Shown: piece after piece, positions 1-64,000 of the stretch
How positions within the stretch are numbered: the first letter of the stretch is position 1
Layout: every line of letters starts with the position of its first letter
Source of the DNA: Chitinophaga pinensis
GTDB lineage: Bacteria; Bacteroidota; Bacteroidia; Chitinophagales; Chitinophagaceae
Length of the DNA: 64,000 nucleotides
Assembly: GCA_945862385.1 (NCBI GenBank)
Contig: CAMAXV010000002.1
Span: 62,001 to 126,000 of the forward strand
Direction of reading: 5' to 3'
Program-made: the position numbers and the translations under genes
The notes under the pieces: model-generated
Databases searched by the model: none
What the model saw: the letters and a program-made list of their open reading frames with translations, nothing else
What the model was told of the DNA's origin: nothing

Positions 1-602
1 GACCCTGCCTGAAAACGCTCAGTAACCTTGCTCCAGTTTACTACAGACCAAAAAGCCGATAAATAATCTGCACGTCTGTTTTGATATTTCAGGTAGTACG
101 CATGCTCCCAAACGTCAACACCCAAAAGCGGAGTACCCTTTACCTCAGCAACATCCATTAAAGGATTATCCTGATTGGGGGTAGATGAGATTTCAAGTTT
201 GCCATCTTTCAACAACAACCAGGCCCAGCCACTTCCAAAACGAGTCATCCCTGCAGCACTTAACTTTTCCTTAAAGGCATCAAAAGAACCGAAAGCAGCA
301 TCAATTGCCTCACCTAAAGCTCCCTCTGGCTTTCCTCCTGCACCCGGTGCGAGACTTTCCCAGAAAAATGTATGATTCCAGTGACCACCACCATTGTTTC
401 TTACTGCTGGCGAAATTGAACCAGCTGAGGCTACCAGCTCTTCAAGCGATTTGCCTTCATGCGGAGTTCCTGCAACTGCCTTATTCAAATTATCTACATA
501 TGCCTGGTGGTGCTTACCATGATGTATCTGCATGGTTAGCGTGTCTATATGCGGTTCCAGCGCATCATGTGCGAATGGTAAAGCGGGTAATGTAAATGAC
601 AT
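1..602 (-). CDS. sodA: Superoxide dismutase, Fe/Mn family (3' end cut by window edge)
   Basis: Disproportionates superoxide to hydrogen peroxide and oxygen, probably in the cytoplasm since no signal peptide is visible. The reading frame runs from the ATG at 602 off the window start, giving 200 codons, so only a few C-terminal residues should be missing. The N-terminal metal ligands lie in the [10 protein letters not shown]-type segment and in [11 protein letters not shown]; the C-terminal ones lie in DVWEHAYY. Glycine in GGGHW and glutamine in STPNQDNPL are the residue choices usual for Mn-type rather than Fe-type enzymes, but cambialism is possible. A TATCTTTG promoter box lies 18 bases upstream of the start. 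Confidence 0.95.
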
Positions 603-620
603 AAGTTTTATTTTAGACTA

Positions 621-628
621 CAAAGATA
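621..628 (-). promoter_or_regulatory. -7 promoter box of sodA
   Basis: Reads TATCTTTG on the minus strand, matching the Bacteroidota sigma-ABfr -7 consensus TAnnTTTG, 18 bases before the sodA ATG. Confidence 0.6.
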
Positions 629-694
629 GGAAAAGACAAACATGCAAAGAGTGGAAAGGGAAAAGGCACGAAGGGAACAATCGTGCATTTTGGA

Positions 695-1135
695 TCAATG
701 ACGTTTTGACCGGAAGAAAGACTTCATCAATTCCGCAGCCTCATCTGCCAATAAACCTGTTAATAATTGTGTCTTTGGATGGAACGGGTTCCGGTCTTCT
801 GTATAAACATGATGTCCGTTCTTTACATCACTTGCCCCCCACACAACACGTCCTGTCTTACTCCAGTGTAAAGCCCCGGCACACATCAGACAGGGCTCAA
901 CAGTCACATAGAGCGTAGCATCAGGAAGGTATTTGGAACCCAGGGCATTGAATGCTGACGTAAGTGCAATGATCTCAGCATGCGCTGTTGGATCATTTAA
1001 CTTCTCAACCATATTATAGCCTCTGGAAACTATTTTACCATCGATCACAACAATTGCTCCTACTGGCACCTCTCCTTCGTCATACGCTCTCTCAGCCTCT
1101 TTCAGAGCCATGCGCATAAAATATTCATCTTTCAT
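695..1135 (-). CDS. tadA: tRNA adenosine(34) deaminase
   Basis: Deaminates adenosine to inosine at the wobble position of tRNA-Arg(ACG). The 146 residues span one cytidine-deaminase-fold domain. The zinc and proton-shuttle motif HAE is in TAHAEIIAL (about residues 51-59), and the second zinc motif PCLMC is around residues 81-85. The length is normal for the family. It lies 31 bases downstream of rnpA on the same strand and could be co-transcribed with it. A general nucleoside deaminase is the alternative, but the PVGAIVV and PCLMCAGAL context fits TadA. Confidence 0.9.
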   Translation of the reverse strand: MKDEYFMRMALKEAERAYDEGEVPVGAIVVIDGKIVSRGYNMVEKLNDPTAHAEIIALTSAFNALGSKYLPDATLYVTVEPCLMCAGALHWSKTGRVVWGASDVKNGHHVYTEDRNPFHPKTQLLTGLLADEAAELMKSFFRSKRH

Positions 1136-1166
1136 ACTTATGCTTTAAAGTTTAGAAATATGCTCA

Positions 1167-1574
1167 TCACAGCGATTCACCGTATTGCCTGATCCTGTTC
1201 TCCAATTGTTTCAAACCCGCCTCAATGGCTGTATATAAAACTGGATAGGCTGCTATCTCAGTATTTAGGTAGACAAAAAATATATCCATGTGTACGCCCG
1301 ACTCCTGAAGCTGATGTGTTAAAACATGCTTTTGCAATCTGTATGCTTCCCTGATACGTCTCTTCAGCAGATTCCTGTCCACAGCCCTTTTAAAATGTCT
1401 TGAACCTACAGAAACACCCATCTGAAGGCAGGATCCGTCAGTAAAATCTGATAACCTGCTGAAGTGATAATAAATAAGCAATGGCTGAATCCGCAACTTA
1501 CTGCCTTTCTCAAACAATTGCCTGATTCGGGTATACGACTTTAAACGGTCTGCCTTGGATAAGGTCTGCTTCAT
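1167..1574 (-). CDS. rnpA: Ribonuclease P protein component
   Basis: Protein subunit of RNase P, which binds the catalytic RNA and helps mature tRNA 5' ends. It has 135 residues with the diagnostic basic helix RNLLKRRIREAYR around residues 68-80, and the N-terminal LSKADRLKS segment typical of RnpA. It sits downstream of rpmH, the usual bacterial order. An rpmH terminator hairpin and a possible promoter box lie in the 61-base gap, so rnpA may be transcribed partly on its own. Confidence 0.95.
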   Translation of the reverse strand: MKQTLSKADRLKSYTRIRQLFEKGSKLRIQPLLIYYHFSRLSDFTDGSCLQMGVSVGSRHFKRAVDRNLLKRRIREAYRLQKHVLTHQLQESGVHMDIFFVYLNTEIAAYPVLYTAIEAGLKQLENRIRQYGESL

Positions 1575-1575
1575 A

Positions 1576-1612
1576 TAAACAAAAATAGCTCCGGAATAAA
1601 ACCCGAAGCTAT
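1576..1612 (-). terminator. Rho-independent terminator after rpmH, running into rnpA
   Basis: On the minus strand ATAGCT-CGG pairs with CCG-AGCTAT (one mismatch in the stem) and is followed by TTTTTGTTT. The T-tract ends 2 bases before the rnpA ATG. The same tract contains TATTTTTG (1580-1587), a possible -7 box 5 bases from that ATG. Confidence 0.65.
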
Positions 1613-1635
1613 AATTATGTGAATAATCACCTGGA

Positions 1636-1791
1636 TTATTTCAATCTGCTTTCGTCGGAAACTGTAAGCTTTTTACGGCCTTTTTTCCTTCTGCTTGCCA
1701 AAACGGCACGTCCGTTGGCTGATTCCATGCGCTTACGGAAACCATGTACTGATTTTCTGCGTCTGCGATGCGGTTGAAATGTACGTTTCAT
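1636..1791 (-). CDS. rpmH: 50S ribosomal protein L34
   Basis: A small basic protein of the large ribosomal subunit. The 51-residue product begins [19 protein letters not shown] and continues with [16 protein letters not shown], the near-invariant L34 sequence, ending in a slightly extended VSDESRLK tail. It is followed by rnpA as in most bacteria. A TAACTTTG promoter box about 100 bases upstream implies a long leader that can fold into two hairpins, described separately. Confidence 0.97.
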
Positions 1792-1823
1792 GATTCTTTT
1801 TTTTCCTTTGGGGTTGAATAAAT

Positions 1824-1880
1824 GACCGGGAGAAGCGGTCCATTCTGTTCAAAATTGCTACGGGTCACCACACCTGTAGC
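1824..1880 (-). promoter_or_regulatory. Structured 5' leader of rpmH (two hairpins)
   Basis: On the minus strand GCTAC-a-GGT pairs with ACC-c-GTAGC (1857-1880), and GACCG pairs with CGGTC (1824-1840). Both lie in the approximately 100-base leader between the TAACTTTG promoter box and the rpmH start. The function is not known; an autoregulatory ribosomal-protein leader is an inference. Confidence 0.4.
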
Positions 1881-1895
1881 CTTGTGAAAGGATGG

Positions 1896-1903
1896 CAAAG
1901 TTA
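1896..1903 (-). promoter_or_regulatory. -7 promoter box of rpmH
   Basis: Reads TAACTTTG on the minus strand, matching TAnnTTTG, about 104 bases upstream of the rpmH start codon. Confidence 0.55.
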
Positions 1904-1961
1904 GTACTTTTTTTTATTTGAAGCAAAAAAGGATGGGGAATTGCATGAAAGTGATGTCACG

Positions 1962-2795
1962 TTACGGCAATTCAACATGATTTGCCTTCACCTTAGCACC
2001 CCAAAATAATGTTGCACCTTGTTCAAACTGGTCTGTACTGCCTGTAGTGAAGAAACTAACTTCACCAGCTTTGCTAAGCCTCTGCTGCATTTCCGGATGC
2101 CTCTTTAGGTATGCTACCAGACTCTCGGCTACTATTTCTCCCTGCGTAACCACATCAATATCAGGTGGCAACATGGCCCTGATCCGTGGATACAGCAATG
2201 GATAATGTGTACAGGCCAGCAGTATCGTATCAATATCATCATTCTGTGCCAGCAATTCCACCAGTTGCGTGCGTATTACAGGATCAGCAACGGTATTGTT
2301 GAGGTAATCTCCTGATTCAACCAGTGGCACCCAATCCGGACAAGCCAGCTGGTGGACAAACTTATCCGGAAAAAATTTGGCTAATTCAACTGGGTATGAA
2401 CAAGATTCAACCGTTCCTGCTGTTCCGAGAATACCGATATGTCCGCTCTCTGAATAATCTCCAATAACCTCGGTAGTAGGACGAATAACGCCCAGTACCC
2501 TTCTGGATGGATCGTCCATTACAGGTAAATCACGTTGCTGAATTGTTCTGAGAGCTTTGGCTGATGCTGTATTGCAAGCCAGAATAACAAGTGGACAGCC
2601 CTGTGCAAAAAGCCATTGTACCGACTGCAGCGTGTAAGCATAAACTGTTTCAAAATCTCTTGGTCCGTATGGCGTCCGGGCATTATCACCCAGGTAGATA
2701 TAGTCATAGTCAGGGAGGCTTGATACCAACTCTTTTAAAACTGTTAGTCCGCCAAGTCCGGAATCAAAAACACCAATAGGGGATTGCTTATCCAT
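1962..2795 (-). CDS. murI: Glutamate racemase
   Basis: Interconverts L- and D-glutamate, supplying D-Glu for peptidoglycan. The 277 residues are normal length. The first catalytic cysteine is in LACNTASA (about residue 74) and the second in LLACTHYPLL (about residue 195); the N-terminal IGVFDSGLGGLTVL is the family signature. The start at 2795 is fixed by that signature, which begins at residue 7. The start codon directly follows the T-tract of a terminator placed after ompH, so no obvious ribosome-binding site or separate promoter is visible. Confidence 0.95.
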   Translation of the reverse strand: MDKQSPIGVFDSGLGGLTVLKELVSSLPDYDYIYLGDNARTPYGPRDFETVYAYTLQSVQWLFAQGCPLVILACNTASAKALRTIQQRDLPVMDDPSRRVLGVIRPTTEVIGDYSESGHIGILGTAGTVESCSYPVELAKFFPDKFVHQLACPDWVPLVESGDYLNNTVADPVIRTQLVELLAQNDDIDTILLACTHYPLLYPRIRAMLPPDIDVVTQGEIVAESLVAYLKRHPEMQQRLSKAGEVSFFTTGSTDQFEQGATLFWGAKVKANHVELP

Positions 2796-2826
2796 AAAAA
2801 AAAGACCGAAACAATTGTTTCGGTCT
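2796..2826 (-). terminator. Terminator between ompH and murI
   Basis: A perfect 24-base palindrome (2803-2826; AGACCGAAACAA and its complement) is followed on the minus strand by eight T residues. The ATG of murI begins at the next base. Confidence 0.8.
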
Positions 2827-2835
2827 GCAAGTTAT

Positions 2836-3360
2836 TTATTTAGCCGGAGGCTTGGGTGCTCCATCAAGCTTTTTCTTGATTAACGGCAATAAGTCATCAG
2901 CATCAGGCTGAACTACCAATGCCTCTTTACGGAAAACATAAGTAAATCCGCTTGCTTTTGCTACATCTGCAATCAGCTGATTTGCCTTTTGGGCAACAGG
3001 TGCCATCAGTTCTTCCTGCTTCTGTTGCATCTGCTGCTGATAGCTTTGCTCAAATCCCTGCAATTCAACAAGAAGCTTCCTGAGCTTTTCCTTATTGGCA
3101 GTTTTCAGGGCACCAGACATCTTAGTAGAGTCGGCCTTGAAAAGGCTATCCTGACGATTTAGTTCTTTAAGTGTTTCAGCATAGTTAATCTGAAGTGAGC
3201 TGTCGTATTGTGCCATTTCAGCAGCAGCCTTCTTATATTCCGGCATAAGCTGTACCACTTCATCTATGCTTACATATCCTGTTTTGTTCTGGGCATGAAG
3301 GAATGGGTTGAACGACACCAGCGCGATCACCACCAAACCAAGAGATAAGACTTGTTTCAT
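2836..3360 (-). CDS. OmpH/Skp-family periplasmic chaperone (second copy)
   Basis: A periplasmic holdase for outer-membrane proteins on their way to BamA. The 174-residue product has a signal peptide ending about residue 23 (LHAQ), then GYVSIDEVVQLMPEYKKA, the OmpH opening. A long charged, glutamine-rich coiled coil follows (about 45-130), then a C-terminal strand segment (FTYVFRKEALVVQ). It follows a paralogue by 44 bases, the conserved Bacteroidota bamA-ompH-ompH order. A terminator follows before murI. The tail KKKLDGAPKPPAK is low-complexity. Confidence 0.88.
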   Translation of the reverse strand: MKQVLSLGLVVIALVSFNPFLHAQNKTGYVSIDEVVQLMPEYKKAAAEMAQYDSSLQINYAETLKELNRQDSLFKADSTKMSGALKTANKEKLRKLLVELQGFEQSYQQQMQQKQEELMAPVAQKANQLIADVAKASGFTYVFRKEALVVQPDADDLLPLIKKKLDGAPKPPAK

Positions 3361-3404
3361 TGCTGCTTGTTTGTTGTTTTATTTGTTTCGAAAATAGTTA
3401 TTTT

Positions 3405-3914
3405 TTATTTACCCAATAATTCTTTTAGAATGTCATCACTGCGGTCAAGCTTGGGGTCGGCAAATATAATGGTAATTCCCTCACTTTTATCCAGAATCAA
3501 ATCATATTGTCTGGCCACTGCAATTTTCTGAACAGCATTGAATACCTTATCCTGAATGGGCTTTACAAGCTCCTGCCTGCGTTTAAACAAATCGCCCTCA
3601 AATCCAAAACGCTTTTTCTGAAGGTCTCTCAATGCTTTCTCTCTGTTGAAGATATCATCTTCCCTTTTTTTCAAAAGCTCTTCACTGAGCATGACCTTTT
3701 CTGACTCAAAATTGCGGTAAAGTTGATCCAGCTCAAACTGTTTATCGTCGATTTCCTTCTGCCACTGCACACTGAAAGCATCGAGCTTCTTCTGCGCCTC
3801 CGCATATTCCGGCAATTTACCCAGTATATACCTGGTATCTATAACCGCATAGCGCTGTGCCTGCAACTGCATAGAAATTACCCCGGTCAACAGTAAAATA
3901 AAAAGCTTTTTCAT
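3405..3914 (-). CDS. OmpH/Skp-family periplasmic chaperone (first copy)
   Basis: A Skp-like chaperone of 169 residues, probably handing outer-membrane barrels to the adjacent bamA product. It has a signal peptide of about 19 residues (cleavage near MQLQAQ), then RYAVIDTRYILGKLPEYAEAQ. A long helical hairpin rich in Lys, Glu and Phe follows (about 40-125), then the closing YDLILDKSEGITIIFADP strand, all typical of OmpH. It lies 116 bases downstream of bamA; the gap carries a heptamer repeat array. Confidence 0.88.
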   Translation of the reverse strand: MKKLFILLLTGVISMQLQAQRYAVIDTRYILGKLPEYAEAQKKLDAFSVQWQKEIDDKQFELDQLYRNFESEKVMLSEELLKKREDDIFNREKALRDLQKKRFGFEGDLFKRRQELVKPIQDKVFNAVQKIAVARQYDLILDKSEGITIIFADPKLDRSDDILKELLGK

Positions 3915-3980
3915 GACTGCGCTGTTTTATTAAACAATTTTAAATTTCCCCTTGTGCCCTACCAGAGGTAGGTAAACTCG

Positions 3981-4022
3981 TGCCTCTTGCCTCGTGCCTT
4001 GTGCCTCTTCCCTCTTGCCTTC
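3981..4022. repeat. Heptanucleotide tandem repeat, six units
   Basis: Six consecutive 7-base units on the plus strand: TGCCTCT, TGCCTCG, TGCCTTG, TGCCTCT, TCCCTCT, TGCCTTC. They fill part of the gap between the bamA stop and the first ompH gene. No open frame or hairpin explains them. Confidence 0.85.
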
Positions 4023-4030
4023 CCCATATA

Positions 4031-6772
4031 CTATTCCGGCTCAAATCCAAGCATAAACGTAAACCTGCTTGCATCTCTCAACCTTCCGTTTGGCGTTATC
4101 CTATCAAGCCCGATACCGTAGTCAAATCCAAGCAAACCAAACATCGGCAGGAAAAACCGCACACCCACACCCATGGCCCTGCGCAACCTGAATGGATTCC
4201 ACTCCTTGAAGCTGTACCAACCGTTGGCAGCCTCATAAAAGGCAAGTCCATAGATGGTGCTGCTTGGATTGGTTACAAAAGGATAACGCATCTCCAGAGA
4301 ATACTTGTTGAAAATAGTGAAGAAATTACTGGCATTTTGCCTGTCTGGATTCACTTTAGGATCTGATGTTTCATAAACCGGATAACCTCTGTGTGCAATG
4401 ATATCATAACCAAGTACACCAAAGTTGTTGGTCAGACCGGCATCACCAACCTGAAAACGCTCAAATGGAGAGATAGGAACCTCTTTATTGTAGCGACCAA
4501 TGAAACCATACTTGGCAGCCATACGCATAACAAACTGTCTGCTCTTGTCTTCACCTGCTGGCTTCCCAATGGGCACAAACCATTCTGCATTAAACCTCCA
4601 CTTATGGTATTCAACCAGCTTGAAAATATCTTTATTGTTAATACCCCTGATATATGACCATGGCGGCGTAAATGCTGCACTCAAAAGCATGTTGGAACCA
4701 CTCCTTGGGAAAATAGGTTGATCTATGGATGTTCTTTGTAATGCCAGTTTGAGGTTGATATTATTGGAAACTCCCGTTGAGAAAGAAGGGAAAATGGCAT
4801 AATTCTTTGCATTGTACTGAATATAACTCAATGAGGTTACAAGCGAAAAGAAGTCATCCGGCCATTTCAGCTGTTTACCCAATGCGATCGTTACACCAGA
4901 TGTACTGAGGTAAGAAGAGTCAGAATAAGCCCTGTCAAACAATCCTGTAAACGGATTATATGCATTGGTGAACTTCGTATTGAAGACATTGAAGGTGAAA
5001 GAATTGCGTTTCTTTCCACCAAGCCATGGCTCAGTAAATGAAAAGTTGAGGGAACGGAAAAAACGGCCATTTGACTGAAAACGGAGACTGAGCTTCTGTC
5101 CATCTCCCGTTGGCAAAGGATCCCAGGATGACTTCTTCCAGATATTCCTGATGGAAAAATTATTGAAAGTAACACCTAAAGTTCCGGTAAGTCCGATACC
5201 TCCACCCCAGCCGGCACTTAACTCCAACTGGTCAGATGATTTTTCTTCTACAGAATAGTTGATGTCAACCGTTCCGTCGTCCTGGTTGGGAACTGGATTC
5301 ATTCCCAGTTTCTCCTGATCAAAATAACCCAGGTTGATAATCTCCCTTTGAGAACGAATCAGGTCTGCACGACTGAATTTCTCTCCGGGTATGGTGCGCA
5401 ACTCCCTTCTGATCACATACTCCTTGGTCTTGTCATTCCCGGAAATATTTACATTTTTGATAGAAGCCTGTGGGCCTTCCTGTATCCTGATTTCGTGGTC
5501 AATGGTGTCATTATACACAGATGTTTCAACCGGATTGACACTGAAAAACAGGTAACCATCGTCCATATACAATGAACTGACATCACCTCCCTCGGGAGAT
5601 AACTGTTTTCCGAGTTTCTTATTGAGTACTTCGAGGTTGTACGTTTCTCCTTTGCTAATACCCAAAATCATGTTCAGAATACTGTCGGGATACTTTGTAT
5701 TTCCCTTCCAGGTCATTTTCCCGAAATAATACTTACTTCCCTCGCTAACCTTCATGGAGATGTTCAACCGGCCTTTTGCATCATAGTATTGGGTATCTGA
5801 CTCAATCGCAGCATCCCTATATCCCAGTGAATTGTAATATTCAAGTACCTTTTCTTTGTCTTCCAGATACTTTTTATCGTTGAATTTGGCAGACGAAAAA
5901 AGTTTAAACCTAAACCAGGGATCAAGAAATTCTAAAATTTTGGTTGGCCGGAGGTAATTTTTTTGTGCAATAAACTCCTTCGCTGTTACTGGTGAAACAT
6001 CACCATAAGGACTAACAGAACTATCCGGATAAAGCGTTAGGCGTGTGGTTTCCTTTGTCCCCTTCAGCTTTCTTTTCAACTGTGATGCGGTGGCTGCATT
6101 GTTTCCGAAGAAATAAACATCTGAAATCCTCACCTTATTGCCTTTTGTTACACCAAAAGTGAGTACAACCTTATCAGGTGAAGCAGGATCTGCAGTTTCT
6201 TCGATGGCAACTTCGGCACCCTTGAAACCTTTTTCTGTAAAATACTTGATGATATTCTCCTTGGCAGAGAGCTTCATGTTATCTGTAACTACCCTGGTCT
6301 TGAATAATCCAACCTTATCTTTCAACTCATCCGACTCTGTTTTCCTCACTCCCCTGAACTTGAAATCGGATAACATCGGTCTCTCAATAGCATCAATCTC
6401 TATCCAGATATTTTCTTCCTCAAGCCTGGTTATATAAATATTGATGTTGGTGAACATGTTCTGAGCCCATAGCTTGTTAATGGCTTTGGCAAAATTATCA
6501 CCCCCAGGAATAGTCACTTCATCACCTACAGAAAGTCCTGATACTGAAATCACAATAGCTGCATCAAAAGCTTTATTACCCTTAACCTGAATATCGGCAA
6601 TTGTATACTTTCTTGGATATTTTGAATTGTAAATAGCCATTAATGCCGGATCCACAGAAACCCTGGGAACGGTATCGGACTGAGCAAATCCAGTTTCGGA
6701 AATGGTCAACAATCCCACAAAAAATAACAGCGTACAGATCCTCATCATCGGGTTCTTGGTTAAGGTCGGCAA
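4031..6772 (-). CDS. bamA: Outer membrane protein assembly factor BamA
   Basis: Essential Omp85 insertase that folds beta-barrel proteins into the outer membrane. The 913 residues begin with a signal peptide (about 1-30), then POTRA-like repeats (about 50-480; for example YTIADIQVKGNKAFDA and ASIKNVNISGNDKTKEYVIRR). A 16-strand Omp85 barrel starting near SDQLELSAGWGGGIGL fills the rest. The conserved late-barrel segment FLPMFGLLGFDYGIGLD is present. It is longer than E. coli BamA (810), as usual in Bacteroidota. It sits between uppS and ompH in the conserved envelope cluster. Confidence 0.95.
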   Translation of the reverse strand: MPTLTKNPMMRICTLLFFVGLLTISETGFAQSDTVPRVSVDPALMAIYNSKYPRKYTIADIQVKGNKAFDAAIVISVSGLSVGDEVTIPGGDNFAKAINKLWAQNMFTNINIYITRLEEENIWIEIDAIERPMLSDFKFRGVRKTESDELKDKVGLFKTRVVTDNMKLSAKENIIKYFTEKGFKGAEVAIEETADPASPDKVVLTFGVTKGNKVRISDVYFFGNNAATASQLKRKLKGTKETTRLTLYPDSSVSPYGDVSPVTAKEFIAQKNYLRPTKILEFLDPWFRFKLFSSAKFNDKKYLEDKEKVLEYYNSLGYRDAAIESDTQYYDAKGRLNISMKVSEGSKYYFGKMTWKGNTKYPDSILNMILGISKGETYNLEVLNKKLGKQLSPEGGDVSSLYMDDGYLFFSVNPVETSVYNDTIDHEIRIQEGPQASIKNVNISGNDKTKEYVIRRELRTIPGEKFSRADLIRSQREIINLGYFDQEKLGMNPVPNQDDGTVDINYSVEEKSSDQLELSAGWGGGIGLTGTLGVTFNNFSIRNIWKKSSWDPLPTGDGQKLSLRFQSNGRFFRSLNFSFTEPWLGGKKRNSFTFNVFNTKFTNAYNPFTGLFDRAYSDSSYLSTSGVTIALGKQLKWPDDFFSLVTSLSYIQYNAKNYAIFPSFSTGVSNNINLKLALQRTSIDQPIFPRSGSNMLLSAAFTPPWSYIRGINNKDIFKLVEYHKWRFNAEWFVPIGKPAGEDKSRQFVMRMAAKYGFIGRYNKEVPISPFERFQVGDAGLTNNFGVLGYDIIAHRGYPVYETSDPKVNPDRQNASNFFTIFNKYSLEMRYPFVTNPSSTIYGLAFYEAANGWYSFKEWNPFRLRRAMGVGVRFFLPMFGLLGFDYGIGLDRITPNGRLRDASRFTFMLGFEPE

Positions 6773-6822
6773 AATAACGGCTTTTTGGCTAATTGTTTGT
6801 TAATAAAAGCTAAAGTTGGGTT

Positions 6823-7554
6823 CTAAACCTTAACCTTTCCAAACCTGCGGTCCCTTTTCTGGAAGTCAATAATGGCTTCATAGAGATTTTCCTTTCGGAA
6901 ATCAGGCCAGCGGGTCTGGGTAAAATAGAGTTCTGCATAGGCTAACTGGTACAAAAGAAAATTGCTGATCCGGTATTCTCCACTGGTTCTGATCATGAGC
7001 TCCGGGTCGGGAAACTCACTGGTAGATAGGTATTGCTGTAAAATATCCTGACTGATTTGCTGGGGACTTAAAATACCACTTTCAACGTCAGTTGCAATTC
7101 TTTTGACAGCATCCATCAATTCCCACCTCGAACTGTAACTCAACGCCATAATCAAATTCAATCCTGAATTACCTGCTGTAAGGTCCCGGGCTTCCTGGAG
7201 CGCCTGTTGCGCACTCGGCGGCATCAACGACAATTCTCCAATGAAATGCATTCGTATATTATTCTGATTGAGGATAGGAACCTCCTTTCTAATCGTTTCT
7301 ACCAGCAACTCCATGAGTCCGGTTACTTCCTTCTGAGGCCTGTCCCAGTTTTCTGTAGAAAACGCATAGAGGGTAAGGTATCGTACCCCAAGCTCTGCAC
7401 ACCCTTCTACTATATCGCGCACACTCTGAACCCCATGAAAGTGTCCAAACAGGCGATCCTGACCCTGTTCCTGAGCCCATCTGCCATTACCATCCATGAT
7501 GATGGCAATATGCTGCGGTATTCTACTGTTGTCAATTTGCGGTTTTAAAGACAT
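6823..7554 (-). CDS. uppS: Isoprenyl (undecaprenyl diphosphate) synthase
   Basis: A cis-prenyltransferase that makes the C55 lipid carrier for peptidoglycan and surface glycans. The 243 residues carry the signature HIAIIMDGNGRWA near residue 15, with catalytic Asp in DGNGRW, plus LTLYAFSTENWDRP and the C-terminal DPELMIRTSGEYRISNFLL motif. A TACCTTTG box lies only 5 bases before the ATG, so this gene can start its own transcript inside the nadK-porG-uppS-bamA cluster. Confidence 0.95.
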   Translation of the reverse strand: MSLKPQIDNSRIPQHIAIIMDGNGRWAQEQGQDRLFGHFHGVQSVRDIVEGCAELGVRYLTLYAFSTENWDRPQKEVTGLMELLVETIRKEVPILNQNNIRMHFIGELSLMPPSAQQALQEARDLTAGNSGLNLIMALSYSSRWELMDAVKRIATDVESGILSPQQISQDILQQYLSTSEFPDPELMIRTSGEYRISNFLLYQLAYAELYFTQTRWPDFRKENLYEAIIDFQKRDRRFGKVKV

Positions 7555-7559
7555 GGGTG

Positions 7560-7567
7560 CAAAGGTA
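7560..7567 (-). promoter_or_regulatory. -7 promoter box of uppS
   Basis: Reads TACCTTTG on the minus strand, 5 bases before the uppS ATG, within the 15-base gap after the porG-like gene. Confidence 0.5.
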
Positions 7568-7569
7568 CG

Positions 7570-8403
7570 TTAATTGGGATTTGGACACCTATAAGAACTG
7601 AAAGCTATAGTTATGGCAAGTTCAGCAAAGATAAAACGATCCTTCTGCTCACTGAAGCCTCGCTGAATACCTGCCCTGCCTATAGGTAGTCCGAACTCGT
7701 AGGACCTGTCCTGCAAAAAAGCTGCAGGAGAGTTGGGCGGAAGATTGGCAAATGCAGCAGGTCCAGCATAAACTTTGCTCACATCATCCAGGTAATCTGT
7801 GGTGGTGAAACGATGGGATATTTCAAAAGCCAGGTTAACATTTCCTGAAATATTGTATTTTATACCCATACCCAGCGGAAAAGAGAATGCCTGATTGCTG
7901 TATGGCTTATTGCCAGTAAGATTCTGGCCCTCTGTGCCTAGTGGTCTCAAAAAATATTTCTGATCAAGCCAGTAAGCATAGGGGTCATAATTGAATGTGC
8001 CTACCCCCAGGGTTACATAGGGGGTAAAATAGTAATACTTGCTCCCCGGAATAAACTTGAAAAAATTAAAATCACCCTGCACAGCAATCTCCCAGATATC
8101 TGAATTAAAGCTCAAATTGCGGGTTTTCTGGTAGTCAATCTTACTGTAAGCATCAGAATAACCAAGCTGAGCATAATGGGCTCCAACCCGCAGGGCCACA
8201 TAATTACCAAACTGTTTTCTGAAAAAAACACCTATGGCTGGTTTTGGCTTGTCAAAAGCCGTCCTGTTGTTGAGGTCTCCAAAATAATGAGCTGCTCCCA
8301 GGGTGATTCCTATTTCTCCCTCCTGTACAATCGCTTCTGGCTGAGCATAAGCAATTTCAACCGATAGCATAAGAACTGATAAAAAGGTTAACAACTTACT
8401 CAT
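7570..8403 (-). CDS. porG: PorG-like outer-membrane beta-barrel protein (DUF6089 type)
   Basis: Likely an outer-membrane component of the type IX secretion system. PorG of Porphyromonas is a barrel protein encoded next to uppS and bamA, the same context seen here. The 277-residue product has a signal peptide ending about residue 20 (IAYAQ), then EGEIGITLGAAHYFGDLN, a typical DUF6089 opening, and alternating strands rich in Tyr and Phe to the end. I chose the ATG at 8403; an upstream ATG at 8442 would overlap nadK and spoil the signal peptide. The symbol rests on similarity of pattern and synteny, not on an alignment. Confidence 0.75.
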   Translation of the reverse strand: MSKLLTFLSVLMLSVEIAYAQPEAIVQEGEIGITLGAAHYFGDLNNRTAFDKPKPAIGVFFRKQFGNYVALRVGAHYAQLGYSDAYSKIDYQKTRNLSFNSDIWEIAVQGDFNFFKFIPGSKYYYFTPYVTLGVGTFNYDPYAYWLDQKYFLRPLGTEGQNLTGNKPYSNQAFSFPLGMGIKYNISGNVNLAFEISHRFTTTDYLDDVSKVYAGPAAFANLPPNSPAAFLQDRSYEFGLPIGRAGIQRGFSEQKDRFIFAELAITIAFSSYRCPNPN

Positions 8404-8422
8404 TGGATGTAAAAATATAATC

Positions 8423-9316
8423 TTAACGGTTTCTGGTATCAAAACCCCATGTTAATTTCTCCCGCAATGTTCTGAGGAAATTATTTTCATTGAGCCTTAA
8501 AAGGTGAAAATTAAAGTTTTCTTTGCGTATAGCCAACTCCACGTCTTTTCTAACCACTTCCTTGCGTGAATCCATCGTACAAATGAAATCATCCATCCTG
8601 CCCTCAACTTCAAAAGAAATAACATTGTGATTAGGAACCACAATGGGCCTGATGTTGAGGTTGTGGGGAGCTATGGGCGTAATGACAAAATTGGCGCTAT
8701 CCGGAAACACAACCGGTCCATTGCAACTGAGTGAATATCCAGTTGAACCCGTTGGTGTTGAAACAATTAATCCGTCAGACCAGAATGTATTCAGAAAATC
8801 TCCATTCAGATAAGTATGGATCTTGATCATGGGAGAAAACTCCCGTTTGTGAATTGTAAACTCATTGAGCGCAAATGGTGTGTCGCCAAAAAGAGGTATA
8901 CTGGCATCCAGGTGCAATAAATCGCGCTGATCGAGCACATATGTTCTCAGCTGCAAGGCTTCAACAGCTTCAGCTATATTGTCCTTACCCAGGCTGGCAA
9001 GAAAACCTAGCCGGCCATAATTTATTCCGAGTACAGGAATTCTCTTATCCTTAACCAGGCAAACGGTATCCAGTAAAGTTCCGTCACCTCCCAAAGAGAT
9101 GAGTGCATCAAAGCTGGCATCAAGATCTTTTTCATCATGAAATATCTCCGGCGTTGCCCTCATGTTTTTGTCGTTTTCTGCAACTTCAGCAAAATGACCT
9201 GCAAGCTCACTGAAAACAACCGGTGTTATTCCTGACGCAGTTAATGCATTACATAGGCTATCCACATCCTGTGGCTCAAGTGTTTGCCCCCCCCTGCTGT
9301 AAATAGCAACCTTCAT
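8423..9316 (-). CDS. nadK: NAD kinase
   Basis: Phosphorylates NAD to NADP in the cytoplasm. The 297 residues carry the GGDGTLLDTV motif (about residues 75-84) with catalytic Asp, and the NE-containing motif FALNEFTIHK (about 148). The glycine-rich DGLIVSTPTGSTGYSLSCNGP follows at about 180. Length is normal. It is the first gene of the conserved nadK-porG-uppS-bamA-ompH cluster and ends 19 bases before the porG-like start. Confidence 0.95.
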   Translation of the reverse strand: MKVAIYSRGGQTLEPQDVDSLCNALTASGITPVVFSELAGHFAEVAENDKNMRATPEIFHDEKDLDASFDALISLGGDGTLLDTVCLVKDKRIPVLGINYGRLGFLASLGKDNIAEAVEALQLRTYVLDQRDLLHLDASIPLFGDTPFALNEFTIHKREFSPMIKIHTYLNGDFLNTFWSDGLIVSTPTGSTGYSLSCNGPVVFPDSANFVITPIAPHNLNIRPIVVPNHNVISFEVEGRMDDFICTMDSRKEVVRKDVELAIRKENFNFHLLRLNENNFLRTLREKLTWGFDTRNR

Positions 9317-9332
9317 GCAACTAAGTTAGGGT

Positions 9333-10751
9333 TTAATTCTTCAAATCAGACTTATGTACAAATACACCCCTCTCCCGAAACTGATTGAAGCTGTATTCGA
9401 AACGCAGTACAACATCATAAATACTGATTACATCCAATCCTATTCCCCCGGTATAGAGAAAAGTATTATTCAAAGTATTGCCACCCTCTACGCGCTTATT
9501 ATAAACATATCCCATATCGCCATAGGCCTTCAGGTAAAACCTGAATGGTATACTGGCATAAGTTTTCGATTTTAATCCAGTCTTAAACCTGTATTTAAAA
9601 ATCTCCTTGCCCAGTGTATTTCTTACGAAACCGCCGGCAACACCATCAACCACATAGTATTCCAGCCCGCGCAGGTAAGAATCATAGTAGCCCAACATGA
9701 GCTGATTGAAAAATGGCTGATCGAAGGGCAATCTGATATGCATTTCTGCGGCAGCACTGAAATAGAACTTCCGAGGCATTTCAAAATAGCTTGCTGCCTT
9801 TACCTGCAATTGTGTGAGGTTGACAGCAGATGTAACACCCCTGCGCATCAATTCCAGCTCAAAAGAGGTTCCCCGGGTTGGATAGGGCAAGTAATTCATG
9901 TTGAAATACTGGTAAGTATACCTCAATTCAGGATATACAACTTTGGTTTTCCCTGCACCAAGGTAATTTAAATTCATTGCTGCAACTGTATCTGCTATTG
10001 TTTCTGCCTGCATGCCGAGTTTAAGATAGTGCCGTTCGATTGATCCTTTGCGGTAAGAAAAAACGCCTCCAACATAAACCTGCTTGCGGATAAAATTCAA
10101 ATCATCCTTATAGAACTGCTGACGGTTGCCTGATGTTTTGTAGTTGATTTCCCTGTTCCGGGAATACGATATATCCAGACCCCAGCCGCGTCTGAGTGAG
10201 TTGTCTGAAAAGGGATTATAATAATTCATGGCCAGGCGCTGGGTGTATCCGTTGATGATCCAGGCGTTCAGCTTGTCATTTCTGCCCGTAATGTTCTTGC
10301 CATGGAACTTCAGTCCGTAATTAACGCGTTCCGGATCTAATCCATAATCTTTTACCCATACATTCCAGTTGCGATCTACCGGCTTTAAATATGGAAATAA
10401 AACATAATACCACCGTTCCCTGACATCCACGATAATATCCAGCGAATCATTATTCCAATTCGAGAAACACACATTGGCCTCCACAAAAAGAGTTGTATTG
10501 ATGAGGTTTTGTCTACTGGTTTCCAGACCTGTTAAAATATCCCGCATCGGATAGGACACCCCCTGTCTGAATGCAAGTTCCCGGTTGATGATGTAAGGCT
10601 TTGTTTGCTTAATCCCGTTGATGGAGATATTTCTTATAGTAACCTGGGCCAGCCTCAATACATCCTGATCTCCTGCAGGCGGACTATACTCCTGAGCTTC
10701 CAGGGGAAGCTGAAAAAATCCAAAAATAATAATCAGGAAAAAATTACGCAT
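9333..10751 (-). CDS. Small BamA/TamA-like outer-membrane protein (POTRA plus barrel)
   Basis: A 472-residue predicted outer-membrane barrel. After a signal peptide (about 1-19, LPLEAQ) comes a single POTRA-like domain (about 33-110; VTIRNISINGIKQTKPYII and LDIIVDVRERWYY). A barrel of aromatic-alternating strands extends to the C-terminus. It resembles Omp85-superfamily surface antigens common in Bacteroidota, but with one POTRA it is not the essential BamA. The substrate is unknown. I chose the ATG at 10751 because it gives a clean signal peptide. It lies 16 bases upstream of nadK. Confidence 0.75.
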   Translation of the reverse strand: MRNFFLIIIFGFFQLPLEAQEYSPPAGDQDVLRLAQVTIRNISINGIKQTKPYIINRELAFRQGVSYPMRDILTGLETSRQNLINTTLFVEANVCFSNWNNDSLDIIVDVRERWYYVLFPYLKPVDRNWNVWVKDYGLDPERVNYGLKFHGKNITGRNDKLNAWIINGYTQRLAMNYYNPFSDNSLRRGWGLDISYSRNREINYKTSGNRQQFYKDDLNFIRKQVYVGGVFSYRKGSIERHYLKLGMQAETIADTVAAMNLNYLGAGKTKVVYPELRYTYQYFNMNYLPYPTRGTSFELELMRRGVTSAVNLTQLQVKAASYFEMPRKFYFSAAAEMHIRLPFDQPFFNQLMLGYYDSYLRGLEYYVVDGVAGGFVRNTLGKEIFKYRFKTGLKSKTYASIPFRFYLKAYGDMGYVYNKRVEGGNTLNNTFLYTGGIGLDVISIYDVVLRFEYSFNQFRERGVFVHKSDLKN

Positions 10752-10800
10752 TGCCGGGTGGTTATTGATTGGGCATAACATCCAGCATACCCATACATAT

Positions 10801-11463
10801 CTAAATATTCAGATAATTGAAGAGATGTTCCAGGTTGTTTTGCAGTGTATTGTCAAAGGCTTCCTCACCAAAATGGTAAACCACTTTATACTCATAACGC
10901 TGAAATGTCGCAATTATTCCAGAAATGTCTTCTTTATTTACGCGCAACATAACCTGAAGCATACCTGTAGCAGGATCAGTTACGGCATTCATGTTCATGA
11001 TTGTGGCATCATTAGACTCTACCAACCGGTTAATTTCTCCTGGTGCATAGTCTGTTCTGGGCATTCCGAGTATCAAAAGAGAACCCTGCTCTTCAGCACC
11101 GAGCAACTGTGATGCCTGATCCAACAGCCTGGAACTTTCTATTACTCCCTCCAACTCTTGCTGCTCATTGAGAACAGGAACAATATCGAGCTGGTATTTT
11201 GAGCGCAAACGAAGAGCCTGAATGAAATGATCTAATGCCCTTACAGACACTTTCAAAAAAAGGGGTTGAATGGACTCCAGTTCATCCTGCAATGGTGCAG
11301 ACTGCAAATCATCCAATTCCACCACACCAAGGAAAAGCTGTCCATCGAGGACTGGCATAGTAAAAACATGTTCAGCTTCCATGATTTCTATGGCTTGTGC
11401 CACAGTATCGTGAACACTTAACACCCTGAAATCATGATCTAAAAGTTGACTGCAAAATGTCAT
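10801..11463 (-). CDS. CBS-domain protein with C-terminal ACT-like region
   Basis: A 220-residue soluble protein of unknown role. Two CBS motifs span about residues 1-120 (HDTVAQAIEIMEAEHVFTMPVLD and LRSKYQLDIVPVLNEQQELEGVI), probably forming a nucleotide-sensing pair. The end (about 135-205) has an ACT-like pattern (GSLLILGMPRTDYAPGEINRLV, GMLQVMLRVNKEDISG). The ATG at 11463 was chosen because an upstream start at 11553 would overlap the hydrolase. It lies 28 bases downstream of the hydrolase gene on the same strand. Confidence 0.75.
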   Translation of the reverse strand: MTFCSQLLDHDFRVLSVHDTVAQAIEIMEAEHVFTMPVLDGQLFLGVVELDDLQSAPLQDELESIQPLFLKVSVRALDHFIQALRLRSKYQLDIVPVLNEQQELEGVIESSRLLDQASQLLGAEEQGSLLILGMPRTDYAPGEINRLVESNDATIMNMNAVTDPATGMLQVMLRVNKEDISGIIATFQRYEYKVVYHFGEEAFDNTLQNNLEHLFNYLNI

Positions 11464-11491
11464 ATTCAAATTTGACAGTCCAATATTACAG

Positions 11492-12271
11492 TTAATTTGT
11501 GGCAGGTTCGTTGAATTTTTGTAAAAATTGAGCAAGGATAACGTTAAATTCATCCGGAACCTCCATCATAGGGGCATGGCCGCAATGATCGATGAAATGC
11601 AATTCACTGGATGCAATCAACTTGTTAAACTCCCTTCCTACAAAAGGAGGGGTGATGCTGTCGTTATTACCCCATATCAACAAGGTTGGCAATTTGATCT
11701 GTTTCAACTCATCACCAAGGTTATTCTTGATGGCACTTCTGGCCAGTGCGATCACTTTTAGCGTTTTCATGCGCTCATTTACAATCTGATATACTTCATC
11801 CACCAATTCCTTGGTTGCAGTATTGGGATCGTAAAAGGTCATCTCGGTCTTTTTCTTGATATAGTCATAATCACCACGCTTGGGATAGGTATCTCCCATA
11901 CCGTTCTCAAAAAGCCCTGAACTTCCGGTAAGGATCAGTGACCTTACCCTTGCTGATGACTTGAGCACATGCACCAAGGCTACATGTCCCCCCAGTGAAT
12001 TACCAAGCATGTGAATACCCGTATATCCGCGGTGTTCTATAAACTTCGCAAGGTATTTTTCCAGTCCGCCTACGGTTGTATGCAATAAATCCAATTCAAA
12101 TAAAGGCAACAAGGGTACAATAACCTTGTGCGTATGCCTAAAATGGTCGATGATTCCTGAAAAATTACTCATGGCGCCAAAGAGTCCGTGAAGCAGCATT
12201 AGGGGCTGGCCCTCACCTTCTTCAATAAACTTGAACTTGGCATCCTCTTTAACCTCGTATTGTAAACTCAT
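11492..12271 (-). CDS. Alpha/beta-fold hydrolase
   Basis: A 259-residue serine hydrolase of unknown substrate. The oxyanion region is LMLLHGLFGAMSNF, the nucleophile elbow GNSLGGH has Ser at about residue 92, the acidic residue lies in LIWGNNDSITPP and the catalytic His in DHCGHAPMMEVP. No signal peptide is visible, so it is probably cytoplasmic. Esterase, lipase or C-C hydrolase are all possible from the sequence alone. Confidence 0.85.
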   Translation of the reverse strand: MSLQYEVKEDAKFKFIEEGEGQPLMLLHGLFGAMSNFSGIIDHFRHTHKVIVPLLPLFELDLLHTTVGGLEKYLAKFIEHRGYTGIHMLGNSLGGHVALVHVLKSSARVRSLILTGSSGLFENGMGDTYPKRGDYDYIKKKTEMTFYDPNTATKELVDEVYQIVNERMKTLKVIALARSAIKNNLGDELKQIKLPTLLIWGNNDSITPPFVGREFNKLIASSELHFIDHCGHAPMMEVPDEFNVILAQFLQKFNEPATN

Positions 12272-12389
12272 ATCAATTACCTGACTAAATTAAAAGATAG
12301 TTTTGGCTGGTTCTGACAAAGATGGGCAAAATGAACGACAAATCGCACCCTTTGTAGGAAACAGACCAAACCCAGCAAATTTTATCGGA

Positions 12390-12911
12390 CTATTGTTTAA
12401 TCAACCCAACCACCTGCTTAAACAAATCATTCAGTTCGGGTATCCACATTGCAAAAATATCAATGACCGTCGCTCCCCAACTTAATACTAGCTCACCGGT
12501 GTGTGATGCCCTTACCAGACTTTTACCAATAATTTCAAACCTGCTGGCATAAATCAATACAACCGCATAAACAGTAAAATAGATCACACCGAAAAGCAAA
12601 ATGCCTGCAAGCTTATTGAAAACACCCATCAGCATGAGCTCAAGAGACTTTTCAATAACCTTGCCGGTAATCCTCACCGCAATCATAACAATAACCATGA
12701 CAAGCAAAAATGCAAGTATGGCGGACCACCTGCCGCTACCTTCACCAAGATTCTGAAAATAGCGGGTTGCTACCCAGCCTGAAAATTTAAATGCAATAAT
12801 CAGTGCCAGAATGTAAGAGATAAAGGTGAAAACAGCCATCACCAATCCTTTTGTCCAGCCTTTAAATAAAGCCAACACCAAAACAATTAGTGCAATAATA
12901 TCTATAGCCAT
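12390..12911 (-). CDS. CvpA family inner-membrane protein
   Basis: A 173-residue protein with four predicted membrane helices (about 3-20, 26-46, 64-84, 103-125), fitting the CvpA/colicin V production family. The opening IDIIALIVLVLALFKGWTKGL is characteristic. Members affect envelope or stress phenotypes; the molecular role is not established. It lies 30 bases downstream of the YqeY gene. The 118 bases after it, before the hydrolase, show no clear element. Confidence 0.85.
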   Translation of the reverse strand: MAIDIIALIVLVLALFKGWTKGLVMAVFTFISYILALIIAFKFSGWVATRYFQNLGEGSGRWSAILAFLLVMVIVMIAVRITGKVIEKSLELMLMGVFNKLAGILLFGVIYFTVYAVVLIYASRFEIIGKSLVRASHTGELVLSWGATVIDIFAMWIPELNDLFKQVVGLIKQ

Positions 12912-12941
12912 TGGTGTTATTTTGATTAGCGGTTAAACGAA

Positions 12942-13391
12942 TCAGGAAAGCAACTCTTTTACCATGGCAGAAATAGACTTTCCATCTGCCTGGCCGGCCA
13001 GTTGTTTAGAAGCAATACCCATGACCTGTCCTAATCCGGATAAATTGGTAACCCCTGCCTCTGCAATGATGCCTGAAATTACCTGCCGGAGGGTATCTGC
13101 ATCCATCTGTTTAGGCAGGTACTGCTCAATGACGTCCACTTCTTCCTGCTCTGTTTTGGCAAGATCAGACCGGTTCTGTTGTTCAAAAATGGCAATTGAA
13201 TCTTTCCGTTGCTTAACCAGCTTCTGCAGCATTTTTATTTCTGCCTCAGGTGTCATACCTGCAGCTCCACCCTCTGCTGTCTTGGCGAGCAGCAATGCTG
13301 CCTTGATTGCACGCAGCGCTCTCAGTCCTTTTTCATCCTTGGCCAGCATGGCCTTCTTCAGGTTGTCATTAATCGTTTGCTCGAGTGACAT
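12942..13391 (-). CDS. GatB/YqeY domain-containing protein
   Basis: A 149-residue YqeY-type protein resembling the C-terminal tRNA-binding domain of GatB amidotransferase. Landmarks are LRAIKAALLLAKT, EAEIKMLQKLVKQRKDS, VIEQYLPKQM and GLGQVMGIASKQLAGQADG. A tRNA-related role is inferred from the family. It starts 23 bases downstream of gldC and precedes the CvpA gene, suggesting a three-gene transcript. Confidence 0.9.
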   Translation of the reverse strand: MSLEQTINDNLKKAMLAKDEKGLRALRAIKAALLLAKTAEGGAAGMTPEAEIKMLQKLVKQRKDSIAIFEQQNRSDLAKTEQEEVDVIEQYLPKQMDADTLRQVISGIIAEAGVTNLSGLGQVMGIASKQLAGQADGKSISAMVKELLS

Positions 13392-13414
13392 ATTCAGATT
13401 TTATGTAATTAAAA

Positions 13415-13762
13415 TTAGCCCTTGTTTTCTGGCTCTAAACTCTTTCTAAATTTGGCATAAAACCCTTTTGCAAAATCCTTCATCTCCCCTACCAGCTCCT
13501 TGTGATGCGTGGCCCGCTCAAAGGTATCTGCCATCGTCATCATGGTCTGGTAGTAAAAATCTGCCATCTCATCGACCATCATTTCTTTTGTCCACAAATC
13601 TATTCTCAAAGCGGCCTTCTCTTTACCATCCCAGAAGGAAACCATCATAGCCTTTGCCTCCTGCTTTTCAGCAGAGCTGGACTGAGTGGCGTTCCACTGA
13701 ATTTGGTGTGGTATGCGCTGGTCATCTAAACTGACATCGATGGTGATGGTCGACTGATTCAT
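13415..13762 (-). CDS. gldC: Gliding motility protein GldC
   Basis: A 115-residue cytoplasmic protein of the GldC family, associated with the gliding and type IX secretion machinery in Bacteroidota although not strictly required for it. It opens with STITIDVSLDDQRIPHQIQW and carries the characteristic centre ALRIDLWTKEMMVDEMADFYYQTM, then ADTFERATHHKEL. GldC genes also occur in non-gliding species, so motility is not proved. A TACCTTTG box lies 17 bases upstream. Confidence 0.88.
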   Translation of the reverse strand: MNQSTITIDVSLDDQRIPHQIQWNATQSSSAEKQEAKAMMVSFWDGKEKAALRIDLWTKEMMVDEMADFYYQTMMTMADTFERATHHKELVGEMKDFAKGFYAKFRKSLEPENKG

Positions 13763-13779
13763 GCAGAAAATTTAAGCTG

Positions 13780-13787
13780 CAAAGGTA
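13780..13787 (-). promoter_or_regulatory. -7 promoter box of gldC
   Basis: Reads TACCTTTG on the minus strand, 17 bases before the gldC ATG. Confidence 0.55.
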
Positions 13788-13809
13788 CGAAAAAAGCTAC
13801 AGTTGCAGG

Positions 13810-14643
13810 TTATACTGGCTTTTCGATAAGTCCAGTTCCGATCATATCAGCCCGCATCTGCTCATCATTGTATATCAGGATTAACTTCCGTCCAATTTCC
13901 TCGGGATCAGCCGGGTCAAAAAACATGCCTGCCATGCCTGTAAACTCTGCCATGGAACTACCTGCCACAGTCAAAACAGGAACACCTGCTTTCATGGCAT
14001 TCACAACAGGTATGCCAAAGCGCTCCCACCTGCAGGGATGAACCAATGCATAGGCTGAAGAAAGGAGAGAAACCTGGTCATACGGACCAACATCACCGGT
14101 TACCACCACATCATTCCGGTATTTGTAATTCTCAAGATCTGCCAGGAAGTTGGCAGCATATTCACCTTGCGGTCCACATAAAACAAGTTTCATGTTGCTG
14201 CCAATCCGTTTTTTGAAAACAGAAAAACCCTTAAGCAGGTTAATCAGGTTTGCAGCGGGATGAATTGGCCCCTGATACAGGAAATAGGCATCCCCCTGTG
14301 TAAACTGGTATCGAACCACATCACGGGCATCATCATCAGTAACCACATAGGCAGTATCCGCCTGTGGCGTTTTTACAATAATCTTCTGGGCTATTCCGGG
14401 AATCAGCTTTGCCAGTTCATTACGGGTAAATTCAGAATAGGTGAATATTTCACCATAGCTTGCAGCCGACTTTCTGAGCCACCGGTTCTCCCTGCGGCGA
14501 TCCCAAAAACCCAAACCAGAAGTTTTATCCTGGTGATAGAGATCATGCACCCAAAAATCGTCAACTCCCTTAAATTGCAGGGCAGTATGCCTGATGCCAG
14601 CGTATGCACCAGGAACTTGATTGTTAAAATAGACGTTGGCCAT
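13810..14643 (-). CDS. Short GT4-like glycosyltransferase
   Basis: A 277-residue glycosyltransferase with a GT-B C-terminal nucleotide-sugar domain. Visible parts are AYFLYQGPIHPAANLINLL (about 140), VLCGPQG, VVTGDVGPYDQVSLLSSAYALV and the ERFGIPVVNAMKAGVPVL motif (about 216-234) with its donor-binding Glu. It is shorter than usual GT4 enzymes (about 370): the N-terminal half is reduced and the product stops about 30 residues before the usual terminal helix. The open frame continues upstream to 15036, but that part is antisense to the next gene. The ATG at 14643 follows a TACCTTTG box by 4 bases. Confidence 0.75.
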   Translation of the reverse strand: MANVYFNNQVPGAYAGIRHTALQFKGVDDFWVHDLYHQDKTSGLGFWDRRRENRWLRKSAASYGEIFTYSEFTRNELAKLIPGIAQKIIVKTPQADTAYVVTDDDARDVVRYQFTQGDAYFLYQGPIHPAANLINLLKGFSVFKKRIGSNMKLVLCGPQGEYAANFLADLENYKYRNDVVVTGDVGPYDQVSLLSSAYALVHPCRWERFGIPVVNAMKAGVPVLTVAGSSMAEFTGMAGMFFDPADPEEIGRKLILIYNDEQMRADMIGTGLIEKPV

Positions 14644-14647
14644 AACA

Positions 14648-14655
14648 CAAAGGTA
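14648..14655 (-). promoter_or_regulatory. -7 promoter box of the glycosyltransferase gene
   Basis: Reads TACCTTTG on the minus strand with only 4 bases to the ATG, implying a leaderless or nearly leaderless mRNA. Confidence 0.6.
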
Positions 14656-14673
14656 TAACGAACAATATAATAT

Positions 14674-14681
14674 TAACTTTG
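14674..14681 (+). promoter_or_regulatory. -7 promoter box of the PLP-enzyme gene
   Basis: TAACTTTG with only 4 bases to the ATG at 14686. It is divergent from the glycosyltransferase promoter; the two boxes are 18 bases apart. Confidence 0.6.
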
Positions 14682-14685
14682 CGAT

Positions 14686-15843
14686 ATGAAGAAAGCTACA
14701 CAATTCATCCATGCAGGCGCACACCCTGATCCAGGTACGGGTGCCATCATGACTCCCATATTTCAAACCTCCACCTATGTTCAGGAAGCTCCCGGGGTTC
14801 ATAAAGGATATGAATATGCCCGTTCTCAAAACCCCACAAGAGCAGCACTGGAGGAAGCATTGGCGGTTATTGAAGGTGGACAGTTCGGACTGGCATTCAG
14901 CAGTGGTGTGGCAGCTACGGATGCCGTCATCAAACTGCTCAAACCCGGTGATGAAGTCATTTGCGGTAATGATATGTACGGTGGAACCTACAGACTCTTC
15001 AGCAAGATCTTCCTGAAATTCGGTATCGTTTTTCACTATGTTGATATGACTGACCTGAAGAATGTAGCTGATGCCGTGACACCTGCTACCCGTCTGATCT
15101 GGGCCGAAACACCTACCAATCCCCTCATGAACATTGCAGACATCAAGGGCCTTGCCAACATAGCCAAAACAAACAATATCCTGCTCTGCGTAGACAATAC
15201 CTTTGCCTCGCCGGCATTACAGAACCCGCTCTCTCTTGGTGCAGATATCGTCATGCATTCCGCCACCAAATATTTAAGCGGACACAGTGATGTGATTCAG
15301 GGTGCGCTGGTGATCAATGACAAAGCACTGAGGGATGAATTGTATTTCATACAAAAAAGTTGTGGAGCGGTACCCGGACCAATGGATTGTTTTCTGGTGT
15401 TGAGGGGTATTAAAACCCTGGGCATCAGGATGGAAAGACATTCCTTCAATGGTGAAAAAATTGCACACTTCCTGAAAACACACCCTGCAGTAAAAAAGGT
15501 CTACTGGCCAGGTTTTACAGACCATCCGGGGCATGAAATTGCAAAATCTCAGATGCATAGCTTTGGTGGCATGATCAGTTTTGAATTGAAAAACGATACC
15601 ATGGATGCTGCAAGGAAAGTGCTCTCAGGCACAAAGCTTTTTTCATTGGCAGAAAGTCTGGGTGGCGTTGAATCACTGATCAACCACCCTGCCAGTATGA
15701 CCCACGCTTCCATTCCACGAGAAGAAAGAATCAAAAATGGCTTATCAGATACACTTATCCGGTTGTCTGTTGGCATTGAAGATGCAGACGACCTGATTGC
15801 TGATCTGGATCAGGCTATCGGACTTACTGCAGGGCATGAATAA
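14686..15843 (+). CDS. Cystathionine gamma-synthase / gamma-lyase-type PLP enzyme
   Basis: A 385-residue Cys/Met-metabolism PLP enzyme. The PLP lysine is in HSATKYLSGHSDVI (about residue 197). Other landmarks are YEYARSQNPTR (phosphate and substrate binding), AFSSGVAATDA, GDEVICGNDMYGGTYR and LCVDNTFASP. Members act in transsulfuration or direct homocysteine formation; sequence reading alone cannot separate gamma-synthase, gamma-lyase and beta-lyase. The stop overlaps the next gene by 8 bases, suggesting translational coupling. Confidence 0.88.
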   Translation: MKKATQFIHAGAHPDPGTGAIMTPIFQTSTYVQEAPGVHKGYEYARSQNPTRAALEEALAVIEGGQFGLAFSSGVAATDAVIKLLKPGDEVICGNDMYGGTYRLFSKIFLKFGIVFHYVDMTDLKNVADAVTPATRLIWAETPTNPLMNIADIKGLANIAKTNNILLCVDNTFASPALQNPLSLGADIVMHSATKYLSGHSDVIQGALVINDKALRDELYFIQKSCGAVPGPMDCFLVLRGIKTLGIRMERHSFNGEKIAHFLKTHPAVKKVYWPGFTDHPGHEIAKSQMHSFGGMISFELKNDTMDAARKVLSGTKLFSLAESLGGVESLINHPASMTHASIPREERIKNGLSDTLIRLSVGIEDADDLIADLDQAIGLTAGHE

Positions 15844-16621
15844 AATCAGACTGCTTCGGCTAAAGCAAGAACTGGATATAATACTTAAGGAGTATAACAA
15901 CAGCGGCTTCATCCCTTCAGATCCCATATCTGTGCCCCATCGCTTTACCAAAAAGCAAGACATAGAAATTGCCGGATTTTTTGCTGCCATCTTTGCATGG
16001 GGTAACAGAACCACCATCATCAACAAATGCAATGAGTTAATGATGCTGATGGAAGATGCACCCTATCAGTTCATTTCACAACATGAGGAAACAGACCTGA
16101 AAAGATTTCTGGCATTTAAACACCGAACTTTCAACGCAACTGATCTCTTGCATTTTATCAGGGTGCTGAGATATCATTATCAGCATGATAACAGCAAAGG
16201 ACCCACCCTGGAAACAGCCTTCAGCAAAGGATTAAACGAAATGGATGAAACAGTGGAGCAAGCCCTGATTTACTTTCACCATTATTTCTTCAGCCTGGAA
16301 GATAGTCCGGGCAGAACAAAAAAGCACATTTCCATGCCAGAGAACAACTCCTCCTGCAAACGACTCAACATGTTCCTCAGATGGATGGTGCGCAGGGATG
16401 AAGCGGATGTAGACTTTGGTATCTGGACCTCCATCAAACCGCATCAGCTGGTTTGTCCACTCGATGTACATGTACAACGCGTTGCACTCCGGCTCGGACT
16501 CATATCCAGTGAAAAATCAGACTGGAAAACAGCACTGGAGCTGACCAGTAATCTCCGACAGCTCGATCCTAATGACCCAGTAAAATATGATATAGCACTG
16601 TTTAGTATGGGGGTGAACTGA
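15836..16621 (+). CDS. DUF2400 / TIGR02757 family protein
   Basis: A 261-residue family member of unknown function, with typical segments DIEIAGFFAAIFAWGNRTTII and LNMFLRWMVRRDEADVDFGIW. Near the end CPLDVHVQRVALRLGL and DPNDPVKYDIALFSMGV resemble the PVDTHVxRVxxRLG and closing Asp region of HhH-GPD DNA glycosylases, so a nucleic-acid role is possible; this is inference. The start at 15836 lies inside the end of the upstream gene (8-base overlap). Convergent with mazF, 5 bases apart. Confidence 0.8.
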   Translation: MNKIRLLRLKQELDIILKEYNNSGFIPSDPISVPHRFTKKQDIEIAGFFAAIFAWGNRTTIINKCNELMMLMEDAPYQFISQHEETDLKRFLAFKHRTFNATDLLHFIRVLRYHYQHDNSKGPTLETAFSKGLNEMDETVEQALIYFHHYFFSLEDSPGRTKKHISMPENNSSCKRLNMFLRWMVRRDEADVDFGIWTSIKPHQLVCPLDVHVQRVALRLGLISSEKSDWKTALELTSNLRQLDPNDPVKYDIALFSMGVN

Positions 16622-16626
16622 CGGGA

Positions 16627-16971
16627 TCAGGAAAACATGGTTTGCAATACTATTTTTATATGCTCACCTGCAGCTGCATCTATTTTGCCAATCTTCTCTT
16701 TCAATATTTTTTTGTCAACTGACCTGATTTGATCTAAGACAACCTGACCTTCTTCTTTGTTAAAATTACAGGTGACCCTGGAAGGAAAATCTCTAATTGT
16801 ATGAGTCAAAGGAGCAACAATAACTGTTGTGAGATTTTTATTGATGGCATCAGGTGACACTACAACACAAGGCCTTGTTTTCTTTATTTCAGTCTCTACA
16901 GTGGGATCTAGTTCAATTACATAAACTTCGAACTGGAAAACTGCACTACCACTCTTCTTCATCGAATTCAT
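16627..16971 (-). CDS. mazF: MazF/PemK-type toxin (endoribonuclease)
   Basis: A 114-residue toxin predicted to cut mRNA or tRNA at short sequences. Family motifs are VYVIELDPTVETEIKKTRPCVVVSP (only partly quoted: the KKTRPCVVVSP core around residues 30-40 carries the catalytic Arg), TTVIVAPLT and EGQVVLDQIRSVDK. It overlaps the antitoxin gene by 26 bases; an alternative ATG at 16962 would shorten it by 3 residues. The pair is convergent with the DUF2400 gene. Cut specificity cannot be read from the sequence. Confidence 0.9.
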   Translation of the reverse strand: MNSMKKSGSAVFQFEVYVIELDPTVETEIKKTRPCVVVSPDAINKNLTTVIVAPLTHTIRDFPSRVTCNFNKEEGQVVLDQIRSVDKKILKEKIGKIDAAAGEHIKIVLQTMFS

Positions 16972-17281
16972 TTTTCAATTCATCAAATAAGTCACCCTCA
17001 ACTTTATCATCACTTTTTAGAGCAGTCTTAAATTGCTTATCCCAGGTAGATAGATCTGAATTTACATCCGAAGAATTAACAGCTCTGATGGCAATAATGC
17101 CATTGGCTGCCTCAATGATTAAATCATTCCCGCTGATACCAGATGCTTCAATCAATTTAGAAGAAATGATTAGCCCTTTGGAGTTCCCAACAGATCTGAA
17201 TGAAGTTCTTACTGAATATTCAACTTCAGACTCACCAACAATTGGAATAGTTTTTTTAGTGCTTTTTTTCTTTGCAGACAT
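16946..17281 (-). CDS. mazE: MazE/AbrB-type antitoxin
   Basis: A 111-residue antitoxin partner. A SpoVT/AbrB-like DNA-binding segment lies at about residues 28-70 (FRSVGNSKGLIISSKLIEASGI, quoted here only for position, then DLIIEAANGIIAIRAV). An acidic C-terminal tail (DLFDELKNEFDEEEW) should cover MazF. The basic N-terminus MSAKKKSTKKT is an extension beyond minimal MazE. Three GTTATAA blocks overlap and precede the start codon and probably form the autoregulatory operator. Confidence 0.85.
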   Translation of the reverse strand: MSAKKKSTKKTIPIVGESEVEYSVRTSFRSVGNSKGLIISSKLIEASGISGNDLIIEAANGIIAIRAVNSSDVNSDLSTWDKQFKTALKSDDKVEGDLFDELKNEFDEEEW

Positions 17282-17310
17282 GTTATAAAGTTATAACTTT
17301 TGTTATAACA
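17281..17310. promoter_or_regulatory. Palindromic operator upstream of mazEF
   Basis: Contains the perfect palindromes AGTTATAACT (17289-17298) and TGTTATAACA (17301-17310), plus the half-matching TGTTATAA (17281-17288) that overlaps the mazE start. Repeated symmetric sites over the promoter are typical of toxin-antitoxin autoregulation. Confidence 0.65.
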
Positions 17311-17362
17311 TATTGAATTTTTTTTAAGCACATTGTCTATTATCGCCTTCCTGCTATTTTCT

Positions 17363-17370
17363 TAACTTTG
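17363..17370 (+). promoter_or_regulatory. -7 promoter box of lysS
   Basis: TAACTTTG, 7 bases before the lysS ATG. Confidence 0.6.
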
Positions 17371-17377
17371 CGGCCTT

Positions 17378-18886
17378 ATGAGTCAACATCTATCAGAGCA
17401 AGAAATTATCAGAAGAGAAAAACTGGCAGCAATTCAGGCATTGGGCATTGATCCCTACCCCGCACCTGCCTATCCAGTAAATATCACAGCCACGGCAATC
17501 AGGGAAGGATATAAGGGTGAAGAGAATAAAGCTGATTATGCAGAAGTTTGTCTGGCCGGAAGACTCATGGGTGTTCGGGATATGGGAAAGGCCTGTTTCG
17601 CCGTTTTACAGGACCATACCGGTAAAATGCAGGTTTATGTGAGAAGGGATGATATCTGCAGCGGAGACGACAAAACTTTATACGACCAGGTCTGGAAAAC
17701 GCTGGATATTGGAGACATCATCGGTGTCCAGGGTTATGTTTTCACCACCAAAACCGGTGAAACATCCGTACACGTCAAATCCCTCACCCTGCTCAGCAAA
17801 TCCCTGAAACCATTGCCGGTAGTAAAGGAAAAAGAGGGTGAAACTTTTGATGCTGTAACAGATCCTGAATTCCGCTACAGGCAACGTTATGCTGACCTGA
17901 TTATCAATCCACAAGTGAAGGAAACTTTCCTGAAACGTTCCAAACTCATCAACTCGATAAAACAGTTCCTGAACGAAAGAGGAGCCATTGAAGTAGACAC
18001 GCCGGTTTTGCAAAGCATCCCGGGCGGTGCATCTGCAAGACCATTCATGACCCACCACAATGCATTGGACATCCCCATGTACATGCGGATTGCCAACGAA
18101 CTTTACCTCAAAAGATTGATTGTAGGCGGATTTGAATGGGTCTATGAATTTTCAAGGAATTTCAGGAATGAGGGAATGGACCGCACCCACAACCCCGAAT
18201 TCACCGTTCTGGAATTCTATACAGCCTATAAGGATTACCTCTGGATGATGGATACAACAGAACAGTTACTGGAAAAAGCCGCGATGGACGTAAACGGCAC
18301 TACTGAAGTAGAAGTCGATGGCAAGGCTATCAGCTTCAAAGCCCCTTTCAGAAGGGTGACTATGTATGACGCTATCAAAGAACATACAGGAATCGACATC
18401 AGCGAAATGGATGAAGAAGGACTGCGTGGTGTTTGCAAACAATTGGGCATCGCTGCAGATAATAAATGGGGTAAAGGAAAACTGATTGATAACATTTTCG
18501 GAGAAAAATGCGAACACCATTATATCCAGCCTACCTTCATCACAGACTACCCGATTGAGATGAGTCCGCTTACCAAAAAACACCGCAGCAAAGCCGGACT
18601 CGTAGAACGTTTTGAACTGATGGTTAATGGGAAGGAAATAGCCAATGCTTATTCTGAGCTCAACGATCCGATAGACCAGCGTGCTCGTTTTGAAGATCAG
18701 GTAAAACTGATGGAACGCGGGGATGATGAAGCCATGTTTATCGACCACGATTTCCTACGCGCACTGGAATACGGTATGCCCCCCACAGCAGGAATCGGAT
18801 TTGGGATAGACCGACTGTGTATGTTGCTGACAAACCAGCCATCGATTCAGGATGTACTGCTGTTTCCCATGATGAAGCCGGAGTAG
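17378..18886 (+). CDS. lysS: Lysyl-tRNA synthetase, class II
   Basis: Charges tRNA-Lys. The 502 residues have an N-terminal OB-fold anticodon-binding domain (about 55-150; GRLMGVRDMGKACFAVLQD). The class II core follows: motif 1 around NSIKQFLNERGAIEVDTPVL, motif 2 FSRNFRNEGMDRTHNPEFT (about 264-282) and motif 3 PPTAGIGFGIDRLCMLL (about 467-483). Length is normal. A 14-base tandem repeat begins at the stop codon. Confidence 0.97.
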   Translation: MSQHLSEQEIIRREKLAAIQALGIDPYPAPAYPVNITATAIREGYKGEENKADYAEVCLAGRLMGVRDMGKACFAVLQDHTGKMQVYVRRDDICSGDDKTLYDQVWKTLDIGDIIGVQGYVFTTKTGETSVHVKSLTLLSKSLKPLPVVKEKEGETFDAVTDPEFRYRQRYADLIINPQVKETFLKRSKLINSIKQFLNERGAIEVDTPVLQSIPGGASARPFMTHHNALDIPMYMRIANELYLKRLIVGGFEWVYEFSRNFRNEGMDRTHNPEFTVLEFYTAYKDYLWMMDTTEQLLEKAAMDVNGTTEVEVDGKAISFKAPFRRVTMYDAIKEHTGIDISEMDEEGLRGVCKQLGIAADNKWGKGKLIDNIFGEKCEHHYIQPTFITDYPIEMSPLTKKHRSKAGLVERFELMVNGKEIANAYSELNDPIDQRARFEDQVKLMERGDDEAMFIDHDFLRALEYGMPPTAGIGFGIDRLCMLLTNQPSIQDVLLFPMMKPE

Positions 18887-18948
18887 AGAATAGTTAATAG
18901 AGAATAGTAAATAGAGAATAGTAAATAGATAGTTAGAGAGTAGTAAAT
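18885..18948. repeat. 14-base tandem repeat after lysS
   Basis: Units AGAGAATAGTTAAT, AGAGAATAGTAAAT, AGAGAATAGTAAAT, a partial AGATAGTT, then AGAGAGTAGTAAAT. Each unit divides into two similar heptamers (AGAGAAT, AGTAAAT). The array starts inside the lysS stop codon and reaches within 33 bases of the next gene. Confidence 0.9.
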
Positions 18949-18981
18949 GGTTTTTGTTGAAATACTTCAATACATCAAATC

Positions 18982-19347
18982 ATGAAAAGTTCCAGCAGCT
19001 CGGATGATCGTATTGCCCGCATGTCTTTTGCTTCAGTTTATCCGCATTATGTCGCCAAGGTGGAGCGAAAAAACCGGACAAAAGAAGAGCTGGATGAAGT
19101 AATCTGCTGGCTGACAGGCTTCGATCATGCCAGGCTCCAGGAACTGATTGCCGAAAAAGTAACCTTTGAGAAGTTTTTTGAACTGGCAACACTTAACCCC
19201 AACGCACATCTTATTACAGGAGTTATTTGTGGATATAGGGTTGAAGACATCGAAAATGCACTCACCCAAAAAGCGAGGTATCTCGACAAAATAATTGACG
19301 AACTCGCCAAAGGAAGAAAGCTCGAAAAGATCATGCGAACAGCATAA
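18982..19347 (+). CDS. DUF2200 family protein
   Basis: A 121-residue small soluble protein recognised by RIARMSFASVYPHYVAKVERK and EVICWLTGFDHARLQEL, the conserved DUF2200 core, followed by NPNAHLITGVICGYRVEDIE. The function of the family is unknown. It lies 95 bases downstream of lysS, separated by the repeat array, and is followed by a terminator shared with the convergent gene. Confidence 0.85.
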   Translation: MKSSSSSDDRIARMSFASVYPHYVAKVERKNRTKEELDEVICWLTGFDHARLQELIAEKVTFEKFFELATLNPNAHLITGVICGYRVEDIENALTQKARYLDKIIDELAKGRKLEKIMRTA

Positions 19348-19349
19348 AA

Positions 19350-19379
19350 AAAGCAGACCCGATTTTCCGAGCCTGCTTT
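19350..19379. terminator. Bidirectional terminator
   Basis: AAAGCAG (19350-19356) pairs with CTGCTTT (19373-19379), preceded by an A-run and followed by a T-rich stretch. It lies between the convergent DUF2200 and ThuA/PVC genes. Confidence 0.7.
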
Positions 19380-19415
19380 CTTGTAACTTGTACCCTTGTC
19401 CCTGGCTGTTTTAAA

Positions 19416-22400
19416 TCACCTCACTTTCATCATCCCATTCATGATACTCCAGTGGCCCGGGAATGTGCACACAAACGGATAATCACCGGTTGAAGCAGGT
19501 GCCTTGAATTTCAATCTATAAGATTGACCGGGATTTACCAGCGGTGTTGAGTACAATACTTCAGGAATGGATGGCACATAATTCTTATCAGCTCCCTTCT
19601 CATCTTTCATCATGGCATCACCTGCGCGACCAACTTTTTCCATGGCACCGGGCTTCGTAATCACCATGTTATGCTGCATCGCATCGGGATTCTCGAGTAT
19701 TAATTCCACCTGCTGACCAGGTTTGACAGTAAACTCCTTCACGTCAAACTTCATGGCCTCACGGATAGTCTTGATAACAATGCGTTTTACATTTGCATCT
19801 GGCTTTTCTTCCCCAGCAGCAGCCCATGCTGTCTTCAACCTTCCAAGACGCTCATTGGTATTCCCGGGATCAAGTGATAACAGGAATGTCTTATCAGCTG
19901 GCTTCAGTTTAATATCTTTCAACCTGTAATTCCACCCCTCAGAGACAGCTTTGAGCACACTGGCTTTCCCCTGCTCATCCATAACCTGAGATTTACGGAT
20001 GACGGATACCACAGTGTCTACCGGCACAGTTGAAACATAACTGCGTATAGCGCGCTCCAGGGCAAAAGTATTCATGTCTGCAGGTCTGTTGAATGTTACT
20101 TTCTTGCTGTAGCTGTTATTGTTTTTATTAGACTCAGTAATCTCGTTGGCTCTGTCTATAGAAGCACTAAGGTTGTAATCACCAACCACATCGGTTGAGA
20201 AACTGATGTCTCCAACCCATGGTCCGTTCAAATTTCGGGTAATACCAACTGTTTCCCCGGCTTTGATACCGTCCTTGTAGTTACGGCTGACCTGGTCCAC
20301 TTTAATACCCATTCCTTCAAATCTGATATCCAGTGGCACAAATTTATCTTTTTCAAGATCCACACTTCCCTTGTTCATCACCTCTATGGTTACGCGGATG
20401 CGCTCCCTAACTGCAGGGGCGGATGGTTCAACTTTAATTCCCGTAATAACCAGATCAATACCAGCTGATGGCCCGGATGCAGGCTTTAATGCTGCTGCCT
20501 GCTGGTGCATGCTGTGATCCATCGCAGCGGGTTTGGGTGCACTGGCCGCCTTTTTAAGCTGATTGGCTAAATGCTTTTTCATGAGTTTTCCACCATTGGC
20601 AGTAAGCACCGTGGCAAAAGCATCAGGCATCCAGCGGTCTTCTACCTCGTTGGATTTACTCATCCTTTCAAAGAAAGCTTTTTCAGCGGCAGCATCCAGG
20701 GGCGATTTCGAAAACAACAACAGGGAATTCATCACAACAAGCAGATCGCTGTCGTTCAACAAATTATTCTTTAAAATGGAAGCAACTGATTTCGCAGTGA
20801 AATCCATCACTTTGATGGCATTCTTACGCACATCGGCAGAAGGATGAGTCAATCCTGCCTGTATGGTAGCATCATCCAAGGCGTTTAACCCTTTCAAAAT
20901 CCACAAAGCATGAATGGCAGAGGCATTGATGCCGATCTCATCCACACTGCGGTCATTAACCATAGCAGTCAGCTGTGGAACCACGTCTTTATTGCCTCTC
21001 TCCACAAGCATCCGGTGTGCATGCATTCGCCAGAACATGTTGTCGTTTTTCAGCGCTGAAAGCAACCCTTTAACATCCTGCATACTCAAATTGAGTGGCT
21101 TATAAGGTGCTGCATTTTTATAGGAAACCCTGTAAATACGTCCATGCGTGAAATCACGGAGATCTGTTTCGTAGGCGTTACCCGGACCATTCCCAAAGCC
21201 CTGTGGGGTTGGATTGTGCTGAATGATATAGCTGTACCAGTCGGCCACCCATACGGCGCCATCCGGACCAACTTCTGCAAAAACAGGTGAAAACCATTCA
21301 TCAGCACCGGCCATCAGGTTAAATGCTTCCTTATCGCTGAAATCAGTTCCTTTCTTAACCAGGTTATTCTGGTGCAGAATATGTCCTGTTGGCTCTGCCA
21401 CAAAAGCCACCTTATTCCAGTATTGCCTTGGAAATGACCTTGCCGTGTAGAAGTTATGACCAGCTGCTGCAGTGAATCCGCCAAAAGCATCCACCTGTCT
21501 CACTTTCTCTGTGATAGGTTTCATATCTCGGTGAGTGTCTGTACTGCGGCTTCCGTTATCAATATTATTGGCCGAATTGAAATAGCTATGCGGGATAGCC
21601 ATGTACCAGCCATGAGAGTTATTAGCGGTTGAACCGAAAACATCATTTGTTTCATTGAAGGCAAAACCCCAGGTATTGTTGGAGGTACTTGTCATCCATT
21701 CCAGTTTGCTGCCATCGGGCTTAAACCTGAAAAATGCCTGTCCGAACTGAATCGTATCCTTGCTGGCACCTACTACTCCTTTAAAGCCTGAGTAACCCAC
21801 AGATCCCCATACCCAATTATCGAAACCATAATGCAGGTTAGAGGGGCCAGCATGTGTGTCGAACGTACCGAAACCAGTGAAGAGTATTTTTTTGACATCG
21901 GCTTTGTTGTCTCCATCCGTGTCTTTGAGGAAAAGCATGTGCGGTGCCTGGGAAACAACAAGTCCGCCGTTGGCAAAAGTCATGCCTGTAGGTATACTGA
22001 GTCCGTCTGCAAAACGGGTAAACTTATCTGCCTTTCCATCGTTGTTGGTATCCTCGCAAATCAGGATATAATCGCTGCCGCCTTCCGGCTTGCGTTCATT
22101 GGGATAATCCTTGGTGATGAGCACATACATCCGTCCTTTCTCATCCCAGCTGATGGCGATGGGGTGCATGACATTTGGCTCAGCTGCAAATAGTTCCAGG
22201 TTGAAATCAACAGGAACCTGAATATGTTTCATGGATTCTTCAGGAGACAGTGGCATTTGCTGCAGTTGTTCACCCGGACGTTTTTCATAGTTGGGCAGTC
22301 TTGCAGGTTTATAGGTCAGCGTTTGGGGATTACGAAGTTTAAAAGCAGCAAGTGCTTCAGCATTGATACTCCACAGAATGCCATTATATACCAGATCCTG

Positions 22401-23054
22401 GAAACCAGCCTGACTCCAGGTTCTGTCGTCATGACCATAGGCAGTATAAAAAACCTTGCCCTTTCCGTGCGTGCGGGTCCAGGTATAGGGTTCAGTTTCA
22501 ACACCCGGCTTATCCTTTTGCTGATCTGCCTTGATGCTTCTCACAGCCAGTACATTGTTATCCGCTTGAAGCTGGCTATGCAGGTAAGTCTCATCGTAAG
22601 CAGTGAATGGCTTTAATCCCTGCATAACAGGATGCCCTGGCTGCGTGGTTTGTGTGGTGATGGAATCAAATGTATGCCGCCAGAATTGTCCGCCCACCAG
22701 TTTCACATATTCACTGGAGTTGCGGAAACAGTAGGAGGCGCAGTGCAAAGGTAGAAATCCTTTTCCCGACGCCACAAAATCCAGCAGCGCTTTTTCAGCT
22801 TCAGCCGGCAACACATCCCAGTTGGCATAAACCATCAGGGCATCATATTTTGAAAGTGTTGTGGGATTAAGATCAGCAAGCTGATCGGTATAAGTGAAAT
22901 TGATGCCTTTGGGACCGAGAGCAGCCATAAGAGCAGGCAGGCGGTCCATCGGACGGTGATGTCCGTTATCACCGAGAAAAAGTACTTCAATGCGCCTGCC
23001 CTGCTGGGCAAAAAGCTGTGAAGAAAGCAGAAGGAAAGCAATCAGGAGTCTCAT
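19416..23054 (-). CDS. Multidomain ThuA / PVC-type dehydrogenase / cupredoxin protein
   Basis: A 1212-residue secreted protein. The order is: signal peptide (1-16, LFAQ); ThuA-like domain (about 20-230; LPLHCASYCFRNSSEYVKL, GGQFWRH); PVC-type membrane-bound dehydrogenase beta-propeller (about 275-640; HPIAISWDEKGRMYVLITKDYP, DTNNDGKADKFTRFADGL); HEAT-like region (about 650-760); CARDB-like Ig domain (about 805-935); azurin-like copper domain (about 1090-1212). The copper ligands appear complete: His in MQHNMVI, Cys1196 and His1201 in CTFPGHW, Met1205. It probably oxidises a sugar-type substrate with electrons passing to copper; this is inference. Genes upstream encode an oxidoreductase and an isomerase. 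Confidence 0.85.
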   Translation of the reverse strand: MRLLIAFLLLSSQLFAQQGRRIEVLFLGDNGHHRPMDRLPALMAALGPKGINFTYTDQLADLNPTTLSKYDALMVYANWDVLPAEAEKALLDFVASGKGFLPLHCASYCFRNSSEYVKLVGGQFWRHTFDSITTQTTQPGHPVMQGLKPFTAYDETYLHSQLQADNNVLAVRSIKADQQKDKPGVETEPYTWTRTHGKGKVFYTAYGHDDRTWSQAGFQDLVYNGILWSINAEALAAFKLRNPQTLTYKPARLPNYEKRPGEQLQQMPLSPEESMKHIQVPVDFNLELFAAEPNVMHPIAISWDEKGRMYVLITKDYPNERKPEGGSDYILICEDTNNDGKADKFTRFADGLSIPTGMTFANGGLVVSQAPHMLFLKDTDGDNKADVKKILFTGFGTFDTHAGPSNLHYGFDNWVWGSVGYSGFKGVVGASKDTIQFGQAFFRFKPDGSKLEWMTSTSNNTWGFAFNETNDVFGSTANNSHGWYMAIPHSYFNSANNIDNGSRSTDTHRDMKPITEKVRQVDAFGGFTAAAGHNFYTARSFPRQYWNKVAFVAEPTGHILHQNNLVKKGTDFSDKEAFNLMAGADEWFSPVFAEVGPDGAVWVADWYSYIIQHNPTPQGFGNGPGNAYETDLRDFTHGRIYRVSYKNAAPYKPLNLSMQDVKGLLSALKNDNMFWRMHAHRMLVERGNKDVVPQLTAMVNDRSVDEIGINASAIHALWILKGLNALDDATIQAGLTHPSADVRKNAIKVMDFTAKSVASILKNNLLNDSDLLVVMNSLLLFSKSPLDAAAEKAFFERMSKSNEVEDRWMPDAFATVLTANGGKLMKKHLANQLKKAASAPKPAAMDHSMHQQAAALKPASGPSAGIDLVITGIKVEPSAPAVRERIRVTIEVMNKGSVDLEKDKFVPLDIRFEGMGIKVDQVSRNYKDGIKAGETVGITRNLNGPWVGDISFSTDVVGDYNLSASIDRANEITESNKNNNSYSKKVTFNRPADMNTFALERAIRSYVSTVPVDTVVSVIRKSQVMDEQGKASVLKAVSEGWNYRLKDIKLKPADKTFLLSLDPGNTNERLGRLKTAWAAAGEEKPDANVKRIVIKTIREAMKFDVKEFTVKPGQQVELILENPDAMQHNMVITKPGAMEKVGRAGDAMMKDEKGADKNYVPSIPEVLYSTPLVNPGQSYRLKFKAPASTGDYPFVCTFPGHWSIMNGMMKVR

Positions 23055-23075
23055 GTGGATTGTTTTAAGGGGGGA

Positions 23076-23110
23076 GGTTACGGGCGGGAACTGCGTTCCC
23101 GCCCGTAACC
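23076..23110. repeat. Perfect 15-base-pair hairpin between two genes
   Basis: GGTTACGGGCGGGAA (23076-23090) and its exact complement (23096-23110) with a 5-base loop. It lies 21 bases before the ThuA/PVC start codon. There is no T-tract on the minus-strand side, so it is not a classical terminator of the upstream oxidoreductase gene. Confidence 0.85.
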
Positions 23111-23128
23111 GTATGTAAAAATTTCGAA

Positions 23129-24244
23129 CTAACTGAAAAAGTCTGGTAAACGCTTTATTTCACCACCTGCCATGGCTGATTCATGCGCCAGGATACCAAC
23201 GGATGTCCAGTTGGCCGATTGTGCCGCATTCGGAAACGGATCTCGTCCTTCCACCAATGCCATCAGAAACTCATGGGCAAGATGAGGATGAGACCCGCCA
23301 TGACCTGCTCCCTGGGTGAAGCTCAAGTGTGTATTTTGGGCAATATCATAAACCCCTTTGGTGGTGAAATCACGGATACCCTCCGGTAGAAGATGTGCGT
23401 AATCAGGAACCCTCACTTTGGCTGGAATTTCATGTTCCGGCAGTTTGGCTGTATGCAGCACATGTTCCTCATCCTCAATCAAGGCCCATTCGAATGATTT
23501 TTTTGAACCGTACACCTCGAAACTCTCCCGATACTGTCGTGCTACATCAAACAGTGAACGGTAAACATAAGCACTCAGATCAGAATTTTTGAATTTAATG
23601 TGGGCAGACTCCACAGCAAAAGGAGAATTGTGAATCTGTGCCAGTTCTTCCCGGATGGTTCCGGAACCGAAACAGGAAACATATTCTGCTTCAAGTTTAA
23701 GCAAACCTGCAACAGGTCCAACGCAATGTGTGGCATAATGCATCGGTGGTAGTCCTGGCCAGTAATCAGGCCAGCCATCCATATCCTGCTGGTGTGAGGC
23801 TTTCAGGAATTGAACCTTGCCCAGCTCACCTTTTTCATACAACTCTTTTACATACAGAAACTCCCGGGCATAAACCACCGTTTCCATCATCATGTATTTC
23901 TTGCCAGTCTCTTTACAGGCCTGCACAATTTTCATGCAGTCTTCCACACTGGTGGCCATGGGTACCGTACAGGCAACATGTTTCCCGGCATAGAGGGCTT
24001 TGAACGACTGCTCAGCATGATTCGGAATCGGAGAGTTGATGTGCACGGCATCAATGGCTGGGTCTTTCAGCAACTCATCATAATCCGAATACCGCTTTTC
24101 TATTCCGAAAGCATCTCCAATGGCATTTAGTTTCTCCACATTGCGCTGGCAAATGGCATACATGTTGGCATGAGGGTGACGCTGATAAATGGGAATAAAC
24201 TCAGCACCAAAACCGAGCCCCACAATGGCAATGTTGATCTTCAT
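23129..24244 (-). CDS. Gfo/Idh/MocA family oxidoreductase
   Basis: A 371-residue NAD(P)-dependent sugar-type dehydrogenase. The Rossmann motif GLGFGAEFIP is at residues 8-17. The catalytic-region lysine lies in YAGKHVACTVPMATSVEDC (the EKP of classical members reads TVPMA here). The C-terminal sheet domain has GHGGSHPHLAHEFLMAL. The replacement of the usual EKP is notable. It overlaps the upstream isomerase gene by 4 bases, so the two are likely coupled. Confidence 0.88.
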   Translation of the reverse strand: MKINIAIVGLGFGAEFIPIYQRHPHANMYAICQRNVEKLNAIGDAFGIEKRYSDYDELLKDPAIDAVHINSPIPNHAEQSFKALYAGKHVACTVPMATSVEDCMKIVQACKETGKKYMMMETVVYAREFLYVKELYEKGELGKVQFLKASHQQDMDGWPDYWPGLPPMHYATHCVGPVAGLLKLEAEYVSCFGSGTIREELAQIHNSPFAVESAHIKFKNSDLSAYVYRSLFDVARQYRESFEVYGSKKSFEWALIEDEEHVLHTAKLPEHEIPAKVRVPDYAHLLPEGIRDFTTKGVYDIAQNTHLSFTQGAGHGGSHPHLAHEFLMALVEGRDPFPNAAQSANWTSVGILAHESAMAGGEIKRLPDFFS

Positions 24245-25074
24245 GATTGGGTTATATTTTTTAAATATTGAATACTGTCTTTTACCAATTGCTCCTCCGA
24301 CCCAAATAACGGTCTCCAGATATTGGCTGCAGTCAGCTTACTGCTGAAAGCTTCCACACTTATCATACCTGAATACCCAATAGATGACAAACCAGCAATT
24401 ATACTTTCGAAATCCACATGTCCTGCGCCCAATGTTCCACGGTCGTTTTCGGAAAGCTGCACGTGCACCAGCCTGTTGCCTATCTTCCTGATGGCTGCAG
24501 CCATGTCTTTTTCCTCAATATTGGCATGAAAACTATCAAACATCAGCTTACAGTGTGGATGATTCACCTGGTCGGCCAGGGCAATCAACTCATCGGTACA
24601 GGAAACCAGGTAACTCTCAAAACGATTCAGGTATTCCAGGCCCAGCGTAATACCCAGGGTACCGGCATATTCAGCCAGCTCAAATAAATTTTCGGCAGCC
24701 CATCCTTTTTCCTCATCAGTGGCAGTTCTTCCCGCAAATACACCCAATGCGGAATGGTAGGGACCGGTTAACAGCTTTGAACCCAGCACTGCAGCGCAAT
24801 CCAGGGCCCGTTTGTTACGCTCCAGCGTCTTGCTGCGCATAGCAGGATCATTGGCAATCTGATGGTGATCCGGGCCATTAATCGTTACAGCCACGCGTTC
24901 CAGCCCGAGTACATCCAGTTGTTTTCTCCATGACTCCCACGCGGCAGGGTCAGTATTAAAAATGGGCACTTCAACCCCATCGTAACCTGCTTCCCGGATT
25001 TGCTCCAAAACCGGAAACATATCTTCATTCATCTCTGTACCCCACAACAGCAGGTTCATGCCAAATTTATTCAT
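24241..25074 (-). CDS. Sugar phosphate isomerase/epimerase (TIM barrel, AP endonuclease 2-like)
   Basis: A 277-residue xylose-isomerase-like TIM barrel. The pattern resembles D-tagatose/D-psicose 3-epimerases: the metal Glu in LGLEYLNRFESYLVSC (about 144), Asp and His in CKLMFDSFHANIEE (about 180), His in VHVQLSENDRGTLGAGHVDF (about 210) and the final Glu in ISVEAFSS (about 240). I start it at 25074 (MNKFGMN); an ATG at 25092 would add 6 residues. The actual sugar is unknown. It overlaps the oxidoreductase start by 4 bases. Confidence 0.82.
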   Translation of the reverse strand: MNKFGMNLLLWGTEMNEDMFPVLEQIREAGYDGVEVPIFNTDPAAWESWRKQLDVLGLERVAVTINGPDHHQIANDPAMRSKTLERNKRALDCAAVLGSKLLTGPYHSALGVFAGRTATDEEKGWAAENLFELAEYAGTLGITLGLEYLNRFESYLVSCTDELIALADQVNHPHCKLMFDSFHANIEEKDMAAAIRKIGNRLVHVQLSENDRGTLGAGHVDFESIIAGLSSIGYSGMISVEAFSSKLTAANIWRPLFGSEEQLVKDSIQYLKNITQS

Positions 25075-25183
25075 AGCCACTTTTTCGTGCATGAATATAT
25101 GAAATGATGAAGAGACGGGGAAATATAGATGCTTTGAAATTCAGGTGAATGCTTTAACTTAATACCACCAAAACAACCTTAAT

Positions 25184-26293
25184 ATGTCTGCACAACGTTT
25201 TACAGCCCTCGATGTTTTCAGGGGGATGACCGTATTTTTCATGATCATTGTCAACAACCAGGCCGGACCGGCATTTGCGCCGCTTAGGCATGCTGCATGG
25301 GATGGCTTCACTCCCACAGACCTGGTTTTTCCCTCCTTCCTTTTTGCCGTTGGTAACGCCATGGCTTTTACCATACCAAAATGGACAGGCATGAGTCAGG
25401 CTAAGGTGCTGACGAAAATCCTGAAACGCACTTTTCTCATTTTCCTGATCGGCTACCTGTTGAGCTGGTTCCCCTTTGTAATGCAGGATGCGTCCGGCGC
25501 ATGGTCGCTTAAGCCAATTGCCAATACCCGGATCTTTGGCGTACTGCAGCGTATTGCACTCTGTTACGGCATCGCTGCTGTCTTAATCCATTTCCTTTCT
25601 GCAAAAAAAGTAGTCATTGCATCCCTGTTGCTTTTATTGGGCTATTGGGCCATTTTATTGCTCAATGGTGACCTCACCATGCTGGGTAACGCTGGAATAG
25701 CCGTAGATAAATGGCTGATTGGAGAAAACCACATGTACAAAGGTGAAGGTGTTCCATTTGATCCGGAAGGTTTCCTGAGTACTTTCCCGGCAGTCGTTAA
25801 CGTCATCATTGGCTATTTTGCAGGTGTTTTACTGCGCGACAAAGGAAAAGATTACGAGAGCATAGCCAAAGTTCTGCTGGCTGGCGTTGTGCTCATGGCT
25901 ATCGCATACAGCTGGAATTACTGTTTCCCTATCAACAAAAAGCTGTGGACCAGCTCCTATGTGCTTTATACCTGCGGCATATCCCTGATGATGATCGGAT
26001 TGCTTGTATACCTGATTGATAAATCAAACCTGAGTAACCGCTGGAATCACTTTTTTGAAGTCTTTGGAAGAAATCCACTCTTCATTTACGTACTCTCGGG
26101 TGTGATCCCCAAACTCCTCTCGATGATTCATGTGGAGGGAGAAAAAACACTCGGACAACTGATTACGCAGGATATCTTCCAGCAAAACATTCCGGGGGAA
26201 ACGGGTACTTTACTCTACGCAATAAGCCTGACCATGGTTTGTTGGCTGGTGGGATACTGGATGGATAAACAAAAAATTTACGTCAGGGTATAA
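25184..26293 (+). CDS. DUF5009 / HGSNAT-like membrane acyltransferase
   Basis: A 369-residue inner-membrane protein with about ten predicted helices, resembling the heparan-alpha-glucosaminide N-acetyltransferase (NagX-like) family. It opens with RFTALDVFRGMTVFFMIIVNN, then WDGFTPTDLVFPSFLFAVG, both hallmarks. The family transfers acetyl groups to amino sugars or acts in sugar uptake; the substrate here is unknown. It is divergent from the isomerase gene, and its stop overlaps the convergent HMCES-like gene by 11 bases. Confidence 0.85.
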   Translation: MSAQRFTALDVFRGMTVFFMIIVNNQAGPAFAPLRHAAWDGFTPTDLVFPSFLFAVGNAMAFTIPKWTGMSQAKVLTKILKRTFLIFLIGYLLSWFPFVMQDASGAWSLKPIANTRIFGVLQRIALCYGIAAVLIHFLSAKKVVIASLLLLLGYWAILLLNGDLTMLGNAGIAVDKWLIGENHMYKGEGVPFDPEGFLSTFPAVVNVIIGYFAGVLLRDKGKDYESIAKVLLAGVVLMAIAYSWNYCFPINKKLWTSSYVLYTCGISLMMIGLLVYLIDKSNLSNRWNHFFEVFGRNPLFIYVLSGVIPKLLSMIHVEGEKTLGQLITQDIFQQNIPGETGTLLYAISLTMVCWLVGYWMDKQKIYVRV

Positions 26294-27065
26294 GGGGTAA
26301 TTCAGGATACTGGAAAGGCTCACGAGGTTCTTCCAGTATCCTGAAATCCTTTCTGATTGTATGTGCCTCAAGAAGTCTATCTTCAATTTTATACTGTGCC
26401 AGTTCAGCGATCCGCTTCGGGTCAAGATCACTCCTCAACCATGCTGCTGCCTCTTCTTCAGGTAAAATTACAGGCATGCGCTTCTTTTTATTGTGAATAG
26501 CAGCCATAAAAGGATTTGCAGCTGTTGTAAGGATGGCAAAACTGTCTATGCACTCACCCGTTTCCTGGTCTGTCCAGGGATTCCAAATACCCGCCATAAA
26601 AAAATATTCACTGTCCTTACAATTGACATAATAAGGATAAGCGGTGTCTTTGCCTCCGGGAGGTGTGTAATGACGCCATTCATAAAATCCGGATGACAAT
26701 ACCAGACATCGACGCTGCAAGGCAGCAAGCTGATAGGTTGGCTTATTCAGCACTTCCTCTCCAATGGCATTGAGGGTATTGTGCGGAATATCTTTTTTAC
26801 CTGTTCTGGCGTTAATTCCGCCTTTCCTGAAATGAAGCAGGGCATCCATTCCCCGGATATATGATGGAATAAATTCCCAGTGCATCATACAGGGAACGAA
26901 ATCAAGGCCAGCATCAGCAGGCTTGAGCACAGGCCAAAGCGGATAATCAAACCCACTGGCATGGGGCATTTGCAGATTCAGGTTGAAGTCAGCAATCTTC
27001 TTTTCTTGCTTCCCCAGCTTGATATGCGCTGCCCTGTTTACATCAATTCCATTGTGAAAACACAT
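26283..27065 (-). CDS. SOS response-associated peptidase family (HMCES/YedK-like)
   Basis: A 260-residue protein expected to crosslink abasic sites in single-stranded DNA through Cys2 after removal of Met1 (MCFHNG). The conserved Asn-Ala-Arg is in GGINARTGKK (about residue 85), the Glu in SSGFYEWRHY (about 128) and the His in AAIHNKKKRMPVIL (about 190). Compared with YedK the NAR motif lacks the following Glu, and three Lys sit between His and RMP. The function is from family knowledge. No SOS operator was seen. Confidence 0.88.
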   Translation of the reverse strand: MCFHNGIDVNRAAHIKLGKQEKKIADFNLNLQMPHASGFDYPLWPVLKPADAGLDFVPCMMHWEFIPSYIRGMDALLHFRKGGINARTGKKDIPHNTLNAIGEEVLNKPTYQLAALQRRCLVLSSGFYEWRHYTPPGGKDTAYPYYVNCKDSEYFFMAGIWNPWTDQETGECIDSFAILTTAANPFMAAIHNKKKRMPVILPEEEAAAWLRSDLDPKRIAELAQYKIEDRLLEAHTIRKDFRILEEPREPFQYPELPLIP

Positions 27066-27127
27066 GCATGCAATTTACCAAAAGGCAATAGCAAGGCAAA
27101 ATATGCATTAAATCATGTCATAATCCG

Positions 27128-27135
27128 TATTTTTG
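27128..27135 (+). promoter_or_regulatory. -7 promoter box of the DUF4290-murA operon
   Basis: TATTTTTG, 19 bases before the DUF4290 ATG. Confidence 0.45.
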
Positions 27136-27154
27136 TTTTTCTCAAAGCTATATA

Positions 27155-27817
27155 ATGGATTACAATACAACCAGAACCCATCTGGAAATGAGGGAATATG
27201 GACGGCATGTTCAACAAATGGTTGATCACCTGCTAACCATTGAAGACAAGGAAAGAAGGCAGCGTAATGCGCAGGCTATTATTGAACTGATGGGATTTCT
27301 TAACCCACAGTTGAAAAATATTGAAGATTACAGACAAAAATTATGGGATCACCTTTTTCTGATCTCTGATTTCAAACTTGAAGTTGAAAGTCCATATCCA
27401 ATCCCCACCCGTGAGTCTTTGCAAGCCAAACCCGCGCCACTGCCATATCCTAAGCGGTACCCCAGGTATTTTCACTTAGGCAAACACCTGGAACTGGTGA
27501 TTCAAAAAGCGCTTGCAGAAGAGAACCCAGAGAAAAAATCGGGCTTCTCCCATATCATCGCATATTACATGAAGTTGGCCTACAATACCTGGCACAAGGA
27601 GTTAATTCCCGATGAAAGTATCCGCAGCGAGTTAAATTCCATTACACAAGGACAACTTGAATTTACAAGCACACCATTCGTTAGGGCATACCGTGAGCAG
27701 GATGACCGTTTCCAGAAAAGAGGTAAACCCGGATTTCAGCAACGTAACAGACCCAATAATGGAGCACCGGGCAAAAACAGACCACCACAGAAATTCAATA
27801 AAAAAAGATTCAAGTAA
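27155..27817 (+). CDS. DUF4290 domain-containing protein
   Basis: A 220-residue protein of unknown function typical of Bacteroidota, recognised by LEMREYGRHVQQMVDHL and RQRNAQAIIELMGFLNPQ, then IIAYYMKLAYNTWHKE. The last 40 residues are a disordered Arg/Lys/Asn/Pro-rich tail (RGKPGFQQRNRPNNGAPGKN) that could bind nucleic acid. It lies 24 bases upstream of murA, the usual neighbour, and is likely co-transcribed with it. Confidence 0.85.
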   Translation: MDYNTTRTHLEMREYGRHVQQMVDHLLTIEDKERRQRNAQAIIELMGFLNPQLKNIEDYRQKLWDHLFLISDFKLEVESPYPIPTRESLQAKPAPLPYPKRYPRYFHLGKHLELVIQKALAEENPEKKSGFSHIIAYYMKLAYNTWHKELIPDESIRSELNSITQGQLEFTSTPFVRAYREQDDRFQKRGKPGFQQRNRPNNGAPGKNRPPQKFNKKRFK

Positions 27818-27841
27818 CCATTTACTCACCCAAAAGCTTAC

Positions 27842-29152
27842 ATGAAGGCATTTGAAGTTTATGGCGGCAAGAGGCTGAATGGAACCATCGAACCCCAGGG
27901 TGCAAAGAACGAAGCATTGCAGATTATAAGTGCAGTGCTTATGACCCCGGAACCAGTTACAATACACAACATCCCTGATATACTGGATGTAAACCTGCTG
28001 ATTGACCTGCTCGAAGAACTGGGTGTTAGCGTAAACAGAACAGACAGACATACCTGCACATTCGAAGCCCGGGATGTTCAGCTTGAAAAGCTGGAAGATC
28101 CCGGTTTCAGGCAGAACAGCAGCAGGCTTCGCGGTTCGGTTATGATTGCCGGTCCACTGCTCGCCCGCTTTAACAAAGCTTTTATCCCAAAACCTGGTGG
28201 AGACAAAATAGGACGAAGAAGACTGGATACCCACATCATTGGTTTTGAGAAACTGGGCGTAGTATTCGATTACGTGCAGGGCGAAGGATTCTTCAGACTT
28301 ACTGCCAGTGAATTGAAAGGAACCGATTTACTGCTGGATGAGCCATCCGTTACCGGTACCGCCAATGTTATTTTCGCCGCAGTCATGGCAAAAGGCAAAA
28401 CCTCCATCTACAATGCAGCCTGTGAGCCCTATATTCAGCAACTATGCCGGATGCTCAACAGGATGGGTGCAAAGATAAGCGGACTGGGCTCCAACCTCCT
28501 CCACATTGAAGGGGTAACTTATCTTGGAGGAACTTCACATACCATGTTGCCTGATATGATTGAAGTAGGTTCATTTATCGGACTGGCCGCAATGACGCAA
28601 AGTGCCATCACAATAAAAAATGCTGGCGTGGAACACCTGGGTATAATCCCAGATAAGTTCAGACAACTGGGTATTCAATTGGATATCAAAGGAGATGACA
28701 TCATCATCCCAGAACAGGAATCCTACACCATACAAAGTTATATTGATGGATCGGTGCTTACGATATATGATCACCCATGGCCTGGTCTGACCCCTGACCT
28801 GCTCAGCATCATTCTTGTTGTGGCTACACAGGCCAAAGGAAGTGTGCTGATACACCAGAAGATGTTTGAAAGCAGGCTGTTTTTTGTAGACAAGCTCATA
28901 GATATGGGTGCCAGAATAATCTTATGCGATCCGCACAGAGCGGCTGTAATAGGGCTCGAAAGGGAACAGGCCCTCCGAGGAATAACCATGAGCAGTCCGG
29001 ATATCCGTGCGGGTGTAGCCCTGCTCATTGCAGCTTTGAGTGCAGAGGGCAAAAGTATCATTCAGAATATTGAACAGATTGACAGAGGTTATCAGTACAT
29101 TGATAAAAGACTCCTCGCCCTGGGGGCTGAAATCACGCGGATAGACAACTAA
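27842..29152 (+). CDS. murA: UDP-N-acetylglucosamine 1-carboxyvinyltransferase
   Basis: First committed step of peptidoglycan synthesis, adding enolpyruvate to UDP-GlcNAc. The 436 residues show QGAKNEALQI with the substrate-binding Lys-Asn pair, SSRLRGSVMIAGPLLARF, GRRRLDTHIIGFEKLG and PDIRAGVALLIAAL. The usual active-site cysteine (Cys115 in E. coli, in PGGC) is aspartate here: PGGDKIG, Asp121. In other bacteria Cys-to-Asp MurA works but is insensitive to fosfomycin. It is followed after 2 bases by gmk. Confidence 0.95.
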   Translation: MKAFEVYGGKRLNGTIEPQGAKNEALQIISAVLMTPEPVTIHNIPDILDVNLLIDLLEELGVSVNRTDRHTCTFEARDVQLEKLEDPGFRQNSSRLRGSVMIAGPLLARFNKAFIPKPGGDKIGRRRLDTHIIGFEKLGVVFDYVQGEGFFRLTASELKGTDLLLDEPSVTGTANVIFAAVMAKGKTSIYNAACEPYIQQLCRMLNRMGAKISGLGSNLLHIEGVTYLGGTSHTMLPDMIEVGSFIGLAAMTQSAITIKNAGVEHLGIIPDKFRQLGIQLDIKGDDIIIPEQESYTIQSYIDGSVLTIYDHPWPGLTPDLLSIILVVATQAKGSVLIHQKMFESRLFFVDKLIDMGARIILCDPHRAAVIGLEREQALRGITMSSPDIRAGVALLIAALSAEGKSIIQNIEQIDRGYQYIDKRLLALGAEITRIDN

Positions 29153-29154
29153 AC

Positions 29155-29778
29155 ATGGACAATAGCCATCAACACAAAATAATCATACTAGCAGCACCAT
29201 CCGGTGCAGGAAAAACAACGATAAAGAGCCTAATCATGCAGGTGCTTCAGAATCACCTGGCTTTCAGTGTGTCTGCCACCACCCGATCTAAACGTTCCGG
29301 TGAACAGGATGGTGTTGACTATTTTTTCATCAGTACAGCTGAATTTAAACACATTATTGATACAGATGGATTTATAGAGTGGGAAATGGTTTATGAAGGT
29401 ATGTATTATGGCACTACCCGTGCAGAAATGGAGCGTATCTGGGAAATGAACAAAGCACCACTGCTTGATATTGATGTTTATGGCGCCATAAAAGTCAAAA
29501 ACCTCTTTGGTGAAAATGCCATGTCAATATTTATTGCACCTCCTTCGATAGAAGTATTAAAAGCACGACTAACAAACAGAGGTACAGACACATCAGATAC
29601 CATCAACAAAAGACTCAACAAAGCAGCTGAAGAAATCAGTCAGAAAATTCATTTTGATCATATTGTGTTGAATGACGACCTGGATACTGCCACTCATGCA
29701 GTGCTTTCGCTCATATGCGCCTACCTTGATTTACCCATAACTATTTTTCAAAGTTCAAATAACAGTCCGCACAATTGA
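29155..29778 (+). CDS. gmk: Guanylate kinase
   Basis: Phosphorylates GMP to GDP. The 207 residues contain the P-loop AAPSGAGKTTI (about 13-23), SVSATTRSKRSGEQDGVDYFF (GMP binding; Ser/Arg and Tyr in the usual places) and LDIDVYGAIKVK. Length is normal. It sits between murA and a CNNM gene with short gaps (2 and 8 bases), indicating one operon. Confidence 0.96.
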   Translation: MDNSHQHKIIILAAPSGAGKTTIKSLIMQVLQNHLAFSVSATTRSKRSGEQDGVDYFFISTAEFKHIIDTDGFIEWEMVYEGMYYGTTRAEMERIWEMNKAPLLDIDVYGAIKVKNLFGENAMSIFIAPPSIEVLKARLTNRGTDTSDTINKRLNKAAEEISQKIHFDHIVLNDDLDTATHAVLSLICAYLDLPITIFQSSNNSPHN

Positions 29779-29786
29779 ATTGAAAA

Positions 29787-31067
29787 ATGGGTACTCTCAT
29801 CATCATCGGCATTGTGCTCTCCTTTTTCACAACCTGCTTTTTAGCAGGTGTTGAAGTTGGCTTTGTATCTCTGAACAGGATTACTGTTGAAATCAGAAAA
29901 AAACAAAAATCTGGTAGTGCCCAACACCTGTCTCTGTACCTGGATGAACCTTCCCGGTTCATTGGCGCTATGATAACAGGCATGGTTATCTTCCTGACGT
30001 TTTACGGACTGCTTGTTGATCAGTTGCTTGAGCCTGTATGGTCAGCGCTGAGTGTTTATCTGAGTGATGAACTTAATCCGTTACTCGTACTGATCAGGAT
30101 CGTTTTCGACCACCTGATGGCAGCGGGACTGATTCTGATAAACTATTTCTTTTTCAGGGCTGTATTCAGAAGCAAAGCAGATACCCTGATGTTTTTTCTC
30201 ATGCCGGTCATCAGTTTTTATTACAAATTGTTTGACCCTATTGCAAGCAGACTTATCTCAACGGCAGAATGGATACTCCGTAATTTGTTAAGTGTAAAAA
30301 TCAGAAAAACGAAGAGGAACTTTAACAGACTTGAACTTGAACATTTTATTCAGATCAGGGATGATCAGGAACAAGGGAACAGTGAAATCAACAAGGAACT
30401 GTTTGAAGCAGCACTCACTTTACCCTACCTCAAAGTAAGACAATGCCTGGTTCCAAGAAAGGAAATTGAAGGGATTAGTAAGAACGACAGCATAGATAAT
30501 CTACGGTTAAAATTTGTAGAAACAAGTCTGAGTAAGCTGATCGTTTTTGATGGAGACATTGACCATATCATTGGTTATGTACACCAGATTTCACTTTTTA
30601 AAAATCCTGTTAGTATTCAGGCAGCGATGTTACCAATTATGGCAGTTCCCGAGAGCATGACAGCCACAGATTTAATGAACCGCTTTATCAGAGAACGCAG
30701 AAGCATGGCATGGGTGGTTGATGAATTTGGAGGTACTTCAGGAATCATTACCATGGAAGACCTGCTGGAAGAACTTTTTGGTGAAATCAAGGATGAATAT
30801 GATGTGGAAGAATTAATTGACAGAGAGATTGGTGATGGTGAATATGAATTTTCAGGCAGGATTGAAGTTGATAAGCTCAATGATAAATACGGATTAAATC
30901 TGATTTCCGGAGAATCAGAAACGCTTTCAGGGTATATCATTCAACACCATGAGGGCATACCACATGTCAGGGAACATATATATATCGGTCCGTATGATTT
31001 TGAAATCCTGGATGTGACCGACACAAAAATCGGATTGGTTCGGATGCAAAAGTTCATTCAGGACTAA
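29787..31067 (+). CDS. CNNM/CBS-domain membrane protein (hemolysin C/CorC family)
   Basis: A 426-residue inner-membrane protein with an N-terminal CNNM (DUF21) region of about four helices (residues 1-165; FLAGVEVGFVSLNRITVEIRKK). A CBS pair follows (about 205-325), including VPRKEIEGI and SMAWVVDEFGGTSGIITMEDLLEELFG (only the WVVDEFGGTSG core is diagnostic), then a CorC_HlyC domain (about 345-425). The family is linked to Mg2+/Co2+ efflux. It is related to gliding protein GldE, but the gmk context argues for a general transporter. Confidence 0.85.
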   Translation: MGTLIIIGIVLSFFTTCFLAGVEVGFVSLNRITVEIRKKQKSGSAQHLSLYLDEPSRFIGAMITGMVIFLTFYGLLVDQLLEPVWSALSVYLSDELNPLLVLIRIVFDHLMAAGLILINYFFFRAVFRSKADTLMFFLMPVISFYYKLFDPIASRLISTAEWILRNLLSVKIRKTKRNFNRLELEHFIQIRDDQEQGNSEINKELFEAALTLPYLKVRQCLVPRKEIEGISKNDSIDNLRLKFVETSLSKLIVFDGDIDHIIGYVHQISLFKNPVSIQAAMLPIMAVPESMTATDLMNRFIRERRSMAWVVDEFGGTSGIITMEDLLEELFGEIKDEYDVEELIDREIGDGEYEFSGRIEVDKLNDKYGLNLISGESETLSGYIIQHHEGIPHVREHIYIGPYDFEILDVTDTKIGLVRMQKFIQD

Positions 31068-31117
31068 TAAGTGTGGGATTTAAATGAAAATAAGTTCTCA
31101 GTAAATGATTTATTAAC

Positions 31118-31125
31118 TAATTTTG
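31118..31125 (+). promoter_or_regulatory. -7 promoter box of tRNA-Arg
   Basis: TAATTTTG, 20 bases before the tRNA 5' end. Confidence 0.5.
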
Positions 31126-31145
31126 CAAACCTGCTCAAAAGCAGT

Positions 31146-31217
31146 GGTCCCGTAGTTCAATGGATAGAATAGAAGTTTCCTAAACTTTAGATACAGGTTC
31201 GATTCCTGTCGGGACTA
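31146..31217 (+). tRNA. tRNA-Arg (anticodon CCT)
   Basis: The cloverleaf can be drawn by hand: acceptor GGTCCCG with CGGGACT (G1-U72 wobble), TA at positions 8-9, D-arm GTTC/GAAT, anticodon stem GAAGT/ACTTT with loop TTCCTAA and T-arm ACAGG/CCTGT with TTCGATT. Anticodon CCT reads AGG. The 3' CCA is not encoded. A terminator hairpin follows. Confidence 0.95.
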
Positions 31218-31221
31218 CAAA

Positions 31222-31254
31222 AAAGCCGTCTTAAGAGTGGCTTTCTCTATTTTT
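31222..31254 (+). terminator. Terminator after tRNA-Arg
   Basis: AAAGCC (31222-31227) pairs with GGCTTT (31239-31244), followed by a T-rich tract that also forms the promoter box of the next gene. Confidence 0.65.
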
Positions 31255-31255
31255 G
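31248..31255 (+). promoter_or_regulatory. -7 promoter box of the ATP-grasp gene
   Basis: TATTTTTG, 14 bases before the ATG at 31270, overlapping the T-tract of the tRNA terminator. Confidence 0.5.
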
Positions 31256-31269
31256 CATAAACTGTTAGT

Positions 31270-32340
31270 ATGCAGACTCCAAAAACCATACTGATCATCG
31301 GCTGGGACTCCAATATCTGTCTGGGTGTAGCCTATTGTCTCCATAAAGCAGGATTCAGGGTTTATCTTTTGTCTCATAATCCCAGCAACGCAGGCAGGCA
31401 CTCACGCTTTATAACTAAGTCATTCAGTTACAATCATGAGCATGAACTTGCAGCTGCCGTGCTGGAAATTGTAAAGAAGGAAAAAATAGATTTGGTAATG
31501 CCCTATGATGAAAATGAAACGAGAACCATCAGGCAAAACCAGGATGCTATATTACAATATGCAAGCTGCTCTTGGGCTACATCACCTGATCAGTTTAATC
31601 TGGGAATCAACAAATCAACGCTGGCAGAATTCCTGGAAATCAACCAAATTCCTTGTCCACCAACAGCCTCACCCGAAGATTCAGATAAAATTAACCGCAT
31701 TATCAAAGATTATGGATTTCCGCTATTGGTTAAGAAGATGAGAAGTTCTGCTGGGAGGGGAATTAAAAAAATATTTTCATCGAAAGAATTATCAGCCTTT
31801 TTTATTGAAAACAATCCGAAAGATTACCTCGTACAACCCTTTCTGATTGGCTCTGATGTTACCTGTAATGTGATTTGCAAGGAGGGTGAAATAATTTGCC
31901 ATACCCTACAGGAATCTCCCGTTAAATCAGGTGAGGAATACAATGCAAATGATACACTTGTTTACCATGATGATGAAGAGGTCTTACAGATTGTTGGAAG
32001 GATGATGAAGTCACTTAATTGGCATGGTGTGGCTTGTGTAGATTTAAGAAGGGATGTAAACACAGGCAAGCCTCATATTCTCGAAATCAATGGTCGGTTT
32101 TGGGGATCGGTATTACCTTCATTTTTAAAGGCTGGCATTAACTTTCCTGCCACACTTGCGAGTCTGTCTCTTGGAGAAAAAATTAATATACCGAAACAAA
32201 AATCAGCGAGACAATTTTCATTGAAAGCATACATGAACAGGATTAAAAAAGGGAAATTGACTGCATTCAGTGAAACAAAATATGTACCCTACTTCGAGGA
32301 TCCCATTGCCAGATTCAGACAGGTTTTCATTAAATCCTAA
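31270..32340 (+). CDS. ATP-grasp ligase-like protein
   Basis: A 356-residue carboxylate-amine ligase-type protein. An N-terminal Rossmann-like preATP-grasp domain covers about 1-115 (ILIIGWDSNICLGVAYCLHKAG, quoted partly for position; LVMPYDENETRTI). The ATP-grasp fold covers about 116-320, with phosphate-binding FPLLVKKMRSSAGRGIKKI, the adenine-site DYLVQPFLIGSD and Mg-binding PHILEINGRFWGSV (Glu-x-Asn). It resembles PylC/carbamoyl-phosphate-synthase-like proteins found with polysaccharide or peptide genes; substrates are unknown. Its stop overlaps the convergent exosortase-associated gene by 4 bases. Confidence 0.82.
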   Translation: MQTPKTILIIGWDSNICLGVAYCLHKAGFRVYLLSHNPSNAGRHSRFITKSFSYNHEHELAAAVLEIVKKEKIDLVMPYDENETRTIRQNQDAILQYASCSWATSPDQFNLGINKSTLAEFLEINQIPCPPTASPEDSDKINRIIKDYGFPLLVKKMRSSAGRGIKKIFSSKELSAFFIENNPKDYLVQPFLIGSDVTCNVICKEGEIICHTLQESPVKSGEEYNANDTLVYHDDEEVLQIVGRMMKSLNWHGVACVDLRRDVNTGKPHILEINGRFWGSVLPSFLKAGINFPATLASLSLGEKINIPKQKSARQFSLKAYMNRIKKGKLTAFSETKYVPYFEDPIARFRQVFIKS

Positions 32341-32747
32341 TTACCCAATTGATCCCTGTTCAGTCGCTTATTGATAATACCCATGGCAACATACAGAACA
32401 GGTGAAATCAGGAATTCCTGCATGGTTGCAGCAAGTTCCTTGGTCTTTTTATCAACCATGCCAAAAGCCCAGTCGTAAATACCGATTGCTGTGATCGTGA
32501 TGAGCAGACTGATATGGATAAAATGCCAGAGTTGAGACATCCATTTATCTTCAAGCTTTCCCAAATGATAAGTGCCAACAAAGTAAACGAGGATGGTTAC
32601 GCCGAATTTAATAATATGCCTCAATTTCCTAGGAATATCATAGGTGAAAGAACGGTCTGCAAAAAGCAGGTAAAACAGGGAATAAAGTATGATAATGATT
32701 ACCAGTCCTCCTACCCACTTGTTTCTTTCACTATTGTACAGGTTCAT
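32337..32747 (-). CDS. Exosortase-associated small membrane protein (XrtX-associated type)
   Basis: A 136-residue integral membrane protein with four predicted helices (about 12-29, 44-62, 75-95, 112-130). I know no catalytic motif for it. It overlaps the exosortase gene by 17 bases (32731-32747), so the two are translationally coupled. I start it at MNLYNSERNKW; the open frame extends to 32849 but would then overlap 119 bases of the exosortase gene. The association with exosortase is seen in gene layout and fits the 'XrtX-associated membrane protein' label I recall from public annotation, which should be verified. Confidence 0.65.
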   Translation of the reverse strand: MNLYNSERNKWVGGLVIIIILYSLFYLLFADRSFTYDIPRKLRHIIKFGVTILVYFVGTYHLGKLEDKWMSQLWHFIHISLLITITAIGIYDWAFGMVDKKTKELAATMQEFLISPVLYVAMGIINKRLNRDQLGN

Positions 32748-33345
32748 GGCTTGTTTTGAAAACGGAAAGATTATTGGAAAAACGCACCCAAAGTACAAAT
32801 ATGGTAGAGTAAACCATAATCTTGAAAATATAATGGTGCGCCAGATCAAAATAACGATCCCAATGCATCAGTAAAGCACTAAGGCCCACGCAACGCAAAA
32901 GGTTGACAAGGTGAATAATAAAAACGCCACCTATCAGGTAAATAACTTTTCGCTTAACAGATGCTGGCATGCTGAGAATAAAGCCTATATATAGAATAAA
33001 CAGCTCTAAGCCATTGCAATCATCAGCTATATTGAGGAGATGTTTTCCGTCTTTATCTATTTTACTCACTTTGGCAATCTGGTATTCACCTTCCATTCTG
33101 GTTACAGCAACAACTGGTGTTGCCTTAAATCCTTTTGTTTGATATACCTGGTTAAGTATCCACACAGACTGACTTCCAACGGCATTGGTAAGCGGACCAT
33201 CCAAAGTTCTGGGCTGAGCCCAGAAAAATAAATAAACAAACTTCCATATACCAAAAAGAACAAGCCCCCTCAGTAAGAAAATTCTTACCTGAGGGGGAAA
33301 TTGTTCAAAGGCCTTTTTAGGGGCTTCAAGGGCATTTTTCAGCAT
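32731..33345 (-). CDS. Exosortase family protein (XrtX-like)
   Basis: A 204-residue polytopic inner-membrane transpeptidase candidate. The exosortase/archaeosortase triad can be placed: Cys110 in IADDCNGLELF, Arg151 in HLVNLLRCVGLS, and His170/171 in DLAHHYIFKIM. Several membrane helices (about 23-42, 112-128, 134-158, 172-190) carry them. It is smaller than PEP-CTERM exosortases, like other Bacteroidota single-substrate forms. It should cut and anchor the neighbouring PVDGG C-terminal protein, encoded 5 bases upstream. Codons about 17-27 contain a strong hairpin. Confidence 0.82.
   Translation of the reverse strand: MLKNALEAPKKAFEQFPPQVRIFLLRGLVLFGIWKFVYLFFWAQPRTLDGPLTNAVGSQSVWILNQVYQTKGFKATPVVAVTRMEGEYQIAKVSKIDKDGKHLLNIADDCNGLELFILYIGFILSMPASVKRKVIYLIGGVFIIHLVNLLRCVGLSALLMHWDRYFDLAHHYIFKIMVYSTIFVLWVRFSNNLSVFKTSHEPVQ
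33265..33297 (-). promoter_or_regulatory. Strong hairpin inside the 5' end of the exosortase gene
   Basis: CCCCCTCA (33265-33272) pairs with TGAGGGGG (33290-33297) and the stem continues with GTAAGAA/TTCTTAC around a small bulge and tiny loop. On the minus strand it is followed by CTTGTTCTTTTTGG, so it resembles a partial terminator (attenuator) just after the small substrate gene. Confidence 0.6.
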
Positions 33346-33350
33346 GCTGA

Positions 33351-33674
33351 TTATGCCTTGTTGATTTTGTTTTTGCGATTTTTTTGCAATCTGCGGGCTC
33401 CGTATCCCAGACCTGCTGCAAGGAGAAATCCTAAGCCACCATCTACTGGAATATCACCGGGATCAGGGCCTGCATTGGCAGCGGTGGACATGTCACCGAA
33501 TGCCAGTTCAAGTTTCTGACCGAAAGCTTCTGTTCCTGCGCTGAAATCGAGTTGCGGGAAAGATTGCTCATCAAAATATATTGTCTCTGTATTGTCCTGA
33601 GCGAAGGAAGTAGCTGAAAGCGATACTGCCAAAAGCGTCAGGGTTGCTATTTTACGTGCTGTCTTGATAATCAT
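33351..33674 (-). CDS. PID-CTERM-type protein-sorting substrate
   Basis: A 107-residue secreted protein. It has a signal peptide at 1-25 (SATSFAQ) and a short acidic body (about 27-72). The C-terminal sorting signal has three parts: PVDGG at 76-80, a hydrophobic glycine-rich helix GLGFLLAAGLGYGA (80-93), and a basic tail RRLQKNRKNK. This is the layout of exosortase targets, with PVDGG as the recognition motif in place of PEP. The mature protein would be only about 50 residues, so it may be a small surface or matrix component. It lies 5 bases upstream of the exosortase gene. Confidence 0.82.
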   Translation of the reverse strand: MIIKTARKIATLTLLAVSLSATSFAQDNTETIYFDEQSFPQLDFSAGTEAFGQKLELAFGDMSTAANAGPDPGDIPVDGGLGFLLAAGLGYGARRLQKNRKNKINKA

Positions 33675-33716
33675 TTTACTGTTTTTACAGATTAAAATTT
33701 AACGTGCCTGACTGAT

Positions 33717-36317
33717 TTAGAGTTTTACGAACCTGACGGTTTTGCTGTCGCCATTTTCGAAATTCACTTTCAGATAATAAACACCATTGCTATTCAACTT
33801 ACCAGCTTTCAGCTCATGCTGAACTGAAGCGTCTGCAGGATTAATCTGTCCATTAGACATTGCTGAACCAGAAGCAGAAAGTACACTCCAGTTTTTTGCT
33901 TTAGCACTTGGATGTGAAATCAGAGCCTGAATGGTTTCAGACCTAACTGGATTATTCAAAACACGAACTGTAACTTCTTTGCTGTTGTCTGTTCCTTTAG
34001 ATGCAACATGGTTGATTGCAAGAAGGAATCTACCTTCTTCCTTGAGGTCCTGCATTTTGAATGCATAGCTCAGTTTACCACCAACCATTGGGATGGTCTT
34101 GTTATCTTTTGTATCAATCAGAGAAACAGTGTTCAGTGAATTCCATGATCCTTCAACAGCAACATCAATGGAAGCGGCTCCCTGTTGTGGTACTGAAAGC
34201 GTCAGTGGGTAATACCTTTTCTCTGCGCCTGGAGTTTTGATAGGAGCATCGAACTGTACGGCCATCTCATCCTGCTCACCAGCAAATTTCACATCAGCAC
34301 CAGACGACCTGCCCATAGATAAAGCATCATATTTACTGTCAAATGCTGCAGTTGCATCAGATTTGGAGAGATCCAGGTAGATATCAGCAGGAATGGTGTT
34401 ACCAGTACCTGATGTCCTAACCCTCAAACCTGAAAGTTGAGAAGATGTACCTGAACCAACACGCTGACTGGCAATATCAAGCCTCTTACCGTTGCGGGAA
34501 AGGTGATCCGCAGTTCCAGCTTCAGCTGACTTGGCTGACTGAGCAAAAGTAATAGCGGGAGTAACAAGCCTGGATGTTCCTGATTTTACAAAAAATGCTG
34601 CACCTGACTCGATGTAACGGGAACCATTACCAGTCGAAACACCAGTAGTTGAGTTGTAAGTACTCCAGTTAACTGCCTCAGGATTCCAGCGGTAAACTGT
34701 AGAATCAAGGTTGGTTTTGGTAATACCTGCGCTGTTCCAGTCTATAGTTGAAGCATATGGATTGGCAATAAGATTCCAACCAGCAGTTCCAAGTTGAAGT
34801 GTCTTGGAGAAACTTGCACCTGATTCATTCAGTACACCAGTTGAACTGATGGTGATTGCGTTGGCAAGTGTGCCATTTTCAGGAGTTGCGCTGGTGTACA
34901 ACCAGGCAGCAATACCCTGACCAGGACCTACCTTTTGAGTAGCAGCGGTATAGTGAATATAACCTGCGTTTGCAGCATTATTTCCTGTACCATATACAAG
35001 ATTATCTCCTGCAGGGTTGAAATACTTCAGCGTAGGCAAAGTGAAATCATAGTTGAAACCTGTCAAAGTAGAAATTTCAGCTGAATCACGCAGCGGGAAT
35101 CCGAGGAACCTCCACTGCTGCTTCCTTGATGAAGGAATGTAGCGCTCTACAATTACATTTCCAGCAACACTAGAGCTGTCATTGTGTGATGCAACACGGG
35201 CAGTTCCTGCAAGAGAAGACATCAACCTAATTTTGCTATCTGCAAAAATAGTACCTCTCATTGGTGTAACCAACTGTGCTATATTAACAGTGTCAGCAAA
35301 TGTAAGTGTGTCAGCATGGTACAAATCTACTGTTAAACTGCCTAGTGTATCAGCATTAAGGGGACCAAAAGCAGCGCGCTTACCGAAAGTAAGGTTGGTC
35401 ATTTTAGCATAAACATTGTTTTCCAATGGCTCCATGCTAATCTGGCTTATCGCCCTGTTGGCTACAACACCAATGAAAGTTGATTGTCCAATGAGCGTAG
35501 TAGAATCTCTTCTAACAACATCAGGACTGCCATCTTTAAATTTAATTCGGAGATTGAAACGTCTGTGTCCGTTGATTTCAGCAAATCCAAGATCTGTAAA
35601 TCCAAAGAGACCCGAAAAAGCAGTCACATCTTCAGTTCCAATCATATCTAATATAAGGCTGATGCCATTTGCTGCATCTCCAACTGTAAGGAAATTAATA
35701 GTTGGGTCAACAATGTCATTGTAAATAATTGGCTCGCCTACAGAAGTTGATGCAGAAACATCAAATGTTGCTGTTGCGTCACCAAATTCTATGGTTCCGT
35801 AACCTGGAGATGCAGGATTTTCCAACGTACTGAAGTCTTCAAAATACCTGGCTGGATTAGCGCTGAATTCCAGCGTGTGCTCAGCAGCAAGTTTGTAAAT
35901 AACTGCGCCGGGACCACCAGCATAAATGCCGGAAGTGGGACTACCTACAATCAAACCATTTCCGGATACTTTACCGAAAACGCTAAGTGTTTGGCCATTC
36001 AGGTTCAATGTAGCACCTCCCCCAATGGATAGGTTGTCAACTGAAGTGTTGGCAGCTAAAACAGGAAACCTGGTGACTGATACTGGCGGCAATGGCAGCA
36101 ATGTAACAGGATCTACTGCTGGAAGTAATGTCAGTGGATCTACTATGACAAAGGAAGTATCAATTTGGATTCTTCCAGTATCCGGAGGAACTACACCTTC
36201 CCGCCAGTTGGTGGCATCATTCCAATCCGTGGAGGTGGCACCAGTCCAAACCTGCTGCGCTTTCAGGCCCATCACTGAGAGACCTAAAACTGTTAAAAGG
36301 GTGAAAATCTTTTTCAT
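33717..36317 (-). CDS. Secreted protein with type IX secretion C-terminal sorting domain
   Basis: An 866-residue surface or extracellular protein. It has a signal peptide at 1-20 (GLKAQ), then a G8-like or 'sublytic' repeat opening (VWTGATSTDWNDATNW, typical of cell-surface proteins of this phylum), and an internal near-duplicate VDPLTLLPA/VDPVTLLPL. Long beta-rich regions follow, including WRFLGFPLRD and GWNLIANPYASTIDW. The type A sorting domain closes it (about 790-866; LNSNGVYYLKVNFENGDSKT, ending VRFVKL). T9SS should export it. It lies 42 bases upstream of the PID-CTERM gene on the same strand and may share a transcript. Confidence 0.8.
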   Translation of the reverse strand: MKKIFTLLTVLGLSVMGLKAQQVWTGATSTDWNDATNWREGVVPPDTGRIQIDTSFVIVDPLTLLPAVDPVTLLPLPPVSVTRFPVLAANTSVDNLSIGGGATLNLNGQTLSVFGKVSGNGLIVGSPTSGIYAGGPGAVIYKLAAEHTLEFSANPARYFEDFSTLENPASPGYGTIEFGDATATFDVSASTSVGEPIIYNDIVDPTINFLTVGDAANGISLILDMIGTEDVTAFSGLFGFTDLGFAEINGHRRFNLRIKFKDGSPDVVRRDSTTLIGQSTFIGVVANRAISQISMEPLENNVYAKMTNLTFGKRAAFGPLNADTLGSLTVDLYHADTLTFADTVNIAQLVTPMRGTIFADSKIRLMSSLAGTARVASHNDSSSVAGNVIVERYIPSSRKQQWRFLGFPLRDSAEISTLTGFNYDFTLPTLKYFNPAGDNLVYGTGNNAANAGYIHYTAATQKVGPGQGIAAWLYTSATPENGTLANAITISSTGVLNESGASFSKTLQLGTAGWNLIANPYASTIDWNSAGITKTNLDSTVYRWNPEAVNWSTYNSTTGVSTGNGSRYIESGAAFFVKSGTSRLVTPAITFAQSAKSAEAGTADHLSRNGKRLDIASQRVGSGTSSQLSGLRVRTSGTGNTIPADIYLDLSKSDATAAFDSKYDALSMGRSSGADVKFAGEQDEMAVQFDAPIKTPGAEKRYYPLTLSVPQQGAASIDVAVEGSWNSLNTVSLIDTKDNKTIPMVGGKLSYAFKMQDLKEEGRFLLAINHVASKGTDNSKEVTVRVLNNPVRSETIQALISHPSAKAKNWSVLSASGSAMSNGQINPADASVQHELKAGKLNSNGVYYLKVNFENGDSKTVRFVKL

Positions 36318-36488
36318 AATGTTCAGAATCTGAGAATAAAGAGTTAAAAATTAGACAATCCGGGTGTAAATTAAGTTAAAGTTTATTAAAATACAAGTTG
36401 TTGCCAAACATTTAAAAACGAACACCTTGTCTTTTTATTGCAATTAGTCGTTGAAATGCAATAAATTGTGTGTCAATCACTGCTTTTC

Positions 36489-37136
36489 ATGCACAAGTAC
36501 GCACTCTTCATTTTGTTTAACCTATCAGCTCATTTCATATGTGCCCAGGAAAAGGTTGATTCGCTACCTCAAAACAGTCTCTTGTATTCAGGCACTGAAT
36601 ATGTAAAACAGTTCAATGAAGCCAGAGGCAACCCCTTTTTCCCAGTAAAAAACCCCTTTGGCAATCTCTCCTACAACGGATTCACCTATAATAATATAGA
36701 AATCCTTTATGATTGTGAAGATGACATCCCCATTGTAAGAGATATGCAGGGCCTGCTTAAATTAAAGCTGATCAGGGAAAAACTGGAAGCTTTTACAGTT
36801 GACAACCACAAATTTGTAAAAATCAAGCTCCTGAGTAGTCAGGGTGAGTTCTACGAAGAGCTTTACAGGGGTAAATATGCCCTGTTGATGCAGTGGCAGA
36901 AAAAACAGGAACTGGATGCACAGGAAATTCCAAGGTATGTGCTTAAAAAAATAATTTTCATGTTGAAAGACAGTGAGATATTACCACTATCTGGCAAATC
37001 AGACTTATTTACCCTGATTCCGGGAAAAGAAAAAGCGTTGAAAAAAATATACAGAATCAATAAGCTGAATTTCAAAAAAAATGCACTTACTGTTTCAGAA
37101 AAAATGATTCGCGAAATTGAAAAAATGGGCTGGTGA
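36489..37136 (+). CDS. Secreted protein of unknown function, first gene of a TonB operon
   Basis: A 215-residue product that I do not recognise. A signal peptide covers about 1-19 (AHFICAQ). The body is basic and helix-rich, with PFGNLSYNGFTYNNIEILYDCEDD and PLSGKSDLFTLIPGKEKALKKIYR (quoted in part for position). I use the ATG at 36489 because it gives a standard signal peptide. Its TGA overlaps the GTG start of the TonB receptor by 4 bases, so it is probably translated together with it and may assist or sense that receptor. Confidence 0.65.
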   Translation: MHKYALFILFNLSAHFICAQEKVDSLPQNSLLYSGTEYVKQFNEARGNPFFPVKNPFGNLSYNGFTYNNIEILYDCEDDIPIVRDMQGLLKLKLIREKLEAFTVDNHKFVKIKLLSSQGEFYEELYRGKYALLMQWQKKQELDAQEIPRYVLKKIIFMLKDSEILPLSGKSDLFTLIPGKEKALKKIYRINKLNFKKNALTVSEKMIREIEKMGW

Positions 37137-39844
37137 AAAAAATTACCTTAATCGCTTTTATAACCTGCCTGGCAGGTATGGCACACTCCCAGCAAAAATC
37201 TGTTTTTGACAGTCTGGCCATTGCATTGGAGAAAAAATTTGATGTCAGATTTTATTATGAGTCAAAATTTACAAACGGACTGGACATCATTCCCTCAAGC
37301 GGAAAACTGGAGGAAATCCTGAAAAAAACCCTGGAAGGCTCAGGCCTCAGTTTTTATATCGATAAAAACACAAGGGTATTTATTTTCCGGGGCTCACCAC
37401 TTTCAATACCACTTGCATCGGATTACTTTAATCCTGCAGGTCAGCGAACACAAGAACAATTATCAGAAACTACGCAAACCCAAATTTTTGATATACCGGA
37501 GGAAGAAAACAAGATTTATACAATTGGCATTAAGGGTGGCAGTGGAAATACTGCTTTGATATCCGGATATATCAGAGACGTCAGAAATGGTGAACCCATC
37601 AGCGCTGCCTCAGTTATCATAGATGGCACACAGGCAGGAGTTTCAACAGATGCCTTTGGTTACTACTCTATCACAGCTCCCAAAGGTCGGCAAGTGCTGA
37701 AAGTGACAAGCATAGGCATGAAGGCCTCAAGCCGGCAGCTTAATATCCAGGGAAATGGCAAACTTGACCTGGAAATGAGCGAAGAAATCAGGAGTCTTAA
37801 AACTGCTGTCATTATAGCAAACAGGCAATCCAACGTCAGAGGCATGCAAATGGGCGTAGAAAGGCTCAGCATCAAATCAATCAAACAGATTCCGGCTGTG
37901 TTGGGTGAAACTGATATCCTGAGGTCGTTGCAAACACTCCCTGGTGTTACCTCTGTGGGTGAGGGAACAGCAGGATACAATGTGCGTGGCGGAGGAGCAG
38001 ACCAAAACCTGCTACTCTTAAATGATATGACCATTTACAATCCTACGCACCTTTTTGGTTTCTTTTCAGCTGTTGACCCGGAAGTGGTACGAGGACTGGA
38101 ATTGTACAAAAGTGCCATCCCTGAAAGACTTGGTGGGAGAATTTCATCTATCATGGATGTTGGTACCAAGGATGGCAATTCAAAAAAAGTTACAGCTACT
38201 GCCGGTATTGGTCCGCTTACAAGCAAATTTACTGTAGAGGGTCCGGTTGCATCCGAAAAAACAACATTCCTGGTAGGCGGAAGAACTACCTATTCCAACT
38301 GGTTTCTCAAATACCTGCCTGATGCAACCTTCAACAAAAGCAGTGTAAATTTCAGCGATCTGATGGTGCACATGACGCATGAATTTTCCGACAAAGACAA
38401 AATTTTCCTCTCTGGATACCTGAGTAGCGACATGTTCAGACTCAACCAGGATTCTACCTACAGCTATGCCAACAAGAACTTCAGGGTTAAATGGAAGCAT
38501 AATTTTTCCAGTAAATTTTATCAGGTTTTTTCTGCTGGTCTGGACCAATATAACTACTCGGTTAAAGGCAGAAATAATCCAAAAGACGCCTTTGACCTGA
38601 ATTTCGGGATGCAACAATGGAGTGCCAAAACAGATTTTAAATATGTACCCAATAACAAACAGGAAATAAACTTCGGGGTTCAACACATCCTTTACAACCT
38701 GGAACCAGGTAAACTGTTACCAACAGATACGGCTTCTTTGGTGAGTTCTAAAATTCTGCAACGCGAAAAAGCTACAGAATCCACAATTTACCTGGGAGAC
38801 CAATACAGACTGAATAATAAATTCTCCCTGCAGGGCGGAATGAGGTATAGCTTCTACAGAATTTTCGGAGCCAGAACATCTTTTACCTACAAACCAGACT
38901 TGCCCCGCAATACAGCCAATATCAGTGGCACTGAAACATTCGGGAAAGGGGAAACCATACAAACCTATCATGGACCGGAGTTCAGGGTTTCCGCAAGGTA
39001 CCTGCTTACAACAAGGACATCATTCAAACTCAGCTTCAACACCCTGAGGCAGTTCATCCATATGATTACAAACACAACTGCACTCTCCCCCACAGATATC
39101 TGGAAGTTGAGTGATCAGTTTATCAAACCACAGATAGGTCAACAGGTTTCATTGGGCTTCTATACCCAGCCCGGAGACAAAGGAGATGAATTTTCAATAG
39201 AGACTTATTATAAAACAAGCAATAATTACCTCGATTATAAAAGTGGTGCACAATTGGTGTTGAATGGCAATATTGAACAGGATGTACTGAATACGCGAGG
39301 AAAAGCTTTTGGTGTTGAAGTCTTGTATAAAAAACCAGCTGGTAAGCTGAACGGCTGGTTAAGCTATACATTCCTGCGAAGCTTTCTCCAGGTAAACGAC
39401 CCGATAGCGGGAGAAGTTATCAATAAAGGAAATTTCTATCCTGCCAACTTCGACAAACCCCATATTGCAAGCCTTGTAGCCAACTATAAATTCACACAAC
39501 GCTTCAGTATTTCACTGACATCAACATACAGTACAGGCAGGCCTGTCACTTATCCGATAGGTGTATTCAATATGGGTGGTGCGCAACGTGTGTATTATTC
39601 GGAAAGAAATGCATTCAGAATTCCGAACTTCTTCAGAACTGACCTTTCAATGATCCTGGAAAACAACCATAAACTAACACAAAAGCTACATGGATCCTGG
39701 ACTTTCGGTATCTACAATGTAACCGGAAGAGATAATCCCTACTCGGTTTATTTTGTAACCGACAGCAGACAAATACGGGGCTACCAGCTTTCAATTTTTG
39801 CCAGCGCAATACCATTCGTAACCTTTAACCTGAAATTCAGATGA
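37133..39844 (+). CDS. TonB-dependent receptor with STN and carboxypeptidase-like N-terminal domains
   Basis: A 903-residue outer-membrane transporter that starts with GTG. The signal peptide is about 1-19 (MAHSQ). An STN-like segment covers about 25-85 (FDVRFYYESKF, SFYIDKNTRVFIF), then a CarboxypepD_reg-like domain (about 140-225; ISGYIRDVRNGEPISAASV), a plug (about 245-340; GYNVRGGGADQNLLLLNDM) and the beta-barrel to the C-terminal Phe-x-Arg. The STN domain hints at signalling or TonB regulation. It overlaps both neighbours by 4 bases. With the DUF4249 partner it forms a common Bacteroidota pair; the ligand is unknown. Confidence 0.88.
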   Translation: MKKITLIAFITCLAGMAHSQQKSVFDSLAIALEKKFDVRFYYESKFTNGLDIIPSSGKLEEILKKTLEGSGLSFYIDKNTRVFIFRGSPLSIPLASDYFNPAGQRTQEQLSETTQTQIFDIPEEENKIYTIGIKGGSGNTALISGYIRDVRNGEPISAASVIIDGTQAGVSTDAFGYYSITAPKGRQVLKVTSIGMKASSRQLNIQGNGKLDLEMSEEIRSLKTAVIIANRQSNVRGMQMGVERLSIKSIKQIPAVLGETDILRSLQTLPGVTSVGEGTAGYNVRGGGADQNLLLLNDMTIYNPTHLFGFFSAVDPEVVRGLELYKSAIPERLGGRISSIMDVGTKDGNSKKVTATAGIGPLTSKFTVEGPVASEKTTFLVGGRTTYSNWFLKYLPDATFNKSSVNFSDLMVHMTHEFSDKDKIFLSGYLSSDMFRLNQDSTYSYANKNFRVKWKHNFSSKFYQVFSAGLDQYNYSVKGRNNPKDAFDLNFGMQQWSAKTDFKYVPNNKQEINFGVQHILYNLEPGKLLPTDTASLVSSKILQREKATESTIYLGDQYRLNNKFSLQGGMRYSFYRIFGARTSFTYKPDLPRNTANISGTETFGKGETIQTYHGPEFRVSARYLLTTRTSFKLSFNTLRQFIHMITNTTALSPTDIWKLSDQFIKPQIGQQVSLGFYTQPGDKGDEFSIETYYKTSNNYLDYKSGAQLVLNGNIEQDVLNTRGKAFGVEVLYKKPAGKLNGWLSYTFLRSFLQVNDPIAGEVINKGNFYPANFDKPHIASLVANYKFTQRFSISLTSTYSTGRPVTYPIGVFNMGGAQRVYYSERNAFRIPNFFRTDLSMILENNHKLTQKLHGSWTFGIYNVTGRDNPYSVYFVTDSRQIRGYQLSIFASAIPFVTFNLKFR

Positions 39845-40965
39845 ACAGACTGGCCGGTGTCATACTGATCCTGATAATTCTCAGCGGCTGTACGAAGTCG
39901 TTTGAACTTCCTGATACCAAACCAGACAACTCTGTTTTGGTGGTAGAAGGTAACATCCAAACAGGAGGAACTGTAGAAAATACCTTTACCCTTAGCAGAG
40001 TCAAGGCCCTGTTTGAATTTGATGATATCCCGGAAGAAAATGCAAAAGTTGAAATCAAACAGCAAAATGGACCCAGATGGCTGCTGCCCCACAAAGGAAA
40101 AGGTATTTACAGCTCAACCCTTAACCTACCTGCATCTGTTCCACTGGCGTTACAAATCACTACTGCAGATGGTAGGATTTATGAAAGTCCCTTCCAACAA
40201 TCTACCGTGACACCGGAAATAGACAGCGTAACCTGGAAGCAGGAACCCACTGGCGATGTCAGGTTGTTTGTTCATACCAAAGACCCCTCCAACAAAACCA
40301 GAAACTACAAATGGACCTTCAGCGAAACCTGGGAAAGAAGAGCATGGTACCAGGGTCTATATGAATTTAAAAACGGCGACATCATTCCACGTGCACCGGA
40401 TGATCAGATATATACCTGTTGGAATACAGCACAGGCACCCTCCTTTATCATTGCCAATACCAATAACCTGGCAGATGATGTAATAAGTTACCAGCCACTG
40501 TCTGTAATCACAAGACCCTCTGAAAAACTTTACATCCGATACAGCATCCTGGTTCAACAAATTGGTTTATCTCAGGAGGCATACGACTATTGGGAAATTC
40601 TCCGGAAAAACACGGAATTGACAGGAACATTATTTGACCCCCAGCCTTCAAGGATGCCTACAAATATCACCTGTACAAATGATGCTACAAGAGAGGCTAT
40701 CGGCTTTGTTTCAGTAGGGAATATAACCGAAAAAAGGATTTTCATCATGAACTCCGAAGTCAATCTTTGGCCCAGCAGAAATGAAGCTGCATCCTGCGAC
40801 GCATTCGAATTCGGAAAATTTCAGGCTGAGCGATTCCTTAGCCAAAATCCTATTTACCTCCCTGCCTACTTCATCACAGCAGGTGGTGGATTTGGCGTAG
40901 CACTACGGCAATGTGTGGATTGTCGGCTAACCGGTGGCGTGAATATTAAACCTGATTTTTGGTAA
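39841..40965 (+). CDS. DUF4249 domain lipoprotein
   Basis: A 374-residue lipoprotein with lipobox LSGC (Cys at about residue 17) after a hydrophobic N-terminus. The DUF4249 pattern is visible in NSVLVVEGNIQTGGTVENTFTL and YYKWTF-like central strands (RNYKWTFSETW), ending in a cysteine-bearing CVDCRLTGGVNIKPDFW. Such proteins accompany TonB receptors and may form a lid or binding subunit, analogous to SusD; this is inference. Its ATG overlaps the receptor stop as ATGA. Confidence 0.85.
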   Translation: MNRLAGVILILIILSGCTKSFELPDTKPDNSVLVVEGNIQTGGTVENTFTLSRVKALFEFDDIPEENAKVEIKQQNGPRWLLPHKGKGIYSSTLNLPASVPLALQITTADGRIYESPFQQSTVTPEIDSVTWKQEPTGDVRLFVHTKDPSNKTRNYKWTFSETWERRAWYQGLYEFKNGDIIPRAPDDQIYTCWNTAQAPSFIIANTNNLADDVISYQPLSVITRPSEKLYIRYSILVQQIGLSQEAYDYWEILRKNTELTGTLFDPQPSRMPTNITCTNDATREAIGFVSVGNITEKRIFIMNSEVNLWPSRNEAASCDAFEFGKFQAERFLSQNPIYLPAYFITAGGGFGVALRQCVDCRLTGGVNIKPDFW

Positions 40966-40967
40966 TC

Positions 40968-42581
40968 ATGAAATCATATACAAAACTTTTTTTATTGCCG
41001 CTGTTGTTAGCTTCATTTAAGTTGTTTTCTCAGGAATCAGCTAAAATCAGCACTGAAGTTCATTCCAGCCAACAGGTCTTTGTTACCGGCGAAGATATCT
41101 GGCTCGAAGGGAGTATTCTCGAAGGAAGTACATTATCCAAAAGCGTTACGGTAAGGCTGATAGACCGTAATGGCGAATCGAAACTTGAAAAAGATTTACA
41201 ACCTAAGCAAAATAAGTTTTCCGGCTTCCTTCCCGTTCCAGAAAACCTGGTTTCTGATTACTATTTCCTTGATTGTGTCATTAAAGGAGAAAAAACAGAC
41301 AACCAGATACAACCTGTCATGGTCATAAACCCCAAATTTCCACCTACATTAAACTGTCAGGCGATTGCAGCAAGCAGTTCAGAAAATACAGCATACAATG
41401 CCAGGATAAGCATCCAGTCAGATAAAAGCGAATACCTGCAAAGAGAAACGGTACAGGTAAATATAGGTGGACTTAACTCATTTACAGATGTTTCAGTAAC
41501 AGCAGAAAGATCAGACCGGCTGACTGACCTGATCCAACAAATAACCCTGGGATTCAACAAAACACGCTATCACGAAGCAAATGGTTTAAAAGAAGAGGAG
41601 GGGCATGTTGTAAAAGCAAGACTAACAGTTAACGGCAAACCACAGTTTGGTTTTACATTACTGGTCGGCATAAAAAGTCAAAGGGCAAACATGGCATCTG
41701 CCAAAACAGATGATAGTGGCATTGCAACTTTTATTCTACCCTCCAGCTTTGAAAATACCCAACTGATCATTACAGCTGAGAAAAAACTTCCAAGCAATAG
41801 CAAGATTGAACTGATAAAACCGGGAAATCCCAAGGAACCTATAAGCTTCCCATGCCTGCAGTTGACTGAATTCATGCGTGAGGATATTGAACAACGTATC
41901 CTCAACAGCAGCATTAACCTCAGATTTTACGGAAATACCTCAAAAGCGTATGCCATTCCGGAAAGAGACACAACAGATTTTTATGGAAAACCCGATCAGC
42001 GCTTCTTACTCGATGAATATGTTCGCTTTCCAAATATGGAAGAAGTCATAACTGAAATAATTCCAGAGTTGAGGATAAAAAAAGAAAGTGGAAATCCGGT
42101 TTTACAAGTCCTGAATATCCCTTTCAAAACATTTTTTAGTGAGCAGGCATTGATCCTGGTGGATGGCGTTCCCGTTTCAAATGCTAAGGAAATATTGGAA
42201 ACAGATCCATTAAGGATTCGCAGCATTGATCTGGTAACCAGGCGCTACATGATGGGAGTCACTGAATTTCCCGGAATAGTTCACTTCAAATCTTATAAAC
42301 GCGATTTAGCCGGACTTTCACCTGAAGCAAATAGTCTTACCTCAGCATTCAGTGGATTACAGGAATCCGCAAGTCTGCAAGCACCTGTACTGACTGATGT
42401 AAAGATGCCTGATTTGCGGAACTTACTCCTCTACGAACAAAATATCATAGCAGATGAAACAGGCAAGGCACTCATAAAATTCAATACATCTGATGCGCCT
42501 GGTACTTATACCATTAAGGTTCGGGCAATAACTCCGGGCAAACAGCCAGTAGTCAAGCAATTGAGCTTCAAAGTCAGGTAG
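40968..42581 (+). CDS. Macroglobulin-like secreted protein with TonB-plug-like domain
   Basis: A 537-residue exported protein. The signal peptide is about 1-19 (KLFSQ). An MG2-like domain follows (about 25-115; SSQQVFVTGEDIWLEGSILEG), then further Ig-like strands (about 200-270). A plug-like region sits around 365-450 (ALILVDGVPVSNAKEIL, IRSIDLVTRRYMMG, GIVHFKSYK). A last MG-type domain closes it (about 485-537; GKALIKFNTSDAPGTYTIKV). No thioester motif is seen. The start at 40968 lies 2 bases after the DUF4249 stop. It may dock onto the barrel of the co-encoded receptor; that is inference. Confidence 0.72.
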   Translation: MKSYTKLFLLPLLLASFKLFSQESAKISTEVHSSQQVFVTGEDIWLEGSILEGSTLSKSVTVRLIDRNGESKLEKDLQPKQNKFSGFLPVPENLVSDYYFLDCVIKGEKTDNQIQPVMVINPKFPPTLNCQAIAASSSENTAYNARISIQSDKSEYLQRETVQVNIGGLNSFTDVSVTAERSDRLTDLIQQITLGFNKTRYHEANGLKEEEGHVVKARLTVNGKPQFGFTLLVGIKSQRANMASAKTDDSGIATFILPSSFENTQLIITAEKKLPSNSKIELIKPGNPKEPISFPCLQLTEFMREDIEQRILNSSINLRFYGNTSKAYAIPERDTTDFYGKPDQRFLLDEYVRFPNMEEVITEIIPELRIKKESGNPVLQVLNIPFKTFFSEQALILVDGVPVSNAKEILETDPLRIRSIDLVTRRYMMGVTEFPGIVHFKSYKRDLAGLSPEANSLTSAFSGLQESASLQAPVLTDVKMPDLRNLLLYEQNIIADETGKALIKFNTSDAPGTYTIKVRAITPGKQPVVKQLSFKVR

Positions 42582-42651
42582 ATCTGGCAATATCAACCAC
42601 CAACATTTAAATAGACAAACAAGAGTTGCCGTTAGATCTTGTCTGTTTACT

Positions 42652-42659
42652 TATCTTTG
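42652..42659 (+). promoter_or_regulatory. -7 promoter box of the TPR-protein gene
   Basis: TATCTTTG, 5 bases before the ATG at 42665. Confidence 0.55.
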
Positions 42660-42664
42660 TTCCT

Positions 42665-43315
42665 ATGAAATTGTACAACCTGTTCATTAAATTCCGTCTC
42701 CAGCTTGGCATCATAACCCTTGCCCTTGCCATCCTGGTTAACGTAACATCCGGATTCTGGCCTGCATTAGCCCTCTACATCATTGCTATTCTGAGCATAT
42801 TCACCCATTTTTTTATTGGTCCACTCAGGCTAATTCAGGAATACCTGGAAGAAGGTGATTTTGAAGGAGCAGAAAAAATCCTGAATGGCATTAAATACCC
42901 TGCACTGCTGTATAAACCTATCCGTTCAGTTTATTATACTTTGAAGGGAAACATTGCAATGACCCAACAGGATTATGATTCAGCTGAAAAACACATGAAA
43001 AAGAGTCTGGATCTTGGTCTTCCTATGAAGGAAGCTGAAGGTGCCAATAAACTGCAACTCGGTATGATGGCCATGCAGCGGGGTAATATGAAGGAGGGTG
43101 AAAGCCTGATCAGGTCTGCAATTCGTGCTGGCATTCCAGACAAGGAAAGCTCCGCAATGGCTTACCTCCAGATGTGTCAGATTATGATGCAAAAAAGAGA
43201 ATTCAGGGCTGCAAAAGACTTTTTCAAAAAAGCAAAAGCACAGAAACCCTCCACTGAACAGGTTATTGACCAGATTAAACAAATTGAGAAGTACATTTCC
43301 AGGATGCCCGGGTAA
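42665..43315 (+). CDS. TPR-repeat membrane protein
   Basis: A 216-residue protein with two N-terminal membrane helices (about 12-28 and 32-52), then TPR-like repeats: LKGNIAMTQQDYDSAEKHMKKSLDL (quoted for its AEKHMKKSL core), LQLGMMAMQRGNMKEGESLI and AYLQMCQIMMQKREFRAAKDFF. It probably scaffolds protein contacts at the cytoplasmic membrane; partners are unknown. I use the ATG at 42665, which follows a TATCTTTG box by 5 bases; the frame extends upstream to 42626 without support. Confidence 0.75.
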   Translation: MKLYNLFIKFRLQLGIITLALAILVNVTSGFWPALALYIIAILSIFTHFFIGPLRLIQEYLEEGDFEGAEKILNGIKYPALLYKPIRSVYYTLKGNIAMTQQDYDSAEKHMKKSLDLGLPMKEAEGANKLQLGMMAMQRGNMKEGESLIRSAIRAGIPDKESSAMAYLQMCQIMMQKREFRAAKDFFKKAKAQKPSTEQVIDQIKQIEKYISRMPG

Positions 43316-43360
43316 TGGACTTTCGTTACAAGAACAGAGATAAATATGGCTACTAGATAT

Positions 43361-43822
43361 TTATGATCCGAACATTTCTACGACCTTCTTCTTTCTAAAT
43401 TCGAATATATTATCAAGTTGCTTTTTTATGAATAGGGCAACTGCAATATCCCCGAGAAATCCTAGCGGGGCCTTATAATGAACAATATCCGTCATCTGCA
43501 CACCCCCTTCAACCTCTTCAAAGTGATGCTGATGATGCCAAAGTGCATACGGACCAAATCGCTGTTCATCAACGAAAAATTTGCCCTGAACAACATGGGT
43601 TATCTCAGTCATCCAGAACATAGGTATGCCTAACAAGGGTTTTACCTTGTATGTCATAACCTGACCAGGGTACATGCTATCACCATATAATTCATTGGTG
43701 AATTTGAGGTTGAGGTATTCCGGTGTCATCACTGCCAGGTTTTTGGGATGAGAAAAAAAATCCCACGCTTTATCCAGGGAAACCGGTAAAAACTGACTCT
43801 GCTTCAAACAATAAACTGCCAT
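43361..43822 (-). CDS. SRPBCC family protein
   Basis: A 153-residue START/polyketide-cyclase-like protein with the opening QFLPVSLDKAWDFFSHPKNLAVMTP and LWHHQHHFEEVEGGVQMTDIVHY. The closing helix GDIAVALFIKKQLDNIFEFRKKKV is also typical. These proteins bind small hydrophobic ligands; some are annotated as cell-division inhibitors without firm evidence. A GTTATAAC palindrome lies just upstream of the start. Confidence 0.85.
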   Translation of the reverse strand: MAVYCLKQSQFLPVSLDKAWDFFSHPKNLAVMTPEYLNLKFTNELYGDSMYPGQVMTYKVKPLLGIPMFWMTEITHVVQGKFFVDEQRFGPYALWHHQHHFEEVEGGVQMTDIVHYKAPLGFLGDIAVALFIKKQLDNIFEFRKKKVVEMFGS

Positions 43823-43911
43823 AACGTTATAACAACAGGAGTATTCCCTTTGTTGAGCGTCTGACTGCCAATTTGTTTCTAAACGGAGGAAATAAGCTAT
43901 CTGTAAATTGC

Positions 43912-43919
43912 TAAATTTG
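43912..43919 (+). promoter_or_regulatory. -7 promoter box of the Ig-like lipoprotein gene
   Basis: TAAATTTG, 7 bases before the ATG at 43927. Confidence 0.5.
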
Positions 43920-43926
43920 CATAAGG

Positions 43927-45351
43927 ATGATAAAAATAACTGTCAATACTTGCTTTACTGTTGTTTTACTTGGTGTTGTCTTCAGCATAATGGCTTCCGG
44001 ATGCGGACAGCAAGTGGCACCTACGGGTGGTCTAAGAGACAGCATACCACCCAAACTGGTTTCATCCGTACCAACATACAAGTCAGTCGAATTCAAAGGC
44101 AATAAGATAACTCTGCTTTTTGATGAATATGTAACCCTGGAAAACCCCTTTGAAAAGCTAGTTTATTCTCCAACACCCAAAAACAACCCCACAGCTGAGA
44201 GTAAACTGAAAACAATAACATTCAAGATAAAGGATACATTGGAGGAAAATACTACCTACAGAATTGATTTTGGAGATGCGCTTAAAGACATCAATGAAAA
44301 CAATGCACTGAAAGATTTTTCTTTTACATTTTCAACCGGTAAATTAATTGATTCGGCTTACCTCACTGGGAAAGTATACCTGGCAGTTGATGGCAAAATT
44401 GATAGTACACTAATCGTAATGCTGCACAGAAATTTTGATGATTCAGCTGTTGCAAAAGAAAAACCAAGGTATTATGCCCCACTTAAAGGGGACGGAAGTT
44501 TTTACTTTGGCAACCTTAAACCTGGTAAATACAATGTTTTCGCACTCAAAGATGCCGATGGTGGAAAGAAATACGACCAGGCCTCTGAACTTATTGCCTT
44601 TCACAGTTCACCTGTTGACATCGGAACAGACACTTCACTTACACTTTATGCATTTGAAGAGGAAGACGATAAGCCTAAGTCCAAAAACACCCCTTCCCTA
44701 CCCAAAACAACTGCCAAAAAAAGAAATCCTGAAGATACCAGGCTGAGGCTGGCTAACAACCTCGAAGGAGGCAGGCAGGATCTCCTCAATCCACTTATCC
44801 TGAAATCTGAATTTCCGTTAAAAGACCTGGATACCTCTAAAGTTTACCTGACAGACAAAGAATTTAATAGGCTGGATGGCTTCAGCCTCCAAACAGACTC
44901 TACGGGTAAAAATCTGATTATCAGGTATGATTGGAAAGAAAATACCGGTTATGCCCTGATCCAACAAAAAGGTTTCGTAAGCGATTCCATCGGAAATACT
45001 TTCTCCAGGACAGACAGCCTGAAATTTGGCACAAAAAAGAATATGGACTATGGAAGCATGGATATCCGTATTGAAAACCTGGACACCACAAAACATCCTA
45101 TTCTTTTCTTACAGAAAGACAATGTTGTGGCTTACAGGCAAACATTAACCTCAAATCGTTTTACAATAAAGCTTTTCCCTCCGGGTGAATATGAAATCAG
45201 GGTGTTGATGGATGCCAACAACAATGGAAAATGGGACACCGGAAATTATTGGAAAAAATTACAGCCAGAGCGCGTAATCTCCAGAAAACAACGCCTGCAA
45301 ATCAGGGCTAACTGGGATAACGAACTGAAACTGGATATGAAAGAATTTTAA
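43927..45351 (+). CDS. Ig-like (Big_5) domain lipoprotein
   Basis: A 474-residue lipoprotein with lipobox ASGC (Cys about residue 26) followed by GQQVAPTGGLRDSIPP, a signature of this Bacteroidota family. A Big_5-type Ig-like domain covers about 35-140 (KITLLFDEYVTLENPF, TTYRIDFGDALKDINEN, FTFSTG). The centre resembles a prealbumin-like domain (GSFYFGNLKPGKYNVFALKDADGG), and a similar FPPGEYEIRVLMDANNNGKWD occurs near the end. The role is unknown; it is probably anchored to a membrane facing the periplasm or the surface. It is followed after 8 bases by recR. Confidence 0.82.
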   Translation: MIKITVNTCFTVVLLGVVFSIMASGCGQQVAPTGGLRDSIPPKLVSSVPTYKSVEFKGNKITLLFDEYVTLENPFEKLVYSPTPKNNPTAESKLKTITFKIKDTLEENTTYRIDFGDALKDINENNALKDFSFTFSTGKLIDSAYLTGKVYLAVDGKIDSTLIVMLHRNFDDSAVAKEKPRYYAPLKGDGSFYFGNLKPGKYNVFALKDADGGKKYDQASELIAFHSSPVDIGTDTSLTLYAFEEEDDKPKSKNTPSLPKTTAKKRNPEDTRLRLANNLEGGRQDLLNPLILKSEFPLKDLDTSKVYLTDKEFNRLDGFSLQTDSTGKNLIIRYDWKENTGYALIQQKGFVSDSIGNTFSRTDSLKFGTKKNMDYGSMDIRIENLDTTKHPILFLQKDNVVAYRQTLTSNRFTIKLFPPGEYEIRVLMDANNNGKWDTGNYWKKLQPERVISRKQRLQIRANWDNELKLDMKEF

Positions 45352-45359
45352 TCAACAGC

Positions 45360-45974
45360 ATGAATCTCTCATCACACCTGCTGGAATCTGCTGTAAAAGA
45401 ATTTGCTCAGCTTCCGGGAATAGGCAAGAAAACTGCACTCAGATTGGTACTTCATCTGCTCAAACAGGAAGAAAGCACCGTTATGCAGTTCAGTGAAACA
45501 ATCACAAGGATGCGGAGGGAAATCAAGTTTTGTAAGAACTGTCACAATATTGCTGATCAGGACCTATGCGCTATATGCAATAATCCCTCCAGGAAAAAAG
45601 AGACCATTTGTGTGGTGGAAAATATAAGAGATGTCATTGCAATTGAATCCACTGAGCAATATAATGGCTTATACCATGTGCTGGGAGGAGTAATCTCTCC
45701 ACTTGACGGAATCGGTCCGGAACAGTTGATGCTTGAAACACTTTCAGGCAGAGCCATCAACGGAGAAACAAAAGAAATTGTTTTCGCGCTGAGTCCAACC
45801 ATCCAGGGTGATACCACCATCTACTACATCCGAAAAAAACTCAACAATCCCCAACTCAGGTTTACAACTATTGCACGTGGTATTTCATTTGGTGGCGAGC
45901 TGGAATATGCAGATGAAATGACCCTTGCAAAAAGTATCAGAAACAGGTTGCCGGTAGACAGCTACTTGCAATAA
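45360..45974 (+). CDS. recR: Recombination mediator protein RecR
   Basis: Acts with RecF and RecO to load RecA at gaps in DNA. The 204 residues have an N-terminal helix-hairpin-helix ([17 protein letters not shown], about 18-34) and a four-cysteine zinc finger ([16 protein letters not shown], about 57-72). A Toprim domain follows (about 80-175; [31 protein letters not shown]), then the C-terminal [14 protein letters not shown] motif. Length is normal. Confidence 0.97.
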
Positions 45975-46027
45975 AATACCAGTACCATCCAGGTTGCGGG
46001 CTGATTGCGGCTAACCCAAATTATCAT

Positions 46028-46035
46028 TACCTTTG
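46028..46035 (+). promoter_or_regulatory. -7 promoter box of the metH operon
   Basis: TACCTTTG, 10 bases before the ATG at 46046. The 71-base gap after recR is too short for a cobalamin riboswitch and shows none. Confidence 0.55.
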
Positions 46036-46045
46036 CAGCCTGTTT

Positions 46046-47068
46046 ATGAAGGACATCCATACATTACTGAAAGAAAGAATACTGGTCATTGATGGTGCTA
46101 TGGGCACCATGATACAAAGGTATAAGTTGAATGAAGCTGATTACAGGGGACAGCGGTTTGCAGACTGGCCATCAGACCTCAAAGGCAATAACGACCTGCT
46201 TTGTCTGACACGCCCGGATATCATCACAGATATACACCTGGAGTATCTGGAAGCAGGTGCAGATATCATAGAAACCAATACTTTCAATGCACAAAAGATT
46301 TCCCTGGCAGACTACAACATGAGCCACCTTGCTGCAGAGATCAATACTGCAGCTGTTGATTGCGCGCGCAAAGCTGTTAACCGCTTTCTGGAAAAACACC
46401 CGGAAAAACTACTTACCGGCGGACCATTTGTTGCAGGTGCAATAGGCCCAATGAATAAAACACTTTCACTCTCTCCTGATGTCAATAACCCGGGATTCAG
46501 ATCAACCCACTTTGATGAAGTTGCTGAAGCCTATTACGAACAGGTGAAAGCACTTGCTGAAGCTGGCGCTGACCTGTTATTGATAGAAACGATATTTGAC
46601 ACATTGAATGCGAAAGCAGCAATTTTTGCAATCAAAAAATATTTCCGTGACCATGGAATCCCGGAACTGCCCCTCATGATCAGTGGAACGATCACAGATG
46701 CATCTGGCAGAACTTTAAGCGGACAAACACTGGAAGCTTTTTATACGAGTGTAGAACATGCCAATCCACTTAGTATTGGACTGAATTGCGCCCTGGGAGC
46801 AAACCAGATGCGGTCTCACATTGAAGAACTTTCACAGATTGCCTCCTGCTTTACCTCAGCATATCCCAATGCAGGCCTCCCGAATGCAATGGGTGAATAC
46901 GATGAAGAACCGGCAGAAACAGCACATTTTATTGAAGAATGGGCTGAAAATGGATTTGTAAACATCGTAGGCGGATGCTGTGGCACCACTCCGGATCACA
47001 TCAGACATATTGCCGAAAAAGTAAGTAAACTTCAGCCAAGGCCTCAACCCATAGTTGATAAAGCTTAG
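46046..47068 (+). CDS. metH: Methionine synthase, homocysteine-binding half
   Basis: The N-terminal module of cobalamin-dependent methionine synthase as a separate 340-residue protein. It binds zinc and homocysteine: the Cys ligands are in IGLNCALGA (about 249) and the [12 protein letters not shown] pair (about 312-313). Other landmarks are [15 protein letters not shown] and [20 protein letters not shown] (quoted in part). Its stop lies 13 bases before the ATG of the second half. The two should assemble into one enzyme; a stand-alone homocysteine methyltransferase is less likely here. Confidence 0.92.
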
Positions 47069-47081
47069 GAATAAAAAAACA

Positions 47082-49772
47082 ATGGCAGAACAAATACACA
47101 TCAAACCCTATATGCGGCTGGCCGGACTGGAACCGCTTGTTATTCGTCCGGAAACAAACTTTGTCAACGTTGGTGAAAGAACCAATGTAACAGGGTCCAG
47201 AAAGTTCGCAAGACTGATCAGGGAAGAAAAATATGAAGAGGCACTGGGTATTGCCCGCCAACAGGTAGAAAGTGGCGCACAGATCCTGGACATCAACATG
47301 GATGATGCCCTGCTGGACGGACTAAAAGAAATGGTGACCTTTCTGAATCTCCTGCAAAGTGAACCTGATATCGCCCGGATACCTGTTATGATTGATTCTT
47401 CCAAGTTCTCAATCATCGAAGCCGGCTTAAAATGTGTACAGGGTAAATGTATAGTCAATTCAATCTCCCTCAAAGAAGGAGAAGAAAAATTCATAGAACA
47501 GGCTATCATCTGCAGAAGCTTCGGTGCTGCTGTTATTGTCATGGCTTTTGATGAAAACGGCCAGGCTGATACCCTTGATAAAAGGATATCCATAGCAGAC
47601 AGGGCATTTGCCATCCTGACTGAACAGGTTGGTTTCCCAGCTTCAGATATTATATTCGACCTCAATGTTTTTGCAGTTGCCACCGGGCTGGAAGAACACA
47701 ATAACTATGGCGTTGACTTCATAGAAGCAACACGCATCATCAAATCAAAATACCCTCAGGTAAAAATTTCAGGGGGGGTAAGCAACCTTTCTTTTTCATT
47801 CCGAGGCAATGACCATGTGCGCGAAGCCATGCATTCGGTTTTCCTTTATCATGCTATCCGTGCGGGAATGGATATGGGGATTGTAAACGCAGGACAACTT
47901 GTGGTTTATGACCAGATTGAACCTGAACTCAAAACACTCTGTGAGGATGTCATCCTCAATAAAAACAACGACGACAACGGTGCCACAGAAAAATTGATCG
48001 TTTTTGCCGAAACGGTCAAACACAAAGGGCAAACAACTGAGGAAAAAGGCGAACAGGAATGGCGCAAGGAATCTGTGGAAGAACGCTTAAAATACGCCCT
48101 GATCAATGGTATCACAGAATTCATCGAAGCAGATACAGAAGAAGCCCGATTAAAATACCCAAGACCGCTTGAAGTGATTGAAGGTCCGCTCATGGACGGC
48201 ATGAACGTTGTAGGAGACCTTTTTGGTGTTGGCAAAATGTTCCTTCCCCAGGTTGTAAAGAGTGCCAGGGTTATGAAGAAAAGTGTGGCTGTTCTCACCC
48301 CATATATTGAAGCAGAAAAACAAAATACTTCTTCAGCAGGAAAAATATTGCTCGCAACCGTTAAAGGTGATGTGCATGATATTGGAAAAAATATTGTAGG
48401 TGTAGTATTGGGGTGTAACGGCTACGAAATCATCGACCTGGGCGTAATGGTGTCGGCAGACAGGATCTTAGATGAAGCCCAAAAACACCAGGCAGATATC
48501 ATTGGTCTTAGCGGACTTATCACGCCATCACTTGATGAAATGGTTCATGTTGCCAATGAAATGAAAAGAAGAAATATGCACCAACCCCTACTTATAGGCG
48601 GTGCAACAACTTCACGCATGCACACTGCACTTAAAATAGCACCCGCTTATACCAAAGGTGTTGTACACGTTCTTGATGCGTCGAGAAGTGTTTCTGTTGC
48701 GGGCTCATTACTCAACAAAAATAAGGAAGGATTTCTGTCTGACATTGACACGGAATACGACCGGCTCCGAACTGAATTTGCTAACAAAAAGAGCAACAGG
48801 GAATTAATCACCTACGCTGAATCCGTTGCTAATAAATTCAGGGCAGACTGGACGAATACCACATTTGTTAAGCCCTCATTTACAGGCAAGAAAGTAATAC
48901 AGGATATCAGTATTGCAACACTTATACCCTATATCGACTGGACACCCTTCTTCATTGCATGGGAATTACACGGAAAATATCCTCGTATTTTGACAGATGA
49001 AAAAGTGGGTGATGCAGCTTCGAAACTTTTTCAGGATGCCCAAAATATGCTTCAGCAAATTGCTGATGAAAACTGGCTCAAACCAGCAGCAGCTGTCGGA
49101 TTCTGGCCTGCCAACAGCAACGACAGAGATACCGTAACGCTGCTGGATACAGTGAATAACAAGGAAATAAACCTGGAATTTCTCAGGCAGCAAGCGAAGA
49201 AAGCATCAGGCCAGCCAAACCTTTCATTGGCGGATTTCATTGCCCCTTCTACCACGAGTCAACAGGATCATATAGGCGCCTTTGCCGTAACCATCCATGG
49301 AATCGAGGAACACATCAGCCGGTTTGAAAGCCAGCATGATGACTACAACAAAATATTGCTACAGGCATTGGCAGACAGACTCGCTGAAGCCCTCGCGGAA
49401 TACCTGCATCAAAAGGTTAGAACTGAATATTGGGGATATATCACCGAGGAAATGCTCAGCAATGAAGAGCTGATCCGGGAAGATTACTCTGGCATCAGGC
49501 CTGCACCTGGATATCCTGCCTGCCCCGATCATACCGAAAAACATAAACTTTTTGCATTGCTTGATGCAGAAAACAGTGTAGGCATTTCTCTTACCTCTTC
49601 TCTCGCCATGTATCCTGCATCTTCAGTTTGCGGATGGTATTTTTCACACCCGGATTCAAGATATTTCGGGATTGGAAAACTCAACCAGGATCAGCTGGCA
49701 GACTATGCAGAAAGGAAAAAGATGAGTATGGACGAAGCAACAAAATGGTTAAGACCCCAGCTTGAGAGTTAG
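47082..49772 (+). CDS. metH: Methionine synthase, folate/cobalamin/activation half
   Basis: An 896-residue protein with the other MetH modules in order. The pterin-binding domain is about 20-285 ([32 protein letters not shown]). The cap and B12-binding domains follow (about 310-560), with the cobalt-ligand His in [15 protein letters not shown] and [11 protein letters not shown]. The SAM-dependent activation domain closes the protein (about 590-896; [16 protein letters not shown]). It uses methyl-tetrahydrofolate to methylate homocysteine bound by the first half. I start it at [10 protein letters not shown] (47082); the frame opens at 47055 and would then overlap the first gene. Confidence 0.95.
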
Positions 49773-49801
49773 GTCAAAAACACAACAACCCGAGAATAGC
49801 T

Positions 49802-50569
49802 ATGCGCATCATTTCATATAATGTAAACGGGATTAGAGCAGCCATAAAGAAAGGTTTTATAGAATGGCTTCAAACAGATCCTGCTGATGTCATCTGCCTG
49901 CAGGAAACAAAAGCCGTAAAAGAAGATATTGATACGGCAGCAATCAATGCACTCGGATACCATGATTACTGGTACAGCGCAACCAGTAAAAAAGGATATA
50001 GCGGTGTAGCCGTATTCACAAAAATCAAACCAGACAGGGTTGAAAATGGTAACGGACATGCGCAAAGCGATGATGAAGGAAGGGTCATTCAGCTTCATTT
50101 TGGCAAGCTACTCCTGATAAATGCCTATTTCCCATCGGGTACATCCGGCGAGGAAAGACAGGCATTTAAAATGGATTGGTTGCATGAAATGTTGCCTTAT
50201 CTCAATAAAATAAAAAATAACCACGAAGGCATCATCTTGTGCGGAGATTATAACATCGCACACAAAGAAATAGACATTCACGATCCAAAAGGAAATAAGA
50301 AGAGTTCCGGCTTTTTGCCTGATGAAAGAGCCTGGATGGATGATTTCTTTGCCTCTGGCTGGACGGACAGCTTCAGGGAAATACATCCAGAACCCCATCG
50401 TTACTCCTGGTGGAGCCAGCGTTTCCCCAGTGTCAGGTTAAACAATAAAGGTTGGAGAATCGATTATATCAATTGTACTGACAACCTGAAGGACAAAATC
50501 AATGATGCCGACATATTGACCGACATCAAACACAGCGACCATTGTCCCGTTTACCTTGAATTGAAGTAA
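49802..50569 (+). CDS. xth: Exodeoxyribonuclease III (AP endonuclease)
   Basis: A 255-residue base-excision-repair nuclease that cuts at abasic sites and removes 3' blocks. It has SYNVNGIRAAIKKGF, DVICLQETKA (catalytic Glu), ILCGDYNIAHKEIDIHDP (catalytic Asp-x-Asn) and the closing SDHCPVYLEL (catalytic His). Length is normal. It lies 29 bases after metH and 4 bases before a DUF4286 gene. Confidence 0.95.
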   Translation: MRIISYNVNGIRAAIKKGFIEWLQTDPADVICLQETKAVKEDIDTAAINALGYHDYWYSATSKKGYSGVAVFTKIKPDRVENGNGHAQSDDEGRVIQLHFGKLLLINAYFPSGTSGEERQAFKMDWLHEMLPYLNKIKNNHEGIILCGDYNIAHKEIDIHDPKGNKKSSGFLPDERAWMDDFFASGWTDSFREIHPEPHRYSWWSQRFPSVRLNNKGWRIDYINCTDNLKDKINDADILTDIKHSDHCPVYLELK

Positions 50570-50573
50570 AAAC

Positions 50574-50879
50574 ATGATAATTTATAATATAACCTATGCC
50601 GTTCCTCACCTGATAAGAGAGGCCTGGCTTGAATGGATGAGGACAGAACATATACCAGAAATCCTGGCTACAGCATGCTTTCAGCGTCACAGCCTCTTAC
50701 AGTTACTGGAAGTGGATGAATCTGAATTCCGGACCTATGCACTACAGCTTCATGCCACAGATGAGACTGCTTATCATGCCTACCTCCAGCAATTTGCTGC
50801 ACAATTACGCAAGCAGGCTAACGATAAATGGGGAGAACAGGTAATTGGATTCAGAACATTGATGTCAGTTTTACAATAA
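50574..50879 (+). CDS. DUF4286 family protein
   Basis: A 101-residue small cytoplasmic protein of a Bacteroidota family of unknown function. The opening IIYNITYAVPHLIREAWLEWM and later TYALQLHATDETAYHAYLQQF are the recognisable parts; the fold is likely a dimeric alpha-beta (ferredoxin-like) barrel. It lies 4 bases after xth, so the two are co-transcribed. Confidence 0.8.
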   Translation: MIIYNITYAVPHLIREAWLEWMRTEHIPEILATACFQRHSLLQLLEVDESEFRTYALQLHATDETAYHAYLQQFAAQLRKQANDKWGEQVIGFRTLMSVLQ

Positions 50880-50980
50880 CATCATGGAAATTAATGCCAA
50901 AATGGCTAAGATGCAGAACTGGCTTGCATTTCGGCATAAAAACGTGAAGAAAAAAAATTTTGTTTGTTTAAAAAAGCCTC

Positions 50981-50988
50981 TAAATTTG
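50981..50988 (+). promoter_or_regulatory. -7 promoter box of the HU gene
   Basis: TAAATTTG with a TTTG (50959-50962) 18 bases upstream as a possible -33 element; the leader to the ATG at 51020 is about 31 bases. Confidence 0.6.
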
Positions 50989-51019
50989 TCCATATACAAA
51001 TCATCAAAATCTCCAATTT

Positions 51020-51289
51020 ATGAACAAAGCTGAATTGATAGGCAAACTCGCTGATGATGCTGGCATCACCAAAAGACAGGCTAATGATACCCTAGATTCT
51101 TTTATCTCCGCAGTTACCAAAACCCTGAAAGGTGGCGGTAAAGTAACCCTCGTAGGATTTGGTACTTTCTCAGTAACCAAAAGGGCTGCCCGCACAGGCC
51201 GCAATCCTCAAACAGGTGCAGTCATCAAAATCAAAGCCAAAAAAGTAGCACGTTTCAAAGCTGGTAAGGAGCTTTCTTCTAAGATCTGA
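51020..51289 (+). CDS. hup: HU family DNA-binding protein
   Basis: An 89-residue nucleoid protein that bends DNA as a dimer. The signature GFGTFSVTKRAARTGRNPQTG spans about residues 46-66 and includes the DNA-inserting Pro (NPQTG). The start MNKAELIGKLADDAG is canonical. A strong terminator follows the stop. Confidence 0.95.
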   Translation: MNKAELIGKLADDAGITKRQANDTLDSFISAVTKTLKGGGKVTLVGFGTFSVTKRAARTGRNPQTGAVIKIKAKKVARFKAGKELSSKI

Positions 51290-51310
51290 ACCAACATAAA
51301 AAGATAAAAA

Positions 51311-51338
51311 AGCAAGACGCTTGTCTTGCTTTTTTTTT
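51311..51338 (+). terminator. Rho-independent terminator after HU
   Basis: AGCAAGAC (51311-51318), loop GCTT, GTCTTGCT (51323-51330), then a run of T to 51338. Confidence 0.9.
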
Positions 51339-51361
51339 CCAATCACTTAAATAAAAATAAA

Positions 51362-51475
51362 ATGGGAAGAGGCGACAAAAAAACAAAAAAAGGTAAAATT
51401 TTTAAAGGCTCATTTGGTAAATCAAGGCCTGCAAAATCCACCAAGAAGTCAGCTCCGGCAAAACCACAGGCCTGA
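51362..51475 (+). CDS. 30S ribosomal protein THX
   Basis: A 37-residue basic peptide beginning MGRGDKKTKKGKIFKGSFGK, which matches the Bacteroidota THX (bTHX) small-subunit protein that stabilises the 30S head. The lysine/alanine-rich tail (KSTKKSAPAKPQA) is an extension. It sits between two terminators: the HU terminator upstream and a hairpin downstream. No promoter box is clear, so it may rely on read-through from HU. Confidence 0.88.
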   Translation: MGRGDKKTKKGKIFKGSFGKSRPAKSTKKSAPAKPQA

Positions 51476-51495
51476 TCTACAATCAATAGTATTTT

Positions 51496-51530
51496 GAAGC
51501 AGGGCTGTAATTCATTTATTAGCCCGCTTC
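51496..51530. terminator. Terminator hairpin between THX and pdxH genes
   Basis: GAAGC-A-GGGCT pairs with AGCCC-GCTTC with one bulged A; it lies between the convergent THX and pdxH genes and may serve both. Confidence 0.65.
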
Positions 51531-51540
51531 TTTACTATGA

Positions 51541-52176
51541 TTAAGGTGCCAGTCTTTCTATCAACCATTGAGATTCATCCTTCCTGTATCTGATGCGGTC
51601 ATGTAACCGTGAAGGTCTTCCCTGCCAGAATTCAACCATCTCAGGTATCACCCGATAACCTCCCCAGTGATCTGGTCTTGGTACTATTCCATCCGCATAT
51701 TGTGCAGTTACCCTATCCAGATTCTGATCGAGTACAGTCCTACTGCTGATTACAGTGCTTTGTGGCGACGCCCAGGCACCTAATCTGCTACCAATGGGTC
51801 TACTCAGAAAATATTCATCACTCTCCGATTCGCTTACCTGAATGCAACTACCTTCAATCCTTACCTGACGTTCGAGCTCTTTCCAAAAGAAGACCAGTGA
51901 AGCATAAGGATGTGCGCTTATAGATTTACCCTTCTCACTGAGATAATTTGTAAAGAAAATGAAGCCATTTTCATCAAACCCTTTTAACAATACAATCCTG
52001 GCAGCAGGTTTACCATCGGGATTGACTGTTGCCAATGTCATAGCATTCACTTCGTCTATTGAAGATGACACAGCTTCATTCCACCATTTATCGAATTGCA
52101 ATACTGGGGTTTCAGCAACATCTGTGAGTTCAAGCGATTGCAATTGATAATCCTTCCTGATAGATGATATACTCAT
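51541..52176 (-). CDS. pdxH: Pyridoxine/pyridoxamine 5'-phosphate oxidase
   Basis: An FMN enzyme that makes pyridoxal 5'-phosphate. The 211 residues show AMTLATVNPDGKPAARIVLLKG (FMN phosphate binding), FFTNYLSEKG, FFWKELERQVRIEG, SRPIGSRLGAWASPQS and the closing WQGRPSRLHDRIRYR. Length is normal. It lies 27 bases downstream of pyrH on the same strand. Confidence 0.96.
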   Translation of the reverse strand: MSISSIRKDYQLQSLELTDVAETPVLQFDKWWNEAVSSSIDEVNAMTLATVNPDGKPAARIVLLKGFDENGFIFFTNYLSEKGKSISAHPYASLVFFWKELERQVRIEGSCIQVSESESDEYFLSRPIGSRLGAWASPQSTVISSRTVLDQNLDRVTAQYADGIVPRPDHWGGYRVIPEMVEFWQGRPSRLHDRIRYRKDESQWLIERLAP

Positions 52177-52203
52177 CAGTTAAGCAGTAAATTTTGTGGG
52201 TTA

Positions 52204-52914
52204 TTATTTAACCAGGGTGCCAATCTGCTCCCCAAGTATTAATCTTTTCAAATTACCTTCCTGATTCATATCAAAAACAATAATGGGAAGGTTGTTTTCC
52301 ATGCATAATGTAAAGGCCGTCATATCCATGATCTTCAGATTCTTATCTATGCATTCCTTGAACGAAATAGTATCATACTTTGTAGCTGTTGGATCTTTTT
52401 CCGGATCAGCGGTATAAATCCCGTTAACCCGCGTGCCTTTGAGGATGACATCAGCTCCAATTTCAATAGCTCTTAATGATCCTGCAGTATCTGTTGTAAA
52501 ATATGGATTTCCTGTTCCTGCCCCGAATATGACAATCCTGTGTTTCTCGAGATGACGGATTGCTCTTCTGCGGATATAGGGTTCTGCTACCTGCTCCATT
52601 TTAATGGCACTAAGCAGACGCGTGTACATGCCCTGTTTTTCAAGCATAGCCTGAACAGCCATACCATTGATAACAGTAGCCAGCATGCCCATATAATCGC
52701 CATGAGCCCTTTCAATGCCAGTCTCTGACTCATTCATTCCCCTGTAAATGTTACCACCGCCAATTACAATGGCAACTTCAACACCGAGATCCACGATACT
52801 TTTGATATCCCTCGCATAACGGTTTACTATATTGGGATCGATGCCGAAACTTGCATCTCCGGTGAGCGATTCGCCTGAAAGCTTGAGTAAGACTCTTTTG
52901 TATTTGGATTGCAT
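52204..52914 (-). CDS. pyrH: UMP kinase
   Basis: Phosphorylates UMP to UDP and is the bacterial hexameric type. The 236 residues include [26 protein letters not shown] and [21 protein letters not shown] start it at MQSKYKRV (52914), 4 bases after a TATCTTTG box; a frame opening at 52929 would include the promoter. It follows tsf, the usual neighbour, but after a strong terminator. Confidence 0.96.
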
Positions 52915-52918
52915 GGTG

Positions 52919-52926
52919 CAAAGATA
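52919..52926 (-). promoter_or_regulatory. -7 promoter box of pyrH
   Basis: Reads TATCTTTG on the minus strand, 4 bases before the pyrH ATG and directly after the T-tract of the tsf terminator. Confidence 0.6.
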
Positions 52927-52957
52927 CAAAAAGGGCTTTCATGAAGAAAGCCCTTTT
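52927..52957 (-). terminator. Terminator after tsf
   Basis: AAAAGGGCTTTC pairs with GAAAGCCCTTTT around a 5-base loop (52929-52957), with TTTTTG following on the minus strand and merging into the pyrH promoter. Confidence 0.85.
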
Positions 52958-52980
52958 ATATCTTAGCTATGAAAGATCAA

Positions 52981-53820
52981 TTAACCCAGCGCAACACGTT
53001 TGAAAGAAATCACACTGAGATCCTTACCTTTTGACTTGATGTAATCACCTACAGACATGCCACCATCCTTTACGAAAGCCTGAGCAAGCAGGGTGCTTTC
53101 CTTAAAGAATGAATTGAGTTTACCGTCTGCAATTTTTGAAATCATCTCATCAGGCTTTCCGGCCATTTTGGGATCATTTTTGATCAGGTCAACGATAATT
53201 CCCTTTTCCCTTTCAACAACCTCAGGTGATACAGTAGCAGGATCAATAGCCACAGGATTCATTGCAGCAATCTGCATGGCAACGTCCTTACCAACTTCTG
53301 CCTCTGTTTCGCTCAGACCAACAAGCACACCCATTCTGTTTGCACCATGAATATAGGAAGAAACAAAAGGTGCTTCAATACGCTCGAATTTCGAAATGCC
53401 TATTTTCTCACCGATACTTGCAAGCTTGTCGTTTACAAGGTCAGCTATTTTGGCCCCACCGATTTCGATGGTATTGAGCTCATCAACAGATTTTACATCA
53501 TTAGCAATTGCTGCATCAATGATACTCTGAGCAAAAGCTATGAAATCTGTGTTCTTACTTACGAAGTCAGTTTCACAACTCAGACACAAGGTAATTCCTG
53601 TGGAATTGCTATCGTTGGTTTTGGCAAGTACAACACCTTCCTTCGCATCACGGTCACCACGTAAAGCAGCAACTTTCTGACCTTTTTTCCTAAGCCAATC
53701 GATTGCAGCTTCAACGTCGCCATTGTTTTCTGTAAGAGCCTTGCGACAATCCATCATACCGGCTCCGGTCATCTGACGCAGCTGATTGATTTCAGCTGCC
53801 GTTATTTTTATTTCTGACAT
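52981..53820 (-). CDS. tsf: Translation elongation factor Ts
   Basis: Guanine-nucleotide exchange factor for EF-Tu. The 279 residues carry the N-terminal LRQMTGAGMMDCRKALTEN signature (about 14-32) and the core motif LSCETDFVSKNTDFIAFA (about 78-95). It is the last gene of the rplM-rpsI-rpsB-tsf operon, 70 bases after rpsB, with a terminator immediately after it. Confidence 0.97.
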   Translation of the reverse strand: MSEIKITAAEINQLRQMTGAGMMDCRKALTENNGDVEAAIDWLRKKGQKVAALRGDRDAKEGVVLAKTNDSNSTGITLCLSCETDFVSKNTDFIAFAQSIIDAAIANDVKSVDELNTIEIGGAKIADLVNDKLASIGEKIGISKFERIEAPFVSSYIHGANRMGVLVGLSETEAEVGKDVAMQIAAMNPVAIDPATVSPEVVEREKGIIVDLIKNDPKMAGKPDEMISKIADGKLNSFFKESTLLAQAFVKDGGMSVGDYIKSKGKDLSVISFKRVALG

Positions 53821-53890
53821 AATTTATCCTCCGGCATCAAAGTTACTTAGAACTAAGAATACACTGTTTTAAGTTATGGTTATGGAATGC

Positions 53891-54757
53891 TTATTTCTTC
53901 AAAGCAGGCTTCCTGCCACCTGCACCTGCTGCAGGCACACGGCGCTTGGGGGCACCTGGCTTGGATCTGCGTCCACCTTCTGAATCACCACCTTCCTCAT
54001 CAACAGAAAATCTGAGTGCATTGTCAGCTGATTCTTCAGAATCATCCTCATCAGACTTTTCAGCCTGACGCTCGGCAAGACCTTCTGCAATGGCAGCAGT
54101 AATGTAATTGGTTATGATAGCAATTGATTTGGTAGCATCATCATTCGCAGGTACTGGGAAATCAACCTTATTCGGATCGCAGTTGGTATCAACCATTCCA
54201 AAAGTTGTTATGCCCAGACGCTTGGCTTCAGACATGGCAATATGCTCATGACCGATGTCAATGATGAAAAGAGCAGCAGGCACCCTTCCCAGCTGGGAAA
54301 TACCACCTAAAACCTTTTCCATTTTATCCTTGTCGCGAGACAACTGAAGACGCTCTTTCTTAGTGATGTTATCGAAGCTGCCATCGTTCAACATTTTCTC
54401 GATGCTCTGCATTTTCTTTACAGACTTACGTACTGTATTGAAATTGGTAAGCATACCACCCAGCCAACGTTCGGTAACATAAGGCATGTTAACGCGCTGT
54501 GCGCACTCTGTAACGATTTCTTTAGCCTGCTTTTTGGTACCTACAAACATGATCTTCTTACCACTCTTGGCAATATTCTTGAGGGCAAGTGCTGTTTCCT
54601 GAAGGCATTCAACAGTCTTGTTCAAATCAATGATATGTATACCTTTTTTCTCTGCATAGATGTAAGGCAACATCTTTGGATTCCACTTCTTGCGGAGGTG
54701 ACCGAAATGAACACCTGCTTCCAGAAGTTGCTGCTGCAGTGAAGTATTATTTTCCAT
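53891..54757 (-). CDS. rpsB: 30S ribosomal protein S2
   Basis: A small-subunit protein of 288 residues. Landmarks are LLEAGVHFGHLRKKWNPKM, FVGTKKQAKEIV, WLGGMLTNFNTVRKSV and GMVDTNCDPNKVDFPVPAND. The C-terminus carries an extra 50 or so residues, first acidic (SDEDDSEESAD), then basic (GGRRSKPGAPKRRVP), absent from E. coli S2. It lies 39 bases after rpsI. Confidence 0.97.
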   Translation of the reverse strand: MENNTSLQQQLLEAGVHFGHLRKKWNPKMLPYIYAEKKGIHIIDLNKTVECLQETALALKNIAKSGKKIMFVGTKKQAKEIVTECAQRVNMPYVTERWLGGMLTNFNTVRKSVKKMQSIEKMLNDGSFDNITKKERLQLSRDKDKMEKVLGGISQLGRVPAALFIIDIGHEHIAMSEAKRLGITTFGMVDTNCDPNKVDFPVPANDDATKSIAIITNYITAAIAEGLAERQAEKSDEDDSEESADNALRFSVDEEGGDSEGGRRSKPGAPKRRVPAAGAGGRKPALKK

Positions 54758-54796
54758 TGTAAACTGTATGTTTTAATTACTTGATTGATGATACGA

Positions 54797-55186
54797 TTAA
54801 CGCTTGCTGAACTGGTAGCTTCTTCTAGCCTTCTTCTTACCAAATTTCTTCCTTTCAACACCCCTCGGATCCCTTCTCAGCAACCCGGCTGCCTTTAATA
54901 CAGGCCTGAACTCAGGATTCATTTCGATCAGCGCTCTTGAAATACCAAGCTTGGAAGCTTCGGCCTGACCTTTTTTACCACCGCCTGCAGCGTTGATCTT
55001 GATATCATATTTCCCAGCTCCTTCTATCGTTTTGATTGGAAGCTCAACCTGATTTTGCAGATAAACCTGCGGAAAGTATACTTTATAATCATGGTCGTTC
55101 ACGGTAATCTGACCATCCCCCTTGCTGAGGAATACTCTGGTAACAGCTTCTTTTCTGCGACCAAGTCCGTTTTTTTGTTTTTCCAT
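54797..55186 (-). CDS. rpsI: 30S ribosomal protein S9
   Basis: A 129-residue protein with GLGRRKEAVTRVFL at the start and the conserved DPRGVERKKFGKKKARRSYQFSKR end (quoted in part), whose last Lys-Arg reaches the ribosomal P site. It lies 27 bases after rplM as in most bacteria. Confidence 0.97.
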   Translation of the reverse strand: MEKQKNGLGRRKEAVTRVFLSKGDGQITVNDHDYKVYFPQVYLQNQVELPIKTIEGAGKYDIKINAAGGGKKGQAEASKLGISRALIEMNPEFRPVLKAAGLLRRDPRGVERKKFGKKKARRSYQFSKR

Positions 55187-55213
55187 TATGCTTTGATTGA
55201 ATGCGTTTGAAAA

Positions 55214-55657
55214 TTAGTATTTAAAAGGTGTTGGTTGCTGTGCGGTATGAGGATGCTCAGCACCTGCATAAACAAAAAACTTTTTGATCATCTTGCGACC
55301 AAGTCTGTTCTTTGGCAACATGCCCTTTACTGCACGCTCTAAAATCTGCTCAGGACGACGCTTCAGCAGGTCCTTGGCAATTTCAATTTTCTGTCCGCCA
55401 GGATAACCAGTAACATGCTGATACTCCTTGTCGTTCAGTTTGTTGCCTGTAAAAACAACCTTTTCTGCATTGATAACAATCACATAATCTCCGCAATCCA
55501 CGTGGGGTGAATAATACGCTTTGTTCTTACCGCGTAAAACAGAAGCAATCTTGCTGCTGATTCGACCCACAGTTTGATTGGTCCCGTCTACAACATGCCA
55601 TTTGCGTTGCACGGAAGCTGCATTTGCATGCTTTGTGGTGAAATGTAGTTTACTCAT
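55214..55657 (-). CDS. rplM: 50S ribosomal protein L13
   Basis: A 147-residue protein recognised by WHVVDGTNQTVGRISSKIAS, DYVIVINAEKVVFTGNKL and AVKGMLPKNRLGRKMIKKF. It is the first gene of the rplM-rpsI-rpsB-tsf operon. The leader of about 82 bases after the TAACTTTG promoter box contains a small hairpin near the start codon. Confidence 0.97.
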   Translation of the reverse strand: MSKLHFTTKHANAASVQRKWHVVDGTNQTVGRISSKIASVLRGKNKAYYSPHVDCGDYVIVINAEKVVFTGNKLNDKEYQHVTGYPGGQKIEIAKDLLKRRPEQILERAVKGMLPKNRLGRKMIKKFFVYAGAEHPHTAQQPTPFKY

Positions 55658-55670
55658 TTTAATTTATTTA

Positions 55671-55684
55671 CGGATTTCCATCCG
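55671..55684 (-). promoter_or_regulatory. Hairpin in the rplM leader
   Basis: On the minus strand CGGAT-GGAA-ATCCG, a five-base-pair stem with a GNRA-type loop, 13 bases before the rplM ATG. A role in L13 autoregulation is only an inference. Confidence 0.35.
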
Positions 55685-55739
55685 GGTTTGAAAATAGTGC
55701 CCCGCCATCCCGGGTTCACCCCTCTTTTTCGAAGGACTG

Positions 55740-55747
55740 CAAAGTTA
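55740..55747 (-). promoter_or_regulatory. -7 promoter box of the rplM operon
   Basis: Reads TAACTTTG on the minus strand, 82 bases before the rplM ATG. Confidence 0.55.
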
Positions 55748-55762
55748 TAGAATGAATTACTT

Positions 55763-55782
55763 AAAAACACGTAAAAGCGTGT
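55763..55782 (-). terminator. Weak terminator after the VCBS operon
   Basis: On the minus strand ACACG-CTTTTA-CGTGT followed by TTTTT, between the GyrI-like gene and the rplM promoter. Confidence 0.5.
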
Positions 55783-55838
55783 ATATTTTCAGCCTCCCCC
55801 TTGTAACTAATTGATTATCAGTAAATATTTTGACAAAT

Positions 55839-56729
55839 TTAAAATATTGGATAAGAAATTCGGGTTTTTATCACCTGTGAATCCGCAAAACCATAGCCTG
55901 GTGTAAGGAATTTCTGGAAAGGAATAGCCATACTCACAAGACTATTGTTGCGCTTGTATTCCTCAAGTATGCCATACAAATCTTTAGTTTTACCATAAGG
56001 TCCCTCATAATCAAGCACCAACAATTTCTTCCCATAAGGCATCATTTTAAATTGTATGTTTTCTCCAGGATTTTTATCAGAACCACTGTTCACACCTATT
56101 GAACCATAAATAATATCCTCTTCTTTATTGAGTGGCTGACTGTAAAAAATGCGCACGCCATTATAGCCGGCTCCAACTTTTTCAGCTCTTGCTATCAACT
56201 CATCAAAGAGATTTTTCGTTTCAGCCTGCGTATTTATTTTCTTCACTATCCGCTGTTGAAAGAAAAATGAACTGTCTGTGACTGTAGTAACTGAAATCTT
56301 ATGTCCATAGACGTAGGTTGTTGTCGTCAAAAGTTCACCAAGATTACTAATGGCATCAGCCGCATCCTTTTTATAAGTGCCCACTTCTCCCGGTAGCCAT
56401 GAAGTTTGATACCTGTAAATAATTTTGGTAAGAGAAGGGTCGGTAGTATCCGGACTCACAATGACACGCAGGGGTATAGTCTGGGTTTTACTGGTGTTTG
56501 TGAGGATGAATTCAAAGGGGTTGGCTTTCGTAACGGATAACTGATACCCAGCTGAATCAGCTGGATAAAACCATTTTTTCAGGCTCTCAGGTGTTTCAAA
56601 CTCTTTCATAACCCTTTCAAGTGGTAGCGGCACACGCACAATCACCTCTTCATTGGTTGGCACAACTAAAAATACCAATGCAACAGCTGCAGTCAGCAGC
56701 ATCAAAATCCATTTCATTTTCTTTCTCAT
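55839..56729 (-). CDS. SRPBCC plus GyrI-like effector-binding domain protein
   Basis: A 296-residue protein with an N-terminal membrane anchor or signal (about 6-24, ILMLLTAAVALVFLVV). A START-like segment covers about 30-110 (PLERVMKEFETPESLKKWFYP), and the C-terminal half (about 195-296) resembles GyrI-like effector-binding domains (VLDYEGPYGKTKDLYGILEEY, FADSQVIKTRISYPIF). It may bind a small ligand at the membrane. It begins 10 bases after the second VCBS gene and is likely part of that operon. Confidence 0.65.
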   Translation of the reverse strand: MRKKMKWILMLLTAAVALVFLVVPTNEEVIVRVPLPLERVMKEFETPESLKKWFYPADSAGYQLSVTKANPFEFILTNTSKTQTIPLRVIVSPDTTDPSLTKIIYRYQTSWLPGEVGTYKKDAADAISNLGELLTTTTYVYGHKISVTTVTDSSFFFQQRIVKKINTQAETKNLFDELIARAEKVGAGYNGVRIFYSQPLNKEEDIIYGSIGVNSGSDKNPGENIQFKMMPYGKKLLVLDYEGPYGKTKDLYGILEEYKRNNSLVSMAIPFQKFLTPGYGFADSQVIKTRISYPIF

Positions 56730-56739
56730 ATCCTGTTGT

Positions 56740-59700
56740 TCATTTTCGTTTTATAGACAGCACTGACGTATTACCTGAATTACGTACAACCATTATACCA
56801 TCCTCTATTGAAACCAGTTTACGAATCTGACCTTTTAAAGCCACGCCTGGAATAGACATATACTTCATCCTTCCTTCACCATCATTGATAAGAAAACTTC
56901 CGAAATCCGCATCATTCCTGCCAAGTTGGATATTGTTTTCATAATAATTCCCTGCCAGTACAATATCAAGGTCGCCATCCTGATCCACATCATAAGGTAA
57001 TGCACTTTTCAACGGAGACAACTGCTGCTGCCAGGGTAATGGCATGCCTTTAAATCCATCACTTCCCTGATTTACATAAATCATACTCCTAGATTCAGTA
57101 ACCTGCCACTTAACAGATTCACGCAACTTTGATTTTCCAAAAATTTGATATAAGTCTGCCGCGGCGAAATCTGCAGCATACAAAAACTGCTTTTTCAAAG
57201 GTGGCAGTTGCTTTTCCAGATCAGCTTTAACCGCAAAACATATCTCCTTGCCCTCCACGTAATAGGTGATAACCTGTTCGCCCAAACCATTTCCGTCAAA
57301 GTCATTATAGTACATCCTGATGGGTTCTTTTTCATGCGGAGTCAACCTGCCATTGGTTCCACTGTTGCCGGCAATAAGATCTGTATCCCCGTCTCCGTCA
57401 ATGTCAAAAGGCAATACAAAATTCCAAAAGCCCTCAGCGTTGGTTATACTTTTTTCTTCCCCCAAAAAATGATAATCCGTTCCTGCCTCAAGTACTGTTA
57501 TTGCGCCCCATTCTCTGGCCAGTACCAAATCAGTGCGCTTATCGCCATTCAGATCTGTCCAGCGTGCATCAGTTACCATACCTGCCTGCTTCAATGCTGG
57601 TGCCCAGGAGTCTGTTACATCGGTGAATCCTCCTTTGCCATTATTTAACAATAAAAAAGACGCCACGGGTTTTCCATAGGCAAAAGGCATGGCCCTTCCT
57701 CCCAGAAATAGATCTATCAGGCCATCAGAATTGAAATCAAAGGGTCTGACACAGGAAAGTGTTATATCAAAAACAGGAAATGCATTGGCCTGACGCGTGA
57801 AGACACCTCCCTTGTTTAAATATAGCCTGGGTGTGAGGTATGGTGTTTCTCCGTAATATTCATTACCCGCAGACACAACAATAAGATCTTGCGAACAATC
57901 ATTATTGACATCGACAAATGCTGCATCAACATCTTCGTAAGTGGAATCATTGATAAGGTCCTGAGCAATGAGCGGCTGTTCCATGTCTTTGCTGAACCAG
58001 CTAATCTGGCTTCGCTTCCCCTTGGATGAACCCATGAACAAATATGTCACTCCAGCAACCTTTTCGCTGACTGCAAATGCTGGCCCCTCAGTAGAAAGCA
58101 TGTGTGGCATCAAGGGCTCACGGTCAAACTCATTGAATGGATTTTCCTTGTGAGTAATCAAGCCGGCATTCTCCTCCCACAAAATTCCACCATCTGGAAC
58201 ACCAATCCCTTGCTGAAAGCCATATGGAGGTAACCCTTCCCTGTAAACAACTTCAACAGAACCTGTATCAGCTGGATTAAGCTTCTGATAACTCCCTCCC
58301 GGCCATATCAGCAATACTGAATCTACAGGAACTTCTCCCATGCCAATGTGCAATGGTCCTTCCATACTCGATTGAAAACCCCTGATAGGAAACTTTTCAT
58401 AACTCCTGACTTCTCCATGGGTATAAACTAAAACTTTTGCACCAATAGCCTGCAGATTCCCTTTCTGCCCCTGGAGCTTCAGCGTGAGTTGCTTTTCAAG
58501 AGGAAGCTTTTGGTGCACATTTTTGTAAACAAGCGGTGCTTCATCGATATTGTTGACTACAATGTCCAGATCTCCATCATTATCCAGATCGGCATAGATA
58601 GCCCCGTTCGAAAAAGTTGGCTGATCATTCTTAATACTTCCAGAAATGTCCGCAAACCTTGCTTCACCTGTATTTCTAAAAAACTTGTTCTTCAATTTTA
58701 GCTGCGGAAATTTATCTATTACTTTCATTTCTGTTTCAGACATTTCGCCTGTCCTGATCTTTGACTGAATAGCATCATCAGAAATGAAATTGACATAGTC
58801 TATGTCATTCAACCTGCGGGGTATACCATTAGAAATGAAAAGATCCTTATAGCCATCATTGTCAAAGTCAACCCAAAGAGGAGCCCAAGACCAGTCTGTT
58901 GCATGGATTCCTGCGTATATCCCCACCTCGCTGAAATAACCATTACCTCTGTTGAATTGGAGGTTATTACGGGCATACTGGTGATTATACCCATAGCGGA
59001 GTTTCATATTAAAAAGATTGTACTGGTCTTCACCCAAAGACCTTTTCAGAATATAAGGATCTTCAGGCAGCATGTCTACAGATACAATATCAGGCAACGC
59101 ATCATTGTTGATATCAGCCGCATCTACACCCATAGAAAACTGGGATGTATGCATTATGGTGCTGTCAAGTACTTCACTGAATCCACCTCTTTGGTTGTTA
59201 AGGTAGAAATAATCATTCTCATGAAAATCATTTCCAATATACAAATCCGGATACCCGTCTGAGTTCAAATCAGATACTACAATACCTAGACCATAACCTA
59301 TTACGGAGGAATTGATACCCGACACTTTGGTTTCATCTACATAATACCCACCTTCATTTCTGTAAAACCTATCCCCGGATAAGCTGTCATAAGTGTTGAA
59401 ATAAGTCTGCCTGGCATTGAATGTGCTATTATACCTGAGTGAATGATTCAGCAGATACATATCCAGATCTCCATCAAGGTCCTGATCAAAAAAAGCCGCT
59501 TGTGTGCTGAATCCATTGAATGTTAATCCATACGCAGCAGTTGCGTCTTCAAACTCAGGTATTCCTTCACGGCTAATTGATTTACATAACAGGAGCAGGT
59601 TGCCTTTTTGCAGTGTCTCATACCGGCCAACACGACATATATACAAATCAAGCATGCCATCCTGATTGATATCCACAACAGAAACACCAGTTGACCAACC

Positions 59701-60024
59701 ACCATCATCGGGGATACCTGCCTGAATAGTGATGTCTCTAAAATGCATCTGACCATCATTGAGAAACATACTGTTTCTGCCCTGATTGGAACAAAAAAAC
59801 AAATCAACATGACCATCCTTGTTAAAATCGCCTGCAGCCATTCCTGCACCGTTGTAAAAGTACATGTAGTTCAACATGTTAACTTTCCCATTGGGTGTAA
59901 GCCTGTTAGCAAATTCAAGACCCGTCTCGTCTTTACCAAGTACTTCAAACAAAGGCTCCTGCTTGCTGCATGATACAATAGATACAAACAGTGCAATCCA
60001 GCAAAGAATTTTTAGCATTTTCAC
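56740..60024 (-). CDS. VCBS/FG-GAP repeat lipoprotein with ASPIC/UnbV domain (second copy)
   Basis: A 1094-residue lipoprotein with lipobox IVSC (Cys about residue 19). Many FG-GAP/VCBS blades with calcium-binding DxNxDG loops (DFNKDGHVDLFF, DINQDGMLDLYI, DLDNDGDLDIVVNN) form one or two beta-propellers. An ASPIC/UnbV domain lies around 535-605 (AIGAKVLVYTHGEVRSYEKF, GFQSSMEGPLHIGMGE). A further propeller follows. Such proteins often accompany SusCD systems and are thought to bind glycans or proteins at the surface. It overlaps its paralogue by 4 bases. Confidence 0.88.
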   Translation of the reverse strand: MKMLKILCWIALFVSIVSCSKQEPLFEVLGKDETGLEFANRLTPNGKVNMLNYMYFYNGAGMAAGDFNKDGHVDLFFCSNQGRNSMFLNDGQMHFRDITIQAGIPDDGGWSTGVSVVDINQDGMLDLYICRVGRYETLQKGNLLLLCKSISREGIPEFEDATAAYGLTFNGFSTQAAFFDQDLDGDLDMYLLNHSLRYNSTFNARQTYFNTYDSLSGDRFYRNEGGYYVDETKVSGINSSVIGYGLGIVVSDLNSDGYPDLYIGNDFHENDYFYLNNQRGGFSEVLDSTIMHTSQFSMGVDAADINNDALPDIVSVDMLPEDPYILKRSLGEDQYNLFNMKLRYGYNHQYARNNLQFNRGNGYFSEVGIYAGIHATDWSWAPLWVDFDNDGYKDLFISNGIPRRLNDIDYVNFISDDAIQSKIRTGEMSETEMKVIDKFPQLKLKNKFFRNTGEARFADISGSIKNDQPTFSNGAIYADLDNDGDLDIVVNNIDEAPLVYKNVHQKLPLEKQLTLKLQGQKGNLQAIGAKVLVYTHGEVRSYEKFPIRGFQSSMEGPLHIGMGEVPVDSVLLIWPGGSYQKLNPADTGSVEVVYREGLPPYGFQQGIGVPDGGILWEENAGLITHKENPFNEFDREPLMPHMLSTEGPAFAVSEKVAGVTYLFMGSSKGKRSQISWFSKDMEQPLIAQDLINDSTYEDVDAAFVDVNNDCSQDLIVVSAGNEYYGETPYLTPRLYLNKGGVFTRQANAFPVFDITLSCVRPFDFNSDGLIDLFLGGRAMPFAYGKPVASFLLLNNGKGGFTDVTDSWAPALKQAGMVTDARWTDLNGDKRTDLVLAREWGAITVLEAGTDYHFLGEEKSITNAEGFWNFVLPFDIDGDGDTDLIAGNSGTNGRLTPHEKEPIRMYYNDFDGNGLGEQVITYYVEGKEICFAVKADLEKQLPPLKKQFLYAADFAAADLYQIFGKSKLRESVKWQVTESRSMIYVNQGSDGFKGMPLPWQQQLSPLKSALPYDVDQDGDLDIVLAGNYYENNIQLGRNDADFGSFLINDGEGRMKYMSIPGVALKGQIRKLVSIEDGIMVVRNSGNTSVLSIKRK

Positions 60025-63000
60025 TTCCCCTGATTAGTTTGGTACAGAATAGGACTATCATTATTTTGTATGAATAGGTAGTTCAGGGCTCCATTGATGA
60101 AAATGGACTTGATATCCCTTGTTTCACCCACAACTTCAATGCCTGAGGCCGCAGGGGAAAGCGGACTGAATCGTCTCTTACCGTCATTTATCAACAACAA
60201 ACCATAACCTGCATCCATCCGTGAGAACTGAGGAAGCCATTCGTATAAATTGAATCCAAAAATCAAATCCACACGACCATCTCTATTGACATCAGTAGGC
60301 AGGATTGATTTAACAGCGGAGAGCTGAACCTCCATGGGTAAGGGCATAAACTCAAAAGATCCATTACCATTATTCCACGCAATACAGGAACTGCTGTAAT
60401 TATAGGTTTGAACTTCACTATTCTTGATCAATTCACTGCTGAAAAGTTGTTGAACAGATTTTTCTGCATAAGCATCATGCCTAAGATTCTGTTTCTTCAA
60501 GGAAGGAATCTGATCAGTCAAATCTTTTTTGAGGAATACAGGCACATCCTTGCCATTCACGGTGCGGCTGATTATCACTTGCTTAAGCGCCGACTCATCA
60601 AACTGATTAACCCACATTTTAACCGGTTCTGTTTGAGTAGGTCGCAGGTAGTTATTAGCCCCATTATTTCCCAGTACAAGATCCATATCGCCGTCCTGAT
60701 CCAGGTCTGCTGCCGTTACTGAATGCCACCAACCCTTGTAAAGTCCTTCCTGCTTTCCTACAGGTATAAATTTTCCATTGACTAAACTATAAATTGCAGG
60801 CTCCATCCACTCTCCTACCAGAATAAGCTCGGGCATGCCTTTGCCATCGAGTTCGGCAAAAATGGCTGAAGTAATCATACCTGGCCTAACATCTGCCAAG
60901 ATCGACTCATCCAAAACAAACGCTGCATTCCCACTGTTCCTGTAAAATGCAGGTTTAGGCATAGTACCATACTGCACAGGCACAGAGCAAGAAGCAGTAA
61001 AAACATCCAGATCTCCATCCGCATCAATATCAATCCTAAGCATCACATTTGTATTGCCAACAGCTAAGGGAAAAGCACCTTCTTTTTTCTTAAACAACCC
61101 TTTACCATCATTGATATACAACCGATGAGACATGGGTTTGGATAATGTAGGTCTGTTATTACCACCGGAGCCAACCATTAAATCGAGGTCCTTATCACCG
61201 TCTGCGTCAAAGAAAACGGCAGCAACATCTTCAGGCTCTTTTTCCTGGATCCATAATTCTTCATTGGATTTATAAAAACCCTGCCTGGACTGTATATACA
61301 AGCTTGCTGGATGTGATGAAGCACCACCAATAAACACATCATCCAACCCATCACTGTTAACATCGCCAACGGCAGCGCGTGGACCTTCCCGGGATATGAG
61401 TCTGGGAATATTTCTTTCCTGATATATATCCACGTAATTGTCCTCTACATGGGAATTAAATTGGAAATTGTTATTCACAGCTAAATAGGAAGGAGTCGTA
61501 ACTGCTGGAACAAACTTTCTGTCTGAAGAATCCTTGACAAGATGATGAACCGAATCCTGAAGCAGATTTTTCATCGTGCGAAAGGTCCTGTCTGGCCAGT
61601 AAACCCTAACAGAGTCGATGGTTCGGTTTTGACCAAGACCAAAAAGTATTTTATAATCTACGGACGATTGGAATCCGCGTGTTGGAAGCAATTCTCTTGA
61701 GAGTACTTCTTTTCCACTGTAAAGTTCTATACGTGAACCGATAGCCTGCCTGTTGGGTTTATCAGCCTGAAGTGTAAAGCCGATATAATGATTACCTGTA
61801 GTTTCACGGCTGTTATTTCGGTAAATAAAGGCAGGTTGATTGAGGTTATTAACTATCAGATCAAGGTCTCCGTCATTATCAAGATCACCATATGCTGCGC
61901 CATTAGAAAAGGAGTTAGTTGTAACCCCAGAAGAATCTCCTGCATCGGCAAAATTAAATGCCCCTTTGTTGAGGTAAAATTTATTTTTGATTGGGCGGGA
62001 TGGCATTTTCTTGATTACTTCCTCTACCTCTTCCTTTTCACCAGTTACTACCATGCGCTGTACTACTTCGTCAGCAAAAAAATCTATAAAGTCCTGATCT
62101 GTCAGATCATGATAAATACCATTGCATACATAAATATCATTGAATCCATCATTATCTGCATCAAAAAGTAAGGCTCCCCAGCTCCAGTCTGTTGCGGATA
62201 CGCCTGCATAATGTGCAACGTCGCTGAACATTCCCCTGCCATTGTTTTTCTGCAGGGTATTCTGCATATACTGATAATAGAAATCAGACTTGAATTTATA
62301 TTTGAAAACATCGTACCGCTCAAAAGATGTAGTTATTTTCAGCCGTTTATCATCCCCAGGAAGCATCTCTGTAACAAACATGTCATTCCAGCCATCATTG
62401 TTAACATCAGCCATGTCTGCACCCATGGAAGAATGACTGAGATGCCTTACTCTTTTTGTAAGTTCTTCACTGAACTTTCCGTTGCCCTGGTTGATATAGA
62501 GGTAATCCCTTTCAAAGAAATCATTGCTTACATAAATGTCGGGCAGGAGATCTCCGTTTACATCTCCAACAGTTACACCCAAACCAAAACCTATCAGACT
62601 CCCATATATGCCGGCATCTTCGCTGACATCTGTAAAAACACCACCATCGTTGCGCATGAGTTTATCCCCACCTCCCTTCAGATCGTCTGCCACATTCCAG
62701 TCTTTTGCACGCAATTCTCGCTTATTGGAATAATTGAGTGTATTAACCGGGATGAAACTGTTGTTGAGGATATAGCAATCCAGATCACCATCTAGGTCAT
62801 AATCAAAAAAGGCTGCATGCGTAGTGAAGCCGGAATCATTCAAACCATAGCGTGCTGCCTGATCCGTGAAATGCATTTTTCCGTCATTGATCCAGAGTTC
62901 ATTCTCTGTATTCACTCCGGGCTGATATCCTGCGTTGCAAACATAGATGTCCAGGAAACCATCCTGGTTAATATCGACCAAAGCCACACCGGTGCTCCAC

Positions 63001-63326
63001 TTTTTTTTATCCTGAAACCCTGCGGCTTCTGATACATCATCAAATTTCCAGTTGCCTTTATTCAGATAAAGTTTGTTGGCGCCCATGTTGGCTGTAAAGA
63101 ACACATCCGATAATCCGTCATTATTCAGGTCACCAATAGCCACACCTCCACCATTATAGAAATTGCGGTAACTGAATATATTGAATTCACTTGTGTTGAC
63201 TGTCTTGTTCTGAAAGTCTATTCCCGTATTGGTCATTTCCTCCAGCAACACAGGCTTGCTTGTGTTACAGGCTGCGATGCAGCCAATGAGGAAGAATGCA
63301 GCTGAATTTTTCAACAGTTTTGTCAT
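60021..63326 (-). CDS. VCBS/FG-GAP repeat lipoprotein with ASPIC/UnbV domain (first copy)
   Basis: A 1101-residue lipoprotein, paralogue of the following gene and the same in layout: lipobox IAAC (Cys about residue 20), propeller blades with DLNNDGLSDVFF and DYDLDGDLDCYI loops, and an ASPIC/UnbV domain around 520-590 (AIGSRIELYSGKEVLSREL, GFQSSVDYKILFGLGQ). A second set of blades follows (DVNSDGLDDVFIGG, DIDADGDLDVFTA). I start it at the ATG at 63326, which gives a proper signal; a frame opening at 63386 does not. A TATATTTG box 57 bases upstream suggests its own promoter after the SusD terminator. Confidence 0.88.
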   Translation of the reverse strand: MTKLLKNSAAFFLIGCIAACNTSKPVLLEEMTNTGIDFQNKTVNTSEFNIFSYRNFYNGGGVAIGDLNNDGLSDVFFTANMGANKLYLNKGNWKFDDVSEAAGFQDKKKWSTGVALVDINQDGFLDIYVCNAGYQPGVNTENELWINDGKMHFTDQAARYGLNDSGFTTHAAFFDYDLDGDLDCYILNNSFIPVNTLNYSNKRELRAKDWNVADDLKGGGDKLMRNDGGVFTDVSEDAGIYGSLIGFGLGVTVGDVNGDLLPDIYVSNDFFERDYLYINQGNGKFSEELTKRVRHLSHSSMGADMADVNNDGWNDMFVTEMLPGDDKRLKITTSFERYDVFKYKFKSDFYYQYMQNTLQKNNGRGMFSDVAHYAGVSATDWSWGALLFDADNDGFNDIYVCNGIYHDLTDQDFIDFFADEVVQRMVVTGEKEEVEEVIKKMPSRPIKNKFYLNKGAFNFADAGDSSGVTTNSFSNGAAYGDLDNDGDLDLIVNNLNQPAFIYRNNSRETTGNHYIGFTLQADKPNRQAIGSRIELYSGKEVLSRELLPTRGFQSSVDYKILFGLGQNRTIDSVRVYWPDRTFRTMKNLLQDSVHHLVKDSSDRKFVPAVTTPSYLAVNNNFQFNSHVEDNYVDIYQERNIPRLISREGPRAAVGDVNSDGLDDVFIGGASSHPASLYIQSRQGFYKSNEELWIQEKEPEDVAAVFFDADGDKDLDLMVGSGGNNRPTLSKPMSHRLYINDGKGLFKKKEGAFPLAVGNTNVMLRIDIDADGDLDVFTASCSVPVQYGTMPKPAFYRNSGNAAFVLDESILADVRPGMITSAIFAELDGKGMPELILVGEWMEPAIYSLVNGKFIPVGKQEGLYKGWWHSVTAADLDQDGDMDLVLGNNGANNYLRPTQTEPVKMWVNQFDESALKQVIISRTVNGKDVPVFLKKDLTDQIPSLKKQNLRHDAYAEKSVQQLFSSELIKNSEVQTYNYSSSCIAWNNGNGSFEFMPLPMEVQLSAVKSILPTDVNRDGRVDLIFGFNLYEWLPQFSRMDAGYGLLLINDGKRRFSPLSPAASGIEVVGETRDIKSIFINGALNYLFIQNNDSPILYQTNQGK

Positions 63327-63383
63327 GGCAGGTATAATACACTTGAGATGCAGCTTGGTTTTTAATCTGAGCCCAATAATTTG

Positions 63384-63391
63384 CAAATATA
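63384..63391 (-). promoter_or_regulatory. -7 promoter box of the VCBS operon
   Basis: Reads TATATTTG on the minus strand, 57 bases before the ATG at 63326. A GAGGGA/TCCCTC hairpin lies just upstream (63402-63420). Confidence 0.45.
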
Positions 63392-63426
63392 CTGAGAACA
63401 GGAGGGAGTTTCAGTCCCTCATAAAA

Positions 63427-63460
63427 TTAAGAAAGGCCGTTTTGCAACGGCCTTTCTTAA
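63427..63460. terminator. Terminator after susD
   Basis: A perfect 15-base-pair stem (TTAAGAAAGGCCGTT and its complement) with loop TTGC, 18 bases after the SusD stop; the T-rich side faces the minus-strand direction. Confidence 0.8.
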
Positions 63461-63478
63461 TGTCAGTATGAGCGTTTA

Positions 63479-64000
63479 TCAATAACCTGGATTTTGAGTC
63501 AGGTTTGGATTAACAGCCAGCTGCTCACTTGGAATAGCGAAAAGCAGACGCTCATCACCTGATGCAGATTTCTCTGTCCAAGTTCCGAGGAACTTACCGA
63601 AGCGAATCAGGTCATTCCTTCTCCATCCTTCCCAGTACAACTCACGGCTTCTCTCGTCAAGCAGGTTGTCGAGTGTCAGTGAAGCAAATGGAGTGGCACC
63701 GCGGTTGGTACGGATTTGGTTTACAATAACAAGTCCTTCTGCAGCTTTACCAGTTCTAACAAGCGCTTCAGCCTTCATCAGGAGAACGTCAGCCAAACGG
63801 AAGATTACATACTCGTTTTCAGCCTGCTGGCCTTCACGGGGATAATCTGGCGTGTACTTGATTACACGGATACCTGTGATTTCAAGATCATTACCTGTTT
63901 CTTTCAGCTTTACAGCTTTAGTATAGGCAAGGTTATTGTTCTTCCTGTCTTTCAGAGCAGCACCAGTCTGATCAAATTGCTGCCCGATAAGCAACCCTGC
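63479..64000 (-). CDS. SusD/RagB family outer-membrane lipoprotein (5' part outside window)
   Basis: The C-terminal 173 residues of a SusD-like nutrient-binding lipoprotein, the partner of a SusC TonB receptor that should lie further along outside the window. The diagnostic segments are YVIFRLADVLLMKAEALVRTG, VNQIRTNRGATPF, LLDERSRELYWEGWRRNDLIRFGKF (core ERSRELYWEGWRR) and the closing IPSEQLAVNPNLTQNPGY. The frame is open to the window edge, so no start is annotated. The adjoining VCBS lipoproteins may belong to the same uptake locus. Confidence 0.92.
   Translation of the reverse strand, partial: AGLLIGQQFDQTGAALKDRKNNNLAYTKAVKLKETGNDLEITGIRVIKYTPDYPREGQQAENEYVIFRLADVLLMKAEALVRTGKAAEGLVIVNQIRTNRGATPFASLTLDNLLDERSRELYWEGWRRNDLIRFGKFLGTWTEKSASGDERLLFAIPSEQLAVNPNLTQNPGY

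Follow-up and report, generated by a model that had tools for sequence, protein, structure and literature searches.

A four-gene unit of an exosortase, a PID-CTERM microprotein, a membrane partner and a T9SS cargo hints at joint exosortase and T9SS action

We analyzed a 64-kb stretch of DNA (hereafter, the window) in which four genes follow one another on the minus strand, in the order T9SS cargo gene, PID-CTERM microprotein gene (ORF1), exosortase gene (ORF2), and membrane-partner gene (ORF3). Their features are collected in Table 1. An earlier, sequence-only reading had described the last three as consecutive genes with a 5-base junction and a 17-base overlap. Rechecking of the coordinates bore this out: bases 33346-33350 form the spacer between ORF1 and ORF2, and the ATG start of ORF3 falls within ORF2. 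The three genes are real, but that account overlooked a fourth, the T9SS cargo gene upstream of ORF1. This gene stops 42 bases before ORF1 on the same strand and is presumed to be the first gene of the unit.

Table 1. Features of the four-gene unit, in positions of the window
Feature	Position	Strand	Basis
Large secreted protein with C-terminal T9SS type A sorting domain, 866 aa	33717..36317	-	TIGR04183
ORF1, PID-CTERM microprotein precursor, 107 aa	33351..33674	-	NF046080 39 bits, cut-off 26
PVDGG motif in ORF1	33435..33449	-	Sequence; NF046080 match residues 76-99
ORF2, exosortase, 204 aa	32731..33345	-	TIGR04178; Cys110 33016-33018, Arg151 32893-32895, His170 32836-32838
ORF3, four-helix membrane protein associated with the exosortase, 136 aa	32337..32747	-	Gene order beside exosortase

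ORF1 begins with a putative hydrophobic N-terminal signal (about residues 1-25), which by eye ends in ATSFA-Q. This is followed by a mature part of ~50 residues, the motif P76-V-D-G-G80, a hydrophobic segment, and a basic tail. ORF1 scored above the NF046080 cut-off, and its C-terminus carries the motif followed by a helix and a basic tail, which identifies it as a PID-CTERM protein, as its earlier description as an exported protein ending in PVDGG, helix, and basic residues had implied. The PVDGG region is presumably what the exosortase recognizes and cuts.

The HMM search that the sequence-only reading had proposed for the exosortase and PID-CTERM families gave matches above the cut-offs for both. 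ORF2 scored 53.4 bits against TIGR04178 (exosortase/archaeosortase superfamily; cut-off 23). The Cys110/Arg151/His170 triad was invariant in 17/17 and in 35/35 aligned sequences, the window included; a lack of conservation of these residues, named beforehand as evidence against the reading, was therefore not observed. Judged by sequence, ORF2 is a member of the exosortase superfamily that retains the full triad, and Cys110, Arg151, and His170/171 lie where they had been placed. However, ORF2 stayed under the cut-offs of the named types, namely XrtX (NF046081, 110.6 bits vs 170), XrtF (TIGR04128, 69.9 bits vs 90), and XrtY (NF046083, 56.6 bits vs 160). Its clade mates L204, L229, and L214 likewise reached 120-126 bits with the XrtX model (cut-off 170), and clade A+B parted from the XrtX rows in the tree with support of 100/99. 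These scores and the tree assign ORF2 to an unnamed exosortase clade next to XrtX and XrtF. The AlphaFold model of ORF2 had a pLDDT of 92.5. A PDB sequence search with ORF2 returned a single, chance-level match, and Foldseek gave no match at E<=0.001 for the ORF2 model or the ORF3 model (pLDDT 86.4).

The tie between ORF3 and the exosortase, claimed earlier for a four-helix protein, was supported by gene order, in that an ORF3-type gene adjoined the exosortase in 44/50 Bacteroidota loci. Conserved columns in the alignment include W74-H75-x-x-H78 and E111-x-L-I-S-P116. ORF3 had no credible NCBIfam or Pfam family; WecA was rejected at 18.7 bits (cut-off 326), the weak NCBIfam matches being put down to chance, and no PDB sequence relatives were found at E<=1. 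The partner families of known systems were also considered. NF046082 did not match ORF3 at E<=1 and matched 2 of 13 aligned ORF3-type proteins, and TIGR04127 did not match it either, the best value among the 13 being E 0.015 for one protein. Profile comparison with hhalign gave probabilities of 1.0 and 1.4 for a distant XrtX partner (NF046082) and a distant XrtF partner (TIGR04127), respectively, and both candidates were dropped. ORF3 is an undescribed four-helix membrane protein. Its standing as a partner of the exosortase is well supported by gene order, with a putative cofactor role.

The 866-aa cargo protein matched TIGR04183 at residues 789-865 of 866 with a marginal score (24.9 bits, cut-off 23). 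A local T9SS-tail HMM gave 5.3e-21, the window tail itself being among the seeds of that model. Pfam gave no match at E<=0.01 for this protein. Relatives of it were found upstream of PID genes in two other loci (L065 and L064). Among ten cargos scanned with Pfam, eight carried the T9SS tail PF18962, the window and L065 proteins being the two without it. FlgD_ig exceeded its cut-off in one cargo, overlapping the same T9SS tail, and no further domain passed. A special domain marking PID-paired cargo was considered and rejected, with a 'GWNL-NPY' motif in just 20/101 and 'SGQAFFV' in 16/101 upstream proteins. The genome also encodes PorU (1144.6 bits, cut-off 420).

We then surveyed other genomes. 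The ORF1-ORF2-ORF3 order recurred in 36/50 related Bacteroidota loci. Thus, the absence of co-occurrence, which would have spoken against the original proposal, was not found. This recurrence and the scores of ORF1 and ORF2 above show that the three-gene arrangement is not a matter of chance. An exosortase was present in 71/72 PID genomes vs 159/396 genomes overall. Full four-gene cassettes recurred in G001 (where the contig end truncates the cargo), G026, G008, G117, G271, and Hyunsoonleella aquatilis (L229). The unit is patchy within its own genus: close exosortase orthologues occurred in 6/36 same-genus relatives and any match in 10/36. In three of the six genomes with close orthologues (G005, G028, and G007), the gene ahead of the exosortase and its partner is aminotransferase-like, and no PID gene adjoins them. 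A search of the window's own genome (G000) for the same C-terminus retrieved a second intact PID-CTERM gene on contig C17 and a third match on C15, which was discounted as a gene, being a relic of 28 aa that lacks the PIDGG motif. Since the genome also has a second exosortase, on C27 with an ORF3 paralogue, the former description of 'one dedicated substrate' was too strong.

The neighborhood of PID-CTERM genes was strongly one-sided. Among those examined in the order Chitinophagales, TIGR04183 was found in 91/111 upstream vs 8/100 downstream neighbors, indicating that a cargo beside a microprotein gene is not chance. The median gap was 35.5 nt in 90 pairs, with 81/90 at <=120 nt. The pairing spans many genera, and the ten scanned cargos have no other domain in common. 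In genome G403, where the C1 exosortase is accompanied by an ORF3-type partner, there were 20 PID matches, and for at least 17 of them a listed T9SS domain lay immediately upstream. Nine upstream neighbors in a genus from a different family were ogt rather than T9SS genes. PID-CTERM microprotein genes of Chitinophagales therefore mostly sit directly behind T9SS cargo genes, and the upstream cargo offers a possible answer to the question, raised by the sequence-only reading, of what purpose a substrate of only ~50 residues serves.

We propose, with a probability of roughly 55%, that the substrate of the exosortase is the precursor of a tiny acidic peptide, made together with a T9SS cargo, and that the peptide then serves this cargo. 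The microprotein would be exported by Sec and lose its signal peptide. The exosortase and its partner would cut at PVDGG. The C-terminal helix would stay behind in the inner membrane, and the short acidic peptide would be handed to an acceptor by transpeptidation, as proposed for exosortases. The cargo itself would leave via the T9SS, and the released, C-terminally modified peptide would serve it, most likely at the surface anchoring or assembly step, although the job of the peptide is our inference. Such a link agrees with the published genetics of Flavobacterium johnsoniae, where deletions of xrtF or its partner share their summary phenotypes with those of porU and porZ. The gene order, the co-occurrence of PID genes with exosortases, the T9SS pairing, the recurring cassettes, and the presence of PorU also speak for the proposal. 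Against it stand the patchiness of the unit in its genus, the exosortase-partner pairs that have no PID neighbor, the ogt neighbors, the marginal T9SS score of the window cargo and its lack of a Pfam match, and the low share of T9SS-adjacent PID loci in genomes with the window-type exosortase (below).

Alternatively, the unit may contain an ordinary exosortase/PID-CTERM pair, in which the microprotein and other PID-CTERM proteins are processed for surface or exopolysaccharide attachment, and the T9SS neighbor is functionally unconnected. We consider this doubtful but a serious competitor, as such enzyme-signal pairing follows known logic. Consistent with it, most of the loci seen in Flavobacteriaceae whose exosortase falls in this clade showed no T9SS pairing. 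Of the PID loci from 12 named genomes encoding a window-type exosortase (11 of them Flavobacteriaceae), 3/30 were T9SS-adjacent (L247, L255, and L262), and many exosortase-adjacent PID genes of this set had long Lys/Gly-rich linkers. Furthermore, the second exosortase of the window's genome adjoins acyltransferase-like and epimerase-like genes (by eye). Nevertheless, an unconnected neighbor fits poorly with the upstream bias, the short gaps, the spread over many genera and otherwise dissimilar cargos, and the repeated pairing in G403.

The mature parts of PID microproteins are often only ~10-40 residues by eye, which is short for a folded protein, and net acidity of >=2 in the last 15 residues before the motif was found in 71/90 T9SS-paired vs 11/35 unpaired precursors. 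These features would also suit a microprotein that is not a sorted product but spans the inner membrane as a hairpin of two helices and escorts or gates T9SS cargo export, with the exosortase cut as an off-switch or release. This is improbable, since exosortases are expected to cut just such a tripartite tail, and the N-termini, which by eye resemble signal peptides with an A-Q junction, suggest N-terminal cleavage too. A role of the released peptide as a pheromone, either diffusible or on the surface, whose gene rides with surface-protein operons by chance, is very unlikely: small size and the near-identical acidic peptide QPGFGDDTDD in many G403 paralogues speak for it, but casual reading of the neighbors revealed no receptor or regulator beside the genes, and the presence of as many as 20 copies in a genome, behind differing cargo genes, suits a helper better than a signal.

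Taken as a whole, the four-gene unit hints at exosortase sorting and the T9SS working together. If the proposed cutting of a cargo-serving peptide is true, T9SS surface display would gain an inner-membrane peptide-processing branch, on which we found no publication in the parts of the literature available to us. The gene order supplies candidate exosortase substrates, along with a membrane partner that is conserved and a pairing specific to T9SS cargo; all of these can be addressed in named strains, such as Hyunsoonleella aquatilis SJ7, and in the laboratory strain F. johnsoniae. More speculatively, Bacteroidota exosortases of the window type and XrtF might together be a T9SS arm releasing very short, C-terminally modified peptides that cargo needs for surface anchoring; XrtF of F. 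johnsoniae might then have just one substrate, a proline-rich 'PIDGG' microprotein for which Fjoh_0651 is a possible candidate. We hold this extension only tentatively.

Among known systems, the XrtX system (NF046081, NF046080, and NF046082) shares the superfamily, triad, PID-CTERM signal, and layout of substrate, enzyme, and membrane protein. It differs in that ORF2 falls well below the XrtX cut-off in a separately supported clade, XrtX-like rows L077-L079 are ~15 residues shorter ahead of the Cys motif, and ORF3 is not detectably NF046082, though by eye the two share a terminal helix motif with Ser-Pro. The XrtF system (TIGR04128 and TIGR04127; Fjoh_1448/1449) similarly encodes the enzyme next to a small multi-helix membrane protein, but ORF2 is below its cut-off too and ORF3 is not detectably TIGR04127. 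Profile comparison shows that partners of the TIGR04127 type are related to those of the NF046082 type (93%, E 2.5e-7). In the 10 XrtF loci read, the exosortase gene had no PID neighbor. According to the accessible portion of one study, deletions of xrtF, Fjoh_1449, and the small hypothetical gene Fjoh_0651 give the same summary phenotypes as those of porU and porZ, and the exosortase substrates of F. johnsoniae were left to future work with the T9SS-like mutant phenotype unexplained (PMC10936215). Rhombosortase/GlyGly-CTERM, as described in an excerpt of its report, also has a tripartite C-terminal tag, with enzyme and target adjacent in most single-target genomes (PMC3237569), and an excerpt of a further paper cites its link to the type II secretion system in Vibrio (PMC7468200). 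However, rhombosortase is an unrelated rhomboid serine protease, and its tag is on the secreted protein itself, whereas the window unit has the tag on a separate microprotein and a cargo with a T9SS tail. In PorU sorting, the C-terminal T9SS signal is cut at the outer membrane. The PorU/PorZ attachment complex resembles the window unit in that a C-terminal signal is cut and surface proteins are anchored, as the available parts of two papers describe (PMC7468200, PMC10936215). It works on the T9SS tail and is unrelated to the exosortase; a link between PorU/PorZ sorting and the exosortase is only our inference.

The three minus-strand genes described in the sequence-only reading, a PID-CTERM microprotein precursor (ORF1), an exosortase (ORF2) and a membrane partner protein (ORF3), were confirmed from the sequence at their coordinates, with the 5-base gap and the 17-base overlap between them. 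That inventory, however, omitted a fourth gene of the unit at 33717-36317, encoding a cargo of the type IX secretion system (T9SS) directly upstream of ORF1. In the NCBIfam search this cargo scored a marginal 24.9 bits (cut-off 23) with TIGR04183, the type A sorting domain of T9SS proteins, and the Pfam search found no domain in it. A local T9SS-tail HMM scored it at 5.3e-21, but its own tail was among the seeds of that model, so this value is no independent test. Inspection by eye of another part of the window, 56740-63994, showed a pair of large neighboring proteins with FG-GAP/VCBS-like repeats, of 1094 and 1121 aa, together with a SusD-like gene, this group ending at the window edge.

Features of the exosortase unit and its neighbor in the window, and loci of the ribE-side microproteins
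Feature	Position or loci	Strand	Basis
ORF1, exported protein, 107 aa, PVDGG-helix-basic end	33351-33674	-	sequence
ORF2, membrane protein, 204 aa, 5 bases downstream of ORF1	32731-33345	-	sequence
ORF3, 136 aa, start inside ORF2, 17-base overlap	32337-32747	-	sequence
T9SS cargo gene, 866 aa, end 42 bases before ORF1	33717-36317	-	TIGR04183
ATP-grasp gene meeting ORF3 end to end, 4-base overlap	31270-32340	+	sequence
ribE-side PIDGG microproteins	L260, L261, L266-L268, L292-L295, L297; L302-L310, L313, L316, L321		

ORF1 scored 39 bits with the PID-CTERM family NF046080, above its cut-off of 26. The proposed Cys/Arg/His exosortase identity of ORF2 was borne out. In NCBIfam it scored 53.4 bits with the exosortase/archaeosortase superfamily TIGR04178 (cut-off 23), and Cys110, Arg151 and His170, like W34, Y38, N148 and W186, were invariant in 17/17 and 35/35 aligned sequences, the window included. 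It fell under the cut-offs of the similar named subfamilies XrtX (110.6 against 170), XrtF (69.9 against 90) and XrtY (56.6 against 160). In a tree of 45 exosortases it was placed in clade A (23 rows, support 93/91), together with members from Chitinophagaceae, Flavobacteriaceae, Mucilaginibacter and unplaced Bacteroidota. Clade A is adjoined by group B, nine rows with a support of 60/75, one of which (L233) is a long branch, and A plus B were split from the XrtX and XrtF rows with 100/99 support. The AlphaFold model of ORF2 was confident (pLDDT 92.5) and showed strands at 73-84 and 87-98 and a third at 101-106, just ahead of the Cys motif. ORF3 was also modeled confidently (pLDDT 86.4), and neither model had a significant match in the PDB. 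Columns invariant among 18 aligned relatives of ORF3 include G14, Y22, Y55, G58, L62, W69, W74, E111, L113, I114, S115, P116 and L118, and H75 and H78 are kept in 17 of them.

Next, co-occurrence of the three genes, which the earlier reading had expected in relatives, was examined in 50 loci, obtained by running six close exosortases against named genomes, and it was largely found. The ORF3 family lay directly downstream of the exosortase in 44/50 loci, a PID-CTERM gene at most 450 bases upstream in 40/50, and both in 36/50. Six loci lack ORF3. Four of them (L230, L232, L234 and L235) have a third gene alignable with XrtX partners; in L235, the one of these that was scanned, it matched the XrtX-partner family NF046082 at 30.3 bits (cut-off 75). 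Another (L237) has a different membrane protein with no family match, and L238 is a fragment. ORF3 was the most conserved member within the genus, with 52-81% identity, compared with 42-58% for the exosortase (counting both G007 pieces) and 47-49% for the small PID protein (from the three relatives in which it was found). The unit is patchy, since any exosortase match occurred in 10/36 same-genus relatives; a close orthologue was present in six (G001, G005, G007, G008, G026 and G028), and three genus relatives have the exosortase-partner pair without an adjoining PID gene. Either a frameshift or a sequencing error has broken the G007 orthologue of the exosortase (C15, L069, 7431-8023) into two frames, and the partner gene is still open. 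Across the order-level set, matches to the PID-CTERM family NF046080 were found in 72/396 genomes, 71 of which have a TIGR04178 exosortase, compared with 159/396 overall (Fisher p 2.5e-32); the only PID-positive genome lacking one, G125, has a listed completeness of 78%.

The sequence-only reading had also proposed one dedicated substrate. Strictly this fails, because the own genome has, besides the window unit, a second exosortase of group B with an ORF3 paralogue (C27, L061, 4362-5393), a second intact PID-CTERM gene (C17, L062, 5847-6362) and a 28-aa PID relic on C15. No PID gene lies beside the second exosortase, whose flanks, named by eye, are a plsX-like gene on one side and acyltransferase-like and epimerase-like genes on the other. 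The C17 PID gene is preceded by a frame of 75 aa resembling a T9SS cargo of which just the two ends are left, with the signal peptide and start joined to the sorting tail, through either an internal deletion or an assembly fault. The window unit is the sole complete cassette seen in this genome, which also has PorU (1144.6 bits) and 25 T9SS domains.

We then analyzed the neighbors of 135 distinct PID genes of the order, taken from profile-search loci and 80 fetched regions, which cover part of the matches listed. Most of these precursors are very short, at 60-90 aa (range 40-185 by ORF calls). The upstream neighbor was on the same strand in 116 cases, on the opposite strand in nine (in one, L120, the ORF caller took a spurious frame over a listed T9SS gene) and absent at a contig end in 10. 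After five neighbors shorter than 100 aa were dropped from the 116, TIGR04183 was matched at E<=0.05 by 91/111 upstream and 8/100 downstream neighbors, although many of the PID genes share a genome with others, so that these counts are not independent events; 21/100 downstream neighbors matched the exosortase family. The expected share of T9SS genes is ~1.3%, given 247 domains in six genomes of ~18.6 Mb and assuming one gene per kb. The local HMM, built from some of the surveyed cargo tails, agreed (90/116 upstream and 7/110 downstream; 70/95 upstream with seed loci removed). The median gap between cargo and PID gene was 35.5 nt, and ten scanned cargos shared no Pfam domain besides the T9SS tail. 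The 20 upstream neighbors without TIGR04183 include nine ogt genes, identified by tails in genus g71, and two sucD genes. In g71, which belongs to another family of the order, PID genes follow this methylated-DNA methyltransferase gene rather than a T9SS gene and have proline-rich or neutral linkers (L092, L093, L099, L101, L104, L165, L174, L176 and L188).

Of the 20 PID hits in genome G403, at least 17 come immediately after a T9SS domain among the matches listed, two further ones (L080 and L137) are paired by cargo tails, and one is a 37-aa frame. The same genome has a second, more distant exosortase (C3, L300, ~4469-5406) with a divergent 117-aa frame ending PID-like; local models found no ORF3-type partner there. 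Cassettes with all four genes (cargo, PID, exosortase and partner) are not confined to one genus, being found in G001, G026 and G008, in G117 and in G271, as well as in Hyunsoonleella aquatilis (L229). In Flavobacteriales, PID genes at L315, L317 and L319 follow a gene with a T9SS-like tail, judged by eye.

A general T9SS link is opposed by a counter-sample of 12 named genomes, 11 from Flavobacteriaceae, that carry an exosortase of the window type. The gene immediately preceding the PID gene was T9SS-like in only 3/30 loci (L247, L255 and L262), the 30 including some that overlap; L296, L298 and L202 are further cases. Many unpaired PID genes in these genomes are exosortase-adjacent, with longer and often Lys/Gly-rich linkers. 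In the order-level set, net acidity of at least 2 across the 15 residues preceding the motif was found in 71/90 T9SS-paired but 11/35 unpaired precursors (Fisher p 1.5e-6), and four-proline runs in 7/90 and 13/35, respectively. Pairing with T9SS cargo is thus a mark of one class of PID peptide and not of all.

Family membership, the intact triad, the signal, gene order and cargo pairing are shown by the sequence analysis. We propose that Sec would export the PID microprotein, that the exosortase, aided by ORF3, would cut at PVDGG, that a short acidic peptide would be handed to an acceptor, and that the transferred product would serve display of the T9SS cargo. In the accessible text of PMC10936215, deletions of F. 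johnsoniae xrtF (Fjoh_1448) and its partner Fjoh_1449 share a summary row with deletions of porU and porZ, which records much reduced biofilm, a loss of zorbs, reduced sand colonization and wild-type B. cereus expansion. The same row is given there for Fjoh_0651, a hypothetical gene that must be small because the cloned 434 bp also contain its presumed promoter, and for the aminotransferase mutant FJ0334; thus genes other than those of exosortases or T9SS can give this row. These phenotypes, from outside the window lineage, are the only experimental pointer to a T9SS role and may be taken as a hint.

The authors, in that same text, left the exosortase substrates of F. johnsoniae to future research. 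A candidate XrtF substrate is a ~60-80-aa protein with a proline-rich linker and an (L/F)PIDGG(V/I) tail, encoded beside ribE in 10/10 XrtF-positive Flavobacteriaceae genomes and absent among the NF046080 hits of two XrtF-less genomes. An alignment of nine such proteins matched 23/196 Flavobacteriales genomes, 20 of them XrtF-positive, compared with 76/196 overall (Fisher p 6e-7). ribE adjoins 12 of the 20 loci listed from this search, all in XrtF-positive genomes. The three XrtF-less matches are another kind of PID protein (G466), a frame interrupted by stops (G483) and a weak match within a long frame (G542); 56 of the 76 XrtF genomes had no detectable match to the alignment.

Compared with known systems, the XrtX-like rows L077-L079 are ~15 residues shorter than the window enzyme in the strand region before the Cys motif. 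ORF3 had only implausible NCBIfam and Pfam matches (NCBIfam best 18.7 bits, far under cut-off). Profile comparison found no relation to either the XrtF partner TIGR04127 or the XrtX partner (probabilities of 1.4 and 1.0, respectively), whereas these two are related to one another (93%, E 2.5e-7); its sole likeness to them is the look of a C-terminal (E/R)FLI(S/Q)P, seen by eye. On this basis, ORF3 is an undescribed exosortase partner. The open-licence papers covered, which did not include the 2012 exosortase survey, yielded none on PID microproteins paired with T9SS cargo, and the term PID-CTERM did not occur among the matches listed from that literature. NCBIfam already names exosortase/PID-CTERM pairs as a kind; new, as far as we found, are two things: that an unnamed exosortase clade is accompanied by a partner family of its own, and that PID microproteins are paired with T9SS cargo.
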